From the NCBI GenBank assembly GCA_028284345.1, contig JANQRY010000006.1, positions 1 to 64,000 on the forward strand: a stretch of DNA of 64,000 nucleotides. Reading direction: 5' to 3'. The stretch's first letter is position 1. Each line of letters starts with the position of its first letter. The stretch is from Hyphococcus sp. (GTDB lineage: Bacteria; Pseudomonadota; Alphaproteobacteria; Caulobacterales; Parvularculaceae). The position numbers and the translations under genes were made by a program. This document shows positions 1 to 64,000 of this stretch, in pieces. Under the pieces are notes generated by a model, which was not told the DNA's origin, ran no database searches, and saw only the letters and a program-made list of their open reading frames with translations.

Positions 1-172
1 CGAGCTGATCGTCATAGATCAGCTTCGAATCGTAGAGCAGGCGCCCGATCAGCGTCGACTTGCCGTCGTCAACACTGCCGCAGGTGATGAACCGCAACAG
101 GCCTTTGTTCTCGTGCGCACGCAAATATTCGGCGACGTCGTCGGAAGGTTTGATCAGCGTCGTTTGCGACAT
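1..172 (-). CDS. cysN: Sulfate adenylyltransferase subunit 1 (CysN), N-terminal fragment
   Basis: Only the first 57 codons lie in the window; the gene continues past position 1. CysN is the GTPase subunit of ATP sulfurylase and couples GTP hydrolysis to adenylylation of sulfate by CysD, giving APS. The translation begins [17 protein letters not shown] and contains the G1/P-loop GSVDDGKST followed by [12 protein letters not shown], typical of CysN and CysNC. The ATG follows directly on the cysD stop codon, with no spacer, so the two are co-transcribed and probably translationally coupled. Whether a C-terminal APS kinase (CysC) domain is fused cannot be seen here. Confidence 0.93.
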
Positions 173-1324
173 TTAGAAATACCCTTCCTGTTTTTTCTTT
201 TCCATGGATGCGGACTGATCGTGGTCGATGACGCGTCCTTCGCGTTCCGATGAGCGCGCGAGCAGCATTTCCTGAATGACCTCCGGCAGCGTCGTGGCCG
301 TCGAGCGATTGGCGCCGGTGAGCGGGTAACAGCCAAGGGTGCGGAAGCGCACCATCTCGTTGCGCGGAGTTTGCCCGTCGAGCGGCATGCGGTCGTCGTC
401 GACCATCAGCATGACGCCGTCCCGTTCGATGATCGGGCGTTCCTCGGCAAAGTAGACGCCCGGCAGCTTGATGTTCTCGCGATAGATATATTGCCAGATA
501 TCAAGCTCGGTCCAGTTTGAGATCGGAAAGGCGCGGATGGTCTGGCCGTTCGAAATGCGCGTGTTGTAAATCGACCAAAGCTCAGGGCGCTGATTTTTCG
601 GATCCCAGCGATGGCCGGGGGAGCGGAAGGAAAGGATGCGTTCCTTGGCGCGGGATTTTTCTTCGTCGCGCCGGCCGCCGCCAAAGGCCGCGTCGAACCC
701 GTGTTTATCGAGCCCCTGGCGCAGGCTCTGGGTCAGCATGACGTCGGTATAAATCTGCGAACCGTGGTTGAAGGGGGTAATGCCCTGTCGCAACCCGTCT
801 TCATTGATATGGACGATGAGATCGAACCCGAGTTCTTTGACGACGGCGTCGCGAAACTCAATCGTCTCACGGAAATTCCACGTCGTGTCGATATGCATCA
901 GCGGGAAGGGCGGCTTGCCGGGATAGAACGCCTTGCGCGCGAGATGCAGCATCACGGTGGAATCTTTGCCGATGGAATACAGCATCACCGGGTTTTCGGT
1001 TTCGGCGACCACTTCGCGCATGATGTGGATCGCTTCGGCTTCCAGCCGGTCGAGATGGGTCATCCTCTGTTTACTGATGATGTCGTCCGATCCCGTTGCA
1101 GCCGGCGCGGCCATGGTGCGGGACGGCGCCGGCGCTTCGGCTTCGAGCGCGGCGAGGCGCGCTTTCGCCGTTTCCAGCGTTTTCAGCGTGCACTGACCGC
1201 CATTTTCCAGCCGTGCGATCGCCTTGCCGTCGTTGAAGAGCTTGCGAGAGACCGTCGAGACGGAGAGGCCCGTCGACTCGGCCGCGGACTTGGCCCGCGC
1301 AATGATGCCGTTAATTTCACTCAT
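173..1324 (-). CDS. cysD: Sulfate adenylyltransferase subunit 2 (CysD) with an extra N-terminal HTH-like domain
   Basis: CysD forms APS from ATP and sulfate, with CysN as partner. Residues 88-383 are a normal Cys[19 protein letters not shown], the PP-loop [11 protein letters not shown] near residues 116-126, then [14 protein letters not shown], and [16 protein letters not shown]. That part is 296 residues, close to the usual family size of about 300. Residues 1-65 are extra. They read like a small helix-turn-helix module ([18 protein letters not shown], then [17 protein letters not shown]), joined by an Ala/Pro-rich linker. The frame is open from 1324. The internal ATG at 1063 has AGAGG directly abutting it, which is bad spacing for a ribosome binding site, so I keep the long start, although its own upstream sequence is also weak. 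A regulatory or autoregulatory role for the extra domain is inference. Confidence 0.9.
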
Positions 1325-1326
1325 CG

Positions 1327-1340
1327 TGGGATAATGCCCA
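1327..1340. promoter_or_regulatory. TGGG-N6-CCCA dyad next to the cysD start
   Basis: The sequence TGGGATAATGCCCA is a 4-bp inverted repeat with a 6-bp spacer, ending 3 bases before the cysD start codon. The same arms and spacing recur at 1422-1435, on the other side of the likely cysD promoter. It is a candidate operator; the binding protein is unknown. Confidence 0.4.
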
Positions 1341-1381
1341 TTTTTGACTGCTGAAACTGTAAAATTTATCGTCGAAATGGT

Positions 1382-1410
1382 GCTATAGGCAGGAAACCTC
1401 GCCCTTTCAA
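1382..1410 (-). promoter_or_regulatory. Candidate sigma-70 type promoter for cysDN
   Basis: On the minus strand TTGAAA (1410-1405) and TATAGC (1387-1382) are separated by exactly 17 bases. Initiation would be expected near 1375, leaving a leader of about 50 bases before the cysD ATG. One TGGG-N6-CCCA dyad lies just upstream of the -35 and the other lies downstream of the start site. Confidence 0.45.
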
Positions 1411-1421
1411 GCTATAATTCG

Positions 1422-1435
1422 TGGGAAATATCCCA
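1422..1435. promoter_or_regulatory. TGGG-N6-CCCA dyad upstream of the cysD promoter
   Basis: The sequence TGGGAAATATCCCA has the same arms and spacing as the dyad at 1327-1340. Its centre is about 53 bases upstream of the predicted cysD start site, a position used by activators. It also lies in the leader region of the divergent TauE gene. Confidence 0.4.
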
Positions 1436-1505
1436 ATTTTCGCGTGGGACGGGTTTGCATTCCGCCGCGGATCGGCCATGACCGGCGCGCCGGGAAGGGG
1501 GCGTG

Positions 1506-2255
1506 ATGGACATTGAACTCTGGAAAATCGGGCTGCTGTTCGCCGCGGGCGTTGTTTCCGGGTGGATTAACGTCCTTGCCGGCGGCGGGTCGATCCTGTC
1601 GGTGCCGGTGATGGTGTTTCTGGGCCTGCCGGGCCCCGTGGCCAACGGCACCAACCGCATCGGCATTATCGCGCAGAATGCGTCCGCCGTCTGGGGTTTC
1701 TTCCAGAAGGGGCTTTCCGACTTCCGACTGAGCGCGAGCCTCGCCGCCTGCGCGATGGTCGGCGCGTTTTTCGGCGCCATGCTTGGCGTGCGGCTCGACG
1801 GCGTATGGTTCGAGCGAACGCTCGCGATCATCATGCTCGCCGTCGTCGCCATCATGATGACCGGGGCGGGCCAGAAAAAGGTGAAGAACGAGGGCAAAGC
1901 GCGCAATCTTGCGCTCGGGCACGTTCTCATGGCGGGGGCCGGGTTCTGGGGCGGCTTTATCCAGATCGGCGTCGGCTTCATCCTGATGCCGATTTTAAAC
2001 CGCGTGATGGGATTGGATCTCGTCCGCACCAACATGCACAAGGTCTTCATCGCGCTCAGTTTTTCGCTGGTGGCGCTCGCCGTCTTTGCGTCGCAGGTTG
2101 AAATTGAGTGGGCTCTGGGCGTCGCGCTGGCGGCGGGTTTTGCGGTTGGCGGATGGCTCGGCGCCAACGCCGTCGTGGCCCGTGGAGAGGCGCTCATCAA
2201 GCGCGTTTTCTACGTGGCGCTGGCGGCGATGGCTGTTAAGCTGCTGTTTTTCTAG
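1506..2255 (+). CDS. TauE/SafE family sulfite or sulfonate exporter
   Basis: A 249-residue polytopic inner-membrane protein of the TauE/SafE (DUF81) family, whose members are thought to move sulfite, sulfoacetate or related organosulfur anions. The first helix is followed by the family motif NVLAGGGSILSVPVMV near residues 20-35 and then GLPGPVANGTNRIGI. A second copy of the pattern, GGFIQIGVGFILMPIL, opens the C-terminal half. A GTG at 1503 is in frame just before the ATG at 1506. I chose the ATG because GGAAGGGGG precedes it at suitable spacing. It is divergent from cysDN, which fits a sulfur role, but the substrate cannot be read from the sequence. Confidence 0.85.
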   Translation: MDIELWKIGLLFAAGVVSGWINVLAGGGSILSVPVMVFLGLPGPVANGTNRIGIIAQNASAVWGFFQKGLSDFRLSASLAACAMVGAFFGAMLGVRLDGVWFERTLAIIMLAVVAIMMTGAGQKKVKNEGKARNLALGHVLMAGAGFWGGFIQIGVGFILMPILNRVMGLDLVRTNMHKVFIALSFSLVALAVFASQVEIEWALGVALAAGFAVGGWLGANAVVARGEALIKRVFYVALAAMAVKLLFF

Positions 2256-2270
2256 GATAAGTTTTCCAGA

Positions 2271-2288
2271 GGCGGTTTGCCGCCGGTT
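2271..2288 (+). terminator. Weak hairpin after the TauE gene
   Basis: GGCGG-TTTG-CCGCC followed by GGTTTT lies 15 bases after the TauE stop. The stem is only 5 bp and the T run is short, so termination would be partial at best. Confidence 0.3.
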
Positions 2289-2354
2289 TTCCCCATGGAC
2301 AGCCTGTCGCAGCGGGCCCATGTACGCGGCGACTTACGCGAAAAGAGGAAACCG

Positions 2355-3887
2355 ATGATCACTCACGACGTCCGCGCCCATCGATCTAAAGACAATCTGA
2401 AACGGGAAGACCAGCTGGCCTGGAAGATCGCCGAGGTCGCCGCGGACCCCGTCGCCATCGACGACGACGTCACGGACATGATCATCAACCGCATCATCGA
2501 CAATGCGTCGGTCGGCATTGCCTCGCTCAACCGCTCGCCCATCAAATCTGCGCGGGCGATGGCGAATGCGCATCTGCGCGAGGGCGGGGCGACCCTGTTC
2601 GGTCTGCCGGCGGGGCATCGGGTCTGCGCCGAATGGGCCGCCTGGGCCAACGGCACGGCGGTGCGCGAGCTGGATTTTCACGACACCTTTCTGGCGGCTG
2701 AATATTCCCATCCGGGGGACAATATTCCGCCGACCCTCGCCGTCGCGCAGCAAACGGGGTGCAGCGGCGACGCGCTCTTGCGCGGCATTGCGACGGGTTA
2801 TGAAATTCAAGTGGATCTCGTGAAGTCGATCTGCCTGCACGAGCACAAGATCGACCACATCGCCCATATCGGCCCGTCCGCCGCCGCCGGCGTCGGCACG
2901 CTGCTTGGTCTTGATACGGAGATTATCTATCAGGCGGTGCAGCAGGGCCTGCATACGACGGTGACGACCCGCCAGTCGCGCAAAGGTGAAATCTCTTCCT
3001 GGAAGGCGTTCGCCCCGGCCTATGCGGGAAAGCAGGCGATCGAGGCGGTCGACCGCTGCATGCGCGGCGAGGGCGCGCCGAGCCCGATCTATGAAGGCGA
3101 GGATTCCGTGATCTCGTTCATACTGAATGGACGAACCGCGCGCGATCAGGGCGGCTCGCCTTACGAACCGACCTATCACGTGCCGCTGCCGGGCAAGGGT
3201 GAGGCGAAACGCGGCATCATGGATACCTATACGAAGGAACACTCGGCGGAATACCAGTCTCAGGCGCTGATCGACCTCGCCTTCCGCATGGGGCAAAAGA
3301 TTGATGATTTCGACAAGGTGAAGTCAATCGTTCTGCATACGTCGCATCACACCCACTACGTGATCGGCACGGGCTCCGGCGACCCGCAGAAGATGGACCC
3401 GAACGCATCCCGCGAAACCCTCGATCACTCGATCATGTATATTTTCGCCGTGGCGCTGCAGGATGGCGAGTGGCATCACGTTAAATCCTACGCGCCGGAA
3501 CGCGCCCAGCGCGCCGACACCGTGCGGCTCTGGCACAAGATTTCGACCATCGAAGACCCGGAATGGACGCGGCGCTATCATAGCCACGATCCGAACGAAA
3601 AGGCGTTCGGCGCGAAAGTCGTCATCACCATGGAAGACGGCTCGGAGATCGTCGACGAACTCGGCATCGCCAATGCGCACCCGTTCGGCGCGCGTCCCTT
3701 TGGCCGGGCCGAATATATCGGCAAGTTCAAAACGCTCACGGATGATATTCTCGACAAAGCGGAGTCCGAGCGCTTCCTCGATCTCGTGCAGCGCCTGCCG
3801 AACCTTTCGGCTGATGAAGTGCTGCTGCTCAATCCGGTGGCGCCAAATGGCTATCTGGAGGAAAACCTTGCGAAAGGAATTTTCTAA
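2355..3887 (+). CDS. prpD: MmgE/PrpD family 2-methylcitrate dehydratase
   Basis: First gene of a methylcitrate operon. PrpD dehydrates 2-methylcitrate to 2-methyl-cis-aconitate. The protein has 510 residues in the MmgE/PrpD fold. Visible family marks are [19 protein letters not shown] near residue 100, which parallels the enterobacterial WLDFNDTWLAAEWGHPSDN region, then a GYEIQ segment and a region rich in His and Arg. The frame stays open upstream to 2277, but ATG 2355 is chosen because GAGGAA precedes it at good spacing and the product then has the usual size. No acnD or prpF is present, so hydration to methylisocitrate would need a housekeeping aconitase. Substrate assignment rests largely on prpB and prpC nearby. 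Confidence 0.9.
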
Positions 3888-3893
3888 CCCTCA

Positions 3894-4313
3894 ATGACCG
3901 CGTCGTTTGCAAAAGCAACGGAAACAATTGCCCGCTGGCATGACATTATCGCTTCGCGCGACCTGTCGGGGTTGAAGGACGTCATCCACCCGGACGCTGT
4001 CTTCCGTTCGCCGGTGGCGCACACGCCCTATCACGGCCGCGAGGCGCTGGTGCTCGCATTGTCCAACGTTATCGAGGTGTTTCAGGACTTCACCTATCAT
4101 CGCGAGTTCTTCACCGATGACGGGAAAAACGCGACGCTAGAATTCAGCGCCCATGTTGGCGGCAAACAGCTAAAAGGCGTTGACCTGATCACATTCGATG
4201 ATGACGGGCTGATCACGGCGTTTGAGGTGATGATCCGGCCGGCGTCGGGCCTGATGGCGCTGGGCGAGGAAATGGGCAAACGGGTCGGCGCGAAACTGAA
4301 GGAATTTTCGTAA
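3894..4313 (+). CDS. NTF2-like (SnoaL-type) protein in the prp operon
   Basis: A 139-residue protein with the NTF2/SnoaL-like pattern: an N-terminal helix ending RWHDIIASRDLSGL, then VIHPDAVFRSPVAHTPYHG and VEVFQDFTYHREF-type strands, and a C-terminal ITAFEVMIRP strand. The fold holds small cyclases, isomerases and proteins with no known catalysis, so the function is unknown. It starts 6 bases after prpD and its TAA overlaps the prpB ATG by one base (TAATG), so it is translated with the prp genes. A role in handling a methylcitrate-cycle intermediate is inference. Confidence 0.8.
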   Translation: MTASFAKATETIARWHDIIASRDLSGLKDVIHPDAVFRSPVAHTPYHGREALVLALSNVIEVFQDFTYHREFFTDDGKNATLEFSAHVGGKQLKGVDLITFDDDGLITAFEVMIRPASGLMALGEEMGKRVGAKLKEFS

Positions 4314-5224
4314 TGCTCTTCACGCAGAAATCCGCGGCGGAAAAACGCGCAGCGTTTCGCAAAGGTCTCGCTTCCGGCAAATTACTGCAGTTTCCGGGCG
4401 CGTTTAATCCGCTCTGTGCACAGATGATCGAACGCAAAGGGTTTGACGGCGTTTATATCTCGGGCGCTGTCATGTCCGCCGATCTTTGCCTGCCGGATAT
4501 CGGCATTGCGACGATGACAGAGTTTGTCACGCGCGGACAGCAAATCGCGCGCGTAACGGACTTGCCGGCTTTCATTGATATCGACACCGGCTTTGGCGAG
4601 CCCATGGCGGCGGCCCGCACGGTAATGGCCATGGAAGAGGCGGGGCTTGCCGGCTGTCACATCGAAGATCAGGTGATGCCGAAACGGTGCGGGCATCTCG
4701 ACGGCAAGGAAATCGTGCCGACCGAGATTATGATCCAGCGCGTAAAGGCCGCGGCGGAAGCAAAGCGCGATGAAAATTTTGTTCTGATCGCGCGTTCTGA
4801 CGCGCGCGCCGTCGAAGGGCTCGACAAGTCGATTGATCGCATGAAGGCCTATGTGGACGCCGGCGCGGACATGATCTTCCCCGAAGCGATGAAATCGGAA
4901 AAAGAATTCGAGGCCGTGCGCGCGGCGCTCGACGTTCCCATCCTCGCCAATATGACGGAGTTTGGCAAAAGCCGTCTCCTGAACAAAAAAGAGTTGGAAG
5001 CGCTCGGCTTTAACGTCGTCATTTATCCGGTGACGACGTTACGCCTCGCTATGGGCGCCTGCGACACTGGTCTCGACAAAATTCTCGAGGACGGCGACCA
5101 GAACGGCATTCTCGACATGATGCAGCACCGCCGCGATCTCTACGATCTCCTGCGCTATCACGACTACAACAAATTCGATGAGTCGATCTACAACTTCCAG
5201 GTCGGCGACACGCCGTTGGAATAG
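4313..5224 (+). CDS. prpB: Methylisocitrate lyase
   Basis: Cleaves 2-methylisocitrate to pyruvate and succinate, the last step of the methylcitrate cycle. The protein has 303 residues in the isocitrate lyase/PEP mutase superfamily, the usual PrpB length. The catalytic signature MPKRCGHLDGKEIV is present (K-[KR]-C-G-H), with metal-site sequence AFIDIDTGFGEP and the PrpB-like stretch ILANMTEFGKSRLL. The start overlaps the previous stop by one base. Its place between prpD and prpC supports PrpB over carboxyphosphonate mutases of the same family. Confidence 0.93.
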   Translation: MLFTQKSAAEKRAAFRKGLASGKLLQFPGAFNPLCAQMIERKGFDGVYISGAVMSADLCLPDIGIATMTEFVTRGQQIARVTDLPAFIDIDTGFGEPMAAARTVMAMEEAGLAGCHIEDQVMPKRCGHLDGKEIVPTEIMIQRVKAAAEAKRDENFVLIARSDARAVEGLDKSIDRMKAYVDAGADMIFPEAMKSEKEFEAVRAALDVPILANMTEFGKSRLLNKKELEALGFNVVIYPVTTLRLAMGACDTGLDKILEDGDQNGILDMMQHRRDLYDLLRYHDYNKFDESIYNFQVGDTPLE

Positions 5225-5227
5225 CCC

Positions 5228-5599
5228 ATGAGCGATCAAACAACGTATCACATTCGCACCGACGTCAAATATCCGGCGATGACGAAGTTCGACATCGCCG
5301 ATGTTATCGGAGCCAACAAGGAGAAATGGTTCAATCAAACCCTTGTTGAGGTGAATGACAGCGTTGTACGCCTGGGCGTGCTGGAGGGCGCGTTTCATTT
5401 TCACAAGCATGACGATGAGGACGAACTTTTTTACGTGCTCGACGGGAAACTGCTCCTCGACGTTGAGAATGAAACCCATGAATTGACAGCGGGGCAGGGA
5501 TACGTCGTGCCGAAAGGCGTCGTTCATCGGACGCGTGCGCCGGAAAAAGTCGTTGTGCTGATGACGGCCTCAGCCGGCGTGCGGCCGACGGGAGACTGA
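5228..5599 (+). CDS. Small cupin-domain protein in the prp operon
   Basis: A 123-residue single-domain cupin. Motif 1 is FHFHKHDDEDELFYVLDGK, with the two His and the Glu that bind metal; motif 2 is the AGQGYVVPKGVVHRTRAP segment with its His. It begins 3 bases after prpB and is clearly co-transcribed. Such cupins include dioxygenases, isomerases and binding proteins, and no substrate can be assigned here. Its fixed place among methylcitrate genes suggests a helper role in propionate or short-chain acid metabolism, which is inference. Confidence 0.82.
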   Translation: MSDQTTYHIRTDVKYPAMTKFDIADVIGANKEKWFNQTLVEVNDSVVRLGVLEGAFHFHKHDDEDELFYVLDGKLLLDVENETHELTAGQGYVVPKGVVHRTRAPEKVVVLMTASAGVRPTGD

Positions 5600-5605
5600 T
5601 GCGCC

Positions 5606-5965
5606 ATGGGACCGTCCTTCGCGCCGTTCGCCGAGCCGCCTTACTACGTTGTGATTTTCACCAATCAGCACCGGGCGCCGGATGATGCGGAATACCATGC
5701 GATGGCGGAAGAGATGGAAGCGCTGGCGAGAACCATGCCCGGCTATCTCGGTTTTGAATCGGCGCGCGGCGAGGACGGTTTCGGATTCGCCATCTCCTAT
5801 TGGGAGTCTGAGGGCGCGATTAAAAACTGGAAACGCCAGGCCGATCACTTGAACGCGCAGCGGCGCGGCCGGTCGGGTTGGTACGAGGATTATGTGGTGC
5901 GCGTAGCGAAAGTGGAACGCGCATATTCGATGCAAAGATCAGACAAGAAAGCAGGAGACGACTAG
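5606..5965 (+). CDS. Antibiotic biosynthesis monooxygenase (ABM) domain protein
   Basis: A 119-residue dimeric alpha+beta barrel protein of the ABM type. It shows YYVVIFTNQHRAPDDAEYH, then a helix MAEEMEALARTMPGYLGFES, and the typical FAISYWESEGAIKNWKRQ segment followed by a short helix of the H-x-x-A-Q-R-R-G form (HLNAQRRGR). The family contains cofactor-free monooxygenases, but also heme-degrading enzymes and proteins of unknown role. It directly abuts prpC: its TAG is followed at once by the prpC ATG. Function in the operon is unknown. Confidence 0.82.
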   Translation: MGPSFAPFAEPPYYVVIFTNQHRAPDDAEYHAMAEEMEALARTMPGYLGFESARGEDGFGFAISYWESEGAIKNWKRQADHLNAQRRGRSGWYEDYVVRVAKVERAYSMQRSDKKAGDD

Positions 5966-7102
5966 ATGGCCAACGAAGACGTCAAATATGGACTGGCCGG
6001 CGTGATGGCGGACGACACGGCGGTGTCGAAAGTGATGCCGGAAATCAATTCGCTGACCTATCGCGGTTACAAGGTTCAGGACCTTGCGACGGCGTGCCGG
6101 TTTGAAGAAACGGCCTACCTGATCTGGAACGGTGACTTGCCGACGCAAAGCCAGCTTGACGCCTTTAACGCTGCAGAAAAGAAAGAACGCGGCCTCTCCG
6201 CCGATCTTCTCGATGTCATGGGCAAATTCAACAAGCGCGCTCATCCCATGGACACGCTGCGCACGGCTGTTTCGTTTCTCGGGCAGGAGGACGACACGAC
6301 GGACGATTCCTCGCCGGAAGGACTGATGGCGAAATCGATCCGCATGTACGCTAAGATCCCGGAAATCGTTGCGGCGGATTTCCGCCTGCGCAACGGCAAG
6401 AAGCCGATCCCGCCGACGGATGATCTCGCCTTTTCGGAAAACTTCTTTCACATGTGTTTTGGCGAGGTCCCGGCGCCCGAAATCATCAAGTGTTTTGATG
6501 TTTCGATGACGCTTTACGCGGAGCATTCGTTCAATGCGTCGACATTTACTGCGCGTACGATCGCGTCATCGACGTCCGATATTTATTCCGCGGTGACCGG
6601 CGCCATCGGCTCCTTGAAAGGCCCGCTTCACGGCGGCGCCAATGAGGCCGTCATGCATATGCTGACGGAAGTCGGCGCGCCGGAAAAGGCCGAGGAATGG
6701 ATGCTGACCGCGCTGAAAGAGAAGCGCAAAATCATGGGCTTCGGTCACCGGGTCTATCGGTCCGGCGACAGCCGCGTGCCGACCATGACCGACGCCTATG
6801 AGAAGATGGTCAATGTCATCGGCACGGACGAGGCGAAAAAGTTCTGGGAGATCAGCCGCATTCTCGACAAGACCATGGTCGATCAGAAAGGCATTTACCC
6901 CAATCTCGATTTCCCGGCCGGCCCCGCCTATTATCTCATGGGTTTTGAAATCCCCATGTTTACGCCGATCTTCGTCGTCAGCCGCATTACCGGCTGGACG
7001 GCCCATGTGATTGAACAGCTTGCCGACAACAAACTTATTCGTCCGCTATCGAACTATACGGGCGCCGCCCAACGCGACGTGCCGGCGATCGGGGCGCGGT
7101 AA
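5966..7102 (+). CDS. prpC: 2-methylcitrate synthase / citrate synthase family protein
   Basis: Condenses propionyl-CoA with oxaloacetate to 2-methylcitrate, the entry step of the cycle. The protein has 378 residues, the short bacterial citrate synthase type typical of PrpC. The N-terminus GLAGVMADDTAVSKVMPEI followed by LTYRGYKVQDLA matches PrpC, and the active-site loop GFGHRVYRSGDSRVP is intact. GGAG lies about a dozen bases upstream of the ATG. As last gene of the operon it is followed by a large palindromic element that may end transcription. The related citrate synthase is the alternative, made unlikely by prpB and prpD. Confidence 0.92.
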   Translation: MANEDVKYGLAGVMADDTAVSKVMPEINSLTYRGYKVQDLATACRFEETAYLIWNGDLPTQSQLDAFNAAEKKERGLSADLLDVMGKFNKRAHPMDTLRTAVSFLGQEDDTTDDSSPEGLMAKSIRMYAKIPEIVAADFRLRNGKKPIPPTDDLAFSENFFHMCFGEVPAPEIIKCFDVSMTLYAEHSFNASTFTARTIASSTSDIYSAVTGAIGSLKGPLHGGANEAVMHMLTEVGAPEKAEEWMLTALKEKRKIMGFGHRVYRSGDSRVPTMTDAYEKMVNVIGTDEAKKFWEISRILDKTMVDQKGIYPNLDFPAGPAYYLMGFEIPMFTPIFVVSRITGWTAHVIEQLADNKLIRPLSNYTGAAQRDVPAIGAR

Positions 7103-7107
7103 ACCGC

Positions 7108-7240
7108 GTCATCCCGGATGCAATGCAGCATGGAATGCTGCTTTGCTAATCCGGGATCGCGCGTACTATGCATTGCGCTTGTGGAGGGCGATCCCGTGTC
7201 AGCGGCGCGTCATTTCATGCCGCGCAGCACACGGGATGAC
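7108..7240. repeat. Intergenic palindromic element bounded by GTCATCCCG / CGGGATGAC
   Basis: A 133-bp element made of two nested hairpins fills the gap between the convergent prpC and dps genes. The ends GTCATCCCG and CGGGATGAC are inverted repeats. The left half folds through CCCGGAT with ATCCGGG, and the right half through ATCCCGTGT with ACACGGGAT. A related copy lies at 55684-55804. No open reading frame is apparent inside. It resembles non-autonomous, REP or MITE-like dispersed repeats and could also terminate both genes. Confidence 0.7.
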
Positions 7241-7253
7241 GGTCTGGTTGGCG

Positions 7254-7727
7254 CTACTGCGCCATGGCGCGCAACATCCACGCCGTCTTTTCGTGCGTCT
7301 GTATGCGCACGGTGAGGAGATCGGCGCTCGCCGCGTCGCCCGCTTCTTCAGCAATGGCGAGACCGTCGCGGGCGCGTTTGATCAGCGTTTCGTGATCCGA
7401 CAACAGCCGCTCGACCATGGTTGTCCCGGATGGCGGGCTGGCGTCGTCGTTGTCGAGCGCCGTTAACTCCGAGAACTGTTTGCCGCTGGTGGGGGCAAAG
7501 ACGCCGAGGGCGCGAACCCGTTCGGCGATCTCGTCAAGCGCGGTCCACATTTCATTATATTGTTCTTCGAACATCACATGCAGCGTGTGAAATTGCGGGC
7601 CTGTGACATTCCAGTGATAGGCATGCGTCTTCATATAAAGGGTGTATGTATCGGCGAGCGTGTTGTTGAGCGCCTCAGCGACCGATATGCGCGCTTTTTC
7701 AGCGATTCCAATGTCGACAGTAGACAT
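7254..7727 (-). CDS. dps: Dps family ferritin-like DNA protection protein
   Basis: A 157-residue Dps. Dps forms 12-mers that oxidise and store iron using hydrogen peroxide and protect DNA. The ferroxidase segment HAYHWNVTGPQFHTLHVMF, followed by EEQYNEMWTALDEIAERVR, carries the conserved His, Asp and Glu ligands shared between subunits. The start is well supported by AAGGAGGAG 7 bases before the ATG. There is no long Lys-rich N-terminal tail, so direct DNA binding is uncertain. An AT-rich dyad upstream (7802-7823) is a plausible operator for iron or peroxide control. Confidence 0.93.
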   Translation of the reverse strand: MSTVDIGIAEKARISVAEALNNTLADTYTLYMKTHAYHWNVTGPQFHTLHVMFEEQYNEMWTALDEIAERVRALGVFAPTSGKQFSELTALDNDDASPPSGTTMVERLLSDHETLIKRARDGLAIAEEAGDAASADLLTVRIQTHEKTAWMLRAMAQ

Positions 7728-7801
7728 AGCAAGCTCCTCCTTGAATTCTGTTCGTCTGTGATGCGCCCCAACATAGGGTGCGGATAAAAATCGATCAAAT
7801 A

Positions 7802-7823
7802 GATAATATTAAAATTTATTATC
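7802..7823. promoter_or_regulatory. AT-rich inverted repeat upstream of dps
   Basis: GATAAT-N10-ATTATC sits about 75 bases upstream of the dps start in a stretch much richer in A+T than the surroundings, with extra ATCGAT words around it. It has the same arms as a classical Fur box but a wider centre, so the regulator is not clear. Confidence 0.35.
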
Positions 7824-7859
7824 GATTAGATCGATAATCCCGTAGTCGCGCCTGCGTCC

Positions 7860-9352
<1,493 letters not shown>

Positions 9353-10432
9353 ATGATCACGGAATTAAAGTCCGCGGTGACGACAGCGCCTAGCCGGCGC
9401 GCGCGGTTAAAAAACCTCAGTCGCGTTGAATCGGTGAAACTGAAGGTCGAACGAGCGGCCCTTCTGTTTCGCGGCGCGCCGACGGCTATCGTCATCAGCA
9501 TCGTCAACGCGATCATCACCGGGATCGTCGCCTGGTCCGCGGTGAGCCATAGCGTTCTGTTGCCGTGGATTGGCGCCGTTATTCTGCTGGCGTCGATCCG
9601 CGCCGGCGTCTGGCTGCGCTTTCGCTTTTCGCGCGTGTCGGGACGCGCCATGTCGCGCTTCGCCCGGTTGCATGTGTTTTTCATGGCGATCAACGGCGCC
9701 CTTTGGGGGGCGCTCGCGCCGATCTTCGCGGTCTACGGCATGCTCAGCCATGCCTTCCTGCCGTTTGTCATCGCCGGCATGGCCGCCGCCGCCGTCATTT
9801 CCGCCGGCGCCTCATGGCGCGCTGTTCTCGCCTTCAACCTGCCGCTCCTCGCGCCGCTGGCGGCGACCTATGCGCTGGCGCTTGGAGAGAACGGCCTCGC
9901 CATCAGCGCCGTCGTGGTCTTGTTCGCCGGGGCGACGGCCTATCTCGCGTTGTCCGTGCAGAAAATGATCGACCGGTCCATTCTCCTGCACACCCATAAC
10001 GCCGCCCTCTTTGACGCCATTCAGAAGCAGGCCGACGAGGCGCATATCGCCGAGCAGCGTTTCCGCGCGCTTGTCGAAGCCTCGCACGACGTGACGATCA
10101 TTTTCTCGCCGGAGGGACGCGTGACCTACGCCAGCCCGTCGGTTGAAACCGTGTTCGATGCGTCGCCGGAACAGCTTATCGGCAAGACGACGAAAGACAT
10201 CGTCCATGCCGACGATATTTCGCAGTTCCGGGCGGTGGGCGAAAAATCGCTGTCGACGCTCGGCCAGGCCGTGCAGCTTGATCATGTCTGCATGAAAGGC
10301 GGCGAGGGCGAGTACAAGATGCTCGCCGGCCGGCTGACCAACATGCTTTACGTGCCGGGCGTTGAAGGCTTTGTCTTTAACGGCGGATTGCTGAAAGAAG
10401 AGCCGCACCGGCGTCTGCACGCCGTTCCCTAA
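9353..10432 (+). CDS. Membrane protein with a C-terminal PAS domain and no output domain
   Basis: A 359-residue protein. Residues about 45-205 contain five or six hydrophobic helices, beginning TAIVISIVNAIITGIVAW. A short helical linker follows (DAIQKQADEAHIAEQRFRAL), then a PAS domain from about residue 232: SHDVTIIFSPEGRVTYASPS and the usual EQLIGKTTKDIVHADD. The chain ends soon after the PAS beta-sheet. There is no histidine kinase, GGDEF, EAL or methyl-accepting module. It may be a truncated sensor or may act through a partner. It is 12 bases upstream of the retropepsin-like gene and probably co-transcribed. No ligand can be assigned. Confidence 0.75.
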   Translation: MITELKSAVTTAPSRRARLKNLSRVESVKLKVERAALLFRGAPTAIVISIVNAIITGIVAWSAVSHSVLLPWIGAVILLASIRAGVWLRFRFSRVSGRAMSRFARLHVFFMAINGALWGALAPIFAVYGMLSHAFLPFVIAGMAAAAVISAGASWRAVLAFNLPLLAPLAATYALALGENGLAISAVVVLFAGATAYLALSVQKMIDRSILLHTHNAALFDAIQKQADEAHIAEQRFRALVEASHDVTIIFSPEGRVTYASPSVETVFDASPEQLIGKTTKDIVHADDISQFRAVGEKSLSTLGQAVQLDHVCMKGGEGEYKMLAGRLTNMLYVPGVEGFVFNGGLLKEEPHRRLHAVP

Positions 10433-10444
10433 CCGACGCATCCG

Positions 10445-10942
10445 ATGACAAAACCCAAAGGCGATGCGCCGGCGCGCAAACGATCGGCGGACCCTCGTCC
10501 GCTTATCGGCTGGCGCGAATGGGCTTCCTTTCCGGATCTTGGCGTCAATCGGATCAATGCGAAAATCGACACCGGCGCCAAGACGTCGGCGATCCACGCC
10601 TTTCGCGTCAGCGTCACCGAAGCGGCCGACGGACCATGGGTTGAGTTTTTCCTGCATCCGCGCCGGCGGAGAAAGACGCCGGAAGTTTTCTGTCGCGCGC
10701 CGTTAATCGACAAGCGCGCCGTCAGAAGCTCAAACGGGCAAGTGGAGGAGCGCATGGTGATCAACACGCCGTTGCGCCTGGGCGATCAAATCTGGCCAAT
10801 CGACATCACGCTCGCCAATCGCGACGCGATGGGGTATCGCCTTTTGATCGGCCGCGACGCGCTTGGCGATCGCTTTCTCATTCAACCGGACGCCTCCTAT
10901 CTGCTGGGAAAGCGTTCCCCGGGCAAACGGGACAAGAGGTGA
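10445..10942 (+). CDS. Retropepsin-like (putative ATP-dependent zinc protease, RimB/RloA type) protein
   Basis: A 165-residue protein of the family once called ATP-dependent zinc protease and now regarded as retropepsin-like. The aspartic-protease-like motif NAKIDTGAKTSAIHA is near residues 39-53, with ERMVINTPLRLG and the second conserved segment MGYRLLIGRDALGDRFLI near the C-terminus. In several bacteria relatives are encoded beside RimK-type ATP-grasp ligases, but none lies here. The N-terminus is Lys/Arg-rich and no signal peptide is visible, so it should be cytoplasmic. Substrate unknown. Confidence 0.8.
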   Translation: MTKPKGDAPARKRSADPRPLIGWREWASFPDLGVNRINAKIDTGAKTSAIHAFRVSVTEAADGPWVEFFLHPRRRRKTPEVFCRAPLIDKRAVRSSNGQVEERMVINTPLRLGDQIWPIDITLANRDAMGYRLLIGRDALGDRFLIQPDASYLLGKRSPGKRDKR

Positions 10943-10962
10943 AGCTGGCGCTGATGTAGCGA

Positions 10963-10982
10963 CGAGCGAAGCTCGACTTTTT
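10963..10982 (+). terminator. Probable Rho-independent terminator
   Basis: CGAGC-GAA-GCTCG followed by AC and five T residues lies 20 bases after the stop of the retropepsin-like gene. The stem is short (5 bp, 6 with an outer G-C pair). Confidence 0.5.
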
Positions 10983-10994
10983 ACATAAAGCTGG

Positions 10995-11014
10995 ATTCCT
11001 GCCTTCGCAGGAAT
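10995..11014. repeat. Short intergenic hairpin (ATTCCTGC / GCAGGAAT)
   Basis: A perfect 8-bp stem with a CTTC loop lies between two convergent genes and is followed by GAGCGG. It has the same general design as the larger element at 46662-46746, which also places a CCTTCG or CGAAGG core inside a palindrome and ends in GAGCGG. Probably a minimal copy of a dispersed intergenic repeat, possibly also a terminator for prs. Confidence 0.5.
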
Positions 11015-11050
11015 GAGCGGCTAGGGTGTTTATCCAACCCGCAACCGGCC

Positions 11051-11995
11051 CTACTCAAACAGGCTCGACACCGACTCTTCGTTGGCGATGCGCCGGATGG
11101 CTTCGGCGAGGAGGGTAGCGATCGACACTTCCTCGATCTTTGGACATTCGGCAACGTCTTTCGGCGCCTCGATCGAGTCCGTAATGATGACCCGCGACAG
11201 GGCGTCGGCTTTCATGATGCGCGCGGCTGCGTTGTCAGAGAGAACGCCATGGGTGATGCAGGCGGCGACGCTTTTTGCGCCCTTGTCCATCAGCGCGTCG
11301 GCGGCGTTGCACAAGGTGCCGCCGGAATCGACGATGTCGTCGAAGATCATGCAATGACGATCCTTGACGTCGCCGATGATGTTCATGACTTCGGACTTCC
11401 CCGGGCCTTCGCGACGTTTGTCGACAATGGCGAGAGGACGATCGTTGAGACGTTTCGACAACGCCCGGGCGCGCACGACGCCGCCGACATCGGGCGATAC
11501 GACCGTGACAAGATCGAGGCTGCCATTGTGGACTTCCCGCACGCGCCGTTCGAATTCCTTGACGGCGTAGAGGTTGTCCGTAGGGATATCGAAGAACCCC
11601 TGGATCTGTCCCGCGTGGAGATCGACGGTGAGAACCCGGTCGGCGCCGGCGGTGGTGATCAAATTCGCGACCAGTTTGGCGGAGATGGGCGTGCGGGGGC
11701 CGGCTTTGCGGTCCTGTCGCGCATAGCCGAAATAGGGGATCACGGCGGTGACGCGGCTCGCTGAGGCGCGGGTCAGCGCGTCGATGGTGATCAACAGTTC
11801 CATCAAATGGTCGTTGGCCGGATTTGACGTCGACTGGATGACGAAAACGTCCTCGCCGCGGACGTTTTCCTGAATCTCGACGAAGACTTCGCCGTCCTTG
11901 AAGGTCCGGATGTCGGCGTGCGCCAGGGTGGTCGCCAGACGTTTCGAGATGGCTTCGCTGAGCCGTCGGTTGGAGTTCCCGGCGATCAGTTTCAT
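11051..11995 (-). CDS. prs: Ribose-phosphate pyrophosphokinase
   Basis: Makes PRPP from ribose 5-phosphate and ATP for purine, pyrimidine, His, Trp and NAD synthesis. The protein has 314 residues, the standard class I length. Recognisable are the N-terminal [16 protein letters not shown], the flexible-loop region [20 protein letters not shown], the [18 protein letters not shown] segment and the PRPP-binding loop [17 protein letters not shown]. The gene stands alone on the minus strand, downstream of but separate from the pgeF-midA-lgt group. Confidence 0.96.
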
Positions 11996-12081
11996 GGCCT
12001 GCCCCTTGGCGATCTACCTATTCGGCGCCGGCTTCATGACGTTTTCTTGACAGAGACGCAACCCGTCGCGGGGTCGATTTT

Positions 12082-12855
12082 TCACAAAAGCGCAATCGCC
12101 GAGAGATTTCGGCCATAGTCGGGCGCGCCGTCGCGCTTTGACGCGCGATAGGAGAAATAATGCTCGCGCTCGCCAAGCGTGCAGACGTTGACGTCGTCGA
12201 TGGCGGCGACGCCAACCGCGCGAAGCCGCAGCTTAGCGAAGCCAACAAGGTCGAGCAGGCGTTTATCGTCCCGGGCGCCGGGCGCGAAAAACTGTTCCGT
12301 GTCGGCGTGCCTTTCCATGAAGGCGTCAAGGAGTTCCAGCCCGACCTCGAAATTCTGCTGGCGCAGGCACGGGCCTGCCGCCGCGCGGATGCGGGCCGGG
12401 TCCGCGCCGAGGGTTTCCATTGCCGCTACGGTGTTTTCCAGAACCCCGGCGAGGGCGCCGCGCCAGCCCGCATGGGCGGCGCCGATGACGCGCGCCGTTG
12501 GGTCGAGGAAGAGCCACGGCATGCAATCGGCCGCGAGAACGCCGAGGGCGAGCCCTCGCGTCTTTGTCACAAGCGCGTCCGCTTTCGGCGGATTGTCCTT
12601 CCACGGGCCCTCAACATGAACGACGTCCGGCGAATGCACCTGATAGTTGGTCAGCAGGCGGTCGGGCGCAACGCCGATCAAGGCGGCGCATCGCTTTCTG
12701 TTTTCCGCGACCGCTGCGGGGTCGTCGCCGGATCCGGGGCCGGTATTGAGCGAGGCGTAGGCGCCTTTTGAAACGCCGCCAACGCGCGAGAAAAAGCCGT
12801 GGCCCACGCCGTCTTCGTCGAGGCCCGGCGCGGTGAGGTGCGGCGGCGCCGTCAC
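12082..12855 (-). CDS. pgeF: Laccase-domain protein PgeF (YfiH family)
   Basis: Members of this family clear mis-incorporated peptidoglycan intermediates (UDP-MurNAc with a wrong first residue) or act as polyphenol oxidases or purine nucleosidases. The zinc/copper ligand motifs are present: NYQVHSPDVV, ADCMPWLFLDP and AAHAGWRGALAGVL, followed by AAGPCLRQQNFEVG. I start at GTG 12855, which overlaps the midA stop (GTGA) and gives 257 residues; a longer in-frame GTG at 12903 also exists. Its coupling to midA and lgt fits envelope maintenance only loosely. Confidence 0.85.
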   Translation of the reverse strand: MTAPPHLTAPGLDEDGVGHGFFSRVGGVSKGAYASLNTGPGSGDDPAAVAENRKRCAALIGVAPDRLLTNYQVHSPDVVHVEGPWKDNPPKADALVTKTRGLALGVLAADCMPWLFLDPTARVIGAAHAGWRGALAGVLENTVAAMETLGADPARIRAAAGPCLRQQNFEVGLELLDAFMERHADTEQFFAPGARDDKRLLDLVGFAKLRLRAVGVAAIDDVNVCTLGEREHYFSYRASKRDGAPDYGRNLSAIALL

Positions 12856-13964
12856 AGATCGAAAAATCCCGGCGGCGCCGGCAGATCCGGCGAGGCGATG
12901 CACATCACCTTGAAAATCTCGCCCATCTTGTCCGGCGCCGCGATGCGCGCCGCGCCGGCGCGGATCTTTTGCTGTTCGGCTTCCGGCTTGTCCTTGCAGA
13001 GCATTTCGGTTCTGAGCTTGATCCCAAGCCGGTCCAGAAACCGACCTTGCGCGGTCGGACCGTAGACAGCGGCGCCGGCGTCGACGGCGGCGTCGGCAAG
13101 CGCGCCGAAATCGACGTGCGCCGTCAGGTCCGCTTGCCCCGGCGTCGACAACGCCGGCCAGTAGCGATGATCGCGAACGGCCTGCAGCGTATCGCCGAGG
13201 CCGGACGCCACATGGCCGTAGTCGATGATTAGCGCCGCGCCGCCATGGGCGACGAGACCGCCGACCACCTCGGTCATGAAGTCGCGGGCGGCGAAATTGA
13301 TTTCGAAGATGTCGCCCGGCTCGCTGTCATCGTCGCCGGGGAGTCCGTAATTGGCCGGCGGCGGCGTTTTACCCAGAATAAAGGCGAGCCGGCCGTCCTC
13401 GCCGATATCGACCAGGCGCTCGCGCCAGCCGCGGTCAACGCGCTGAAATTGCCGGACGGGCAGGCAATCGAAAAACTCGTTGGCGACGATCAGGGTCGGC
13501 GCCGGCGGAATATCGGCGAATTCGTCGGCCCATAGAGGTTTGACGCCGCTGGCGCGCAGTCGTTTCTGTTGTTCGACCCGCAACCGTCCCGACGTTTCCA
13601 GCAGCCACAGGCAGGCCGCTTTGGAGAACGCGGCGCGCAGCCGCGTCGCGCGCAGGATGTCTTCCATCAGGACGCCGCGGCCGGGGCCGAATTCCACAAG
13701 GTTGAAGTCGCCGGGCGAGCCGAGCGCGCGCCAGTTTTCAAGCAGCCATAGCCCGATCAGCTCGCCGAAGATCTGACTGATTTCCGGCGCTGTGGTGAAA
13801 TCGCCGTCTGCGCCGAACGGCGTTTGCGACATGTAGTACCCGTCATGCGGATGGCCGAGGGCGTCGGCCATATAGTCCGCGACCGTAATCGGCCCCTTAA
13901 GACGGATAAGATCGACGAGCCGTTCTTCTAAGGGCGTGCGATTGGGGGCGAAGTCGCCGCTCAT
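12852..13964 (-). CDS. SAM-dependent methyltransferase of the MidA/NDUFAF7 family
   Basis: A 370-residue protein of the COG1565 family, which in mitochondria dimethylates an arginine of a complex I subunit. The family start LIRLKGPITVADYMADALGHP is followed by YYMSQTPFGADGDFTTAPEISQ-type sequence and the SAM-binding glycine motif VEFGPGRGVLMEDIL. Further matching segments are ANEFFDCLPVRQFQ and LIIDYGH. The ATG overlaps the lgt stop by 4 bases (ATGA), and its own stop overlaps pgeF, so lgt, midA and pgeF form one coupled transcript. The bacterial substrate is not proven. Confidence 0.88.
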   Translation of the reverse strand: MSGDFAPNRTPLEERLVDLIRLKGPITVADYMADALGHPHDGYYMSQTPFGADGDFTTAPEISQIFGELIGLWLLENWRALGSPGDFNLVEFGPGRGVLMEDILRATRLRAAFSKAACLWLLETSGRLRVEQQKRLRASGVKPLWADEFADIPPAPTLIVANEFFDCLPVRQFQRVDRGWRERLVDIGEDGRLAFILGKTPPPANYGLPGDDDSEPGDIFEINFAARDFMTEVVGGLVAHGGAALIIDYGHVASGLGDTLQAVRDHRYWPALSTPGQADLTAHVDFGALADAAVDAGAAVYGPTAQGRFLDRLGIKLRTEMLCKDKPEAEQQKIRAGAARIAAPDKMGEIFKVMCIASPDLPAPPGFFDL

Positions 13965-14815
13965 GAAGCGGCGGCCGCAGAGTTATTCGTCCGTGTGCGC
14001 CACATCATCCACAGGCCGAGGATGAGCATCGGTACGGAAAGCATCATGCCCATGGTGAGGCCGAGCGGGAAGTCCGGCATATGGGCGTCGGGCTCGCGGA
14101 AGTTCTCGACGATGATGCGCGAGATGGCGTAGCCGGCAAGGAAAAGACCGATCGTTGCGCCGGGCCGTTTGAGAAGCTGAAACGAATGGGTCGCGACCCG
14201 AATGACGGCGAAGAGGACGAGGCCCTCAAGCGCGGCTTCATAGAGCTGGCTCGGATGACGCGCGAGGCCCAACGGATCGGTCGGGAACACCATGGCCCAG
14301 GGACCGTCCCACGGACGGCCGTAAAGCTCGGCGTTGATGAAGTTGGCGATGCGGCCGAAGAAAAGACCGATCGGTGCGGCAGCAGCGAACAGATCGCCGA
14401 TGGAAAGGGCGTTCAGTTTGTGATGACGCGCAAACAGCCAGCCGACGAGGGTCACGCCGATCAGACCGCCGTGAAACGACATGCCGCCTTCCCAGAGCAT
14501 CAGCGCCGGCGGGAACGGCAAAAACCCGAGGATCGGTCGCCAGGGCGCGATCAGAAGCGACGGGTCGTAAAACAGAACATAACCGAGCCGGCCGCCGCCC
14601 ATGACGCCGAGCGCGACCCAGAAGATCACGTCGTCGAGCTGCGCCTTGTTCATGGGCGCGCCCGCTTTCGCCCAGATCGCCCCGTTCTTGAGAAGCCGCG
14701 TCAGATAGAACCAGCCCGCCGCGAGGCCGCCAATATAGGCGAGCGAGTACCAGCGGATGGGGAGGGGGCCGATCTGAAGGGCGACGGGATCGATCTGCGG
14801 GTACGGTACGGTCAT
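13961..14815 (-). CDS. lgt: Prolipoprotein diacylglyceryl transferase
   Basis: Inner-membrane enzyme that moves diacylglycerol from phosphatidylglycerol to the lipobox cysteine of prelipoproteins. The protein has 284 residues with about seven transmembrane helices. The Lgt signature GRIANFINAELYGRP is followed by PTDPLGLARHPSQLYEAA, and the essential-region FHGGLIGV is present. First gene of the lgt-midA-pgeF operon, divergent from ubiK with a gap of about 100 bases that must hold both promoters. Confidence 0.96.
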   Translation of the reverse strand: MTVPYPQIDPVALQIGPLPIRWYSLAYIGGLAAGWFYLTRLLKNGAIWAKAGAPMNKAQLDDVIFWVALGVMGGGRLGYVLFYDPSLLIAPWRPILGFLPFPPALMLWEGGMSFHGGLIGVTLVGWLFARHHKLNALSIGDLFAAAAPIGLFFGRIANFINAELYGRPWDGPWAMVFPTDPLGLARHPSQLYEAALEGLVLFAVIRVATHSFQLLKRPGATIGLFLAGYAISRIIVENFREPDAHMPDFPLGLTMGMMLSVPMLILGLWMMWRTRTNNSAAAAS

Positions 14816-14912
14816 CTGTCTCGTTTACGCTCCCCGTTTTTCAATAATGCGGTTCGGCGGGCCTGTCGCCTTGGCGCGGCGCTTCCTATATAGTCGAAAA
14901 GAGGAAAACGCC

Positions 14913-15155
14913 ATGCAGACCCAAAGCGCTATTTTTGATGAAATCGCCAAGCTCATGACCGAAGCCGCCGGCGCCGCCGACGGCGTGCGGCGCGAGGCGG
15001 AGACGGCCATGAAAAGCCAGTTGCAGCGGCTGATCGCGGATATGGAATTCGTCACCCGCGAAGAATTCGAGGCTGTCCGCGACATGGCGCGCGCCGCGCG
15101 CGAGGAAAACGAGGCGCTGAAGGCGCGAATCGCCGCGCTTGAGGAAAATTCGTAA
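14913..15155 (+). CDS. ubiK: Ubiquinone biosynthesis accessory factor UbiK (BMFP domain)
   Basis: An 80-residue helical protein. The first half has MQTQSAIFDEIAKLMTEAAG with the alternating pattern of an amphipathic helix; the second half is a coiled coil with the family mark DMEFVTREEFEAVRDMA and RIAALEE at the end. UbiK binds membrane fusogenic lipids and UbiJ to assist ubiquinone synthesis. The frame is open upstream to 14847, but ATG 14913 is preceded by GAGGAAAA at good distance and matches the family start. The short length and composition leave some uncertainty. Confidence 0.85.
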   Translation: MQTQSAIFDEIAKLMTEAAGAADGVRREAETAMKSQLQRLIADMEFVTREEFEAVRDMARAAREENEALKARIAALEENS

Positions 15156-15293
15156 ACGCGCGTCAGCTTGCCCGCGGAAAACGGCGTTTTGCGGAAAACC
15201 AGCCGGATCGAATCATTTCGCCGTCTCCCGAATCGCAGCGTCATAGGCCCTCATTGCGGCGACGATCCACGTTGCCGAAAGAGGGCTCCGTGC

Positions 15294-15797
15294 ATGTCGA
15301 TAGAAATTGTCCGCAAGTCAGAAAAGCTCGCCGACCCGATGGCCGCCATCGAGGCTGCGGCGGACCATCTGGACTTTGAAAAAGAGCGGGTGGCGGACGC
15401 TGAGATCCATGTGATGCTGCCTTGCGTGTGGCGCGACATCGGCTTGTGGTTCACCTGGCGCGATGATCTGTCGACCCTGCAGATGGGCGCGCCCATCGAC
15501 CTCAAGGCGCCGGCGGGCCGCGAAGACGACGCCAGCCGTCTGATCACCATGGTGAACGAACGGCTCTGGTCCGGGCATTTTGATTTGTGGACGGAAGACC
15601 AGTCTATCGTCTATCGCAACGCTGCCATTCTTCCCGAATCCGGCGTCCTTGAGGCCGGGCAGGCGGAGATGCTGATCCGGGCGGCGGCCGAGGCGGTGGA
15701 CCGGTTTTATCCGGCCTTCAATTTTCTTGTCTGGGGCGGCAAGAAGCCGGAGGACGCGCTCAAAGCCTCGCTGTTTGAAACCGCGGGATCCGCATAG
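15294..15797 (+). CDS. YbjN domain-containing protein
   Basis: A 167-residue soluble protein of the alphaproteobacterial YbjN group, which has a fold like type III secretion chaperones. Recognisable stretches are IHVMLPCVWRDIGLWFTWRD, LQMGAPIDLKAPAGRED and LITMVNERLWSGHFDLWTED, followed by VDRFYPAFNFLVWGGKKPEDAL near the end. ATG 15294 is preceded by GAGGG at moderate spacing and gives the usual length. It is encoded just upstream of proC with a 44-base gap. Function unknown. Confidence 0.85.
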   Translation: MSIEIVRKSEKLADPMAAIEAAADHLDFEKERVADAEIHVMLPCVWRDIGLWFTWRDDLSTLQMGAPIDLKAPAGREDDASRLITMVNERLWSGHFDLWTEDQSIVYRNAAILPESGVLEAGQAEMLIRAAAEAVDRFYPAFNFLVWGGKKPEDALKASLFETAGSA

Positions 15798-15841
15798 CGG
15801 CCGCCTTTCATCAAGCGGCCAAGTCGGCATAGTCTGGCCTT

Positions 15842-16654
15842 ATGACTGACAAACCTTCTGTTGCGCTGATTGGCGCGGGCGACATGGGCGGCGCGCTGGT
15901 CCGCGGCTGGCTCGCATCGGGTTGCATCGATGCGGCGGGCTCGGCTGTTTTTGATCCGCACGCGCGGGCCGAGATCGTCGAGCTGTTAAAGGCGAACGCC
16001 GTCCCGTTGAATCCGGACGTCAGCGCCGGATTTGATTTTCTGGTTGTTGCGGTGAAGCCGCAAATGGCGGCGAAAATATTGCCCGCCTATGCGTCCGCGG
16101 CTGACGGCGCCGTGGTGCTTTCCGTCATGGCCGGCACGACCATCGCGACGCTATCGAAATTGCTGGCGGGGCCGACCAAAATCGTGCGCGCGATGCCGAA
16201 TTTGGCGGCGTCGATCGGCGCCGGCGTTTCGGGCCTGTTCGCCAGCGAGGCTGTTGCGAAAGGCGAACGCGCGGCGGTGGAGCGGTTGATGGCGGCGGTC
16301 GGCGCGTCGGTCTGGGTCGATAAGGAAACCGATATTGATCTCGTTACCGCCGTCTCCGGTTCCGGTCCAGCCTATTTTTTCCTCCTTGCCGAAGCCTTAG
16401 CGGACGCCGGCGCTGCAGCGGGTCTGACCCGCGAGGCGGCGACACGTCTCGCCGAAGCGACGCTTGCCGGCGCCGGCGCATTGACGGCGACGGACGGCCG
16501 TAGTCCGGCGGAGATGAGAGAGGCGGTGACGTCGGCGGGTGGCACGACGGCTGCGGCGCTTGAAGTGCTTGACGGCGATGAAAAGGCCGTCCGTGAACTG
16601 ATGAAGCAGGCCGTTGCCGCAGCGGCGAAACGCGCGGGCGAACTGGCCGACTAG
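15842..16654 (+). CDS. proC: Pyrroline-5-carboxylate reductase
   Basis: Last step of proline synthesis: reduces pyrroline-5-carboxylate with NAD(P)H. The protein has 270 residues. It has the N-terminal Rossmann segment VALIGAGDMGGALVRGWL, the central VRAMPNLAASIGAG, and the family signature region VTAVSGSGPAYFFLLAEALA with ATLAGAGAL and TSAGGTTAAALEVL further on. The TAG stop overlaps the stop of the convergent histidine kinase gene in the palindromic word CTAG. Confidence 0.95.
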   Translation: MTDKPSVALIGAGDMGGALVRGWLASGCIDAAGSAVFDPHARAEIVELLKANAVPLNPDVSAGFDFLVVAVKPQMAAKILPAYASAADGAVVLSVMAGTTIATLSKLLAGPTKIVRAMPNLAASIGAGVSGLFASEAVAKGERAAVERLMAAVGASVWVDKETDIDLVTAVSGSGPAYFFLLAEALADAGAAAGLTREAATRLAEATLAGAGALTATDGRSPAEMREAVTSAGGTTAAALEVLDGDEKAVRELMKQAVAAAAKRAGELAD

Positions 16655-17961
16655 ACAGGCAATTCGATCGTCGCCCGCAGGCCGCCGCGCGGGGATTTCG
16701 ACAGCCTAACGTCGCCGCCATGGGACCGGGCGACGTCGCGAACGATAGTCAGCCCCATGCCCACGCCGCTTTCGCTCAAAGACCGCGCCTCGTCGAGCCG
16801 CGTGAACGGTTTGAAGACGTCTTCATAGTTGGTCGGATCAATGCCGGGACCGTCGTCTTCGACTCGGACCAGGATTTTTTGATCGTTGGCGCTGGCGTCG
16901 ATCCAGGCGGCGTCGCCGTGACGCAGGGCGTTATTGATCAGATTGCCCAAAGCTCGTTGGAGCGCGGATCGCCGGGCGGAGATCTTGATGGCGCCGGGCG
17001 CGTTCAAGTGAACGACGCCGCCGGCGCGGCGGGCGTTATCGGCGATTTCCTGCAACAAGGCGGATAGATCGAAGGTTTCCGGGTCTTCGTCCGCCGCCTC
17101 ATTGCGGGCGAAATCAAGATACGCCTCGACCATGCGCTCCATTTCCAGAACGTCGTTACGCAGGGCTTCGATTTCCGGGGACTCATGCTCCATCGCCAGC
17201 CCGAGCTTGATGCGCGTCAGCGGCGTCCGAAGATCGTGACTGACGCCGGCGAGCATCGACGCGCGCTGGTCAAGATGGCGCTTGATGCGCTCGCGCATGG
17301 CGATAAAGGCGTAGCCGGCCTTGCGCACTTCCGTGGCGCCGCCCGGGCGAAAATCCGGGGCGTCGCGGCCGCGGCCAAAGGCTTCCGCGGCGCGGGCGAG
17401 GCGCAGGATCGATTTCACCTGATTGCGCATGAAAACCGTGGCGACCCAGCCGAGGAGGAAGGAGGTGCCGACCAGCCAGAACAAAAAAATCGGCCCGGTC
17501 GTCGCAAAGGCGCGCTCACGCAGCACGAGAAAGATCAGGACCCCTTCGTCAAGTTGAACGCGCACTTCCACATAGTCGCGCCAGCTTTGCGTATCGAACC
17601 GGTAAGGTTGGTCGATGCGGCTGCGCAGCCGATTGTCGAGAACGACATTGTAAACGTTGAACGGCGACAGGCGGTCGTCGGTGGGGATCTCCTGGCCTTC
17701 GTCCATGCGAACCTGAACGTTCAAGTCCTCAAGGGCCCAGTCGATGACGCGGTCCCGCGCGTCGCCGTCCGGATACTCCGAATAAAGCCGCGTGATCAGC
17801 GCGATCTGTCCGGCGACATTGTTGGAAAGATTCGCCGAAACCCGGTCCCAGTGGCGATCGAAGAAAATATAGGTGACGACCGCCTGCATCAGAAAGATCG
17901 GCAGGATGACGATGAGAAGAACGCGCTGGTAAAGGCTTTTTGGCGCGTAGCGGCGAAACAT
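16651..17961 (-). CDS. Sensor histidine kinase, EnvZ/PetP type
   Basis: A 436-residue membrane kinase. A first helix near residues 14-34 (VLLIVILPIFLMQAVVTYIF) and a second near 155-175 (TTGPIFLFWLVGTSFLLGWV) enclose a periplasmic domain of about 120 residues. A HAMP-like stretch follows, then the H-box MLAGVSHDLRTPLTRIKLGL with phospho-acceptor His242, an N-box (NLINNALRHGD), the G1 box VEDDGPGID and the G2 box GVGMGLTIVRDV. It sits 4 bases downstream of its response regulator, so the two form one system. The stimulus is unknown; membership of the EnvZ/OmpR group would suit osmotic or envelope sensing, but that is inference. Confidence 0.9.
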   Translation of the reverse strand: MFRRYAPKSLYQRVLLIVILPIFLMQAVVTYIFFDRHWDRVSANLSNNVAGQIALITRLYSEYPDGDARDRVIDWALEDLNVQVRMDEGQEIPTDDRLSPFNVYNVVLDNRLRSRIDQPYRFDTQSWRDYVEVRVQLDEGVLIFLVLRERAFATTGPIFLFWLVGTSFLLGWVATVFMRNQVKSILRLARAAEAFGRGRDAPDFRPGGATEVRKAGYAFIAMRERIKRHLDQRASMLAGVSHDLRTPLTRIKLGLAMEHESPEIEALRNDVLEMERMVEAYLDFARNEAADEDPETFDLSALLQEIADNARRAGGVVHLNAPGAIKISARRSALQRALGNLINNALRHGDAAWIDASANDQKILVRVEDDGPGIDPTNYEDVFKPFTRLDEARSLSESGVGMGLTIVRDVARSHGGDVRLSKSPRGGLRATIELPV

Positions 17962-17965
17962 ATGG

Positions 17966-18664
17966 CTAGTCCGCCATCAGGACGTAACCGACGCCGCGCA
18001 CGGTCTGAAGATAAATCGGCGCGCGCGGGTCTTCTTCAATCTTCTTGCGCAGGCGCGTCACCTGAACATCGACAGAGCGTTCCATGGCGGTGTCGGTCTG
18101 CTCGGCCAGCGCGTGGCGGGAGATCGCCTCGCCGGGCTTTTTCGCCAGCGCTTTCAAAAGGCTCGTCTCGCCCGCGGTCAGTTTTACGAGATCGCCGTCG
18201 CGGCGCAGCTCGCCGCGACCGATGGCGAAGGTGCACCCGCCGAAGGTCAATTCCTGTTTGTTAAGGCCCGCCGAGCGCGCCCGCCGCAGCAGCGCGTTGA
18301 TGCGCAACAGGAGTTCACGCGGCTCGAACGGTTTCGACAGATAATCGTCGGCGCCCCGTTCAAGCCCCTCAATGCGGTCTTCCGGCAGGCCGCGCGCCGT
18401 CAGCAGCAGGATCGGCACATTCGATGCGCTGCGAACGGATTTCGTGAGGTCGAAGCCGGACTCGCCCGGCATCATCACGTCCACCACCAGCACGTCGAAG
18501 TCAACGCCGTTCATCACGCGCCGCGCCTCGGCGGCGTTCTGCGCAACGGACGTGCGATAGCCGTTTTCGCTGAGATACTTTTTTAACAGAGTGCGAATGC
18601 GGTCGTCGTCGTCGACGATCAGCACATGCCCGGCGTCTTCCGCAATGTCGTGTTTGTCCGCCAT
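17966..18664 (-). CDS. OmpR-family response regulator (PetR type)
   Basis: A 232-residue regulator. The receiver domain has VLIVDDDDRIRTLLKKYL with the acidic pair near residues 18-19, phospho-acceptor Asp62 in LVVDVMMPGESG, and Lys in DYLSKPFEPREL. The C-terminal winged helix ends DVQVTRLRKKIEEDPRAP and then YLQTVRGVGYVL. The frame is open far upstream, but ATG 18664 gives the standard length and lies 8 bases after the pgsA stop. Partner kinase is the next gene. Targets cannot be inferred. Confidence 0.92.
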   Translation of the reverse strand: MADKHDIAEDAGHVLIVDDDDRIRTLLKKYLSENGYRTSVAQNAAEARRVMNGVDFDVLVVDVMMPGESGFDLTKSVRSASNVPILLLTARGLPEDRIEGLERGADDYLSKPFEPRELLLRINALLRRARSAGLNKQELTFGGCTFAIGRGELRRDGDLVKLTAGETSLLKALAKKPGEAISRHALAEQTDTAMERSVDVQVTRLRKKIEEDPRAPIYLQTVRGVGYVLMAD

Positions 18665-18672
18665 GGCGCCCG

Positions 18673-19227
18673 TCAGTCTTTTCGCCCGCTTAACAGCCTT
18701 ATTGCGCCAACAGAATAGGCGGCCCCGGTCCAAATTGTAAGGATGGCGGCAAGCCATAGGGCGCCGACGCCGAAGGGCCTGAATTCCGCGCCAATGAGCC
18801 CTTGCGGCGCCGTCGCGAGGAGCAATCCGGCGGCGATAATCTGCGCGGCGGTTTTCCACTTGGCGAGCCGGGTCACCGGCAGGGCGCCGCCGCGCGCGGC
18901 GACGGCCTCGCGCAGCCCGCTGACGAGGATCTCCCGCAAGATGATCGCCAGCGCCGCAATGACGCCCGCGCCGCCGATGACGCCATTGCGTACGAGCAGG
19001 ATGAGCGCCGCGGTAATGAGCAATTTGTCCGCCAGCGGATCAATCGCTGCGCCGAGCGCTGAAACCTTGCCGCGCGCCCGCGCGACTCGTCCGTCGACAA
19101 AGTCCGTAAGAGACGCCAGCACGAAGACCGCGAACGCCGCCATCATGTTCCATGGGGCGCTGGCCATGAAAAGCGCAACGAAGGGAATGATCAGGGCGAT
19201 CCGGGCGAGCGTGATGACATTGGCCAT
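18673..19227 (-). CDS. pgsA: CDP-diacylglycerol-glycerol-3-phosphate 3-phosphatidyltransferase
   Basis: Makes phosphatidylglycerol phosphate in the inner membrane. The protein has 184 residues and four or more transmembrane helices. The CDP-alcohol phosphotransferase signature D-G-x2-A-R-x8-G-x3-D-x3-D is intact in the stretch FVDGRVARARGKVSALGAAI followed by DPLADKLL. I use ATG 19227 because the N-terminus MANVITLARIALIIPF is the family start; the open frame upstream would add about 46 residues of low-complexity sequence. It is followed closely by the two-component pair. Confidence 0.93.
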   Translation of the reverse strand: MANVITLARIALIIPFVALFMASAPWNMMAAFAVFVLASLTDFVDGRVARARGKVSALGAAIDPLADKLLITAALILLVRNGVIGGAGVIAALAIILREILVSGLREAVAARGGALPVTRLAKWKTAAQIIAAGLLLATAPQGLIGAEFRPFGVGALWLAAILTIWTGAAYSVGAIRLLSGRKD

Positions 19228-19300
19228 GGGGCCCGTACATAGGCCGCGTCGCCGGTTTTCGCCAGCGACGCGGGCGCCGCGCGTTTGATGACCGGGAAGG

Positions 19301-20680
19301 TCAGCCTTCTTTTTCGTCGCCGCCCCAGATGCGCCGCCACCACGGGTCCTTTGCGGGTTCCTCAAAGGATTGTCCGTTTTCGCCCATCCTGGCGCGGATG
19401 TCGTCGATGTCCCAGCCGGTCAGGCTGGCGAGGGTCTGGGCTTCCTTTTCGAATCGTTTCGGCAGGTCGGCCTTGTAGGACTCGGCGGCCTCGCATTGCG
19501 AATCACCCTGCCAGGGATGACGCAACACATAGCGGCCCTGATAGTTCGACCGGTCGCCGGTCTCCTTGAACATCAGGTCTTCGGGAAAAGTGTTCGCGTC
19601 GTAGGAAACGTGGAGACGAGTCACAAAGACGTCCCGGGCCTGGGGCGCCGGGCGTCGCGGCTGGATCGCGTCCGCCCCGGCGCCGATCCAGTAGACACCA
19701 AGCTCGCGCAACTCGCTTTGGCTCAAAGGGTCGGCCGCGCAGGGGTCACACCAGTTCATGTCCCAGGCGTATTCGAGAAACACCGCGCGATCGTTTTCCT
19801 TTTTCACCTGGGTCGCGAACATGTCCTTGTAGAAGTCGCCGAATTCTCCCTTGACGTAGGTCGGCACTTCCGAGCCGGTGGGCAGTTTGGCCGTGCGGTA
19901 GTTGGTCGTTTCGATACGGCCCGTGCGCGTCAGGGCGAACACAAACAATTCCTGCTTGCCGTCGGCGTTCACCGTGCCGAGCCGGATCGGCAGCATGAAT
20001 TTCGGGCTTTCAAACGCGATCTGCAACGGCCGCAGGTATTTGAGGCCGGTTTTCGTCTGTTCTTCGAGATTGACCTTGGCGACGAAGAACTTGGTGTTCT
20101 GTTTGATGTAGCTGCCGAGCACCGACTCCGCGCCTTCGGGCAGCTTGTAGCCGTTCTGTTTCAGCCATGTCGCCAACCCGTCCGACTGATCGGCGGACAG
20201 GATCTGGATGTCGTATTCGCCGACGGTGTATTCGGCCTCCACGGTCACGCCGAGACCTTTTCGAAGTCGCGGGCCGGCCTCTTCCACCGCCGCCGCCATG
20301 GGCATGGCGAGGTCCATTTCCCGGCGCTCATATAAGACGCACGGATCTTCATCGAAATATTCAACCAGCCGCGGCGCGGTGTAGGCGTCGAGATGATCGA
20401 TGATGGCGTTTTCGGTGACATGGATCTGCTCTTCCTCCAGCACCACCGGCACGGGGATGACCATGGCGAATTCTTTCAGTTCGCCCTGATAATCGTTCGC
20501 CATGGTGATGACGGTGCGGTCGCCGTCGCGCATGATTGCGACTTTCGACGCCTTGTTGAACAGCTTGGTGTCGGCCTTGGCGACGTAAAAGCCGCAGAAG
20601 GCGACGGCGCCGCCGGTCAGCGCGACAGCGGACACGCCGGCGAAGGCGGCGGCGAGGGTTTTCTTCAGTGAACGGTTCAT
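19301..20680 (-). CDS. DUF2330 domain protein, exported
   Basis: A 459-residue protein with a signal peptide (MNRSLKKTLAAAFAGVSAVA followed by LTGGAVA), so it should be periplasmic or membrane-attached. Right after it comes the DUF2330 mark FCGFYVAKAD, then FNKASKVAIMRDGDRTVITM and FAMVIPVPVVLEEEQIHV. A C-x2-C motif occurs in WCDPCAADPLSQSEL. No catalytic role is known for this family. It lies 31 bases downstream of an RnfD-like membrane protein and is co-transcribed with it, which suggests an exported partner of a membrane flavoprotein. That link is inference from context. Confidence 0.8.
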   Translation of the reverse strand: MNRSLKKTLAAAFAGVSAVALTGGAVAFCGFYVAKADTKLFNKASKVAIMRDGDRTVITMANDYQGELKEFAMVIPVPVVLEEEQIHVTENAIIDHLDAYTAPRLVEYFDEDPCVLYERREMDLAMPMAAAVEEAGPRLRKGLGVTVEAEYTVGEYDIQILSADQSDGLATWLKQNGYKLPEGAESVLGSYIKQNTKFFVAKVNLEEQTKTGLKYLRPLQIAFESPKFMLPIRLGTVNADGKQELFVFALTRTGRIETTNYRTAKLPTGSEVPTYVKGEFGDFYKDMFATQVKKENDRAVFLEYAWDMNWCDPCAADPLSQSELRELGVYWIGAGADAIQPRRPAPQARDVFVTRLHVSYDANTFPEDLMFKETGDRSNYQGRYVLRHPWQGDSQCEAAESYKADLPKRFEKEAQTLASLTGWDIDDIRARMGENGQSFEEPAKDPWWRRIWGGDEKEG

Positions 20681-20711
20681 CTTATCGGTCTCTCTTATTT
20701 GAGGAAATTTT

Positions 20712-21593
20712 CTATTCAGCAGGGGCGGGATGGTTTCGCGCTGGCGCCCGCCGCGCCTTGAGGCGCTTCAAGACAGGCGGCGCGCGCACCGGATCGCCCC
20801 AGCGGTAATGCGGCGCCGGGTCGGCCCATTCGAGGGCCGGGCGAATGACGCACATGATGGCGAGGGAATAGAAAAGCCCGTCCGTCACGAAGAAATGCCA
20901 GATCAGAATGTAGGTAAGGATGGCGGCGCCGGCGGCGAATGCGGCGCGCGCGATCGATCCGTCCGGCGTCGTTTTCGGATCGGAAATCATAAAAAAGGCG
21001 AACAGGATCAGCGCGCCGTTCTGCAGGCGCAGGACGGGAATGGAGAGCGGGTCCCCAAGCCATAACGCCCGCGCGAACAGCAATATCGCAAAGACGCCGA
21101 GGAATATCAGCGGGACGTCAATCCGTGCGGCGCGGTAAGTGACGAACAACCCCGCGCCGGCAAGCAGGGCCGCGAACCAGATCGCCGTTCCCCATTGTCC
21201 GGGCGTCGTCCACGCCGCGTCCGTCGCCAGCACCATGGCGACGATGGCGAAATTGGCCGGGTTAAAAATATGTTTGTCGCCAAGGCGCAGCGCAAATTTC
21301 GACGCAATCGCCAGCGCGGCCGCAAGGGCGAGGGGCCAGACGGCGTCGGCGCGCAGGAGCAGGGACAAAGACAATGCAGTGATCAGCGCGCTGCGGAAAT
21401 CGGGTTTTGTGGCGATTAGGAACGACCCGAGGACTTGCGCGGCGCAGGCGGCGGCGACGATGGCGATGAACTGGCCCGACGCAATCTCAAACGCGCCGCT
21501 CAGCCATCCAAAGGCGAGGAGGCAGCCGAGGGTCAGGATCTGGTAATGTCGCGGATCCCGCAAAAGTCCCGAAAAGGGAAGGCGCGCCGGCAT
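20712..21593 (-). CDS. RnfD/NqrB-like membrane protein
   Basis: A 293-residue protein with about nine hydrophobic helices. The LRDPRHYQILTLGCLLAFGW start, the KHIFNPANFAIV segment and the MISDPKTTPDGSIARAAFAA segment match the RnfD/NqrB membrane-subunit family. RnfD and NqrB carry covalently bound FMN and move electrons across the membrane in multi-subunit complexes, but no other rnf or nqr genes are present here. ATG 21593 is chosen over the longer frame because GAGAGGA precedes it. Pairing with DUF2330 points to a small stand-alone redox module, which is inference. Confidence 0.75.
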   Translation of the reverse strand: MPARLPFSGLLRDPRHYQILTLGCLLAFGWLSGAFEIASGQFIAIVAAACAAQVLGSFLIATKPDFRSALITALSLSLLLRADAVWPLALAAALAIASKFALRLGDKHIFNPANFAIVAMVLATDAAWTTPGQWGTAIWFAALLAGAGLFVTYRAARIDVPLIFLGVFAILLFARALWLGDPLSIPVLRLQNGALILFAFFMISDPKTTPDGSIARAAFAAGAAILTYILIWHFFVTDGLFYSLAIMCVIRPALEWADPAPHYRWGDPVRAPPVLKRLKARRAPARNHPAPAE

Positions 21594-21717
21594 GGCGTCC
21601 TCTCTTCGTTCATCGCGCCCGGTCGCCACTATGGCTTTAATCAAGGCGGAATGACGGCGCTCGCCGGGAAGTTTGGAGGCGTTTCACGCGATTGCGGCGA
21701 TCCGCGCGTTAGGCGCG

Positions 21718-23631
21718 TCAGCCGCCGTGAAAATGATCGTAAATCGCTTGCGCCAGAGCATCCGACACGCCGTCCACGGCGGCGAGATCGGCGGGCTTCG
21801 CCCGCGCGACTTCCTTTGCCGACCCAAAATGATTGAGGAGCGCGCGCTTTCGTTTCGCGCCGACGCCCGGCACGTCGTCCAGCGGATTGGCGCTGATCGC
21901 TTTCTTTCGTTTTGCGCGATGGGCGCCGATGGCGAAGCGATGCGCCTCGTCGCGCAGGCGTTGCAGGAAGTACAGCCCCTGATCGCGCGGCGGCAATAAA
22001 AAAGGGTCTTTGCCCGGCATGACGACCTGATCGTCCCCGGTCCCCATGGTGCGGTCGATGCGTTTGGCGCCGGTCTCCGTCACGCGCCGCGCTTTTGCGA
22101 CGCCGATGACGGCAATCCCTTCCGATTCCGGCTCGACGCCGAGGTCCGCAAAAACCGACAACGCCGCCGACAAATGCCCTTTGCCGCCGTCGATGATAAC
22201 GAGGTCCGGCCGCTCGGCGTTTTCGTCCTTCAACATGCGTGAGAACCGCCGCGTCAGCACTTCGCGCATCATGGCGTAGTCGTCGCCCGCGACGAGGTTT
22301 TCCGATTTGATGTTGAACTTGCGATACTGGTTTTTGACGAAACCGTCCGGGCCCGCGACGATCATGGCGCCGACGGCGTTCTCGCCCTGAATATGAGAGT
22401 TGTCGTAGACCTCGATCCGCTCCGGCGCGGCGTCGAGGCCCAGCGCCGACGCCAGCGCGTCGAGCCCTTTGCGCTGGGTTGCCGATTCGGCCATGCGCCG
22501 GGACAACGCCTCGCGGGCGTTCATGATGGCGGCGGCGACAAGGTCGCGCTTTTCGCCCCGCTGCGGCTGGCGCACCGTCACGGTTCGTCCGGCCTTGAGC
22601 GTCAGGGCTTCCTCTAAAAGATCGGCCTGCGTCAGCTCATGGGAGACAAGCACGGCGCGGGGCGGTTCGCGTCCGTCGTAAAACTGGGCGATAAAGGTTT
22701 CGAGGATATCGCCCGGCGCGGCGTCCTGCGTCTGGCGCGGGAAGAAGGCGTGATTACCCCAGTTCTGGCCGGCGCGGAAAAAGAAAACCTGGACGCAGAC
22801 CTGTCCGCTTTCTTCATGCAGTGCAAAAATATCCGCTTCGCCGACCGTGGCGGCGTTGATGTCCTGCGTCCCCTGAACGTGGGTCAGCGCGCGGATGCGG
22901 TCGCGCAAGGCGGCGGCGCGCTCAAAGTCCAGCGCGCCGGATGCGGCTTCCATTTCATTTGAAAGCGTGCGCTGTATCTCGCCGCTTTTCCCGTCGAGAA
23001 ATATCTTCGCTTCGTCCACAAGCGCCGCATACTGATCGCGGCTGATCAGATCGACGCAGGGCGCCGAACAGCGTTTGATCTGATGCAGGAGGCAGGGGCG
23101 CGTGCGGCTTTCATAAACGCTGTCGGAGCATGAGCGCAGCAAAAACGCCTTTTGCAGCGTGTTCAGCGTGCGATTGACGGCGCCGGCCGATGCAAACGGG
23201 CCGTAATAGACGCCCTTGCGTTTGCGCGCGCCGCGGTGTTTCAAAATCTGCGGCGCCGCGTGATCTTCCGCAACCAGAATATAGGGAAACGACTTGTCGT
23301 CGCGCAAAATCACATTGTAGCGCGGCCGCAACTGCTTGATGAGGTTGGCTTCGAGCAGCAGCGCCTCGATCTCCGTCGCCGTGACGACGAATTCCATGGC
23401 GCGCGTTTCGCCGATCATGCGCATGATGCGGTTCGAATGACCGCCGGATTTTGCGTAGGAAGAAACGCGGGCTTTCAGGCTCTTCGCCTTACCCACATAG
23501 AGGACTTCAGCCTTTTCGCCGATCATGCGGTAGACGCCCGGCTTGGCCGGCAGGCGGCGGACCTGATCAGCAATCAGCGCAGCGCCCTTTAGCGCGTGAT
23601 TCGTTTCTTCAGCGTCGGCGGCGGCGTCCAT
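21718..23631 (-). CDS. uvrC: Excinuclease ABC subunit C
   Basis: Makes the two incisions of nucleotide excision repair with UvrB. The protein has 637 residues. It has an N-terminal GIY-YIG nuclease domain ([20 protein letters not shown]), a central UVR helix pair ([19 protein letters not shown]), the RNase-H-like C-terminal nuclease region with [20 protein letters not shown] and [19 protein letters not shown], and a final HhH pair ([20 protein letters not shown]). The gene is divergent from DUF3592, with a perfect 14-bp palindrome in between. Confidence 0.96.
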
Positions 23632-23653
23632 AGGGCTGAAAATACCCGAAAAA

Positions 23654-23667
23654 CACGGTTAACCGTG
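23654..23667. promoter_or_regulatory. Perfect 14-bp palindrome between uvrC and DUF3592 gene
   Basis: CACGGTTAACCGTG is its own reverse complement and lies 22 bases upstream of the uvrC start and 95 bases upstream of the divergent gene. It contains a GGTTAACC core. It is a candidate operator; it does not match the alphaproteobacterial LexA box GTTC-N7-GTTC. Confidence 0.4.
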
Positions 23668-23762
23668 CATTCACTATTTGGCATAAACTGTGCTTATAAA
23701 GAGCTACTGCGCCCTGCGGGCCCGGTCAAACCGCCGCAAGGAAACGCGCACAGCGGAGAGAT

Positions 23763-24254
23763 ATGGCGACAGTCGTAAAAAGCCGTTCGGAAGTCACATT
23801 CGTGCTTCTGTTTTTCACGACGCTGGCGATCATCGGGATTCTGGCGGGGAGTTTTTTCGTGCGCGATTTTGCGCGCGCCCGCGCCAGCGCCGCCTGGCCG
23901 ACGGCGGACGGCGTTGTGCTGTCGCAGCTTGATGAAGGCGGCGACCGAGTGCGATACGCTTATTCCTTCGCCGGTCGCAGCTATCAGTCGACCCGTGATC
24001 GCGTTTTCATCGCGGGGATCCTGAAGCCGTCATCTGAAGACTACGCGCCCGGTCAAACTGTCGCTGTTTATATCGATCCGAAGGATCCGTCTTTCTCCGT
24101 ATTGGAGCCGGGCGGGGCGGGCCTTGCTTTTGTATTCCTGACCATGATGTCGGGCGTTTGCATTTTTTTTGGCGTCGGCGGCGTGATCTGGACGTTTTCA
24201 GAAGGCGTTGACGCCAACGCCATGCGCGACAACTTGCACCCGTCAAACGCCTAG
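23763..24254 (+). CDS. DUF3592 domain-containing membrane protein
   Basis: A 163-residue protein with one helix near residues 13-33 (FVLLFFTTLAIIGILAGSFF) and another near 118-143, enclosing an extracytoplasmic beta-rich domain. DUF3592 marks are AAWPTADGVVLS near residue 43, YAYSFAGRSYQSTRD, and the VAVYIDPKDPSFSVLEPG segment just before the second helix. The ATG is preceded by CGGAGAGAT. Tail-to-tail with folB, overlapping by 4 bases. Function unknown. Confidence 0.82.
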   Translation: MATVVKSRSEVTFVLLFFTTLAIIGILAGSFFVRDFARARASAAWPTADGVVLSQLDEGGDRVRYAYSFAGRSYQSTRDRVFIAGILKPSSEDYAPGQTVAVYIDPKDPSFSVLEPGGAGLAFVFLTMMSGVCIFFGVGGVIWTFSEGVDANAMRDNLHPSNA

Positions 24255-24673
24255 CGTTTGTAGCGAACAATTTCGATACCGGCCGCCGCGGCCTCTTCGA
24301 TGGCGCGCGGCTTTTCAACCCGCACCCGGACCGACAGCGCCATCGGATGAGCGAGGACAAGGCTCGCAATTCGTTCTGCGAGGGTTTCAACGAGTTTAAT
24401 GTGGCCGCTGGCGATAATGTCTTTCACGCCATGGGTCAGGCGGTTGTAGCACATGACGTCTTCCAGGCGATCGGCGTCCGGCGCGCTGGGCTCGGTAACC
24501 TCGACTTCCATGTCGATCCGAACCGGTTGCGAGACGCCTTGCTCCTCGTCATAGACGCCGATGAACGCGTCGAGAACAAGGTCGCGCACGTAAATGAACC
24601 GCCGCGGCGCCGTTTCGCTGCGCGGGATCGCCGTCACCTTGGCCGCCGTTTTCTGTTTTTCAGATCCGCTCAT
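24251..24673 (-). CDS. folB: Dihydroneopterin aldolase
   Basis: Converts dihydroneopterin to 6-hydroxymethyl-dihydropterin in folate synthesis. Family marks in this 140-residue protein are RRFIYVRDLVLDAFIGVYDE (the catalytic-region I-G-x-x-x-x-E pattern), QPVRIDMEVEV, then VMCYNRLTHGVKDII and a late VETLAERIASLVLAHP. The first 30 residues are a Lys/Ala-rich extension. ATG 24673 overlaps the stop of the upstream SDR gene by 4 bases (ATGA), so the two are coupled. Confidence 0.9.
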   Translation of the reverse strand: MSGSEKQKTAAKVTAIPRSETAPRRFIYVRDLVLDAFIGVYDEEQGVSQPVRIDMEVEVTEPSAPDADRLEDVMCYNRLTHGVKDIIASGHIKLVETLAERIASLVLAHPMALSVRVRVEKPRAIEEAAAAGIEIVRYKR

Positions 24674-25431
24674 TCGTTCACCAGAACATCCGGCGTTTGC
24701 CAGGCGAGATGCTGGCCGCCGTCGACGGCGATCATCTGTCCCGTCACCGCCTTTGCCGATGCGAGATAAAGGACGGCGTCGCAAATGTCGCCTGGATCGG
24801 CGCCGCGACCGAGGATAGTCGCCGCGTTCTGGCGGCGCCAGTCCGCGTCCGATTGCCTCGGATTTTTAAGGGTCGGGCCGGGCCCGATGGCGTTGACGCG
24901 AACGCCCGTCGGTCCCAGCGCCTGCGCGAGCGTTACGGTCAGGGTTAGCAGCGCGGCCTTCGACGTCGTGTAGGAAAGAAACTGCGGCGTCAGTTTTTTC
25001 ACCCGCTGGTCAATGATGTTGATGACGGCGTTTTCCGCGCCATCGACCGCTTGGGCCGCGAAATCCTGAATCAGCTTCAGCGGCGCGCGCAGATTCGTTT
25101 CCATATGCAGGTCCCAGCTCTTGCGGGACATGGAAGCAATGTCGTCAGCTTCAAAAACCGACGCGGAATTGACGAGAAGGCTGATCGGCCCGATGGCGTC
25201 TTTTGCGGCGCCGACGAGTTTTGCGGTTTCGGCTTCCTTCGATAAATCCGCTTTTACCGAAACGGCCTTTGCGCCTTTCTTGCGGATCTCCTCGGCGACC
25301 GCGTCGGCTTCGGCGCGCGACGATCGGTAGTGCAGGGCAACGTTGTAGCCCGCATCCGCGAGGGCCAGGGAGATCGCTTTGCCGATGCGTTTGCCGGCGC
25401 CGGTGACGAGCGCGGTTCTGACGTCCGTCAT
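24670..25431 (-). CDS. SDR family oxidoreductase, pteridine-reductase (FolM/PTR1)-like
   Basis: A 253-residue short-chain dehydrogenase. The cofactor motif is VTGAGKRIGKAISLAL, where K-R-I-G in place of the usual R-G-I-G resembles pteridine reductases, followed by NVALHYRSSRAEA with basic residues that favour NADPH. Then come the NSASVFEADD segment and the active-site Tyr and Lys in SYTTSKAALLTLTVTLA, with the GPGPTLKNPRQS loop after it. Translational coupling to folB supports a role in reducing a pterin or dihydrofolate-type compound. The assignment to pterins is inference from motif and context. Confidence 0.85.
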   Translation of the reverse strand: MTDVRTALVTGAGKRIGKAISLALADAGYNVALHYRSSRAEADAVAEEIRKKGAKAVSVKADLSKEAETAKLVGAAKDAIGPISLLVNSASVFEADDIASMSRKSWDLHMETNLRAPLKLIQDFAAQAVDGAENAVINIIDQRVKKLTPQFLSYTTSKAALLTLTVTLAQALGPTGVRVNAIGPGPTLKNPRQSDADWRRQNAATILGRGADPGDICDAVLYLASAKAVTGQMIAVDGGQHLAWQTPDVLVNE

Positions 25432-25434
25432 CGC

Positions 25435-26403
25435 TTAAAACGCGCCTGACGATTGCGCGAGGAAATACATGAACGCGCCATAGCCAACGAGCATCGCCGC
25501 GCCGGCGAGGCGCCCGATATCTTTCCGCGTGAGGACGAAGGCGGCGAGGATGATGGCGGCGGCGACCATTACCGGAATGTCGAAGCGCAGGGAATCCGGA
25601 TCGAAGACCGCGGTTCCGGCAAGGCCCGCCGCGCCGCCGACGGCGAATATATTGAAAATGTTGGAGCCGATGATCCCGCCGATCGCCACGTCGGATTTTC
25701 TGTGCATGGCGGCCGCGATCACTGTCGCCAGTTCTGGCAGCGACGTGCCGAAAGCGACAATGGTGAGGCCGATGACTTCCTCGCGAACGCCCAGTCCGGC
25801 GGCGAGGACGGACCCGTTCGTCACGAGAAGATGCGCCCCGAGCGGCAGGCCGATCAGCCCTGCAATGATAAAGAGAATGGTTTTGGCGCTGACTTTGTCG
25901 TCGGCGATATATTCCTCGACTTCGTCGATCACCGGTTCGCGCTCCGACGACCCCATGGCGCGAACCGCCATGTAAAGAATATAGGCGATGATGCTACAGA
26001 AAAAAGCGGCGCCGATGGGCGTGTTGATGTGTCCCGGCGACGTATAGGCGACCGCGCAGAACGCCGCCGTCGCCAGCAGCATAAACGCCACATGACGGCG
26101 CAGCCCAAGGACGTGGGTCGTCACCGGATAAATGATCGCCGGCAAACCAAGAACCAACAGGACATTGGCGATATTCGATCCGATGATATTGCCGAGGGCA
26201 ATGCCGTCATTGCCCGCAATCACCGCCTTTACGGTCACCACCAGTTCGGGCGCGGACGTGCCGAAGGCGACAATGGTCAGGCTGATGATAAGGGCGGGGA
26301 TCTTCATCGCCGCCGCGAGGCCGACCGCCCCGCGCACCAGAAGGTCGCCGGCAATCAGCAGGATGGCGAGGCCGGAAAAGACCAGTAAAACCTCGGTAAG
26401 CAT
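25435..26403 (-). CDS. Calcium/sodium antiporter (CaCA superfamily, YrbG-like)
   Basis: A 322-residue membrane protein with ten predicted helices arranged as two inverted halves. Each half carries the ion-binding alpha repeat: IVAFGTSAPELVVTV with GNIIGSNIANVLLVLG in the first, and IVAFGTSLPELATVIA with GGIIGSNIFNIFAVGG in the second. The Glu of each GTS-x-PEL motif binds cation. A short acidic loop between the halves (VIDEVEEYIADD) is typical. It ends 3 bases before the SDR start, so antiporter, SDR and folB may share a transcript. Confidence 0.92.
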   Translation of the reverse strand: MLTEVLLVFSGLAILLIAGDLLVRGAVGLAAAMKIPALIISLTIVAFGTSAPELVVTVKAVIAGNDGIALGNIIGSNIANVLLVLGLPAIIYPVTTHVLGLRRHVAFMLLATAAFCAVAYTSPGHINTPIGAAFFCSIIAYILYMAVRAMGSSEREPVIDEVEEYIADDKVSAKTILFIIAGLIGLPLGAHLLVTNGSVLAAGLGVREEVIGLTIVAFGTSLPELATVIAAAMHRKSDVAIGGIIGSNIFNIFAVGGAAGLAGTAVFDPDSLRFDIPVMVAAAIILAAFVLTRKDIGRLAGAAMLVGYGAFMYFLAQSSGAF

Positions 26404-26500
26404 GCGATCCCTTATGAATTATCGTTGTGCGCGCGCCCGCGCCGCCGGGCGCGGCCGACCGTCAGCCCCCGCGCCGCGGCATGTGCGAATTCGGGATCGT

Positions 26501-26593
26501 TCAGTCAATGCTGCCTTTTTCGAGAATATTCAAAATTGCGAGCGCGATAACGAACGCAGCAATCGTGGAAACGGCGATCCAGCCTGGCGCCAT
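26501..26593 (-). CDS. Possible 30-residue single-helix membrane peptide
   Basis: The frame encodes MAPGWIAVSTIAAFVIALAI followed by LNILEKGSID, one clear transmembrane helix with a short charged tail. AGAGGGG lies 7 bases before the ATG, a stronger site than many annotated genes have. It stands alone upstream of the antiporter on the same strand. No family recognised. Such small hydrophobic frames can arise by chance, hence moderate confidence. Confidence 0.5.
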   Translation of the reverse strand: MAPGWIAVSTIAAFVIALAILNILEKGSID

Positions 26594-26762
26594 GGTAAAC
26601 CCCTCTGTTCTGGCCTGTCCGGCCCTTATAGGCAGGCTCGCATGGGCCGTCACCCCTTGCCGGAAGCCAGGCCGCAGCCGGCCCATTTAGCGCCCTATTG
26701 CGGGTGATTACGCGCAAATTGCGTCAAATTTCCCCGCGCCCCTCAAGGCCCCCGTTACGACC

Positions 26763-26778
26763 GTGACCGTATTGTCAC
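26763..26778. promoter_or_regulatory. GTGAC-N6-GTCAC dyad upstream of the PAS_5-like gene
   Basis: A perfect 5-bp inverted repeat with a 6-base centre lies about 40 bases before the preferred ATG of the next gene. It overlaps a possible alternative GTG start, which is one reason to prefer the later start. It differs in spacing from the CRP/FNR site TGTGA-N6-TCACA. Confidence 0.3.
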
Positions 26779-26813
26779 GAACCGAAAAAGGGGCATTGAG
26801 GGATGCGGGCGGC

Positions 26814-27305
26814 ATGTTGAGCGACGTTTCCGAACTCTTCAACGCGCCTGTTGCGGCGCCGGCGAGGGACCGGCGCCTGACGCGGCGGGTCGTTGACGTC
26901 TGGGCGCGTGCGGCGCGCGGTCAGTTCCCGAGCTGGGAAGCGATGCAGGCGGCCGGCCTTGGCGACGATAAGGACTGGATGTTTGTCGTCGACTGCGAGA
27001 AGAGCATCGGATTTCCCTATTTCGTCTATGTGGGCGACCGACTCGCAAAACTGGCGGATGTATTTTTATGCGGCGCGGATGAATTCGGCCTGTCCCTGCT
27101 CGACAAGGCGACGGCGGATATCGCCGCTGCGCAGGAAAGCGCGGCGCCGCATTTCCGCGAGGAAACGCTGGTGCTTTGCGACGGGCGACGCATCCTGATG
27201 CGCGCCGTGACGGCGCCGCTCGCCGATGACGGAACGACCGTGTCCCATGTGGTCGGCGCCGTAAACGGACGCTTTGCGCCGGATATTCGACCACAAAAGA
27301 ACTAG
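26814..27305 (+). CDS. PAS_5-like domain protein
   Basis: A 163-residue soluble protein. The sequence RRVVDVWARAARGQFPSWEA, then DKDWMFVVDCEKSIGFPYFV and YVGDRLAKLADVF resembles the PAS_5 family common in alphaproteobacteria, small PAS-like proteins with no output domain. An in-frame GTG at 26763 would add 17 residues; I prefer ATG 26814 because a dyad occupies the upstream start. Function unknown; similar proteins are placed in signalling only by fold. Confidence 0.7.
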   Translation: MLSDVSELFNAPVAAPARDRRLTRRVVDVWARAARGQFPSWEAMQAAGLGDDKDWMFVVDCEKSIGFPYFVYVGDRLAKLADVFLCGADEFGLSLLDKATADIAAAQESAAPHFREETLVLCDGRRILMRAVTAPLADDGTTVSHVVGAVNGRFAPDIRPQKN

Positions 27306-27400
27306 GGTTCTTTTCGGTAGAAATACCTGGCGCGTCCGATCACCCGGTGATTGATTATGGAGATGACGCCATAACCGGCTTCGCTGTCGTTCATTTTCAT
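27302..27400 (-). CDS. Possible 32-residue basic peptide
   Basis: Reads MKMNDSEAGYGVISIINHRV followed by IGRARYFYRKEP. AGGAAG precedes the ATG at 6 bases, which is the only positive evidence apart from the frame. It is convergent with the PAS_5-like gene and the stops share CTAG. No family recognised and it could be a chance frame. Confidence 0.3.
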   Translation of the reverse strand: MKMNDSEAGYGVISIINHRVIGRARYFYRKEP

Positions 27401-27536
27401 CAATTTCTTCCTTCCGAACGCCGCCGGAGAATAGAAAATGTCGCGGCGGGCGCCGCCGTCCGGCGGTGCTTGCGGGCGCTGGACGGGGCGACTAGGGTCC
27501 GCCGCAATTCCATCCACAGAAGAGAGGCGAGACCCG

Positions 27537-29033
27537 ATGGCGCAGGAACTTGGTCATTTTATCAATGGCAAGGCGGTCCCGGGGTCGAGCGGGCGTCTGC
27601 ACGATGTTTTCAATCCGACGACGGGCGAGGTTCAGGCCTGCGTGGCGCTCGCGGGCCGGGATGAACTGACCGCCGCGATCGATGCAGCGGAGAAGGCGTT
27701 TCCGGCCTGGGCCGCGACCAATCCGCAACGGCGCGCGCGCGTCCTGTTCAAGTTCAAGGACCTTGTTGAAAAGGACATGGACAATCTGGCCAGGATGCTT
27801 TCATCAGAACACGGAAAGATCTTGCCGGACTCGCGCGGCGACGTACAGCGCGGCCTCGAAGTGGTCGAGTTCGCCTGCGGCATTCCGCATTTGCAGAAAG
27901 GCGAATACACCGAAGCCGCCGGCCCCGGCATTGACGTTTATTCCATGCGTCAACCCCTGGGCGTTGTCGCCGGCATCACCCCGTTCAACTTCCCGGCGAT
28001 GATCCCCATGTGGATGTTCTCCGTGGCGATGGCCTGCGGCAATACGTTCATCAACAAGCCGTCGGAAAAAGATCCGTCCGTACCGTTGCGCCTTGCCGAA
28101 CTGATGATGGAGGCCGGCGCGCCGGAGGGCGTTTTGAATATCGTCAATGGCGACAAGGAAGCCGTGGACGGACTGATCGAAGATCCGCGCGTTAAGGCGA
28201 TCTCCTTCGTCGGCTCGTCGGATATCGCTCACTATATTTACGCCAACGGCGCCAAGCACAACAAACGGGTGCAGGCGTTCGGCGGCGCCAAGAACCACAT
28301 GATCATTTTGCCGGACGCCGACATGGAAAGCGTCGCCAACCAGCTTGTCGGGTCCGCTTACGGCTCCGCCGGCGAACGCTGTATGGCGACGCCGGTGGCC
28401 GTGCCGGTGGGCGACGGGACCGCGGATGCGCTCGTCGAGATGATGAAGCCGCGGGTCGAGGCCCTGCGCATCGGGCCGTCCCTGTCGGAAGACTCCGACC
28501 TTGGCCCGCTGGTGACGGCGGCCCATCGGGACCGTGTCGCGCAATATATCCAGATGGCGGTGGACGAAGGCCAGGACCTCATCGTCGACGGGCGCGATTT
28601 CTCGCTGCAGGGGTATGAAAACGGGTTTTTCCTGGGCGGGACGCTGCTCGACCGCGCGCGGCCGGGTCATCAATCCTATACGGATGAGATCTTCGGGCCC
28701 GTCTTGCAGATCGTCCGTGCGGAAAACTTTGAAGAGGCGGTCGCGCTGCCGTCAGACCACCAGTATGGCAATGGCGTTGCGATCTTCACCCGCAACGGCG
28801 CCGCGGCGCGGGAATTTGCGCAAAAGGTCAATGTGGGCATGGTCGGCGTCAACGTGCCGATCCCGGTGCCCGTCGCCTATCACACCTTCGGCGGCTGGAA
28901 GCGGTCCGGCTTCGGCGACACCAACCAGCACGGGCCCGAAGGCGTCAAATTCTGGACCAAGATCAAAACCGTGACGCAGAAATGGCCGGAGGACGTGCAA
29001 GGGTCCGAATTTGTCATTCCGACGATGGGGTGA
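27537..29033 (+). CDS. mmsA: CoA-acylating methylmalonate-semialdehyde dehydrogenase
   Basis: Final step of valine degradation here: oxidises methylmalonate semialdehyde with NAD and CoA to propionyl-CoA and CO2. The protein has 498 residues of the aldehyde dehydrogenase superfamily. Marks are LGHFINGKAVPGSSGR at the start, AGITPFNFPAMIPMWMF, FVGSSDIAHYIY, and the catalytic-Cys loop YGSAGERCMATPVAV, which in this subfamily lacks the usual catalytic Glu partner. FGGWKRSGFGDTNQHG follows. Start at ATG 27537 with AGAGAGG upstream; the open frame to 27438 is low-complexity. It begins a block of valine catabolic genes. Confidence 0.95.
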   Translation: MAQELGHFINGKAVPGSSGRLHDVFNPTTGEVQACVALAGRDELTAAIDAAEKAFPAWAATNPQRRARVLFKFKDLVEKDMDNLARMLSSEHGKILPDSRGDVQRGLEVVEFACGIPHLQKGEYTEAAGPGIDVYSMRQPLGVVAGITPFNFPAMIPMWMFSVAMACGNTFINKPSEKDPSVPLRLAELMMEAGAPEGVLNIVNGDKEAVDGLIEDPRVKAISFVGSSDIAHYIYANGAKHNKRVQAFGGAKNHMIILPDADMESVANQLVGSAYGSAGERCMATPVAVPVGDGTADALVEMMKPRVEALRIGPSLSEDSDLGPLVTAAHRDRVAQYIQMAVDEGQDLIVDGRDFSLQGYENGFFLGGTLLDRARPGHQSYTDEIFGPVLQIVRAENFEEAVALPSDHQYGNGVAIFTRNGAAAREFAQKVNVGMVGVNVPIPVPVAYHTFGGWKRSGFGDTNQHGPEGVKFWTKIKTVTQKWPEDVQGSEFVIPTMG

Positions 29034-29040
29034 CTTAAAC

Positions 29041-29523
29041 GTGGCTTTCCTCCTCCAACTGATCATTCTCGGCATTGTCGTTCTCATCGGTCTTCAGCTC
29101 TGGAACGCCATGAAGGGCGGGAATCCGCGCGTTGAGAAACACGGATCGAAAACGATCGAGGGGACGGCGCAGGACGTCTCGTCCCCGGGCAAGACCGCCG
29201 CCGAGACGCTGAAGGAGTTCGAAAACGCTCGCGCGGAACTGAAATCCCGCTATCCGGCGGTGTTCGCCATGCTTGGCGGCTATCTCAACAACCACACGAT
29301 CGGCGAGACCGGCTCCCTCGAAGCGGCGGTGAAGGAAATGATCGCCGACTGGAAGACGCGCTCCGACGAGGTTTCGCACGAGCTTGCGAAACTGCTGGCC
29401 GACAACGAAACCGAAGAAGAATGCCGCGCGGTCATTCTCGCCGCCTGTGATGCGACCTTTGAGGAAGAGGGCTATCGCGCCTGGCTGACCTGGCTCCTGG
29501 GACAATTCAATGACTTCAAATAG
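29041..29523 (+). CDS. Membrane-anchored protein with a CdiI-like immunity domain
   Basis: A 160-residue protein starting at GTG 29041, 7 bases after mmsA. Residues 1-20 (MAFLLQLIILGIVVLIGLQL) form one transmembrane helix, then a linker. Residues about 55-160 read YPAVFAMLGGYLNNHTIGET, then GSLEAAVKEMIADW, HELAKLLADNETEEECRAVI and YRAWLTWLLGQF. The order (YP, GGYL, G-S/D-x-E-x-A, EL-x-x-LLA, EE, WL) resembles CdiI-type immunity proteins of contact-dependent inhibition systems. That likeness is by eye only. No cdiA or cdiB lies in the window. Its 3' end overlaps the GFA gene by 14 bases. Confidence 0.65.
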   Translation: MAFLLQLIILGIVVLIGLQLWNAMKGGNPRVEKHGSKTIEGTAQDVSSPGKTAAETLKEFENARAELKSRYPAVFAMLGGYLNNHTIGETGSLEAAVKEMIADWKTRSDEVSHELAKLLADNETEEECRAVILAACDATFEEEGYRAWLTWLLGQFNDFK

Positions 29524-29920
29524 GCTCGCCGGCCGCTGCCTCTGCGGCGGCGTTTCCTTCTCCGTTGACGCCGAGGCTTTCGACAATCGCACCGCCTGCC
29601 ACTGTTCCCAGTGCCGGCGTTGGTCCGGTCACGTCTGGGCGAGCGTCAGCGGCCCGAAAGCGAAATTCGCCATCGACGCCGGCGAAGACAAAGTGAAATG
29701 GCATCATGCGTCGGATTTTGCGCGACGCGGGTTTTGCGCCGACTGCGGGTCGTCCCTGTTCTGGCACGCCCATGGGCTGGAGGAATACAAAGACCGGATT
29801 GCCGTGGCCTTCGGCGCGCTCGATGCGCCCACCGGCGTGAAGCTTGAGGAGCATATCTTCGTCGCCGACAAGGGCGACTATTACGATATCGCCGACGGTT
29901 TGCCGCAGAGCCACCACTAG
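29510..29920 (+). CDS. GFA family (glutathione-dependent formaldehyde-activating enzyme-like) zinc protein
   Basis: A 136-residue protein with the zinc-binding cysteine pattern of the GFA/CENP-V family: GRCLCGGVSFSV (C-x-C), TACHCSQCRRWSG (C-x-C-x2-C) and RRGFCADCGSSLFW (C-x2-C). Most family members have no proven glutathione-formaldehyde activity, so the name denotes the fold. The start overlaps the end of the CdiI-like gene, so translation is coupled. The role in this neighbourhood is unknown. Confidence 0.88.
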   Translation: MTSNRLAGRCLCGGVSFSVDAEAFDNRTACHCSQCRRWSGHVWASVSGPKAKFAIDAGEDKVKWHHASDFARRGFCADCGSSLFWHAHGLEEYKDRIAVAFGALDAPTGVKLEEHIFVADKGDYYDIADGLPQSHH

Positions 29921-30092
29921 AAAGACGCTGAGCCCCGTGGTCAGAAAGAACATCTGTCGCGGATGGCGCCTGCGCCGGAGCGGGTCTTATAATTGCGGGC
30001 GTTATTCGCTATCACCCCGCTTTTGGGATATCTCCTATTCAGACGCCCGCGGGCGTTCCGGGTGCGTAACGGGGGCGGAGACAAAATAATCG

Positions 30093-30878
30093 ATGTTTGG
30101 ATTTGAAGCTGGCGACGCAGCGCTGATGAGCGGGTGGATGCTTTACGCGATCATCTTCCTGTTGCCGTTCTGGCAAGAAGACGTGGCCGTCATCGCCGCC
30201 GCGACCGCCTCGATCAGCGATGCGGCGCCGACGTCCGCGCTCGTCGTCGTGATCCTTGCGGGGCTGGTCGCCAGCGACGCCTGGAAATACTGGATCGGCC
30301 GGCTAGCGCGGCGCTATGAGTGGGCGCACAAATTCGCCGAAAAGCCGGGCGTTTCCATCGCCGGCGATCTCATCCGAAAGGAATTCGTACAGACCATGCT
30401 GACGGCGCGCTTCGTGCCCGGAACGCGCATCCCCACCTATGTCGCGGCCGGGTTCTTCAAGGCGGATTATCCGCGATATGTCGTGACCCTGGTATTCACC
30501 GCCGCGCTTTATATTGGCATAGTGTTTTCATTGTTCCACGCGCTCGGCGCCATCGCCGGGGAGCAGGCGAAATTCTGGCTGCCGATCGGCGCCGTGGTTT
30601 TGCTCGTTGGCTACATCCTGTTCCGCTGGCTCAACCATGTCGCCAAGCATGAGGGGCCGATGACGCCGATGACCAAGGAATTCGATCACCCGATGCCGGA
30701 CATGCCGGGCTTCGACGGCAATCCGTATGAAAAAGAGGAAGGCGATGAAGCCTCGGATGCGAAAGCCGACGATACGGCCGTAGCAACGCCCGCCTTTGTC
30801 GCGCCTGCGAGGAGTGAGCAGCATGACCAAACGATCGACAAGCCGGCAGATAAACGCGCCAGCGGCGGCGGTGTTTGA
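30093..30878 (+). CDS. DedA/VTT family membrane protein with acidic C-terminal tail
   Basis: A 261-residue protein. The DedA core (residues about 10-195) has FWQEDVAVIAAATAS with acidic residues near the N-terminus, DAWKYWIGRLARRY, and the conserved re-entrant segment TARFVPGTRIPTYVAAGFF, followed by two more helices. DedA proteins affect lipid flipping and proton-motive force. The last 60 residues are hydrophilic and rich in Asp, Glu and Ala, which is unusual for the family. The end overlaps the SRPBCC start by 56 bases. Confidence 0.85.
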   Translation: MFGFEAGDAALMSGWMLYAIIFLLPFWQEDVAVIAAATASISDAAPTSALVVVILAGLVASDAWKYWIGRLARRYEWAHKFAEKPGVSIAGDLIRKEFVQTMLTARFVPGTRIPTYVAAGFFKADYPRYVVTLVFTAALYIGIVFSLFHALGAIAGEQAKFWLPIGAVVLLVGYILFRWLNHVAKHEGPMTPMTKEFDHPMPDMPGFDGNPYEKEEGDEASDAKADDTAVATPAFVAPARSEQHDQTIDKPADKRASGGGV

Positions 30879-31275
30879 CGCCGTTGCAGATATCGAAAAA
30901 TTTCCGGAAAAAAGCGCCGATATCGTCAGCGTCGAACTGCTGACGGAACAGAAGAAAGGCGTCGGCGCGCGGTTTCGCGAGACCCGGCGCATGGGCAAGC
31001 GCGAAGGGACGACCGAGCTTGAGTGCACGGAATATGTGGAGAACGAACGGGTCCGCTTTGTCGCCGACCAGGGCGGTACGGTATGGGATTCCGTTTACAC
31101 GATAAAAGAGAACGCAGACGGGACGCTGCTGACTCTGGAAATGGACGCGCGCCCGCATAAATTGCTGGCGAAAATTGTCGTGCCGTTCATCGTCGGCATG
31201 ATTTCAAAGGCGGTCGAAAAGGACATGGACGCCGTAAAGGACTATTGCGAAGGAAAGACCGGCGGCGGCTGGTAA
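30823..31275 (+). CDS. SRPBCC family protein (START/polyketide cyclase fold)
   Basis: A 150-residue protein of the SRPBCC (Bet v 1-like) superfamily: [20 protein letters not shown] at the start, [20 protein letters not shown] in the middle strands, and a long C-terminal helix ([20 protein letters not shown]). These bind lipids or other hydrophobic ligands. ATG 30823 is supported by GAGGAG about 8 bases upstream. It lies inside the 3' end of the DedA gene, so the two are coupled. Ligand unknown. Confidence 0.85.
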
Positions 31276-31291
31276 ACATAGGGACGACATT

Positions 31292-32440
31292 ATGCATTTT
31301 GCGTTGACGGAAGAACAGGAAGCCATTCAGGACATGGCGCGCCGCTTTGCGGCGGACGAACTGGCGCCCCACGCCGCCGAATGGGATGAGAAACATTACT
31401 TCCCGGTCGACGTTATCAAGAAGTCTGCGGAGCTTGGCCTTGCCGGCATCTACACGCGCGACGACGTCGGCGGATCGGGGCTTGGCCGGCTCGACGCGGC
31501 GCTGATCTTTGAAGCCCTGTCGGAAGGGTGCACGTCGACGGCCGCGTTCATCTCCATTCACAATATGTGCACCTGGATGATCGACCGCTTTGGTTCCGAA
31601 GACGTTCGACAAAAATGGTGTCCGAAACTCACCTCCATGGAGCTTCTCGCAAGTTACTGTCTCACGGAGCCGGGGGCGGGCTCGGACGCAGCGGCGCTTA
31701 AGACCAGGGCCGTGCGCGACGGCGACGATTACATCCTCAACGGATCGAAAGCGTTTATTTCCGGCGCCGGCGCGTCGGACGTCTATGTGGTCATGGCGCG
31801 CACCGGCGAAGACGGCCCGCGCGGCATTTCAACCGTGCTGGTCGAGAAAGGAACGCCAGGTTTTTCCTTCGGCGCGCCTGAGCGCAAGATGGGCTGGAAC
31901 TCACAACCGACGGCCGTCGTCAGTTTCGAAGACTGCCGCATTCCCGTCGCCAATCGCATTGGCGAGGAGGGCGACGGGTTCAAGTTTGCAATGATGGGAC
32001 TTGATGGCGGCCGCCTTAATATTGCGGCCTGCTCTCTCGGCACGGCGAACGGCGCCCTGCGCGCGGCGCTCGACTACACCAATGAACGCCAGGCCTTCGG
32101 CAAGCCCCTCAACCAGCAGCAGGCGCTGCAGTTCAAGCTCGCCGACATGGCGACGGAACTCGAAGCCGCGCGCGTCATGCTTTATCAGGCGGCGTGGAAA
32201 CTCGATCAGAAAACGCCTGACGCGACCCGGCACTGCGCCATGGCGAAACGGTTTGTCACCGATGCGGGCTTCAACGTGGTCAACAGCGCCCTGCAGATGC
32301 ATGGCGGCTACGGATATCTGCGCGACTATCCGCTGGAGCGGATGTTGCGCGACGTGCGTGTGCATCAGATCCTTGAAGGCGCCAACGAAATTATGCGCGT
32401 CATCGTCGCGCGAGATTTGTTGAAAGACTATCAGGCGTAA
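31292..32440 (+). CDS. Acyl-CoA dehydrogenase, probably isobutyryl-CoA dehydrogenase
   Basis: FAD enzyme that would convert isobutyryl-CoA to methacrylyl-CoA in valine breakdown. The 382-residue protein starts [20 protein letters not shown]. It has the ACAD signature [20 protein letters not shown], the [20 protein letters not shown] segment, and [20 protein letters not shown] with the [16 protein letters not shown] end, where Glu is the usual catalytic-base position. The branched-chain substrate is inferred from mmsA, the hydrolase and mmsB beside it, and from similarity to ACAD8-type sequences by eye. Confidence 0.9.
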
Positions 32441-32453
32441 GGGAACGGAGGCG

Positions 32454-32579
32454 ATGCCAAAAGGTGACTGGGCCGGTCCCGTGGACGTAACCAATGCGGA
32501 AAACGACCCCGGCTATATAGAGGCGCGCAAAATACGCCGCGCGAACGGGGCGTTTATTATCATTGAAGGCGCCGAGTAG
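32454..32579 (+). CDS. 41-residue hypothetical peptide in the valine operon
   Basis: A frame too short for routine gene callers: MPKGDWAGPVDVTNAENDPG followed by YIEARKIRRANGAFIIIEGA and a final Glu. It starts 13 bases after the acyl-CoA dehydrogenase stop, with CGGAGG 4-5 bases before the ATG, and stops 14 bases before the next gene. No transmembrane helix and no family recognised. Tight spacing and the ribosome binding site make translation plausible. Confidence 0.5.
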   Translation: MPKGDWAGPVDVTNAENDPGYIEARKIRRANGAFIIIEGAE

Positions 32580-32593
32580 GGGCGCGGGGGCTC

Positions 32594-32872
32594 ATGCGCG
32601 TCATCATATCCATTCTGGCGTTCATTGTTGGCATGGGATGCGTCGCCTACGCCTATGTGGGCTCCGCGCTGCAGATGGCGAATGAGGCCGGGCGGACCGC
32701 CCGGAGCGGCGACGAGGTCGGCGCGGTGGCGATGATTATCGATTTTATCATGCGCGGTGAGATTCCGCAGCTCGCCGGCTATCTTTACGGCGGCGCGCTT
32801 TTGATCGTGCTTGCCGTCGTCAACCTGATCCTCAATAATCCAAAGGATGATGACCGAGAAGATCCTGTTTGA
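32594..32872 (+). CDS. Small membrane protein of unknown function
   Basis: A 92-residue protein with two hydrophobic helices (VIISILAFIVGMGCVAYAYV near the start and GYLYGGALLIVLAVVNLIL near the end) joined by a loop with alternating charge, and an acidic tail. GGCGCGGGGG lies upstream of the ATG. Its last 26 bases overlap the start of the hydrolase gene. Not recognised as a named family. Confidence 0.6.
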   Translation: MRVIISILAFIVGMGCVAYAYVGSALQMANEAGRTARSGDEVGAVAMIIDFIMRGEIPQLAGYLYGGALLIVLAVVNLILNNPKDDDREDPV

Positions 32873-33908
32873 ACGGCGCGGCGACTGGGGCGTCGTCACC
32901 CTGAACAATGAAAAAGCGTTGAACGCCCTTGACTGGGACATGGTGAAAGCCATGCACGCCCAGCTTTCCGACTGGGCCGCGCGCAATGACGTTAAGGCGG
33001 TTCTCGTTAAGGCAAAGGGCGAAAAAGCCTTCTGCGCCGGCGGCGATATTCGCTGGCTTCACGAAAACGGGCGCGCTGATCCCGTCGGAACATCGGAATT
33101 TTTCCGCGACGAGTATGTCAACAATGCGCTGATCTATCATTACCCAAAGCCTTATGTGGCGCTGATCGACGGCATCGTCATGGGCGGCGGCGTCGGCATA
33201 TCCGTACACGGAGATTTCCGTGTCGCCGGCGACGAGACCCTCTTCGCCATGCCGGAAACGGGTATTGGCCTTTTCCCCGATGTGGGCGGCGGGCATTTTA
33301 TGCCGCGTCTGCATGACGGGCTCGGGCTGTACTACGCCCTTACCGGCGCCCGGGCGAAGGCCGCCGACTGCATGGCGGCGGGCGTCGCGACGCACTACGT
33401 TACGTCCGGAAAGCACGATGAGCTTGTGGGTGCCCTCATTGGAACGTCGCTCGGAGCGCACGCCCATGCGGATATTGAAGCGGTGCTCGATGTCTACGCT
33501 GCAGATCCCGGTCACGCGGGCGTCAACGACAGTCGCGGCGACATTGCACGTTTGTTTGACGGACAGGAAACGCTTGGCGACCTGATGGCGGCGCTCAAAT
33601 CCGACGATGGCGAATTCGCCGCCAATATGGCGAAGACACTGAGCTGCATGTCGCCGACATCGCTCGCCGTTACCTTTGAGCAGATGAAGCGCGGTCATAC
33701 GCTCGACTTTGACGACAATATGAAGATGGAGTTCCGCATCGTTCGCCGCGTCATGGAGGGGCGCGATTTCTATGAGGGCGTGCGGGCGCAGATCATCGAC
33801 AAGGACAGAAATCCTCGCTGGTCGCCGGCGACGCTGGACGACATCCGGGAGACGGACATCGCCGCTTATTTCGCGCCGCTCGGCGATGCTGAACTGGAGT
33901 TGCCATAA
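32847..33908 (+). CDS. Enoyl-CoA hydratase/isomerase family protein, probable 3-hydroxyisobutyryl-CoA hydrolase
   Basis: Releases 3-hydroxyisobutyrate from its CoA ester in valine degradation. At 353 residues it is longer than simple enoyl-CoA hydratases and matches the hydrolase subgroup. Marks are LNNEKALNALDWDMVKAM, KAFCAGGDIRWLHENG, DGIVMGGGVGISVHGDFRV and the diagnostic AMPETGIGLFPDVGGGHFM, followed by a C-terminal extension not found in the short crotonases. Two ATGs in tandem open the frame at 32847. Its TAA overlaps the next ATG by one base. Neighbours mmsA and mmsB support the substrate. Confidence 0.9.
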   Translation: MMTEKILFERRGDWGVVTLNNEKALNALDWDMVKAMHAQLSDWAARNDVKAVLVKAKGEKAFCAGGDIRWLHENGRADPVGTSEFFRDEYVNNALIYHYPKPYVALIDGIVMGGGVGISVHGDFRVAGDETLFAMPETGIGLFPDVGGGHFMPRLHDGLGLYYALTGARAKAADCMAAGVATHYVTSGKHDELVGALIGTSLGAHAHADIEAVLDVYAADPGHAGVNDSRGDIARLFDGQETLGDLMAALKSDDGEFAANMAKTLSCMSPTSLAVTFEQMKRGHTLDFDDNMKMEFRIVRRVMEGRDFYEGVRAQIIDKDRNPRWSPATLDDIRETDIAAYFAPLGDAELELP

Positions 33909-34582
33909 TGTCCGCCGTTCTCATCACCGGCGCCAATCGCGGTATCGGCCTCGAATTTGTCCGACAATACGCAGCAGACGGATGGACAGTGCACGCCTGT
34001 TGCCGCGCGCCAGACAAAGCCGACGCCTTAAATGCGCTGTCCGGCGACATACGCGTCCACAAGCTCGACGTTTCGGACTTCGCCGCTATTGGCGAGCTTG
34101 CGCAGTCAATCACGGACCCTCTTGACGTCGTCGTCGCAAATGCGGGCGTCGGCGGCGGCGACGTGGGCGAGTTTGGCGCCATAAACTATGACGCATTCGC
34201 CAAGCTTCTCGCCATCAATACGTTGGCGCCGGTCGCGACGCTTGAAGCGTTTGCGCCGCATCTGAAGAAGACAAAGGGTAAGTTTGCGGCGATTTCCTCC
34301 GATCTCGGATCGATAAGTCGGTCGAGCGGCATGGCGCCCGGCTATTCCACCTCGAAAGCGGCGCTCAATATGGCCATGAAAGCCTACGCCGCGCGGCTTG
34401 TCGGCGAGGGCGTTGCCGTTGCGCCGCTGCATCCGGGCTGGGTGAAGACCGATATGGGCGGCGACGCGGCGCCCGTTCCGCCGGCGGACAGCGTTTCGGG
34501 ACTGCGCCAGCGCATCAGTGAAATGCAGGCGACGGCGTCGCCGAAATACCGCGACTTTTCCGGCGCCGAACTGCCATGGTAG
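33908..34582 (+). CDS. SDR family oxidoreductase, C-factor type
   Basis: A 224-residue short-chain dehydrogenase of the small type related to the Myxococcus C-signal protein. The cofactor motif is LITGANRGIGLEFVRQYA; then LDVVVANAGVGGGD, and the catalytic Ser/Tyr/Lys set in AAISSDLGSISRSSG and PGYSTSKAALNMAM. The C-terminus has LHPGWVKTDMGGDAA. It is translated from a start overlapping the hydrolase stop, between two valine-pathway genes, yet no standard step of that pathway needs it. Substrate unknown. Confidence 0.87.
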   Translation: MSAVLITGANRGIGLEFVRQYAADGWTVHACCRAPDKADALNALSGDIRVHKLDVSDFAAIGELAQSITDPLDVVVANAGVGGGDVGEFGAINYDAFAKLLAINTLAPVATLEAFAPHLKKTKGKFAAISSDLGSISRSSGMAPGYSTSKAALNMAMKAYAARLVGEGVAVAPLHPGWVKTDMGGDAAPVPPADSVSGLRQRISEMQATASPKYRDFSGAELPW

Positions 34583-34608
34583 GACGCGCCAAACGCGCGG
34601 AGGACAAG

Positions 34609-35496
34609 ATGAAAATCGGATTTATCGGGCTTGGCAATATGGGCGGGCCCATGGCGTCGAACCTTGCCAAAGCGGGCTTTGACGTCACGGCGACGGATCT
34701 TTCGGCCGACGCCGTCGATCGCGCCGTGGACGCCGGATGTCGGCGCGGCGAGAGCGTCGCCGCGGCGGTCGGCGATGCGGACGTTGTTGTTTCCATGTTG
34801 CCAGCCGGCGCCCACGTGCGCTCCGTCTATGGGGATGGTTACGGGGTCATCGCCAACGCGAAAGAGGGGGCGCTGTTTATTGACTCCTCAACCATCGATG
34901 TGGACTCGGCGCGGGATGTTGTCGCCGCCGCGGCGGAGAAAGGCTTCGTCATGGTCGACGCGCCCGTTTCCGGCGGCGTTGCGGCGGCGAGCGCCGGGAC
35001 GTTGACATTCATGGTCGGCGGCGAGGCCGACGCTTTTGCCCGCGCAAAGCCCGTTCTTGAAAAGATGGGCAAGAACATTTTCCACGCCGGCGGCGCCGGC
35101 AATGGCCAGGCGGCGAAGATCGCCAACAACATGCTGCTCGGGATCACGATGATCGCCACCTGCGAGGCATTCAACCTCGCGGAGAAACTCGGGCTCGACG
35201 CGCAGACCTTTTTTGACATCTCATCGACGGCGTCCGGCCAGTCCTGGTCGATGACCAGCTATTGCCCGGCGCCGGGCCCCGTGCCCGCCGCGCCGTCGAA
35301 CAGGGACTATCAGCCGGGGTTCGCCGCTGCGATGATGCTGAAGGACATGCGGCTCGCGCAAGGCGCCGCGCATAAGGCGAAAGCGGCGACGCCCCTCGGG
35401 GCTCAGGCCGAGGCGCTCTACGCGCTGATGGAATCGGCGGGCAAGGACGATCTCGATTTCTCGGGCGTCATGAAGCTTATTCGCGGCGACCTTTAG
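34609..35496 (+). CDS. mmsB: 3-hydroxyisobutyrate dehydrogenase
   Basis: Oxidises 3-hydroxyisobutyrate to methylmalonate semialdehyde, the substrate of MmsA. The 295-residue protein has the NAD-binding start KIGFIGLGNMGGPMASNL, the substrate-binding segment DAPVSGGVAAASAGTL and the catalytic Lys in GNGQAAKIANNMLLG. ATG 34609 is preceded by GGAGGACAAG, which fixes the start. Related tartronate semialdehyde reductases are the alternative, but the surrounding genes favour 3-hydroxyisobutyrate. Confidence 0.94.
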   Translation: MKIGFIGLGNMGGPMASNLAKAGFDVTATDLSADAVDRAVDAGCRRGESVAAAVGDADVVVSMLPAGAHVRSVYGDGYGVIANAKEGALFIDSSTIDVDSARDVVAAAAEKGFVMVDAPVSGGVAAASAGTLTFMVGGEADAFARAKPVLEKMGKNIFHAGGAGNGQAAKIANNMLLGITMIATCEAFNLAEKLGLDAQTFFDISSTASGQSWSMTSYCPAPGPVPAAPSNRDYQPGFAAAMMLKDMRLAQGAAHKAKAATPLGAQAEALYALMESAGKDDLDFSGVMKLIRGDL

Positions 35497-35574
35497 CGTC
35501 CTGACGCAGCGGCGGGCCTTAAAAATGCGCCGTCAAGACTGGCGTTCAACGTCCGGGAGGGCCATGTACCGGAA

Positions 35575-37443
35575 ATGCGGCCGGATCAGAGCGACGACAT
35601 AGAAGCCCAAGGCGGGGCTGCTGCGCCTTTCGGACGCTCGGTGAGCCGGATGTTCGCCGTGCTGTTCCGTCCGGAAATGGCGCGGTGGCGGTTTCGCATT
35701 GCGCTCGCCTTTTTCCTCACCGTCGGCGCCAAGGGGCTCGCCGTTCTGGCGCCCGTGTTGATGGGCGAGGGCATCAACGCGCTGACAGGGGACGCCAATG
35801 CCGGCGCGCGCCTAGGCGTCGCGGGCCTCTCCTTCGTTGCGCTTCTGGGGTTGTTCGCCGCGGCGCGGTTTCTCGCTGCCGCCCTGCCGATGATCCGCGA
35901 CGCATTTTTCTCGGCGGTGACACAGGACGCCCAGCGATTGATCGCCGTCGATGCGTTTCGTCATGCCCAGCATCTTGACCTGCAGTTTCACCTGACCCGC
36001 CGGTCCGGCGCGCTCAACCGCGTCATCGAACGGGGCGTCACGGCGATGGAATATCTCCTGCGATTCCTGGCGTTCAATATCGGCCCGACCATTGTCGAAC
36101 TCGGCTTTGCGGCGGTCGTGCTGGCGTTGCTGTACGGGATGCAGTTTTCTCTCGCCGCCATCGTAACCGTCGGCGTCTACGCCGTCTTCACGATCGTTGT
36201 CACGGAATGGCGCAACAAACAGCGCCGCGTTCTTAACGAAGCCGATACGCGTCTGCGCGGCATCGCCGTCGACACCCTGACCAATTTTGAAACCGTGAAG
36301 TCTTTCGCCGCCGAAGACCGGGAGGCCGGTCGGTACGACAGCGCCGTGCAGGAATATAACCGCCACTACGTCAAAATCATGCAGTCGCTGGCCGCGCTCA
36401 ATGGCGGTCAGGAATTCATCATGACCGGCGGCCTTCTCGCCGTCGCCATCATGGCCGGCTACGGCGCCGTCAACGGCTCCATGCAGGTCGGCGACGTCAC
36501 GGCGATCATCCTGATGCTGTTCAACATTTATCGGCCGCTCAATATTCTTGGCTGGGCTTGGCGCGAGATTAAGCAGGGCACGGTCGACATTGAAAAACTG
36601 TTCCAGTTGATGGACCGGAAAGCCGGCGTCGCCGACGCGCCGGACGCCGCGGAGTTTCGCCCCGACATCGGCGCCATCCGATTTGAGAATGTGCGCTTCG
36701 CTCATGAAGGCCGCGCCAGCGGCATCAAAGACGTTTCCTTTGACATTCCGGGCGGCGCCTTTGTCGGCATCGTCGGGCCGTCGGGCGCGGGGAAATCGAC
36801 CATCCTCAAGCTGTTGTTCCGGTTTTACGATCCCCATCAGGGCCGCATTGCGATCGACAATCAAAACCTGGCCGACGTCACGCAATTTTCATTGCGCAAG
36901 GCGTTGGGCCTCGTGCCGCAGGAAGTGGTCCTGTTCAACGACACGCTGCGCTTTAATATCGCCTATGCTCATCCCGACGCGTCCGATGAGGAGATCATGA
37001 GAGCGGCCCGGCGGGCGCAGCTCGGCGATTTTATCACGAGCCTGCCGGCCGGTCTTGATACGCGCGTCGGCGAGCGGGGCCTCAAACTTTCCGGTGGTGA
37101 AAAACAGCGCGTGGGCGTCGCCCGGGCGATTCTCGGCGATCCGCCGATCCTGATACTCGATGAGGCGACGTCGTCGCTTGATTCGGGTACGGAGGAAGAG
37201 GTTCAGGCGGCGCTGCGCGAGGCGGCGCGCGGGCGCACCACCGTCGCCGTCGCCCACCGTCTTTCAACGGTCGCCAGCGCCGATTTCATCCTCGTGCTCG
37301 ACGACGGCCGCATTATGGAGCGCGGCTCCCATGATGAGTTGCTTGCTTTGAATGGCGTATACGCCGAGCTATGGCGGCTGCAATCCGGCGGCGAGCCTCA
37401 TACGCACCCGCATCCGGCGTTTGCGCCGCAGTTCGCCAAGTAG
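35575..37443 (+). CDS. Atm1-type ABC exporter (fused permease and ATPase)
   Basis: A 622-residue half-transporter. The N-terminal six-helix domain carries Atm1-like stretches: NEADTRLRGIAVDTLTNFET, FNIYRPLNILGWAWREIKQG and VDIEKLFQLMD. The ATPase domain has Walker A GPSGAGKSTILKLL, the signature LSGGEKQRVGVARAIL, Walker B PILILDEATSSLD and the H-loop VAVAHRLSTV. Atm1 relatives export glutathione-linked sulfur or metal compounds and help with Fe-S biogenesis and heavy-metal tolerance. The protein ends GEPHTHPHPAFAPQFAK, a short His-rich tail that might bind metal. The TAG stop abuts the stop of the convergent kinase gene. Confidence 0.92.
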   Translation: MRPDQSDDIEAQGGAAAPFGRSVSRMFAVLFRPEMARWRFRIALAFFLTVGAKGLAVLAPVLMGEGINALTGDANAGARLGVAGLSFVALLGLFAAARFLAAALPMIRDAFFSAVTQDAQRLIAVDAFRHAQHLDLQFHLTRRSGALNRVIERGVTAMEYLLRFLAFNIGPTIVELGFAAVVLALLYGMQFSLAAIVTVGVYAVFTIVVTEWRNKQRRVLNEADTRLRGIAVDTLTNFETVKSFAAEDREAGRYDSAVQEYNRHYVKIMQSLAALNGGQEFIMTGGLLAVAIMAGYGAVNGSMQVGDVTAIILMLFNIYRPLNILGWAWREIKQGTVDIEKLFQLMDRKAGVADAPDAAEFRPDIGAIRFENVRFAHEGRASGIKDVSFDIPGGAFVGIVGPSGAGKSTILKLLFRFYDPHQGRIAIDNQNLADVTQFSLRKALGLVPQEVVLFNDTLRFNIAYAHPDASDEEIMRAARRAQLGDFITSLPAGLDTRVGERGLKLSGGEKQRVGVARAILGDPPILILDEATSSLDSGTEEEVQAALREAARGRTTVAVAHRLSTVASADFILVLDDGRIMERGSHDELLALNGVYAELWRLQSGGEPHTHPHPAFAPQFAK

Positions 37444-40400
37444 CTATTTTGCCGCGGCGACGGGCGCCGGTTTGGTCCATTTTTCAAGGACCTCAAAGAG
37501 CGGGCCCTCTTTGACCGGCTTCGGCAGATAATCGTCCATCCCGGCGTCGATGCAGCGTTGGCGGTCTTCCCGCATGGCGTGCGCCGTGACGCCGATGATC
37601 GGCGTGTGATCGCCGGATTTTCCCTGTCGCCGGCGAATTTCCGCCGTTGCGGCTGCGCCGTCCATGACGGGCATGGAAACGTCCATCAGGATAATATCGA
37701 AATTGCCCTTGTCGTGCATGTCGAGGGCTTCCGCGCCGTCGCTGGCGATTGCCACATCGCAGCCGAATTTTTGCAGCATCGCTTTGATGACCATCTGGTT
37801 GACCAGATTATCCTCGGCGATGAGCACGTTCAACGCGCCGCCGGACTCATTGTTGAGACGATTGCCGCGACTGAATTCTCGATTTTCTGTTTGCAATGCG
37901 TCGGCGGCGCCTTTCGCCGCATTGATCGCTGCGTCGCCGACTGCCGAGACGATCGCATCGAGTAGCATGGACGCGCGCGCCGGTTTGACGAGATAAGCGG
38001 CGAAGAGCCCGCCCGCCAACCCGGCCGGATCGCCTTTGCGCCCCGCCGACGTCAGAAGGATCATTGGCGTTTGCGCGATGGCGTCGTCGTCCCGGATGCG
38101 CGTCGCCAGTTCAACGCCGTCCATATCCGGCATCTGATAATCCAATATGGCGATCGTATAAGGGTTGTCGGCGGGGCGCGCGCGCATGGCGGCGATCACC
38201 TCGTCGCATGTTTCAAAGGCGTCGGACGCGAGCCCCCAGGACGACAGTTGTTCCGTTAAAATCGTGCGGTTCACTTCGTTATCGTCAACGATCAGGGCGC
38301 GTCTGTTTTCAAAAAACCCGGCCGGCGCCTTGACGCTTGCAAGGTGCGTTTCGTCAATACGCAGCGGCAGCCGGACGATGAAGGTCGATCCTTCGCCCAA
38401 CGCGCTTTTCACGCTGATCTCGCCGCCCATCGCTTCGACCATTCGTTTGCTGATGGAAAGACCGAGACCGGCGCCGTCATGGCGTCGCGCGGTCGATCCG
38501 TCGACTTGTTCGAACGCGTCAAAAATCGCATGCCGTTTCGAATCGGGAATGCCGCAGCCGGTGTCCTTTACCGATATCTCCACCTCGGTGATTTCGCCGC
38601 GGGACCGGCCGGAGACTTCGATCAATACGTGGCCGTCATCGGTGAATTTGACGGCGTTGCCGATGAGATTGGTGACGACCTGGCGTACGCGCCCCGGATC
38701 GCCGATATACCCGCATTGCAGGTCCGGCTGAAACCGCACCAGCATTTCAAGCCCCTTTTCCTCAACGCGCAGGGACAACAGACTTGCGATGTCTTCAATC
38801 GTCGCGCGCAAGTCGAAAGGTTCGTTGACGACGCGGAATTTGCCGGCTTCGAGACGTGAAAAGTCAAGAATATCGTTGATGATCTTCAAGAGCGCATCGC
38901 CGGAACTGACGATGACCCGCGCCATTTCCTTCTGCTTGTCGTCAAGCTCGGAGTCGAGGAGCAAAGACGCCATGCCGACAACGCCGTTCATCGGCGTACG
39001 GATTTCATGGCTCATATTGGCGAGGAATTCCGACTTCGCGCGGTTCGCCGATTCGGCGGCGTCCTTTGAAGTCGTCAGCTCCTCGGTAAGACGGCGAAGT
39101 TCGTCTTCGCGAGTCATCGCCTCCGTGACGTCGCTATAGGTTACGACCGTGCCGCCGCTTGGGCGGCTGCGTATGCTCTCTTCAACGGCTCGGCCGTCTT
39201 TCTGGCGGCGAACGGTGCGAAAGGTCCTGCCTTCGTCAAGCGTTTCCTGGCAGTCCTCAAAGAACGCCGCCACGCTGTCATATTCATAGACGCCATGCTT
39301 GATGCCGATTTCGAGGACGTCGCGAATGTCGGCGCCGGCAGCCCAGAGCGCTGCGGGCAGGCCCGACATGACATGGGCTTTTTCGTTAGTCTCGGCGATC
39401 TTGTAGTCGCCGTTGATAACGACAAGGCCCTGTTCCATCGACTCCAGCACCTCTGTGAGCAGTTGTCGGCGCTGTTCGATATCGGCCGTGCGTTCGAGAA
39501 CAATTTCTTCAAGCCGCGTATTGGCGGCGACCAGCGCGCGTTCCGCTTCGACCCGCTCCGTGACGTCGCGCGCCGTACCCCTGTAGCCGCAAAACGCGCC
39601 GGCGTCGTCGAAGATCGGTTTGGCGCTGCGTTCGAGCCAGAGCGTATCGCCGTCCTCGCGTTCGATCGCGTGGACAAATCCGGAGAATGGTTTTCGCGCC
39701 TCGACCAGCCGGCGCAGAAGGGCCCAGTCGGTTTGATCGCAAGCCGGACCGTCAAGCGGTATCTTTGCGCCAATGAATGTCTGGTGATCAATGCCGGTCG
39801 CTTTTGAAGCCCGCGCGGAAATAAAGGTGTAGGCGAGGTCGCTGTCGACTTCCCATTCCCAGTCGCTGGCCGATTCCGCGAGATCGCGATGGCGTTGTTC
39901 GCTCTCCTTGAGTTGTTTCTCGGCGCGCATTCGTTTGGTGATGTCGCGCGTCCACCCGATATATCCCTTATAGGCGCCGTCCTCGCCCCATTTCGGCTGG
40001 CCGGTGATGGAGAGATGGAGCGTCTCGCCGTCGGCGGAGTCAAGGTAGTATCGGACATCGCGAAAGGCCTGGCGGCGGGCGACAAGATCTCGCGCAAGCG
40101 CGGCGACAGCCTTGTTGCTTTCGGAACGGCTGAAAAATTTGCTCACGTCGTGGCCCAGAAAATCCTCGCGCCGCAAGCCTGTTATCAATTCGAAATTTTC
40201 CGAAACATAGGTCAGTTTGCCGTCGGCGTTGCGTTCCCACGCCCAGTCCGACGCGGTTTCGATGAAGGATCGCAGGCTATTGCGCGCTTCGTCGGCGGTT
40301 GCGGCGATTTTTTCTTCCTGACGAATGAGTTCGGTGATCATTTCCCCATAGCGGCTGACCAGAAGCGATCCGCATAATGCGCCCGTCACCTGAACGGCGC

Positions 40401-40926
40401 CAAAGATGATGCGCATGCCATCGCCATGGGCCATCATCGCGAGACCGTACGGAATCATGCAGATGATGATTGCCGCCGCGGATGCGCGCGGCGCGGACGC
40501 CAGCGCGAAGGCGCCGGAAATACCGCAAAACGCTGTCCACAAACCGATGATCATGGCGCGGCCGAAGTCGGCGTCCGTGGAGAAATGCACCGCAAAAAGA
40601 GTGCACGCCGCGGACAGGCCAATGATCAACGGCGTCGTCCCCGCGACGCGCGCCCGCTTTTCCGCGCTGGACAGAGCGTCGACGTCAAGTCTGCGCCAAT
40701 AGATGATGCGGCGCACCAGAAAAATGAGCAGAATGGCGAAACCGAGAAACGCCGTAAACAGGTTTTCGGGGCGCGTCTGCGTCAGGATCAGCGCGCTGCA
40801 AAGGCCGATCGCCAACAGCGCAATCGGTATTTGTTTCTTGAACTCGCGCAATTGCCGGTCGATCAGCGTATCAGACGCTTCCGGCCCACGAACTGCCGCC
40901 GTCATGGATTTTAAAAATTTCTGCAC
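37444..40926 (-). CDS. Hybrid sensor histidine kinase with three PAS domains and two receivers
   Basis: An 1160-residue protein. Residues about 35-200 hold six or seven membrane helices. Three PAS domains follow: about 220-335 (SFIETASDWAWERNADGKLT), 345-465 (DLAESASDWEWEVDSDLAYT) and 490-600 (LESMEQGLVVINGDYKIAET). The HisKA box is FLANMSHEIRTPMNGVVGMA with His640, the ATPase domain has NAVKFTDDG and GAGLGLSISKRMVEAMGG. Receiver 1 has RALIVDDNEVNRTIL and ILDYQMPDMDG, receiver 2 LIAEDNLVNQMVI and ILMDVSMPVMDG. There is no Hpt domain, so phosphate must pass to a separate phosphotransferase. It is a single gene; the signal is unknown. Confidence 0.93.
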   Translation of the reverse strand: MQKFLKSMTAAVRGPEASDTLIDRQLREFKKQIPIALLAIGLCSALILTQTRPENLFTAFLGFAILLIFLVRRIIYWRRLDVDALSSAEKRARVAGTTPLIIGLSAACTLFAVHFSTDADFGRAMIIGLWTAFCGISGAFALASAPRASAAAIIICMIPYGLAMMAHGDGMRIIFGAVQVTGALCGSLLVSRYGEMITELIRQEEKIAATADEARNSLRSFIETASDWAWERNADGKLTYVSENFELITGLRREDFLGHDVSKFFSRSESNKAVAALARDLVARRQAFRDVRYYLDSADGETLHLSITGQPKWGEDGAYKGYIGWTRDITKRMRAEKQLKESEQRHRDLAESASDWEWEVDSDLAYTFISARASKATGIDHQTFIGAKIPLDGPACDQTDWALLRRLVEARKPFSGFVHAIEREDGDTLWLERSAKPIFDDAGAFCGYRGTARDVTERVEAERALVAANTRLEEIVLERTADIEQRRQLLTEVLESMEQGLVVINGDYKIAETNEKAHVMSGLPAALWAAGADIRDVLEIGIKHGVYEYDSVAAFFEDCQETLDEGRTFRTVRRQKDGRAVEESIRSRPSGGTVVTYSDVTEAMTREDELRRLTEELTTSKDAAESANRAKSEFLANMSHEIRTPMNGVVGMASLLLDSELDDKQKEMARVIVSSGDALLKIINDILDFSRLEAGKFRVVNEPFDLRATIEDIASLLSLRVEEKGLEMLVRFQPDLQCGYIGDPGRVRQVVTNLIGNAVKFTDDGHVLIEVSGRSRGEITEVEISVKDTGCGIPDSKRHAIFDAFEQVDGSTARRHDGAGLGLSISKRMVEAMGGEISVKSALGEGSTFIVRLPLRIDETHLASVKAPAGFFENRRALIVDDNEVNRTILTEQLSSWGLASDAFETCDEVIAAMRARPADNPYTIAILDYQMPDMDGVELATRIRDDDAIAQTPMILLTSAGRKGDPAGLAGGLFAAYLVKPARASMLLDAIVSAVGDAAINAAKGAADALQTENREFSRGNRLNNESGGALNVLIAEDNLVNQMVIKAMLQKFGCDVAIASDGAEALDMHDKGNFDIILMDVSMPVMDGAAATAEIRRRQGKSGDHTPIIGVTAHAMREDRQRCIDAGMDDYLPKPVKEGPLFEVLEKWTKPAPVAAAK

Positions 40927-41109
40927 GCCTAACGAGCCCGCTGGTATTGATCAACGCGAAATGATTAAGGACCGGGGTTAATTCGGCGTATAAATCGCGC
41001 GAATGGTCGATTTCCGCGATTAACGCCTGCGCTTGCAGCCGCAGATTTGTTAAGGAGTTGGCGCCATTTCGTTTGTTAAATCTTACCGTCGCAGAAAAGC
41101 GGGCTGACC

Positions 41110-42078
41110 TTGCGCTTATCGCCGCCATCATCACGGGTTGTTTTTGCAGACGCGCCGGCGTTTTATGAACAAACGATTGCGCCGCAGGTCGCCCTTGCGG
41201 AAAAGCGCCGGCGCCGGGCGGTGCGTGAGGCGCTGGTCATTACGGGCGCATCGATCCTGGCTGTTGCGGCTTTTTTCTATATCGGCGGGGACGTCGGGGC
41301 GATCGCGGCGATGATCGCCGGCATGATCGGGATCGCCGCCGCCGGCGCGCGCCTCAACCGCACGCGCGGAGAGATTACCGATGCGTTAATCGGCCGCTTC
41401 GCGACGCATTTTGGATTCAACTATGCGCGAACGCGTCCGCGCCCGGCATATTGCGGGCCGTTTATCCAGTTTGGTCTGCTGCGCCGCTTCAATCGGGAGC
41501 GTTGGGAGGACGAGATCGCCGGCGTTCATGACGGCGTCGGGTTCTCCCTCATCGAGGCGCATTTGAAATATCGGACAGGCGGGCGAAAGAAACGCACCCG
41601 GACTGTTTTTCACGGCCAACTCATCGTCGTAGACTACCCGCGACCGTTTGCGGGGACGACGGTGGTCAAACGGGACGCCGGGCTCCTCAACGCGGTTGCA
41701 AAACCCGGCGGGGCGTTCAAACGCGTGGGGCTCGCCTCGTCGCGGTTTGAAAAATCGTTCGAAGCGTGGTCGACGGATCAGGTTGAGGCGCGGGCGCTGC
41801 TCGACCCCGTGATGCTCGAACGATTTAAAGAGTTGGAGCGTCTGTTCGAGGGTGCAAAATTGCGCGCGGCCTTTACCCAAGGCAAGTTATACATTGCGCT
41901 CAACGTGGGGGACCGGCTGAATATCGGCACGATGTTCCGGCCAATCGACGGACCGGCCCGCGCAGGCCGCCTGCTGAAAGAATTCGATCTCATTTTCGAC
42001 CTGATCGACGTAGCCACGCGCCGCGCAGGCGCGCCGCTCAACACGGCGCTTTCTATTGAGGACGTCCGCGCGGGGTAG
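41110..42078 (+). CDS. DUF3137 domain-containing membrane protein
   Basis: A 322-residue protein with two adjacent helices near residues 43-82 (VITGASILAVAAFFYIGGDV and then AIAAMIAGMIGIAAAGA), followed by a cytoplasmic domain typical of DUF3137: DEIAGVHDGVGFSLIEAHL, TVFHGQLIVVDYPRPFAGTT, and KLYIALNVGDRLNIGTMF near the end. No ATG or GTG is available before the first helix; a TTG at 41110 is the best start, without a good ribosome binding site. Divergent from the hybrid kinase. Function unknown. Confidence 0.78.
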   Translation: MRLSPPSSRVVFADAPAFYEQTIAPQVALAEKRRRRAVREALVITGASILAVAAFFYIGGDVGAIAAMIAGMIGIAAAGARLNRTRGEITDALIGRFATHFGFNYARTRPRPAYCGPFIQFGLLRRFNRERWEDEIAGVHDGVGFSLIEAHLKYRTGGRKKRTRTVFHGQLIVVDYPRPFAGTTVVKRDAGLLNAVAKPGGAFKRVGLASSRFEKSFEAWSTDQVEARALLDPVMLERFKELERLFEGAKLRAAFTQGKLYIALNVGDRLNIGTMFRPIDGPARAGRLLKEFDLIFDLIDVATRRAGAPLNTALSIEDVRAG

Positions 42079-42102
42079 GGCGTTGCCTTTCAGGCGGACC
42101 TG

Positions 42103-42459
42103 TTAAGCCGCAGGGCCTTGCGGGCCTTCGCCATACTGGTTCGGTCCGTCGGACGGCTTGGTTAGGAAGATCAGGGCGATGATCAAGTTCACAAGCGGAA
42201 TGAACAGCAGAATGACCCACCAGGCTTCTTTGCCGATATCGTGAAAGCGGCGAATGCCGACGGCGACGCTTGGGACGATCAGCGCGAGCCAGTAGACCGT
42301 GCTTAACAAGCCGATGCCGATCGCGCCGGCGATGAAGGAAACGACGACAGCGCCGATGAAATAAGCAAGGGCCCACCACCAGAACTCTGCGCGGCCCGAG
42401 CGACCGTCAAACTGGGCGTAATTATTCAGCACCGTTTTTACCGATTGCATGATGTCCAT
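42103..42459 (-). CDS. DUF805 domain-containing membrane protein
   Basis: A 118-residue protein with three or four helices. The DUF805 pattern is clear: FDGRSGRAEFWWWALAYFI at the start of helix 1, LIVPSVAVGIRRFHDIGKEA in the loop with the conserved R-R-x-H-D, and WVILLFIPLVNLIIALIFL near the end, followed by a Gly/Pro tail. The family is widespread in bacteria and phages with no known function. Tail-to-tail with DUF3137. Confidence 0.88.
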   Translation of the reverse strand: MDIMQSVKTVLNNYAQFDGRSGRAEFWWWALAYFIGAVVVSFIAGAIGIGLLSTVYWLALIVPSVAVGIRRFHDIGKEAWWVILLFIPLVNLIIALIFLTKPSDGPNQYGEGPQGPAA

Positions 42460-42521
42460 GAAGCGTCTCCCGCGTTAGGCCCGTAAGATTAGGGTTGTTC
42501 GGAATAAGGCGCAAATCGGCG

Positions 42522-43607
42522 CTAGCGTACGAGAATCAGGCGTTCCGCGGCGCGGGTGACGCCGGTGTAAAGCCAGCGGCGGCTGTGTTCGCGAAACATG
42601 TAGCTCTCATCGAAGAGGACCACATTATCCCATTGCGAGCCCTGCGCCTTGTGGACGGTGAGGGCGTAGCCGTAATCGAATTCGTCGGCGCTTTTGCGCT
42701 GCGTCCACGGCACGCTTTCGGGGCCGTCGAGAAAAAAGCCACGGGGGACGGACACCGTGACCGACTTGCCGCCTTCTTCGGGCGCAACCGAGAACCGTAC
42801 GCGGGCCCCGCGCGGGCTCATCTGGCGTTTCACGGTCCATACGCCGCCATTAAGGAGGCCCTTTTTCTTGTTGTTCCGCAGGCAGACAAGTTTTTCGCCG
42901 GCTTCCGGGGTCGGCCCCGTAAACCCGTGCAACTCCCGCAGCCGGTCGTTATAACGTTTGCGCGTCTTGTTTGCGCCGACGAGGATCTGGTCAGCGGCCA
43001 TGATCTCGTCCGTTGAGATATCGCGGCGGGAGATAACGCGGCATGCTTCCGACGGTTCGTCAAATTCGCCGCCTTCGCGGATCGCCATGGAAAGGCGAAT
43101 GATGGGATTGTCCGCCGCCTGGCGATGGATTTCCGTCAGCATGAAATCCGGCTCGGCCTCTGTGAAAAAGCCGCCGCCTTTCACCGGCGGCAATTGCGCC
43201 GGATCGCCGAGCACAAGCACGGGCTTGCCGAACGACAGAAGATCGCGGCCCAGATCCTCGTCGACCATGGAGCACTCGTCGATGATGATGAGGTCCGCCT
43301 TTGACGCCGGCGCGTCATGGCGCAGGGCGAAGGACGGTTCGCCCTCTTCGTCGGCGGCCGACGGGCGATAGATCAGGGCGTGGATGGTCGTCGCCCCGAC
43401 GCAGCCCTTTTGACGCATCACATGGGCGGCCTTGCCGGTGAACGCCGCAAAGGCGACGTCGCCGCCGGCGTTTTCGGCGAAATGCCGCGCCAGGGTCGTC
43501 TTGCCGGCGCCGGCGTAGCCGAACAATCGGAAGACGGGCGCCGACCCGTCGCGCAGCCAGCGGTCGACGGCCTTGAGCGCGTCGTCCTGTTCAGGGGACC
43601 ATTCCAC
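42522..43607 (-). CDS. RecD-like superfamily 1 DNA helicase (Dda type)
   Basis: A 361-residue SF1B helicase. Walker A is FGYAGAGKTTLARHF, motif Ia is FTGKAAHVM, motif II is LIIIDECSMVDEDLG, motif III is VLGDPAQLPPVKGGG, and motifs V/VI are YALTVHKAQGSQWDNVV and LYTGVTRAAERL. It is shorter than RecD2 and lacks the N-terminal HhH region, so it is closer to phage-type Dda and other single-protein helicases. The stop of xth overlaps its start by one base, linking it to a repair enzyme. Confidence 0.88.
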   Translation of the reverse strand: MEWSPEQDDALKAVDRWLRDGSAPVFRLFGYAGAGKTTLARHFAENAGGDVAFAAFTGKAAHVMRQKGCVGATTIHALIYRPSAADEEGEPSFALRHDAPASKADLIIIDECSMVDEDLGRDLLSFGKPVLVLGDPAQLPPVKGGGFFTEAEPDFMLTEIHRQAADNPIIRLSMAIREGGEFDEPSEACRVISRRDISTDEIMAADQILVGANKTRKRYNDRLRELHGFTGPTPEAGEKLVCLRNNKKKGLLNGGVWTVKRQMSPRGARVRFSVAPEEGGKSVTVSVPRGFFLDGPESVPWTQRKSADEFDYGYALTVHKAQGSQWDNVVLFDESYMFREHSRRWLYTGVTRAAERLILVR

Positions 43608-44404
43608 TAATTCAAGTCCGCCCAGACCGGCACATGATCCGACGGTTTTTCCTTGCCCCGTTCGGACCGGTCGACGCCGGCGTCCCTGAAGCGGTCGGCG
43701 GCCTGGGGGCTCATCAAGAGATGATCGATGCGGATGCCGTGATCTTTTTCCCAGGCGCCGCGCTGGTAGTCCCAGAACGTGTAGCGCACGCCCGTCGGGT
43801 CCGCCTGCCGCAGCGCGTCAGTGAGGCCGAGATTGACGATCTCGCGGAAGGCGCGGAGGGTTTCCTCCCGGTAAAGCGCGTCGCCCCACCAGCCGGCGGG
43901 ATCGTGGACATCCTCCGCCTGCGGAATGACATTATAGTCGCCGGCGAGGACGAACGCCTCTTCCTGCGCGAGCAGGGTTTCCGCGCGTTTTTTGAGGCGC
44001 TTCATCCATTTCAGTTTGTAGTCGTATTTCGGTCCCGGCGCCGGATTGCCGTTGGGCAGGTAAAGGCCGCCAACGCGGACAGGCGCCGCATCGCCCTTGT
44101 CACTGGACAGGGGCATGACCAGCGCTTCGATGTAGCGCGCCTGTTCATCGTCCTTGTCTCCGGGCAGGCCGCGCACGACGTCGTCCACGGGGAACTTCGA
44201 TAGCAACGCGACGCCGTTATAGGTTTTCTGGCCGTGGACCTCGACATTATAGCCGCGGTCCTCGAAGTCGCCGGCCGGAAACTTCTCATCGACGCATTTG
44301 ATTTCCTGCAAGACCGCGACGTCGGGCGCCGCCTTGTCGAACCATTCGAGAATGCGCGGCAGGCGGGCGTTGATCGAATTGACGTTGAAGGTGGCGATTT
44401 TCAT
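43607..44404 (-). CDS. xth: Exodeoxyribonuclease III
   Basis: AP endonuclease and 3'-5' exonuclease of base excision repair. The 265-residue protein has the EEP-superfamily marks: MKIATFNVNSINARLP, VAVLQEIKCVDEKFP with the metal-binding Glu, LAGDYNVIPQAEDVHDP, RYTFWDYQRGAWEKDHGIRI and the C-terminal EKPSDHVPVWADL with the catalytic Asp-His. The gene ends one base into the start of the helicase gene, so the pair is co-transcribed. Confidence 0.95.
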   Translation of the reverse strand: MKIATFNVNSINARLPRILEWFDKAAPDVAVLQEIKCVDEKFPAGDFEDRGYNVEVHGQKTYNGVALLSKFPVDDVVRGLPGDKDDEQARYIEALVMPLSSDKGDAAPVRVGGLYLPNGNPAPGPKYDYKLKWMKRLKKRAETLLAQEEAFVLAGDYNVIPQAEDVHDPAGWWGDALYREETLRAFREIVNLGLTDALRQADPTGVRYTFWDYQRGAWEKDHGIRIDHLLMSPQAADRFRDAGVDRSERGKEKPSDHVPVWADLN

Positions 44405-44546
44405 AAGAAGCGATATCCAAATGCGAACAGGCCGCGGTGATCATTGTTTCCGAATCCGGCGCCACCATATAGCGCCGTGCGGCGTTTCTTAAAGGATTTA
44501 CCGCAAGGTTTCGCCGTCGCTATCGTTATGGGAGGTTTTCCCCGCC

Positions 44547-45194
44547 GTGAACGCCCGCCTCACGCCGCTGCTGATCCTCGCGCTGTTCGCGGCGGCGTTC
44601 GTTCTGATGCAGTGGAATGAACGCCGGTTCCTGGCCGACGAAGGCCGCCTCGTCATCCGTGAAGACCCCGCGCGCGACGCGGTCGTACTGTTGTGGTCGG
44701 GCGGCGTCGATGCACCTATGGCGCGCCGCTTCGAGGAGGCCTATGCCGAGTATAGCGAGCGCGCATCGACATTCGTCGTCGTCTTGAATTCGCCGGGCGG
44801 GGCCATCGCGGAAGGCAAGCGCGTGGTGCGCCTGCTCGATCGCATAAAGCGCACCCATAATGTGGAAACGCGGGTCGGGCCGGGCCACAATTGCCTCTCC
44901 ATGTGCGTGCCGATTTTTCTGAAAGGCGACGTGCGGGTCGCCGCGCCCGATGCGCGGTTCATGTTTCACGAACCGTCCTCCTACGACTCGTTTACCGGGG
45001 AACGCGCAAACGAACCGGCCTTCGAACGGCGCTTTGTCGCTGACCGCTTTTTTGATCGCTACTTCGAAAACTCGCCTATGACGCCAGCCTGGCGCGCCGA
45101 GCTTGAGCGCGCATGGGTCGGGCGGGATGTCTGGAAATCCGGCGAGGATCTGTGGCGCGAAAATTCCGGCGTGCTGACGGCGCTCGCTGAATAA
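44547..45194 (+). CDS. Membrane-anchored ClpP-like (COG3904) protein
   Basis: A 215-residue protein with one N-terminal helix (LTPLLILALFAAAFVLMQW) and a ClpP/crotonase-fold domain outside the membrane. FVVVLNSPGGAIAEGKRVVR gives the oxyanion-hole glycines, HNCLSMCVPIFLKGDVRVAA has a Ser between two Cys where the nucleophile is expected, and FMFHEPSS supplies the His. Relatives are called periplasmic proteins of unknown role; proteolysis is inferred from the fold only. The start is a GTG with GGGAGG rather far upstream. Confidence 0.78.
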   Translation: MNARLTPLLILALFAAAFVLMQWNERRFLADEGRLVIREDPARDAVVLLWSGGVDAPMARRFEEAYAEYSERASTFVVVLNSPGGAIAEGKRVVRLLDRIKRTHNVETRVGPGHNCLSMCVPIFLKGDVRVAAPDARFMFHEPSSYDSFTGERANEPAFERRFVADRFFDRYFENSPMTPAWRAELERAWVGRDVWKSGEDLWRENSGVLTALAE

Positions 45195-45200
45195 GGCGGA

Positions 45201-45758
45201 CTATTTCATGCGCGCCTTGAGGCGGGCGATGCTGCGCGCGCTCCAGTCGGCGTAGATTTTTGCGATATTGATCCCGAGATCGAATGTGAGGTGGCGATAG
45301 AATTCGTCATCGGGAAAGCCGTCCGGATAATCGGCGCCGAATTCCTTGCGCCAGCCCGTTTCGATTTCGGCGAGCTGTTCATAACGGGCCTCCATGATGG
45401 AGCGCAGGTCTTCGAGGAAGACCAGCGCCTTTTCTGGATCGCCGACCTCGCTCAGAAAATAGAGCTGCGCCAGATAGTGACGGCGCTCGCCGCCGAAGAT
45501 CGGCCCTTCGAGCAGCCAGTCGACCAGCGCCTCCTTGCCTTTCGCGGTGCGCTTGTAGACGCGCCGCGGCGGACCGGCTTTCGACGCCTTCATTTTGCTG
45601 GCGACAAAGCCCTCTTCCTCCATGCGCCGCAGGGTGGGGTAGATCTGCGGCAACTGCACGGACCAGAAATGAGACAGCGCCTGATCGATTTCCTTCTGCA
45701 GGTCATAGCCGCTCGCCGGTTTCGCCAGGCAGCCGAGCAGGATGTGATGCAGACTCAT
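45201..45758 (-). CDS. PadR family transcriptional regulator
   Basis: A 185-residue regulator. The winged helix is MSLHHILLGCLAKPASGYDL followed by LPQIYPTLRRMEEEGFVASK and RRVYKRTAKGKEALVDWL, a PadR N-terminal domain. The rest is the helical PadR C-terminal dimerisation domain (FLSEVGDPEKALVFLEDLRS). ATG 45758 overlaps the stop of the upstream membrane gene by 4 bases (ATGA). A perfect palindrome inside the operon promoter (46529-46548) is the likely self-regulatory site. Ligand unknown; PadR proteins often respond to phenolics or toxic compounds. Confidence 0.9.
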   Translation of the reverse strand: MSLHHILLGCLAKPASGYDLQKEIDQALSHFWSVQLPQIYPTLRRMEEEGFVASKMKASKAGPPRRVYKRTAKGKEALVDWLLEGPIFGGERRHYLAQLYFLSEVGDPEKALVFLEDLRSIMEARYEQLAEIETGWRKEFGADYPDGFPDDEFYRHLTFDLGINIAKIYADWSARSIARLKARMK

Positions 45759-46501
45759 TCCGCCGCTTTGGCGCGTCCGCCGCCCATAATCTTCCGCTTC
45801 CAGAGCACGCCGGCGGGCACGCCGATGAGCGTCGGCAAAATCCACGGCAGAAGCTTCAACGGCGAGTCGCCAAGCAGCGGATTGAAGAAGGAACTTGCGC
45901 CGAACACGAAAAACGCCGTGTGAAAGGCGATGCCCGCGCCGAGCATGCCGTCGAGATGTTCAATGACCCAGCGCTGCGGGTCGTCGTTCCCTTTTCGCTG
46001 AAACGACAGCGTCTCCATGAAAATCAGGACGCCGAGCGGGCTGAGCGCAAACAGGATGATCGCATTCGACGGCCGGAAGGCGATTGCGTATCCGATCAGC
46101 GCCAGGCTGGCGATGAGGGCGAGCATCGCCCGGGCGTAGGCGAAGATGGCGCGGGCTCCCGGGCTTGGTCCGCGAAAGCGGATTGCCGACCGGCCTTTCT
46201 CAAGGATCGCGAACGTAACGATGGTGAGATAGCCGAGGAAAAACACTGCGCCGATGCGGGCGTCGTTCAGCACGACCTCGTGATCGCCGGAAAAGGCGTC
46301 CAGCAAGACGGCGGTGACGCCGAAGAGGGCGGTGGCGACGACGAGCATGCCGGACCAGTAAAAGGCTTTGCCGGCGCGAACATGCCATGCACTGCCTTTC
46401 TTCGAAAAGATCTGTATCCAGAATAATGTCAATACGAAAAACCCGAAGCCGATATGAATCGGCAAGGTCACGCTTCGAAAGTCATTCAGGATTTCACCCA
46501 C
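45755..46501 (-). CDS. Multi-pass membrane protein co-transcribed with PadR regulator
   Basis: A 248-residue protein with seven predicted helices. It begins at GTG 46501 with GAGGGGCGG upstream. Conserved-looking polar positions sit in membrane segments: PIHIGFGFFVLTLFWIQIF and WHVRAGKAFYWSGML near the start, and IEHLDGMLGAGIAFHTAFFV near the end. The first part is weakly reminiscent of DUF2306-type proteins; I do not claim membership. As the first gene of a PadR operon it may be a transporter or membrane enzyme answering the same signal. Confidence 0.7.
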   Translation of the reverse strand: MGEILNDFRSVTLPIHIGFGFFVLTLFWIQIFSKKGSAWHVRAGKAFYWSGMLVVATALFGVTAVLLDAFSGDHEVVLNDARIGAVFFLGYLTIVTFAILEKGRSAIRFRGPSPGARAIFAYARAMLALIASLALIGYAIAFRPSNAIILFALSPLGVLIFMETLSFQRKGNDDPQRWVIEHLDGMLGAGIAFHTAFFVFGASSFFNPLLGDSPLKLLPWILPTLIGVPAGVLWKRKIMGGGRAKAAE

Positions 46502-46527
46502 AATCCGCCCCTCGCTATATCTGACTT

Positions 46528-46555
46528 ACTATATAATTTATTATATAGCTGTCAA
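46528..46555 (-). promoter_or_regulatory. Promoter of the membrane protein-padR operon with embedded palindrome
   Basis: On the minus strand TTGACA (46555-46550) and TATAGT (46533-46528) are spaced by 16 bases. Between them and running into the -10 lies a perfect palindrome at 46529-46548: CTATATAAT, two T, ATTATATAG. Start of transcription would be near 46521, giving a leader of about 20 bases. A protein bound there would block RNA polymerase; PadR encoded downstream is the obvious candidate. Confidence 0.7.
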
Positions 46556-46661
46556 GTTGTGTAAAAAGGGCGGGTGGCAAGTTGCGAAGATCGTTAGGTT
46601 CTAAAGAGGTGCCGTTTGAGCCTTAGAGCCGGTCGCAATCCATTAAGACCCAACAGACTTT

Positions 46662-46746
46662 CCGCTCATCCCGGCGAAGGCCGGGATCTATGGCCGCAAA
46701 TCCAGCATATGCATCCTGAGATCCCGGCCTTCGCCGGGATGAGCGG
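46662..46746. repeat. 85-bp element with a perfect 28-bp inverted repeat
   Basis: The arms 46662-46689 and 46719-46746 are exact reverse complements over 28 bases, separated by 29 bases. Each arm itself contains a hairpin around CCCGGCGAAGGCCGGG. The ends read CCGCTCATCCC and GGGATGAGCGG. It lies between the 3' end of erpA and the PadR operon promoter. The design is that of a MITE or REP-like mobile intergenic element, and the structure could also end erpA transcription. Confidence 0.75.
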
Positions 46747-46782
46747 GTGAGCAATTTGGCTTCGTGCTAGGCGTGATGGGGC

Positions 46783-47124
46783 CTAAAGCGAAAAGCTCGT
46801 GCCGCAGCCGCAGCCTGACGTGGCGTTGGGGTTGTCGATCTTGAAGGCCGCGCCGATCAGTTCGTCGGAGAAGTCGATGACCGAGCCGGCCATGTAATCG
46901 ACGGAGACGGAATCGACGAGGACCGCATAGCCGTTGGCGTCGAGCACAAGATCGTCGTCCTCGCGGGTCGAGACAATGTCGAACTTGTACTGAAAGCCGG
47001 AGCAGCCGCCGCCCTCGACGGCGACGCGCAGCATCGATCCTGCGGGCTCCCGCGAGAGGATCGCCGAGATCTTCTCCGCGGCGCGTTCGGAAACGGAAAC
47101 AGGGGCTTTTTCGGTAACGCTCAT
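46783..47124 (-). CDS. erpA: Iron-sulfur cluster insertion protein ErpA (A-type carrier)
   Basis: A 113-residue A-type carrier that delivers Fe-S clusters to apo-proteins. The three conserved cysteines are present: GGGCSGFQYKFDI and SGCGCGTSFSL near the end (C-x-C with the tail G-x-S-F). The N-terminus VSVSERAAEKISAILSREP and VDSVSVDYMAGSVIDFSDE are usual. IscA and SufA are close alternatives; the position beside dgt is one I recall for ErpA in alphaproteobacteria. Divergent from dgt with a gap of about 107 bases. Confidence 0.88.
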   Translation of the reverse strand: MSVTEKAPVSVSERAAEKISAILSREPAGSMLRVAVEGGGCSGFQYKFDIVSTREDDDLVLDANGYAVLVDSVSVDYMAGSVIDFSDELIGAAFKIDNPNATSGCGCGTSFSL

Positions 47125-47231
47125 GACTGGCCTAAACTTTTGCAGACCCTATTTAGGGCGTATCGGACCCGATTTCGAGATAGGAAATACCGGAATCGCG
47201 TCAATTAACCGTAATCGGTAAAAGGCCCGCC

Positions 47232-48422
47232 ATGGCAATCGCATTTCCGGCCCCTTTAGCGCCTTACGCCGCCCGCGCCGAGGAGACCCGCGGCCGTCTG
47301 CGGCCCGAGGCGGAAAGCGCCGTGCGCACGCCTTTCCAGCGGGACCGCGACCGGGTCATCCACGCCGTCGCCTTTCGCCGCCTCAAGCACAAGACGCAGG
47401 TTTTTATCTCCCATGAGGGTGACCATTACCGGACGCGGCTCACCCATTCCCTGGAGGTCGCGCAGATCGCCCGGACCCTCGCCCGGTCCCTGAAGCTCGA
47501 TGAAGACCTCGCCGAGTGTCTGGCGCTCGCCCATGATCTCGGCCATCCGCCCTTTGGGCATACGGGCGAGGACGTCCTTAAGGAATGCATGGCCGACTAT
47601 AACGGCTTCGACCACAATGCGCAGACCCTGCGCATCCTGACAAAGCTGGAACGGCGTCATGCGGCCTTTGACGGGCTCAATCTCACCTGGGAAACACTGG
47701 AAGGGGTGGTCAAGCATAACGGCCCGCTCACCGGGTCGCTGGCGCGGAACGGCGAGACGCTGCCGGCGGCGATCACCGAATACGCCGAAACCCATGATCT
47801 GTGGCTCGATACGTTTCCCTCGCTTGAAGCCCAGGTCGCGGCCATCGCCGACGACATCGCCTACAACAATCATGATGTTGACGACGGCCTGCGCGCCGGT
47901 CTTTTTACATTTGACGACGCGCGGGCGCAGCCGCTGATCGGGCCGGCGCTAGAAAAAGCCGAACAGCTTTATCCAAAGGCGCCGCCGGACATCCTGATCG
48001 CCGAGGCGGTCTCCGACCTCATCGGGACCATGGTGACCGACGTCCTCGCCGAGACGCGCGGCCGGCTTGCGAGTTTTTCTCCCCAGGACGCGGACGCCGT
48101 GCGCCGCAGCGGGCGGCTGACTTGCGCTTTTTCGCCCGCTGTCGCGGCGGATCTCAAAGGGCTGCGGGCCTTTCTCTATGCCAACATGTATCGGCACGAG
48201 AGGGTCAATCGCGCCCGCCAGGACGCGCGACAGATCGTTAAATCTTTGTTTGAATTGTTCTTTTCTAGCCCTGAGACCTTGCCGCCGGAATGGCGCGGGC
48301 GCTATGAGGGCAAGGACGAACCGGGCCTCGCCCGGGTCGTATGCGATTATATTGCCGGCATGACGGACCGTTACGCCATGCGCGAATATCGCCGCCTCTT
48401 TGGCGTCGAAATTGGGGACTAA
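47232..48422 (+). CDS. dgt: Deoxyguanosinetriphosphate triphosphohydrolase-like protein
   Basis: HD-domain hydrolase that splits dNTPs to nucleoside and triphosphate. The 396-residue protein has the sequence RTPFQRDRDRVIHAVAFRRL at the start, KTQVFISHEGDHYRTRLTHS with the first metal His, the HD motif LALAHDLGHPPFGHTGEDVL, and IADDIAYNNHDVDDGLRAG with the last Asp. It is the shorter type 2 family of alphaproteobacteria. It is followed after 122 bases by the SPOR gene. Confidence 0.94.
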   Translation: MAIAFPAPLAPYAARAEETRGRLRPEAESAVRTPFQRDRDRVIHAVAFRRLKHKTQVFISHEGDHYRTRLTHSLEVAQIARTLARSLKLDEDLAECLALAHDLGHPPFGHTGEDVLKECMADYNGFDHNAQTLRILTKLERRHAAFDGLNLTWETLEGVVKHNGPLTGSLARNGETLPAAITEYAETHDLWLDTFPSLEAQVAAIADDIAYNNHDVDDGLRAGLFTFDDARAQPLIGPALEKAEQLYPKAPPDILIAEAVSDLIGTMVTDVLAETRGRLASFSPQDADAVRRSGRLTCAFSPAVAADLKGLRAFLYANMYRHERVNRARQDARQIVKSLFELFFSSPETLPPEWRGRYEGKDEPGLARVVCDYIAGMTDRYAMREYRRLFGVEIGD

Positions 48423-48544
48423 GCCTCTCGATATCGCCCGACCGATGTTAAAATGAATGATCGGGTTGATTCGGCGGTGGAAATTGACAACGAGCGTCGG
48501 CGGAGCGCTATCCGCTCGCGAGCGACGAGAATGATGGTGACGAC

Positions 48545-49351
48545 ATGACGACGGCGGACGACAATTACGACGACGACTACACTGATTATGACGCGATGGA
48601 CGACGAAGAAGACGAGGGCGGTCTTTCCGGCTTCTCGGTCCTGATGATCGGCCTCGTGATGTTCGGCGCCTTCGCGGCGACGACTTATGTCTTTTATCAG
48701 AAGGGCATCAAACAGGGCGAACGCCGCGCCGGGATCGAAACGCCCTATGTGGCGGCTGACCCGGAACCGATTAAAATCGAAACCGCGGACGCCGGAACCG
48801 ATGTCGAGGACCGCGAGGTTTACGATGTCTTCGACGGTGAAGAGCCAGCGCCGGTCACGGTTATCGACGAAGCGCCGGAAGAACCGGTCGACCGCAATCC
48901 GGAAGACGCCATTGGCGAACTGACTGCGGACCTTGCCGAAGACGCAGAAACGCTGATTGCCAATCTCGAAGAAGAAGATGCGGCCGCGTTTGACGCGGCG
49001 CCAGCGCCGGAGCCGGAACCTGTCGCCGTCACCGAGCCGACGCCGGTCAATGCGGCCCCGGCGGAAACGCCTCCCGCTGCGAATGCCCGGTCAGCGGTTT
49101 CGGGAAGCCACGTCGTCCAGGTCGGGTCTTTCCGTTCCAATGACGAAGCCCTGGCGAAATGGAGCAGCCTGCAGTCCAGCATCGGCGCCGTGATTGGCGA
49201 CAAGTCTTTCGACATTGAAGAAGCGGATCTCGGCGACCGGGGCGTCTATCATCGCTTGCGCGTCGGCCCGTTTTCGTCGTCGGATGCGGCCAACGCCTAT
49301 TGCGCTACGCTGAAGCAGAACGGCCAGGACTGTCTGGCGAAGAGACTCTGA
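48545..49351 (+). CDS. SPOR domain-containing membrane protein
   Basis: A 268-residue protein. The first 28 residues are very acidic (Asp, Glu, Tyr), then one helix near 29-47 (FSVLMIGLVMFGAFAATTYV), a long periplasmic linker rich in Glu, Pro and Ala, and a C-terminal SPOR domain from about residue 192: SHVVQVGSFRSNDEALAKWS to FSSSDAANAYCATLKQNGQD. SPOR domains bind denuded peptidoglycan at division sites. In related genomes, as I recall, argS lies between dgt and this gene; it is absent here. The TGA stop is in the same frame as nagZ, which follows at once. Confidence 0.88.
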   Translation: MTTADDNYDDDYTDYDAMDDEEDEGGLSGFSVLMIGLVMFGAFAATTYVFYQKGIKQGERRAGIETPYVAADPEPIKIETADAGTDVEDREVYDVFDGEEPAPVTVIDEAPEEPVDRNPEDAIGELTADLAEDAETLIANLEEEDAAAFDAAPAPEPEPVAVTEPTPVNAAPAETPPAANARSAVSGSHVVQVGSFRSNDEALAKWSSLQSSIGAVIGDKSFDIEEADLGDRGVYHRLRVGPFSSSDAANAYCATLKQNGQDCLAKRL

Positions 49352-49354
49352 CCG

Positions 49355-50377
49355 CTGCCCAGTTCAATCGTATTTGATACGGAAGGCGCGCGGATAAGCG
49401 CAGAAGAAAAAGCGTTTTTCCGTGATGCCGATCCGTGGGGCTTCATCGTCTTCGCGCGCCATTGCGAGTCGGCGGAGGCATTAAGCGTCCATTGCGCGGA
49501 GCTGCGCGAGGCGGTGGGTCGCGACGCGCCCATCATGATTGATCAGGAAGGCGGCCGCGTCGTCCGCATGAAGCCGCCGACCTTTCCGGCCCATCCGGCG
49601 CCCGCGCTTTTTGGCGAGCTTTATCGGCTCGATCCGAAAAAGGCGGCCGAGGCCGCGCGCCTCAATGGCTGGCTGCTGGGGCGGCTCGTTTCCGCCTGCG
49701 GCGTCAATATCAATTGCATCCCGATGCTCGACGTCCCGCAGCCGGACGCCGATCCGACCGTGATCGGCGACCGCGCCTATGGGAAACATCCCGACGTCAT
49801 TGTGGCGCTGGCCCGCGCGGCGGCGGAAGGATCGGAAGCCGGCGGCGCGCTCACCGTGATCAAACATATGCCGGGACACGGCCGGGCGCTTTGCGACAGT
49901 CATCACGCATTGCCCCGCGTCGATGCGCGGTGCGAGGATTTGACCACTGTCGACTTTGCGCCGTTCAAAGCGTTGCGAGACGCGAAAATGGGCATGACCG
50001 CCCATGTGGTCTACGAAGCTTACGACGCCGAGCGCGCGGGCACGTTGTCGCCGGTGATTGTCGGCGATGTCATCCGCGGCGAGATCGGTTTTGACGGGCT
50101 GTTGTTCACGGACGATCTCAAAATGAACGCCCTTGGCGGTCCCATGGATCAGCGGGTGGCGCAGAGCCTAAAGGCCGGTTGCGACATTGCCCTGTGCTGT
50201 AATTTCGACATGACCGAGAAGACGTCGGCGATGAAGGGCGCGCGGGCGCTCGACGGCAAATCGGCCGAACGGGCGGCGGCGGCGCTGGCGGGTCCCGCCG
50301 CCGTGGAAGGGGGCGATACTGACGCGGCCTATGGGCGGCTTAAGGCGCTTCTGAAGCCTGTCGCGCCGGCGGTTTGA
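49355..50377 (+). CDS. nagZ: Beta-N-acetylhexosaminidase NagZ with unclear start codon
   Basis: Glycoside hydrolase family 3 enzyme of peptidoglycan recycling that removes GlcNAc from anhydro-muropeptides. Conserved parts are FFRDADPWGFIVFARHC, MIDQEGGRVVRMKPP, KHMPGHGRALCDSHHALPRV (the catalytic His loop) and LLFTDDLKMNALGG with the nucleophile Asp. The coding frame is open and looks conserved right up to the SPOR stop codon at 49349, in the same frame. Between them there is no ATG, GTG or TTG. A CTG at 49355 gives 340 residues, the normal family size. The first usual start is GTG 49514, which would remove 53 residues including the first barrel strand. I annotate from CTG. Confidence 0.82.
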   Translation: MPSSIVFDTEGARISAEEKAFFRDADPWGFIVFARHCESAEALSVHCAELREAVGRDAPIMIDQEGGRVVRMKPPTFPAHPAPALFGELYRLDPKKAAEAARLNGWLLGRLVSACGVNINCIPMLDVPQPDADPTVIGDRAYGKHPDVIVALARAAAEGSEAGGALTVIKHMPGHGRALCDSHHALPRVDARCEDLTTVDFAPFKALRDAKMGMTAHVVYEAYDAERAGTLSPVIVGDVIRGEIGFDGLLFTDDLKMNALGGPMDQRVAQSLKAGCDIALCCNFDMTEKTSAMKGARALDGKSAERAAAALAGPAAVEGGDTDAAYGRLKALLKPVAPAV

Positions 50378-50433
50378 TCGCCGGGGATAAATCACGATTT
50401 TCGACGTAAAGAATCGCCTGAAAAGTGCTATCA

Positions 50434-51282
50434 ATGGCGGATGGTGAAAATATCAGAGCAGCGCCGATGACGGATCGGGGAAGCGACGTCGACGATTTCG
50501 ACGCGCCGGCGCGCGTCGATGCGGACGCGGACATTGACGCGTTGATCGTCAATATTGACGGCTATGAAGGCCCGCTCGACGTTCTGCTCGATCTCGCACG
50601 CAGCCAGAAGGTCGACATTCGCCGCATCTCCATGGTGGCGCTGGTCGATCAGTATCTTGAATTTGTCGGCGAGGCGAAGAAGCGCGATCTCGAACTCGCC
50701 GCCGATTATCTCGTTATGGCGGCGTGGCTTGCCTATCTCAAATCGCGCCTGCTTCTGCCGGCGGACGATGGAGACGGCGACGAGCCCACCGCCGATGAAA
50801 TGGCCGCGCGGCTCGCCTTCCAGTTGCAGCGCCTTGAGGCCATGCGCAACGCGGTGGAGGCGTTGCAGGGGCGCTCGCAGTTCATGATCGATTTCTTCCC
50901 GCGCGGGACGCCCGACGGCGTTCGCGTGGTGCGGACGGCGGACTGGCAGGACACGCTCTACGACCTGCTCAAAGCCTATGCGACCCAGCGCATTTCAAAG
51001 CTCGACCGCGATTATCACGTCGATCCGCCGCGGGTTTATACGATCGAGATGGCGCGGCTGCGCCTCGAACGCATTCTCGGCTCCATCCCGGAATGGACCG
51101 AATTGCGCGCGCTGGTGCACGCCGAAGACGTCGATGCGCCGGAGACGTCGAAGATCGCCAGCGCGTTTAACGCGGCGCTCGAATTCGCCAAGGACGGGCG
51201 CATCGACATGCGCCAGCTCGGCGCGTTTGAACCGATCTATATCAAATCGCGCCCCGAGGAAGACGAAAGGAAACCGTCATGA
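50434..51282 (+). CDS. scpA: Segregation and condensation protein A
   Basis: Kleisin subunit of the Smc-ScpAB condensin. The 282-residue protein has an N-terminal acidic extension, then the ScpA core: VNIDGYEGPLDVLLDLARSQ, KVDIRRISMVALVDQYLEF, and LAADYLVMAAWLAYLKSRLL. The C-terminal winged helix ends MRQLGAFEPIYIKSR. ATG 50434 gives 282 residues; GTG 50425 and ATG 50467 are alternatives. The stop overlaps scpB by 4 bases. Confidence 0.93.
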   Translation: MADGENIRAAPMTDRGSDVDDFDAPARVDADADIDALIVNIDGYEGPLDVLLDLARSQKVDIRRISMVALVDQYLEFVGEAKKRDLELAADYLVMAAWLAYLKSRLLLPADDGDGDEPTADEMAARLAFQLQRLEAMRNAVEALQGRSQFMIDFFPRGTPDGVRVVRTADWQDTLYDLLKAYATQRISKLDRDYHVDPPRVYTIEMARLRLERILGSIPEWTELRALVHAEDVDAPETSKIASAFNAALEFAKDGRIDMRQLGAFEPIYIKSRPEEDERKPS

Positions 51283-52100
51283 CCGAACTTGACGACGACG
51301 GCGGTCGCGACTTCAAAGGCCTCGACGCCCATGAGGCGCAACAGGCGCTCGCCGAGGAACTCGGCGCGGAAACGGATGAAGAAGAGACCGTGAGCGAAGA
51401 TCAGGACGACGCGGAGATCGAGACCATCGCCGAATGGTCCGAAGAGGATATCGCCGATCATTGCCGGATGGTCGAGGCGCTGTTGTTCGCCGCCGCCGAA
51501 CCGCTCGATCAGCGCACCATCGCCGGGCGGCTGCCCCCCGGCGCCGACATCCCGGCGATCATTGATCGGCTTGCGGAGGATTATGCGGACCGCGGCGTAA
51601 CGTTGCAGAAAATTGACAAGAAATGGCGCTTCGTCACCGCCGCCGACGTGGCGCATGTGCTGGAGGTCGAAAAGGTGGCGCCGCGCCGGCTGTCCCGCGC
51701 CGCCCTCGAAACGCTCGCCATCATCGCCTATCACCAGCCCTGCACCCGGGCGGACATCGAGGATGTCCGCGGCGTCCAGGTGGCGAAAGGCTCCCTCGAC
51801 CAGCTTCTCGAAATCGGCTGGGTCAGAATGCGCGGCAAGCGCAAGGACGTGCCGGGCCGGCCGACCCTTTACGGCACCACCGAGGAGTTCCTCCAGCATT
51901 TCGGTCTGGAGACCGTGACGGACCTGCCGGGGCTCGCGGACCTCAAGGCCGCCGGGCTCCTCGATGCGCGCCTGCCGCCGGGCTTCGCCGTGCCGTCTCC
52001 GGTGGACGGGGATGACGCCGACGACGTCGATGACGATGAAGAAGGCGAATTTGTTCAGGATTTTCATGAGGAAGAGGGCGGCGAAACCGCTGACGCGTAA
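51279..52100 (+). CDS. scpB: Segregation and condensation protein B
   Basis: Partner of ScpA in the Smc complex. The 273-residue protein has a 60-residue acidic N-terminal extension and an acidic tail, enclosing the two winged-helix domains: HCRMVEALLFAAAEPLDQRT, then KWRFVTAADVAHVL and LSRAALETLAIIAYHQPCTR with ADIEDVRGVQVAKGSLDQLL and PGRPTLYGTTEEFLQHFGL. These are standard ScpB landmarks. ATG overlaps the scpA stop (ATGA). Confidence 0.93.
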   Translation: MTELDDDGGRDFKGLDAHEAQQALAEELGAETDEEETVSEDQDDAEIETIAEWSEEDIADHCRMVEALLFAAAEPLDQRTIAGRLPPGADIPAIIDRLAEDYADRGVTLQKIDKKWRFVTAADVAHVLEVEKVAPRRLSRAALETLAIIAYHQPCTRADIEDVRGVQVAKGSLDQLLEIGWVRMRGKRKDVPGRPTLYGTTEEFLQHFGLETVTDLPGLADLKAAGLLDARLPPGFAVPSPVDGDDADDVDDDEEGEFVQDFHEEEGGETADA

Positions 52101-52182
52101 GGAAAAATTCACGGCGCTGCGGTTTGCTAATGCCGCCGCGGATGACTACATTCCGGCGGCGTAAACAACAAAGGCACCACCC

Positions 52183-52401
52183 ATGGGCGCTATCGGACCC
52201 TGGCAGATCGTCATTATCCTTATCCTCGCCCTCTTGCTGTTCGGCGGCGGCGGGAAGATCTCCTCGCTGATGGGCGATTTCGCCAAAGGCATCAAATCGT
52301 TCCGGAAAGGTCTTCAGGAGGACGATGAGAAGTCGCTGGACAAGCGCAGCGACGAGGCGGTGGACGTGACCCCCGCCGAGGACAAGGCAAAGGCGGAGTA
52401 A
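52183..52401 (+). CDS. tatA: Sec-independent protein translocase subunit TatA
   Basis: A 72-residue protein with a short N-terminal helix (PWQIVIILILALLLFGGGGK) containing the conserved F-G hinge, followed by the amphipathic helix ISSLMGDFAKGIKSFRKGL and an acidic tail. TatA forms the protein-conducting pore of the twin-arginine pathway. The order tatA-tatB-tatC confirms it over TatE. Confidence 0.95.
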   Translation: MGAIGPWQIVIILILALLLFGGGGKISSLMGDFAKGIKSFRKGLQEDDEKSLDKRSDEAVDVTPAEDKAKAE

Positions 52402-52433
52402 TCCCGCAGGGGTTTTGAAGGACCCCATCGCGC

Positions 52434-52802
52434 ATGAACCTCGTTCCGCAATTCGGTTTTCTGGAGTTGATCCTGATCGCGGTCGTCGCCCTGATCGTGG
52501 TCGGCCCGCGAGACCTGCCGCGCATGATGCGCCAGGCCGGGCGCATGGCCGCGAAGGCGAAATCCATGGCCGCGGAGTTTACCGCGGCCTTCGACCAGAT
52601 GGCCCGCGAGACCGAAATGGAAGAGCTGCGCAAGGAGATCGACGCGCTCAAGAACGACAATGTGGTGGCGCAGGCCAAGCGCGACCTCGACGGCGCCGTT
52701 AAGCCCATCAGCGAAGATCTGCGAAAAGAAGCGTCCGCCCTCAAGGATGATCCGACGCCGGTCGCCGATAGCGGCGCGAGCGAAGCGGCGTCGAAATCAT
52801 GA
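52434..52802 (+). CDS. tatB: Sec-independent protein translocase subunit TatB
   Basis: A 122-residue protein. The N-terminal helix FGFLELILIAVVALIVVGPR contains the TatB-type Glu and G-P hinge, followed by DLPRMMRQAGRMAAKAKSMA and a long helical region ending in a polar tail. TatB and TatC together bind twin-arginine signal peptides. Its stop overlaps the tatC start by 4 bases. Confidence 0.94.
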   Translation: MNLVPQFGFLELILIAVVALIVVGPRDLPRMMRQAGRMAAKAKSMAAEFTAAFDQMARETEMEELRKEIDALKNDNVVAQAKRDLDGAVKPISEDLRKEASALKDDPTPVADSGASEAASKS

Positions 52803-53620
52803 CGCAAGCGCCGGCGAAAAAAGAGCGCTCCGACGAAGAGGAGATTGAGGCGTCGGCGGCGCCGCTGCTTGATCATCTGACGGAACTGCGCTCGCGTCTG
52901 ATCGTGTCGTTCTGCGCTATCGGCGCCGCCTTCGTCGTCTGCTTTATCTTCTCCGTGCCGCTTTATGAATTTCTCGTCGTGCCGTTCAGGAATGCGGTCG
53001 TTGCGGCGGGCGCGGAACCCAAACTTTACTTTGCGCCGCTTGAATTTTTCTTCACCCGGGTGAAGCTCGCAATGTTGGCGGGCGTTGCGATTGCGTTCCC
53101 GGTGGTGGCGTATCAGCTCTATCAGTTCGTCGCGCCGGGCCTTTATCGCAAGGAACGCGCCGCCGCGCTGCCGTTCCTCCTCGCCATGCCGGTGCTGTTC
53201 ACGGCCGGGGCGGCGCTTGTCTACTATGTGTTGATGCCTTTCGTGATGCAGTTCGCAGTGGGCATGGAGCAGGATGCGGTCGAGGGCTCGGGCGTTTCGA
53301 TCGAACTGCTCACCCGGGTCGGCGACTATCTCACCCTGACGACGACGTTGATCATGGCGTTCGGGTTCGCCTTTCAGTTGCCGGTGTTTTTGACCCTCCT
53401 GGCGCGGGCCGGGCTGATCGATGCGGCGTTCCTCAAACGCCACCGCAAATACGCCATTGTCGGCATCTTTATCTTCGCCGCCTTCCTGACGCCGCCCGAT
53501 CCCATCAGCCAGGTCGTACTCGGCTGCTCAATCATCGCGCTCTACGAGATTTCGGTGATCGCGGTCGGCATGGCGGGCCGGCGGGAGGAAATGGAAGAAG
53601 CCGAAGAAAGCGCGGCGTGA
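52799..53620 (+). CDS. tatC: Sec-independent protein translocase subunit TatC
   Basis: A 273-residue protein with six transmembrane helices. Conserved stretches are PLLDHLTELRSRLIVSFCAI, with the essential Glu near the N-terminus, YFAPLEFFFTRVKLAMLAG, FVAPGLYRKERAA and FLTPPDPISQVVLGCSI. It forms the core receptor of the Tat system. The TGA stop overlaps the GTG start of the DUF559 gene by 4 bases. Confidence 0.96.
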   Translation: MTQAPAKKERSDEEEIEASAAPLLDHLTELRSRLIVSFCAIGAAFVVCFIFSVPLYEFLVVPFRNAVVAAGAEPKLYFAPLEFFFTRVKLAMLAGVAIAFPVVAYQLYQFVAPGLYRKERAAALPFLLAMPVLFTAGAALVYYVLMPFVMQFAVGMEQDAVEGSGVSIELLTRVGDYLTLTTTLIMAFGFAFQLPVFLTLLARAGLIDAAFLKRHRKYAIVGIFIFAAFLTPPDPISQVVLGCSIIALYEISVIAVGMAGRREEMEEAEESAA

Positions 53621-54021
53621 CGCGTTTCGACAGAACGCCGCAAAAATCCAAACGCGCAAAAGAATTGCGGAATAACTTGACGGATGCCGAACGCAAGCTT
53701 TGGCGCGCTCTGAAGGGAAAGCAACTTGAAGGGCTGAAATTTCGGCGACAACATCCGGTCGGTCGGTACATTCTAGATTTTTATTGCCCGGCCGTTCGCC
53801 TCTGCGTCGAAGTCGATGGCGGCCAGCACAATGAACCGGAAAACATCAAGCGCGATCAGACTCGGTCGGATTGGCTCGCGGCGCGTGGAATAAGCGTTGT
53901 CAGAGTTTGGAATTTCGAAGTCTTCGAGAGTTTAGAGGGTGTCATTGAGACAATTCTCGATCATGTGCGTGTCGCGAGGAACGACATAGAGATGGGTCGC
54001 GACGATATTCCCTCCCCTTGA
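53617..54021 (+). CDS. DUF559 domain (Vsr-like endonuclease fold) protein
   Basis: A 134-residue protein of the DUF559 family, related in fold to very-short-patch repair endonucleases. The order is typical: AKELRNNLTDAERKLWRALK, LKFRRQHPVGRYILDFYCP, then LCVEVDGGQHNEPENIKRDQ, where the Asp and Glu resemble nuclease active-site residues, and ARGISVVRVWNFEVF. It starts at a GTG that overlaps the tatC stop. In relatives I recall tatC followed directly by serS, so this gene together with the inverted repeat after it looks inserted. Nuclease activity is not shown for most members. Confidence 0.85.
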   Translation: MTRFDRTPQKSKRAKELRNNLTDAERKLWRALKGKQLEGLKFRRQHPVGRYILDFYCPAVRLCVEVDGGQHNEPENIKRDQTRSDWLAARGISVVRVWNFEVFESLEGVIETILDHVRVARNDIEMGRDDIPSP

Positions 54022-54109
54022 AAAGGGGAGGGTTAGGGAGGGGATCAACCGCCGGACATTGATCCCCACCCGAAATCAGAGATTTCGACCTCCCCTTTTC
54101 AAGGGGAGG
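54011..54109. repeat. 99-bp element with perfect 21-bp inverted repeat (CCTCCCC type)
   Basis: Arms 54011-54031 and 54089-54109 are exact reverse complements, and each arm is itself a hairpin of CCTCCCCTT with AAGGGGAGG. The centre contains CGAAATC-AGA-GATTTCG. The element starts inside the last codons of the DUF559 gene and ends 49 bases before serS. A related element in opposite orientation lies at 61205-61350: both share GGTCGAAATC and GATTTCGGGTG. Confidence 0.72.
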
Positions 54110-54158
54110 TGTTCCGCGCTTCTGGACCCGTCATAAAAACCCCGCTACATCGCGCTTC

Positions 54159-55679
54159 ATGTTTGACATGAAATTCATCCGCGAAACGCCGGACGCGTTC
54201 GACGCCGGCCTCGCGCGACGGGGCCTCGGTCCCCGCGCCGGCGAAGTCCTGGCGCTCGATGAAGAGGCCCGGAAATACACCCACGCCCTCAACGAGTTAC
54301 AGGCGCGGCGTAACGCAGCCTCCAAGGAAATCGGTCAGGCGAAAGCCAAGGGCGACGAAGATCGCTTCAACGAACTGCGCGCGGAAGTGGACAGCATCAA
54401 GCAGCAGATCCCGACGGCGGAAGCGGAAAAACAAAAGAAGCTTGACGCCATAAACGACATTTTGTCGGGCCTGCCGAACCTGCCTGCGGAGGACGTTCCA
54501 GAAGGCGAAGACGAAGCGGCGAACGTCGAAGTCCGCCGCTGGGGGGAACCGGCCGAGCAGAACGGCGCCAAAGAGCATTTCGATCTCGGCGAAGCGCTGG
54601 GGCAGATGGATTTCGAAACGGCGGTAAAAATGTCGGGGTCGCGTTTCGTGCTCTTGAAAGGTCAGCTTGCGCGGCTGGAGCGGGCGCTCGCGGGATTCAT
54701 GCTCGATCTGCATACGAATGAGTTCGGCTACACGGAGTGTCAGCCGCCGCTGCTTGTAAAGGGGCATGCGCTTTATGGAACAGGACAGCTTCCAAAATTC
54801 GAGTCCGACCTATTTAGATCGTATAGCCACGAGCAACGCGAGGATGTGCGGCTTCGCTTGAAGGCCTTTGAAGGGCTTAAAGACCAACAACGATTGCTAA
54901 CAGAAATGCACCAAATTCGCTCTATTATTGTTGCGTCGAAGGATTCTGAACAAGCCAAAAATCTGCAAGCTGAAATAGACAAAAAAAGCACTGAAGGACG
55001 AAAACTCAACGACATCACAGCGCAAACCATCAACAAGTTAAATGAACTCGTATCTGCTGTTACCACCGAGCACTGGCTCATCCCCACGGCCGAAGTCTCG
55101 CTCACCAATATCGTCCGCGAAGAAATCCTCGCCGCCGAGGATCTGCCGCTGCGCTTTACCGCCTGGACGCCGTGCTTCCGGTCCGAGGCCGGCGCCGCGG
55201 GCAAGGACACCCGCGGCATGATCCGCCTGCACCAGTTTTCGAAAGTGGAACTGGTCTCCATTACCGCGCCGGATCAGTCGGTCGCCGAGCATGAACGCAT
55301 GACCGAATGCGCCGAGGAAGTCCTGAAGCGCCTCGAACTGCCTTATCGCACCATGGTCCTTTCCACCGGCGATATGGGATTCTCGGCACGCAAGACCTAC
55401 GACATAGAGGTCTGGCTCCCCGGGCAGGAGCGCTATCGTGAAATTTCGTCCTGCTCAAACTGCGGCGACTTTCAGGCCCGACGCATGAACACGCGCTTTC
55501 GCGCCGCCAGCGAAAAACAGACCCACTTCGTCCATACGCTCAACGGCTCCGGTCTCGCGGTCGGGCGGACGCTGGTGGCGGTCCTTGAAAACTATCAGCA
55601 GCCGGACGGGTCCATCGCCGTGCCGGCGGCGCTGCAAAGCTATATGGGCGGCGTGGAAAAAATTGAGGCGGCGAGTTGA
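54159..55679 (+). CDS. serS: Serine-tRNA ligase with an unusual internal insertion
   Basis: Charges tRNA-Ser with serine. The protein has 506 residues; ordinary bacterial SerRS has about 425-430. The N-terminal coiled-coil arm ([20 protein letters not shown]) and the class II core are normal: [72 protein letters not shown], and [20 protein letters not shown]. About 77 extra residues lie between Arg220 and Trp306, helical and charged, ending VSAVTTEH. The inserted DNA is about 42 % GC against about 63 % next to it. The catalytic motifs are all present, so the enzyme should work. See findings. Confidence 0.93.
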
Positions 55680-55683
55680 AGCC

Positions 55684-55804
55684 GTCATCCCGTGCGCAAT
55701 GCAGCGCGAAGCGATGCGTTGCAGACACGGGATCGGTATCGCGAGGTGAGATAGATCCCGTGTCTGCGCAGCAGCACGTTGTGCTGCGGCGCGCACGGGA
55801 TGAC
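55684..55804. repeat. Intergenic palindromic element bounded by GTCATCCCGTGCGC inverted repeats
   Basis: A 121-bp element between serS and surE. The ends, GTCATCCCGTGCGC and GCGCACGGGATGAC, are perfect 14-bp inverted repeats. Inside, AGACACGGGATC faces GATCCCGTGTCT, making two hairpins. It is the second copy of the family at 7108-7240. No reading frame of its own is likely. Confidence 0.72.
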
Positions 55805-55816
55805 GGGAAGTAACGC

Positions 55817-56572
55817 ATGAGAATTCTCTGCACCAATGATGACGGCATTTACGCCCGCGGGCTTCAGGCGCTCGAAAAGATTGCGCGGGAAATCTCCGAT
55901 GATGTCTGGGTCGTCGCCCCGCAGGAGGAGCAATCGGGCGCGGCGCGGGCGCTGACGCTGGCCCATCCGATCCGTCTTCGTCAGTATGAGGAGCGCCGTT
56001 TCGCCGTTTCCGGCACGCCGTCGGACGCGGTGTTGATGGCCGTCGACAAGATCATGGACGGCAAGCCGGACCTGATCCTGTCCGGCGTCAACAACGGCCA
56101 GAACCTCGCCGAAGACGTAACCGTTTCCGGCACCATCGCGGCGGCCTTTCAGGGCATGTCCCTGCGCATCCCGTCCATCGCGCTGTCGCTCGCCCGGCTC
56201 GACCGCGCCAAGGCCAAATGGCAAACGCCGGAGACCCATGGCGCGGCGATTGTCAAAAAACTCCTCGATACGGGCTGGCCGGCCGATGCGGTCATCAATG
56301 TGAACTTCCCCGACCGGGCGCCCGACGATATCGCCGGGATTGAAGCGACGCGGCAGGGTCATCGCGACGCGGTGCAGCTCTTTGCCGAGGAGCGTCAGGA
56401 CCTGCGCGGCGGCTCTTACTATTGGTACGGTTATACGGGCGAGCTTTCCGATCCGGCCGACGGCACGGACCTGCGGGCGATCTATGACGGGCGGATTTCG
56501 ATCACCCCGCTGCACCTCGCGCTGACCCATGACACGGCGCTCGCGCCGCTTTCGGCCGCTTTCGCGAAGTAA
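55817..56572 (+). CDS. surE: 5'/3'-nucleotidase SurE
   Basis: Survival protein that removes phosphate from nucleoside monophosphates. The 251-residue protein has the metal-binding start [20 protein letters not shown], the [20 protein letters not shown] loop, then [20 protein letters not shown] and [20 protein letters not shown]. The Asp-Asp and Asn ligands are all intact. It is followed by nlpD after 117 bases; no pcm gene is between them, unlike in many proteobacteria. Confidence 0.95.
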
Positions 56573-56615
56573 CGAGGCGCAATTTTTGCCCCCTCGGGCC
56601 AGTGTGGTAGTATCG

Positions 56616-56631
56616 TTAATGGACTATTAAC
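56616..56631 (+). promoter_or_regulatory. Candidate CtrA box upstream of nlpD
   Basis: TTAA-TGGACTA-TTAAC matches the alphaproteobacterial CtrA consensus TTAA-N7-TTAAC exactly in half-sites and spacing. It lies 59-74 bases upstream of the nlpD ATG. This suggests cell-cycle control of the gene; which promoter it acts on is not determined. Confidence 0.6.
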
Positions 56632-56689
56632 CAAACTTTCGAAACTATTGCGGCGAATTGGTTACGGGTAGCCCGCGGGAAGGGGTGAG

Positions 56690-57916
56690 ATGACAGCTTT
56701 GCGGATTTTGGCGGCGACGGCGTCGGTGCTGGCGATCAGCGCTTGCGGCACGCATAAAAGCGTTGCGCCGGTGGCGCAGGGAACGGACGCAGGCTCGACA
56801 TCCCGGGTTTATAACGCACCGCAGGACCAGACGGCGGCGAATGCGCGCCTGAATGCGCTGTATCAGGCTCCGCCGCCGCCGCCAGCGCGCCCGCAGCCAT
56901 CCGCGGAAGTCGAACCGGTCAGGCTGAAGCCCGTTTCGGCGGTCTATCTTTCCGACGATGAACGTGCGCGCGTGCAGCAGGCGAATTATCAGGCGGCGGA
57001 GACGGCGTCCTATGGCGGCGCCAATGGACGCGTCGTCACCGTCGCGAAAGGCGATACGGTTTACGCCCTCGGTCGTCGATACAATGTCGCGCCGAAAGCG
57101 ATCATCGCGGAAAATAATTTGCGCGCGCCCTATCATCTGGAAATCGGACAAAAGATTCGCTTGCCGGGCGTCGCGGCCGCAACGCAAACACAAGGGTCGA
57201 CGTCGCAACCCGTGACGCGCGACGTTCGCTACCGCGTCAAACCCGGCGACACGCTCTACGCCATCAGCCGCAAGACCGGCGTTTCCGTCGCCAGGCTTGC
57301 GCAGGCGAACGGACTGCGCCCGCCCTATGCGCTGAGCCCCGGTCAGGAAGTGCTGGCGCCGGGCGCGCAACTTGAGGCGAAGACGACGACCCGCGTATTG
57401 ACGACAACGCCGGCGCCGGTGTTGCAGCGTCGCGAGGAAACGCAACTCGCCGCGGCGACGGTGCCCGAGCCTGAGCCGCAACCGGATGTCGCCGATCTGG
57501 CGCAACAGGTCTCGTTCACGAGACCGGATGATCCGAACGCGCTCTTTGTCTGGCCCGTGCGCGGCGCCGTGATCTCGGAATACGGCGTCGGCGAGCTTGG
57601 CAAGCGCAATGACGGCATCAATATCGCCGCGCCGGCGGGCACGCCCGTGCGCGCCTCGGCTGACGGCGAGGTTGTCTATCGCGGATCTGAGCTTGAAGGG
57701 TTTGGCAATTTACTGCTCGTCAAACACGCCGACGGGTTCGTCACCGCCTACGCCCACAACGACGCCATGCTGGTCAAGAAGGGCGACGTGGTGCGCAAAG
57801 GTCAGGTCATCGCCAAAGTCGGCCAGACGGGCAATGTGACGACGCCGCAACTGCATTTTGAGATTCGTCAGAAGTTGAAATCGGTCGATCCGCTTTCGCT
57901 TCTACAGAACCAGTAA
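56690..57916 (+). CDS. nlpD: NlpD-like lipoprotein with two LysM domains and a degenerate LytM (M23) domain
   Basis: A 408-residue lipoprotein. The signal peptide ends in a lipobox (AISAC, Cys19). LysM domains lie at about 115-159 (VTVAKGDTVYALGRRYNV) and 180-224 (YRVKPGDTLYAISRKTGV). The M23/LytM fold spans about 288-404. Its zinc ligands look lost: NDGINI stands where active enzymes have H-x-G-x-D, and PQLHFEIR has Gln where the first His of H-x-H is expected. YAHNDAMLV and LHFEIR-x-x-x-KSVDPL match E. coli NlpD closely. It should therefore activate an amidase, not cut peptidoglycan itself. The ATG follows GGAAGGGG. Confidence 0.9.
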   Translation: MTALRILAATASVLAISACGTHKSVAPVAQGTDAGSTSRVYNAPQDQTAANARLNALYQAPPPPPARPQPSAEVEPVRLKPVSAVYLSDDERARVQQANYQAAETASYGGANGRVVTVAKGDTVYALGRRYNVAPKAIIAENNLRAPYHLEIGQKIRLPGVAAATQTQGSTSQPVTRDVRYRVKPGDTLYAISRKTGVSVARLAQANGLRPPYALSPGQEVLAPGAQLEAKTTTRVLTTTPAPVLQRREETQLAAATVPEPEPQPDVADLAQQVSFTRPDDPNALFVWPVRGAVISEYGVGELGKRNDGINIAAPAGTPVRASADGEVVYRGSELEGFGNLLLVKHADGFVTAYAHNDAMLVKKGDVVRKGQVIAKVGQTGNVTTPQLHFEIRQKLKSVDPLSLLQNQ

Positions 57917-57972
57917 CGCTTGCGCCGGGGAAAATTACGAGAACAATAAAGTTGCGTTTGTTGTGTTTTTGG

Positions 57973-57995
57973 CGGGCCCTTCGGGGTCCGTTTTT
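57973..57995 (+). terminator. Rho-independent terminator after nlpD
   Basis: A 7-bp stem (CGGGCCC with GGGTCCG, one G-T pair) closed by a TTCG tetraloop is followed by five T, C and three T. It lies 57 bases after the nlpD stop and just reaches the 3' end of the convergent flhF gene. Confidence 0.8.
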
Positions 57996-57997
57996 CT

Positions 57998-59095
57998 TTA
58001 TCCGACCTTGCCCGGCCGGCTGGCGATGAGGCGGCGCGCCAGAAACTCCGGCGTCGCCGGCAACAGGCCTTCGGAAATAAACGGCGTTTCGGAGAAATGG
58101 GCGAGGGCCAATCCGCCTTCATAGGCGGCGCACAGCCCCGCGCCGACCCGTTTCGTGGCGTCAAATTTCGTCAGTATGCAGCGCGTCACGCCGATCTCTC
58201 GGAACGCGCGCGCCCAGTCCACATATTCCGCCGCGTCCCCGCTGGCGGGGAGGACGAGGACCGGTTCCGCGGCGGCCGCCTCCTGATAGCTTCTGAGCGC
58301 TGCGATATCGCCGCCGTCATAGGGCGAAATGCCTGGCGTATCGAGCAGCACGGCGCCGCCCGGGCGTTCATTGCGCATCACCTGCGCTGCGTCGAGGGGC
58401 GATTCCAGAATGAAATACGCCGCATCGAGGGCGTCGGAATAGGCGCGGATTTGTTCAACGGCGCCGGCGCGGCCCACATCGGCCGTCATCATCAAAGGTT
58501 TGGCGCCGTCGCGAGAGGCTGTCGCGGCGAGCTTCGCCGCGCAGGATGTTTTGCCGGCGCCGGTGGGGCCGACCAGCATGATCGGCGTCGTGGGCGCGAA
58601 ATGCAGCGGCGCGAACTGGAAGGTTTTTTCAAAGGCGGTTTCGAGGCGATAGAGATCCTCGCCGATCGCCGACTGCCGCGCGCCGTCAACCAGCGCAGCC
58701 AGCAGTTTCTCGCCGACGCCATGGGGCGCGAGGATTTCCGCCATGGACTTGACGGCGTTGTCGCTCATGTCGAGCGGCGCGGCGCCTTTGCCCCCGGCAA
58801 GGGCGCCGGCGGCGCGGGCGAGGGCGTCTTCGGAAAAGCGATGTTCAATCGTTTCGTTGAGCCGCGCGCCGGCGGCCATCTTGAACGGGCCTTCGTCGAC
58901 CGCGTCCCGGGCGGCGCCGGCGAATTGCGCTTTCGGCGCCGGTTCGGGCGCGGCCGGCGCCGGCTTGTCCGACGCCGTCACCTCAACGTCGCCGCTCGGC
59001 AACTCGCGCACCGAAACGATGGTCGCCTGTTTCCCGAGTGCGCGCCGGGCCTTTGCTTTTCCCGCCTCAAGACTGGAGGCGATGAATTTCATCAT
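57998..59095 (-). CDS. flhF: Flagellar biosynthesis GTPase FlhF-like protein
   Basis: A 365-residue SRP-type GTPase. After an N-terminal region rich in Ala and Pro (residues 40-60) and a helical N domain, the G domain begins PIMLVGPTGAGKTSCAAKLA (P-loop near 176-183), with ADVGRAGAVEQIRAYSDAL, the G3 box LLDTPGISPYDGGD and the G4 box ILTKFDATKRVG. FlhF places the flagellum and starts its assembly. It lies 17 bases downstream of flhA, the classic order flhA-flhF. No fleN (flhG) follows within the window. Confidence 0.88.
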   Translation of the reverse strand: MMKFIASSLEAGKAKARRALGKQATIVSVRELPSGDVEVTASDKPAPAAPEPAPKAQFAGAARDAVDEGPFKMAAGARLNETIEHRFSEDALARAAGALAGGKGAAPLDMSDNAVKSMAEILAPHGVGEKLLAALVDGARQSAIGEDLYRLETAFEKTFQFAPLHFAPTTPIMLVGPTGAGKTSCAAKLAATASRDGAKPLMMTADVGRAGAVEQIRAYSDALDAAYFILESPLDAAQVMRNERPGGAVLLDTPGISPYDGGDIAALRSYQEAAAAEPVLVLPASGDAAEYVDWARAFREIGVTRCILTKFDATKRVGAGLCAAYEGGLALAHFSETPFISEGLLPATPEFLARRLIASRPGKVG

Positions 59096-59112
59096 GGGGT
59101 TACGCCGCCAAA

Positions 59113-61191
59113 CTAGATCGTACCAAGGGTCTTGAGCCTAGTATGGGGGTGAATTTCGTTTTGCGAAAGGACCAGCGTCTGCGGCCGGACCCGTTCGATG
59201 ACCGACCGGACGAAAGGCCGGACGGTAGCGCTTGTCACAATGGCCGCGGAATAGCCGTCCTGGGCCGCGGATTCGAGCTTTGTCATGGCTGCGGCGACGA
59301 AATCCTGCAAGGCCGACGGGGCCATGGCGAGCTGTTTCGTCTCGCTGTCGCCGGTCAGCGCCTCGGCGAAGGCGTCCTCCCAGGACGACGACAGCGTGAC
59401 AATGGGCGCTGCGCCGTCGGGGCCTTTGAGCGCGCCGCAAATCTGGCGGGCGAGGCGCGCGCGCACATGTTCGACAAGCTGTGCCGTCCCTTGCGCCCGC
59501 GGCGCCGCCTCGGAGATCGCTTCGAGAATGGTCGGCAGGTCGCGAATAGAAATCTTTTCGTTGAGCAGCGCTTGCAATACGCGTTGCACCGTTGTCACCG
59601 GCGCCACCGACGGAATGAGGTCGGAGACCAGTTGTTTGTGCTTCGCCGGCAGGGCGTCGATGAGCTTTTTTGTTTCGGCGTAGGAGAGGAGTTCCGGTGC
59701 CTCCGATTTGATGATCTCGGTGAGATGCGTCGTCAGCACCGTCGCCGCGTCGACAACGGTCAGACCTTTGAGCGAGGCTTCCTCGCGCTGGCTTTCGTCG
59801 ATCCACATGGCGTCGAGACCGAAAGCCGGTTCCTTTGTCGGCTCGCCCACAAGATTGATGGACTTCCCGCCCGCGTCCATGACGAGGAAAAAGCCGGGCC
59901 GCAATTCGCCGCGGGCGACTTCCTGCTCCTTCATGCGAATGACGTATGTGTTCGCGTCGAGTTGCATATTGTCGAGGATGCGCACTTTCGGCGTGACGAA
60001 GCCGAGATCCTGCGCGATGGCGCGGCGCACGGCTTTGACCTGATCGGTGAGGCGCGGGCCTTTGTCGGTGCTGATCAGCGGGAGGAGGCCGTAACCGAGT
60101 TCAATGCGCAGATCGTCGATGGCGAGCATCGCCTGCGGGTCTTCGTCCGTTTGTGCCGGCGCCTGCGCGGCGTCGGTTTCGGCGACGGATTTCTTCTTTT
60201 GCAGGAAGAAAGCCCCGGCGCCGACGGCGAGGGCGAGCAGCATGAAGGGCAAGAACGGCAAGCCCGGCAGGAGCGCCATGATGCAAAGGACGCCCGCGAC
60301 GAGGCCAAGCGCTTTGGGATGTTCGCCGAATTGGGCGGCGAGGGCCTTGTCGGCCGCGCCGTCGACGCCCGCCTTGGAAACGAGGAGGCCGGCGGCGATG
60401 GAAACGATCAAGGCGGGGATCTGGCTGACGAGGCCGTCGCCGATGGTGAGCAGCGTATAGGAAGCGCCGGCGTCCGACAGCGACATGCCCATCTGGGCGA
60501 CGCCGATAATGATGCCGCCGATGATATTGATCAGGGTAATGAGCAGGCCGGCAATGGCGTCGCCGCGCACGAATTTTGACGCGCCGTCCATGGCGCCGAA
60601 GAAATTCGATTCTGATTCCAGTTCCTTGCGCCGTTCTTTCGCTTCCTGCTCGGTGATAATGCCGGCGGAGAGATCGGCGTCGATGGCCATCTGCTTGCCG
60701 GGCATGGCGTCGAGGGAGAAGCGCGCGGCGACTTCGGCGATGCGCCCGGAACCGCGGGTGATGACGACGAAATTCACGATCACCAGGATCGCGAAAACAA
60801 TCATGCCGATGACGTAATTGCCCTGCATGACGAAGCCGCCAAAGGCTTCGATGACGCGGCCCGCAGCGTCTGGACCCTCATGGCCCTGGCTGAGGATGAG
60901 GCGCGTCGAGGCGATGTTAAGGCCGAGACGCAGCATCGTCGCGATCAGCAGGATCGCCGGGAAGGTCGAGAAGTCGAGCGCCTTGCGCGTGAACAAGGCC
61001 GTCATGAGGATGGTGACGGAAAATGTAATCGAGCCGGCAAGGAGAATGTCGAGCAGCCAGCGCGGCGTCGGCAGGATCAACAGCGCCAGAATGGCGATGA
61101 CGCCAACGGCGAGCATGACGTCGGTGCGCAGGACGGATTTCAGCGACGCGGTAGAGAAAATCGCGCTCGATTTAAGGGCGGTTTCAGACAT
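59113..61191 (-). CDS. flhA: Flagellar export protein FlhA
   Basis: Main membrane gate of the flagellar type III export apparatus. The 692-residue protein has eight helices in the first half, with the FHIPEP-family stretch SITFSVTILMTALF and the ARFSLDAMPGKQMAIDADLS loop, then FVRGDAIAGLLITLINIIGG. The C-terminal cytoplasmic domain binds export chaperones. Start at ATG 61191. The region just upstream is filled by a palindromic element, so the promoter lies within or beyond it. Confidence 0.96.
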   Translation of the reverse strand: MSETALKSSAIFSTASLKSVLRTDVMLAVGVIAILALLILPTPRWLLDILLAGSITFSVTILMTALFTRKALDFSTFPAILLIATMLRLGLNIASTRLILSQGHEGPDAAGRVIEAFGGFVMQGNYVIGMIVFAILVIVNFVVITRGSGRIAEVAARFSLDAMPGKQMAIDADLSAGIITEQEAKERRKELESESNFFGAMDGASKFVRGDAIAGLLITLINIIGGIIIGVAQMGMSLSDAGASYTLLTIGDGLVSQIPALIVSIAAGLLVSKAGVDGAADKALAAQFGEHPKALGLVAGVLCIMALLPGLPFLPFMLLALAVGAGAFFLQKKKSVAETDAAQAPAQTDEDPQAMLAIDDLRIELGYGLLPLISTDKGPRLTDQVKAVRRAIAQDLGFVTPKVRILDNMQLDANTYVIRMKEQEVARGELRPGFFLVMDAGGKSINLVGEPTKEPAFGLDAMWIDESQREEASLKGLTVVDAATVLTTHLTEIIKSEAPELLSYAETKKLIDALPAKHKQLVSDLIPSVAPVTTVQRVLQALLNEKISIRDLPTILEAISEAAPRAQGTAQLVEHVRARLARQICGALKGPDGAAPIVTLSSSWEDAFAEALTGDSETKQLAMAPSALQDFVAAAMTKLESAAQDGYSAAIVTSATVRPFVRSVIERVRPQTLVLSQNEIHPHTRLKTLGTI

Positions 61192-61204
61192 TGCGCGCCC
61201 CTTA

Positions 61205-61350
61205 CCTCTCCCTGACGGGGAGAGGTCGAAATCGCATTAGCGATTTCGGGTGAGGGGGGGAAGCGCCGGCATTTGCTAGCCGCCATTCCGCCTCACCCCA
61301 ACCGTCGATTGGGGTTGGGGCCCCAATCGACCCACACAGGGGAGAGGGAG
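61205..61350. repeat. Intergenic palindromic element upstream of flhA
   Basis: A series of hairpins: CCTCTCCC with GGGGAGAGG, CGAAATCGC-ATTA-GCGATTTCG, and TCGATTGGGG with CCCCAATCGA. The shared words GGTCGAAATC and GATTTCGGGTG make it a relative of 54011-54109, in the opposite orientation and longer. It occupies most of the 188-base gap between flbD and flhA. Confidence 0.65.
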
Positions 61351-61379
61351 CCTGTCCCGCTTGTTTCAACATTTCACGA

Positions 61380-62711
61380 TCACCCCGCCGCGCGTTCGGC
61401 GCCGGGCGCCGGGACGGCGACGCCGTCTTCGGTGTATTGCTTCAGCTTGTTGCGCAGGGTGCGGATGGAAATACCGAGAATGTTCGCCGCATGGGTGCGA
61501 TTGCCAAGGCAGTGATCGAGGGTCTGCAGGATCAGGTCCTGTTCAACCTGCGCCACCGTGCGGCCGACCATGGTTTCTGCGTCCGCCGCATCCGAGGCGC
61601 GTTTCATCGGTTCGCCGTCCGGCAGGCGGATGGCTTCAGCTTCTATTTCGTCGCCTTGCGCCAGCAAGACGGCGCGATGAACGGCGTTCTCCAGCTCGCG
61701 CACATTGCCGGGCCAGGCCGAGGACGCAATGGCGCGCTGGGCTCCTTCCGACAGGGCGCGTTCGTCGACGCCGTTAAGGGCAGCGTATTTTTTCGCAAAG
61801 TGCTTGGCGAGGGCGACGATGTCCGACGGGCGCTGACGCAGCGGCGGAATATCGAGATTGACGACATTGAGACGGAAGAACAGGTCTTCGCGGAAGGTCT
61901 TGTTTTTGACTTCCTGTTTGAGATCGCGGTTCGACGTGGCGATGATTCGGATGTCGACCTTGACCGGTTTCGAACCGCCGACGCGATCGACGACCCGTTC
62001 CTGCAACACGCGCAACAGCTTCGCCTGCAGGCGGATGTCCATTTCGGAAATCTCATCGAGGAGAAGCGTGCCGCCATTGGCTTCCTCGAACTTGCCGATG
62101 CGCCGGGCGACGGCGCCGGTGAAGGCGCCTTTCTCATGACCAAACAGTTCGGACTCCAGAAGGTTTTCCGGAATGGCGGCGCAGTTGATCGAGATAAACG
62201 GTTTCGCCTCGCGCTTTGATTTCGAATGCACGTATTTCGCGATCACTTCCTTGCCGACGCCGGACTCCCCGGTTATGAGGATCGAGGCTTCGGAAGCCGC
62301 GATCTGATCGGCGAGGGCGATGACTTTCTTCATCGCCGGGTCGACGGCGATCATGTCAGATGTTTCTTCGACGACCGCTTCAAGGATCGCTGCAATCAAA
62401 TCGGCGTCCGGCGGCAGGGGCACATACTCCTTGGCGCCGGCGCGAATGGCGGCGACGGCGGCGTCGGCGTCGGTCTTGACGCCGCAGGCGACGACGGGCG
62501 CGGCGATGCGTTCGTCTTCGAGGGCGGTGATGAGCGCTTTGACGTCGAGGCGAACGTCGATCATCAGGAGATCGGCGCCGTCGCCTTTGCGCAAACTGGC
62601 GAGCCCCGACTCAATCGAGGGCGCGAACGCCACCTTGGCGCCGCGATCCATGGCCATCTTCGCCGCGCTCGACAGTTCGCTTGAATGTTCGCCGATAATC
62701 AGAAGCCGCAT
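61380..62711 (-). CDS. flbD: Sigma-54-dependent flagellar regulator FlbD
   Basis: A 443-residue activator. The N-terminal receiver-like domain (1-115) keeps an Asp in LLMIDVRLD but has Gly-Glu where the acidic pair should be (LLIIGEHSSEL) and no Lys in YVPLPPD. The AAA+ domain has Walker A GESGVGKEVIAKYV, the sigma-54 contact loop HEKGAFTGAVARR and GGTLLLDEISEMD. The Fis-type HTH is NRTHAANILGISIRTLRNKL. In Caulobacter FlbD drives late flagellar genes with help from FliX. Context behind fliN supports the name. Confidence 0.92.
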   Translation of the reverse strand: MRLLIIGEHSSELSSAAKMAMDRGAKVAFAPSIESGLASLRKGDGADLLMIDVRLDVKALITALEDERIAAPVVACGVKTDADAAVAAIRAGAKEYVPLPPDADLIAAILEAVVEETSDMIAVDPAMKKVIALADQIAASEASILITGESGVGKEVIAKYVHSKSKREAKPFISINCAAIPENLLESELFGHEKGAFTGAVARRIGKFEEANGGTLLLDEISEMDIRLQAKLLRVLQERVVDRVGGSKPVKVDIRIIATSNRDLKQEVKNKTFREDLFFRLNVVNLDIPPLRQRPSDIVALAKHFAKKYAALNGVDERALSEGAQRAIASSAWPGNVRELENAVHRAVLLAQGDEIEAEAIRLPDGEPMKRASDAADAETMVGRTVAQVEQDLILQTLDHCLGNRTHAANILGISIRTLRNKLKQYTEDGVAVPAPGAERAAG

Positions 62712-62724
62712 GGCGAGGTTCCTC

Positions 62725-63045
62725 CTAAATATCGTCGTCGCGCACGATTTCGGTCATGGTCACGCCGAGCACGCCGTCTTTCATGACAAGCTCGCCGCGC
62801 GCGATCAGCCGGTCGTTGACGTAAAGGTCGATCGGCTCGCCGACTTTGCGGTCAAGTTCGATGACGGCGCCGTCGCCAAGGGTTTTCAGTTTGGCGACGT
62901 CGATTTTTGTCTTGCCGAGGACCGCGGCGATCTTCACCGGCACGTCCTCGATGGCGGGCGCCGGGGGCGGCGTTTCGTGCGCGTCTTGCGCAGCCGGCGC
63001 CAGATCCGTTGACGGCGCCGTCTTCTTTTTGGCCAGGGCGCTCAT
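62725..63045 (-). CDS. fliN: Flagellar motor switch protein FliN
   Basis: A 106-residue C-ring protein. The SpoA/FliN domain fills the C-terminal two thirds: IEDVPVKIAAVLGKTKIDVA, KLKTLGDGAVIELDRKVGEP, then IDLYVNDRLIARGELVM and LGVTMTEIV. The N-terminus is a polar, Pro-rich tail. ATG 63045 overlaps the fliH stop by 4 bases, and flbD starts 13 bases after its stop. Confidence 0.94.
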   Translation of the reverse strand: MSALAKKKTAPSTDLAPAAQDAHETPPPAPAIEDVPVKIAAVLGKTKIDVAKLKTLGDGAVIELDRKVGEPIDLYVNDRLIARGELVMKDGVLGVTMTEIVRDDDI

Positions 63046-63674
63046 GATGTCGTTTCCTTCTTTGTGGAACGCCCGCGTCGGCTGACTTTCGTCGCCGCGA
63101 AGATGGCTTCGATCTGGGCGTTGATGTCGTCGTGATTGCGCGTCATGGCGCCGCCGCGCCATTCAAGGCGGATCTCGCCGGGCGACAAGGCGTTGTCCGT
63201 CGTTATTGAGATCTGGTCGCCAGCGCGTTCGGCGAGCGTCTTCTTGATATGGGCGATGCCGCGCTTCGGCGTTCTCCCGGGCAGAACAAGCGCAGCGCCT
63301 GCGTCGTCGTCGCTGGCGCGGAGAAATCTGTCCGCCATGGCGAGCGCCGCTTCGGTTTGTTGCGCCGCTGCGCTGCTGATGCAGAACTGTTTGACGATCG
63401 TTTCGGCGACGTCGGTGAGGGTTTCGATATGCTCGGCGACGCGGTCAATTTCTGCGGCGGTGGTTTGCGTCAGGCGGGCGGCGATGGCTTCAAGAAGCGC
63501 GGTTTGTTTCAGCGCCTCGCCAGCGCTTATGCTTTTGACGGCGTCCTTGCGGGCTTGCGCAACGGCGGCGTCGAGGTCGGCCTGCGAATAAACCGCCGAC
63601 GGTTCCGGCGCAGTCGCAACCGGCGCCGGCGCGTCGAAGGCGCCGAAGTCGAAAGGTCTTGCTGCGGCGGCCAT
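63042..63674 (-). CDS. fliH: FliH/FlbE-like flagellar assembly protein
   Basis: A 210-residue protein between fliG and fliN, the place of fliH (flbE in Caulobacter). It is mainly helical, with YSQADLDAAVAQARKDAVKS and ALAMADRFLRASDDDAGAAL, then a C-terminal part (ISITTDNALSPGEIRLEWRG) that resembles the FliH/YscL tail. FliH regulates the export ATPase FliI. Sequence similarity in this family is always low, so position carries much of the weight. Its ATG overlaps the fliG stop by one base. Confidence 0.82.
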   Translation of the reverse strand: MAAAARPFDFGAFDAPAPVATAPEPSAVYSQADLDAAVAQARKDAVKSISAGEALKQTALLEAIAARLTQTTAAEIDRVAEHIETLTDVAETIVKQFCISSAAAQQTEAALAMADRFLRASDDDAGAALVLPGRTPKRGIAHIKKTLAERAGDQISITTDNALSPGEIRLEWRGGAMTRNHDDINAQIEAIFAATKVSRRGRSTKKETTS

Positions 63675-64000
63675 CAGTAAATCACCTCGTCGCCATGGGT
63701 TTTGGAGAGGTAGATCTCGCCGTCTTCCGCAAGGCGTTTAGCGACATTGACGATGTTCTGCTGGGCCTGATCGACCTCGCGCACGCGCACGGGGCCCATG
63801 ATTTCAATGTCGTCTTTGAGGATCGTCGATGCGCGTTCGGACATGTTGGAGAAGAACACCGTCTTCATGGTCTCGTCCGCGCCTTTCAGCGCCGTCGCCA
63901 AGATGGATTTGTCGATATGGCGCAGGAGCGTCTGCACGTCGCCGCTGTCGAGACCGGCGAGGTCCTCGAAGACGAACATCAGCGCTTTCACGCGTTCCGC
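63674..64000 (-). CDS. fliG: Flagellar motor switch protein FliG, C-terminal fragment
   Basis: The last 108 codons of fliG; the gene continues past the window end. The C-terminal torque domain shows MFVFEDLAGLDSGDVQTLLR, ILATALKGADETMKTVFFSN, MSERASTILKDDIEIMGPVR and VREVDQAQQNIVNVAKRLAE, with the charged residues that face MotA. Together with fliH, fliN and flbD it forms the Caulobacter-type operon. Confidence 0.94.
   Translation of the reverse strand, partial: AERVKALMFVFEDLAGLDSGDVQTLLRHIDKSILATALKGADETMKTVFFSNMSERASTILKDDIEIMGPVRVREVDQAQQNIVNVAKRLAEDGEIYLSKTHGDEVIY

Follow-up and report, generated by a model that had tools for sequence, protein, structure and literature searches.

Why does the seryl-tRNA synthetase (SerRS) of a Hyphococcus species, a member of the aminoacyl-tRNA synthetases that count as textbook conserved enzymes, carry a long foreign-looking segment in its catalytic domain, and is this a peculiarity of one genome? 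Here, we address this question starting from a single 64,000-nt stretch of one contig (the window), in which the features of the serS gene lie as listed in Table 1.

A split catalytic domain in the only serS of the genome

SerRS loads serine onto tRNA, and the window gene is the single SerRS match in the host's 3.4-Mb genome, so serylation activity is expected of its product. TIGR00414 matches the protein at 513.3 bits (cut-off, 301.65) in two stretches, and solved SerRS structures likewise align to it in two stretches, with the overall SerRS fold present. Between these stretches lies a loop of 87 residues, in frame between LPKFESDLF and LIPTAE (residue 219 is the last of DLF and residue 307 the first of LIPTAE), ahead of what we take to be the serine-binding TXE segment. 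In the nearest sampled relative (G038/L095; Marinicaulis sp., Parvularculaceae), this loop has 7 residues, and the two proteins are identical at 197 of 219 residues before the loop and at 185 of 200 residues after it. The sequence-only reading of this DNA had proposed a foreign-looking in-frame insertion of about 77 residues; we confirm the insertion and place its net size at about 80 residues.

Table 1. Features of the serS locus, in window coordinates
Feature	Position	Strand	Basis
serS, seryl-tRNA synthetase, 506 aa	54159..55679	+	One intact ORF; TIGR00414; two-part match to solved SerRS
Variable loop with insert, residues 220-306, 87 aa, 45% GC	54816..55076	+	Loop measurement; 7 aa in nearest sampled relative
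5' flank, conserved codons exchanged along with insert	54750..54815	+	62% identity to relative, against 92% just upstream
3' conserved part, start	55077..55112	+	Alignment to relative: nearly unchanged

The loop has a GC content of 45%, compared with 61% and 63% in the gene parts on either side, and the G+C counts given earlier for two parts of the gene (93 of 220 and 38 of 60 bases) are exact. GC as low as in the former of these parts is reached in only 0.08% of 220-bp segments (10-base steps), and the lowest 210-bp GC dip of the whole window (30-base steps) coincides with the serS insert. The next-lowest dips, with 43 to 46% GC, are found at 7621-7830, 9061-9270, and 46381-46590. In 66-nt segments compared with the relative, identity falls from 92% to 62% directly before the loop and is 89% after it, which bears out the earlier remark on AT-rich codons 5' of the insert. 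Since the 3' conserved part is nearly unchanged compared with the relative, the right exchange border lies close to the end of the loop. As a candidate donor of the 5' tract, one locus (L286) gave the best match (73%), yet it is equally similar in other conserved segments (67 to 73%) and was rejected.

The absence of an insert from the nearest sampled relative, the low GC, the foreign 5' tract of about 66 nt, and the recurrence of inserts in other species together argue for a foreign origin. Of the earlier proposal of homologous exchange with a lower-GC donor, foreign origin by local exchange is therefore well supported, while the homologous nature of the event, by short-tract recombination, is what we infer. 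At the DNA and RNA level, we find no inverted repeat of at least 10 nt at 54760-55090, and RNA over the window insert folds worse than all of 200 shuffles. An antisense ORF of 162 codons (minus strand, 54773-55261) spans the insert and its flanks and shows no sign of being a gene.

The loop is a hypervariable site in Alphaproteobacteria

Loci of serS were gathered across the family, the order, and the class as well as from a named genome collection, and loop length was taken as the distance between two mapped anchors. In 260 loci, both halves lie in one frame (another three were dropped); these loci represent 228 distinct SerRS, a sample that is enriched for inserts, as split matches were fetched on purpose. 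Within it, the loop measures 6 to 12 residues in 125 SerRS (exactly 7 in 109), 13 residues in one, and 21 to 119 residues in 102. Counts by taxon are less affected by this enrichment. In the host's genus, 28 genomes were searched (three without a match and one with a partial one); a full serS is present in 24 species, and 8 of these have an insert. The split-match signature is seen in 47 of 150 genomes of the order, two of these by score only, and in at least 21 of 387 genomes of the class, where follow-up was limited to 40 genomes with weak or split scores. SerRS is contiguous in all 103 readable cases from other classes of the phylum (109 genomes, six of them not informative), so the phenomenon is, as far as sampled, alphaproteobacterial within the phylum. 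The loop is thus a hypervariable site in Alphaproteobacteria, and the earlier reading was wrong in scale: the insert is no one-off, and the site is a recurrent hotspot. The insert is also not an old trait of the lineage in the sense of one segment kept at normal GC across the order, as a search of 299 order genomes with the window insert returned, besides itself, nothing better than an E value of 0.018.

Inserts turn over, probably by local exchange

On a tree of 216 SerRS, built with the insert and 20 residues on each side left out, insert presence requires a minimum of 37 changes, 19 of them forced by well-supported branches. With shuffled labels the average is 71.5 changes, so the trait is partly inherited. 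Five Mesorhizobium SerRS that share 90 to 96% DNA identity away from the site carry five different loops, of 90, 77, 79, 71, and 53 residues. Upstream of these loops, identity over 60 nt is just 62 to 72%. In one metagenome-assembled genome (G302), an insert-bearing and an insert-free serS are present on separate contigs (L298 and L299), although a second species may be binned in; the two contigs share 66 identical bases and then diverge within the GTGQLPKF codons.

The compositional signature of the window insert recurs elsewhere. Of 99 inserts, 93 are GC-poorer than the gene around them, and the average difference is 11 points; this count, like the insert and flank counts, ignores shared ancestry. 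In addition, insert GC correlates with the GC of the gene that carries it (r = 0.45), so the inserts may be of long standing or have come from kin. Over the 20 codons upstream of the insert, third-position GC differs from that of the gene by -0.154 in 99 insert genes and by -0.013 in 121 insert-free genes, with corresponding values after the insert of -0.053 and 0.006.

For genes having a neighbor with at least 85% DNA identity in the gene body, we counted flanking segments whose identity falls short by more than 15 points, uncorrected for shared ancestry. Such a shortfall affects the 66 nt directly upstream of the loop in 9 of 32 insert genes compared with 2 of 33 insert-free genes, and the 66 nt directly downstream in 3 of 32 compared with 1 of 33; among the four segments farther away, it occurs in one, with 2 of 32, and in no other. 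A strong 5' tract is absent in 23 of the 32 insert genes, and individual pairs vary: the foreign tract is on the 3' side in L003/L024 and is hardly present in L080/L140.

What moves is the segment and not the gene, as the neighbors stay beside serS. We observe tatC-like genes beside 74 of 102 insert-bearing and 89 of 125 insert-free serS and surE-like genes beside 72 of 102 and 103 of 125, respectively, with many loci cut short. Controls are free of such changes. The gene for another class II synthetase, thrS, is matched without a break in 26 of the genus's 28 genomes and is split over contigs in the other two. Across the roughly 53 kb that are syntenic with the relative, serS alone among 112 matched window ORFs (called mechanically, several being antisense ORFs) is interrupted by a gap exceeding 14 residues.

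Around serS, the window holds several further features. A short lower-GC gene (53617-54021) sits between tatC and serS, and between it and serS, at 54011-54109, there are two palindromic copies of CCTCCCCTTNNNAAGGGGAGG, with none expected by chance. The gap between serS and surE (55684-55804) has inverted copies of GTCATCCCGTGCGC at its start and end, in the manner of an intergenic palindromic repeat; a similar GTCATCCCGTGCGC copy is present at 7227-7240, and the number of copies is near chance at up to two mismatches.

Most inserts are unrelated to one another

With phmmer at E < 1e-3, 72 of the 102 inserts are without a relative in the set, and the others group into a family of 15, a family of three, and six pairs; at least three of these groups span different bacterial families. 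No two of the eight inserts in the host's own genus are related by the same threshold. Iterated clustering, which left 64 of 103 single and merged 22 inserts, drew in doubtful members and was set aside for the stricter phmmer clustering.

Database searches were similarly unproductive. Pfam assigns no family to any of the 102 inserts at E 0.01, and at E ≤0.01 PHROGs match three and PADLOC one, approximately the chance level for 102 queries. The window insert finds no family in Pfam or NCBIfam (best E, 0.065 and 0.068), its best PDB match by sequence has an E value of 0.4, and in its own genome it matches only itself at E values up to 10. Among 385 genomes of the class, 13 others match at E 0.004 to 0.05; these hits are spread over assorted proteins, as expected of a query that is charged and helical. 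No relative of the window insert is found in viral contigs, in phages by protein or DNA, or in plasmids by DNA (one 27-base match, E 0.9), and a profile made from the family with the shared 50-residue insert likewise matches nothing in viral contigs. The window insert is therefore without a convincing relative anywhere searched.

Coding, selection, and predicted structure

The inserts behave as protein-coding sequence, with no in-frame stop in the 6167 codons of 99 inserts, compared with 262 and 416 stops in the two remaining forward frames. Ten sequences of genus g22 have a common insert of 49 to 50 residues and near-normal GC, with a dN/dS of 0.13 that lies between the values for the two body halves (0.15 and 0.08; approximate, with dS near 1). 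Purifying selection acts on this retained insert. An eleventh g22 sequence (G163/L258) carries a different insert of 66 residues.

In the AlphaFold2 model (74 sequences), the window insert forms a pair of antiparallel helices (residues 229-259 and 263-301), with a pLDDT of mostly 81 to 92 in the insert, 67 to 74 in blocks 221-240, and 70 in 291-300. The insert part of the model draws on one sequence and has lower pLDDT at its base, so the direction of the modeled arm is uncertain; what is predicted is a helical hairpin, with confidence at the tip. The bacterial SerRS among the PDB matches listed align over nearly their full own length (whole chains; 427 of 428 residues for E. coli 6r1m), so they have no counterpart of the arm.

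A proposed evasion of an inhibitor and its rivals

Unrelated in-frame domains of 21 to 119 residues have recurrently replaced one another at one site of an essential enzyme, and they are present, replaced, or absent between close species, sometimes together with tens of nucleotides of foreign flank. As a tentative explanation, with a probability of roughly 0.4, we propose that the alphaproteobacterial SerRS pre-TXE loop is an allelic cassette site, whose diversity is kept by evasion of a proteinaceous inhibitor. Alleles would arrive via short-tract homologous recombination. Less certainly, they would be kept diverse because each insert folds by itself into a knob or arm close to the entrance of the active site and so alters the SerRS surface. 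An inhibitor docking there, whether a phage protein or a toxin of a competitor, would be blocked, and rare shapes would win until the attacker adapts. The window insert might accordingly be pictured as a helical-hairpin shield beside the serine-binding loop. With unrelated inserts at one place, being different or bulky seems to be what counts, and this favors evasion of a protein binding that face of SerRS.

In support of a cassette site kept diverse by evasion, we count the hypervariable loop, the unrelated inserts, the at least 37 changes, the Mesorhizobium and G302 alleles, the lower GC, the stop-free inserts, the 5' foreign tract, the purifying selection, and the clean synteny and thrS controls. 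Against it stands that no attacker binding SerRS is known or came to light here, and that most insert-free relatives live without an insert. The ten g22 sequences that keep one insert fit a fixed function better than an arms race, with G163/L258 differing. In addition, insert GC tracks gene GC, the trait is clustered on the tree, 23 of 32 genes are without a strong flank tract, and shared ancestry is uncorrected. The broader proposition, that an essential translation enzyme is targeted by an unrecognized attacker and answers with an immune-like pool of exchangeable, unrelated shield domains, seems to us slightly less probable.

SerRS genes occur in seven Brevundimonas phage records, two of which were looked at. 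In vB_BpoS-Kikimora (L296, 4001-6031) and vB_BpoS-Bambus (L297, 4001-5856), the SerRS gene is close to a GcrA-like cell-cycle regulator gene, and the single phage SerRS loop that was read is a plain seven residues. Some phages of this class thus bring their own SerRS, a hint, not evidence, of conflict.

Partner docking and passenger diversity are the main rivals to evasion, with DNA-level homing weaker. The best placed of them, which we nonetheless consider unlikely, is that the insert recruits one of the lineage's own host proteins or tunes tRNA handling and changes with its partners. The purifying selection on the shared 50-residue insert and the hairpin modeled for the window insert, confident at its tip, are consistent with such a docking or regulatory domain, and other SerRS use catalytic domains for protein contacts, according to PMC10817482. 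One conserved partner is hard to square with 72 unrelated inserts out of 102 and with close species that have different ones or none, and relatives without an insert do without.

A somewhat poorer prospect is that the loop takes almost any in-frame foldable segment, shuffled by short-tract recombination with little effect on fitness. The inserts are indeed without a common sequence, and human insertion II, which by alignment coordinates would lie in the same loop, reportedly has a negligible role in aminoacylation (PMC10817482), so the place tolerates additions. However, no such behavior is seen in the thrS of the genus, in the 112 synteny ORFs, or in the SerRS of other classes, and there is purifying selection where an insert is retained.

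We consider it improbable that the protein is a by-product of homing at the DNA level, in which an endonuclease-like element would cut the upstream conserved serS codons and the insert with its recoded flank would be the resistant, spreading allele. The foreign tract is commoner on the 5' side (9 of 32) than on the 3' side (3 of 32), and the two G302 alleles part within the GTGQLPKF codons, as homing would have it. However, the L080/L140 insert comes with a hardly recoded flank, L003/L024 is recoded on the 3' side, and no nuclease gene is tied to the inserts. The 53617-54021 gene, which we take to be DUF559-like, was rejected as a driver, as such a neighbor is near 2 of 102 insert-bearing and 2 of 125 insert-free serS, including that of the insert-free relative L095. 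Finally, an assembly or sequencing fault, raised earlier as a refutation and suggested by the abrupt GC change only, is scarcely credible given an open frame with both conserved halves intact, 6167 stop-free insert codons, and the same place occupied in many separate genomes.

Comparison with known systems

Insertions in aminoacyl-tRNA synthetases are a known kind. To our knowledge, an essential cytoplasmic enzyme in which domains at one fixed site are often replaced, most of them by unrelated ones, has not been described, and a literature search covering mainly openly available journals found no account of such inserts in bacterial SerRS. That close species carry unrelated domains shows that the locus of a housekeeping enzyme can change fast, and local serS signals can be misleading for phylogeny and typing of Alphaproteobacteria. 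If an attacker drives the pattern, a class of phage proteins or toxins directed at SerRS would await discovery, and the unrelated inserts, dozens in number, would serve as ready-made probes in the search for it.

Inteins and homing elements occupy conserved sites of essential genes and resemble the serS inserts in being foreign in-frame segments at a conserved site with exchanged flanks, but the serS inserts are too short and too varied. The earlier exclusion of an intein holds up: Pfam finds no intein splicing or nuclease domain in the window protein (E 1) or in the 102 inserts (E 0.01), and the loop reads RSYSHEQ...VTTEHW, without the Cys/Ser/Thr start and His-Asn end of an intein. Rickettsia palindromic elements, which are related, repeated palindromic units found in frame in many genes, are also in-frame additions within essential genes of Alphaproteobacteria; in contrast, the serS insert has neither an inverted repeat nor a second copy in the genome and is confined to one site of one gene.

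The hypervariable loops of phage and bacteriocin receptors share with the SerRS loop a conserved scaffold, one variable place, and local exchange between relatives. These receptors are exposed at the cell surface and their attackers are known, whereas SerRS is a cytoplasmic essential enzyme for which we know of no attacker.

A further system is insertion II of human SerRS (G254-N261), which PMC10817482 describes for the cytosolic enzyme of higher eukaryotes, in the catalytic domain and near the active site. By alignment coordinates it would fall in the same loop of the catalytic domain (residue 304 of the window SerRS aligns with human residue 265). Insertion II is short and fixed in higher eukaryotes, whereas the alphaproteobacterial inserts extend over 21 to 119 residues, are mostly unrelated between species, and are often replaced.
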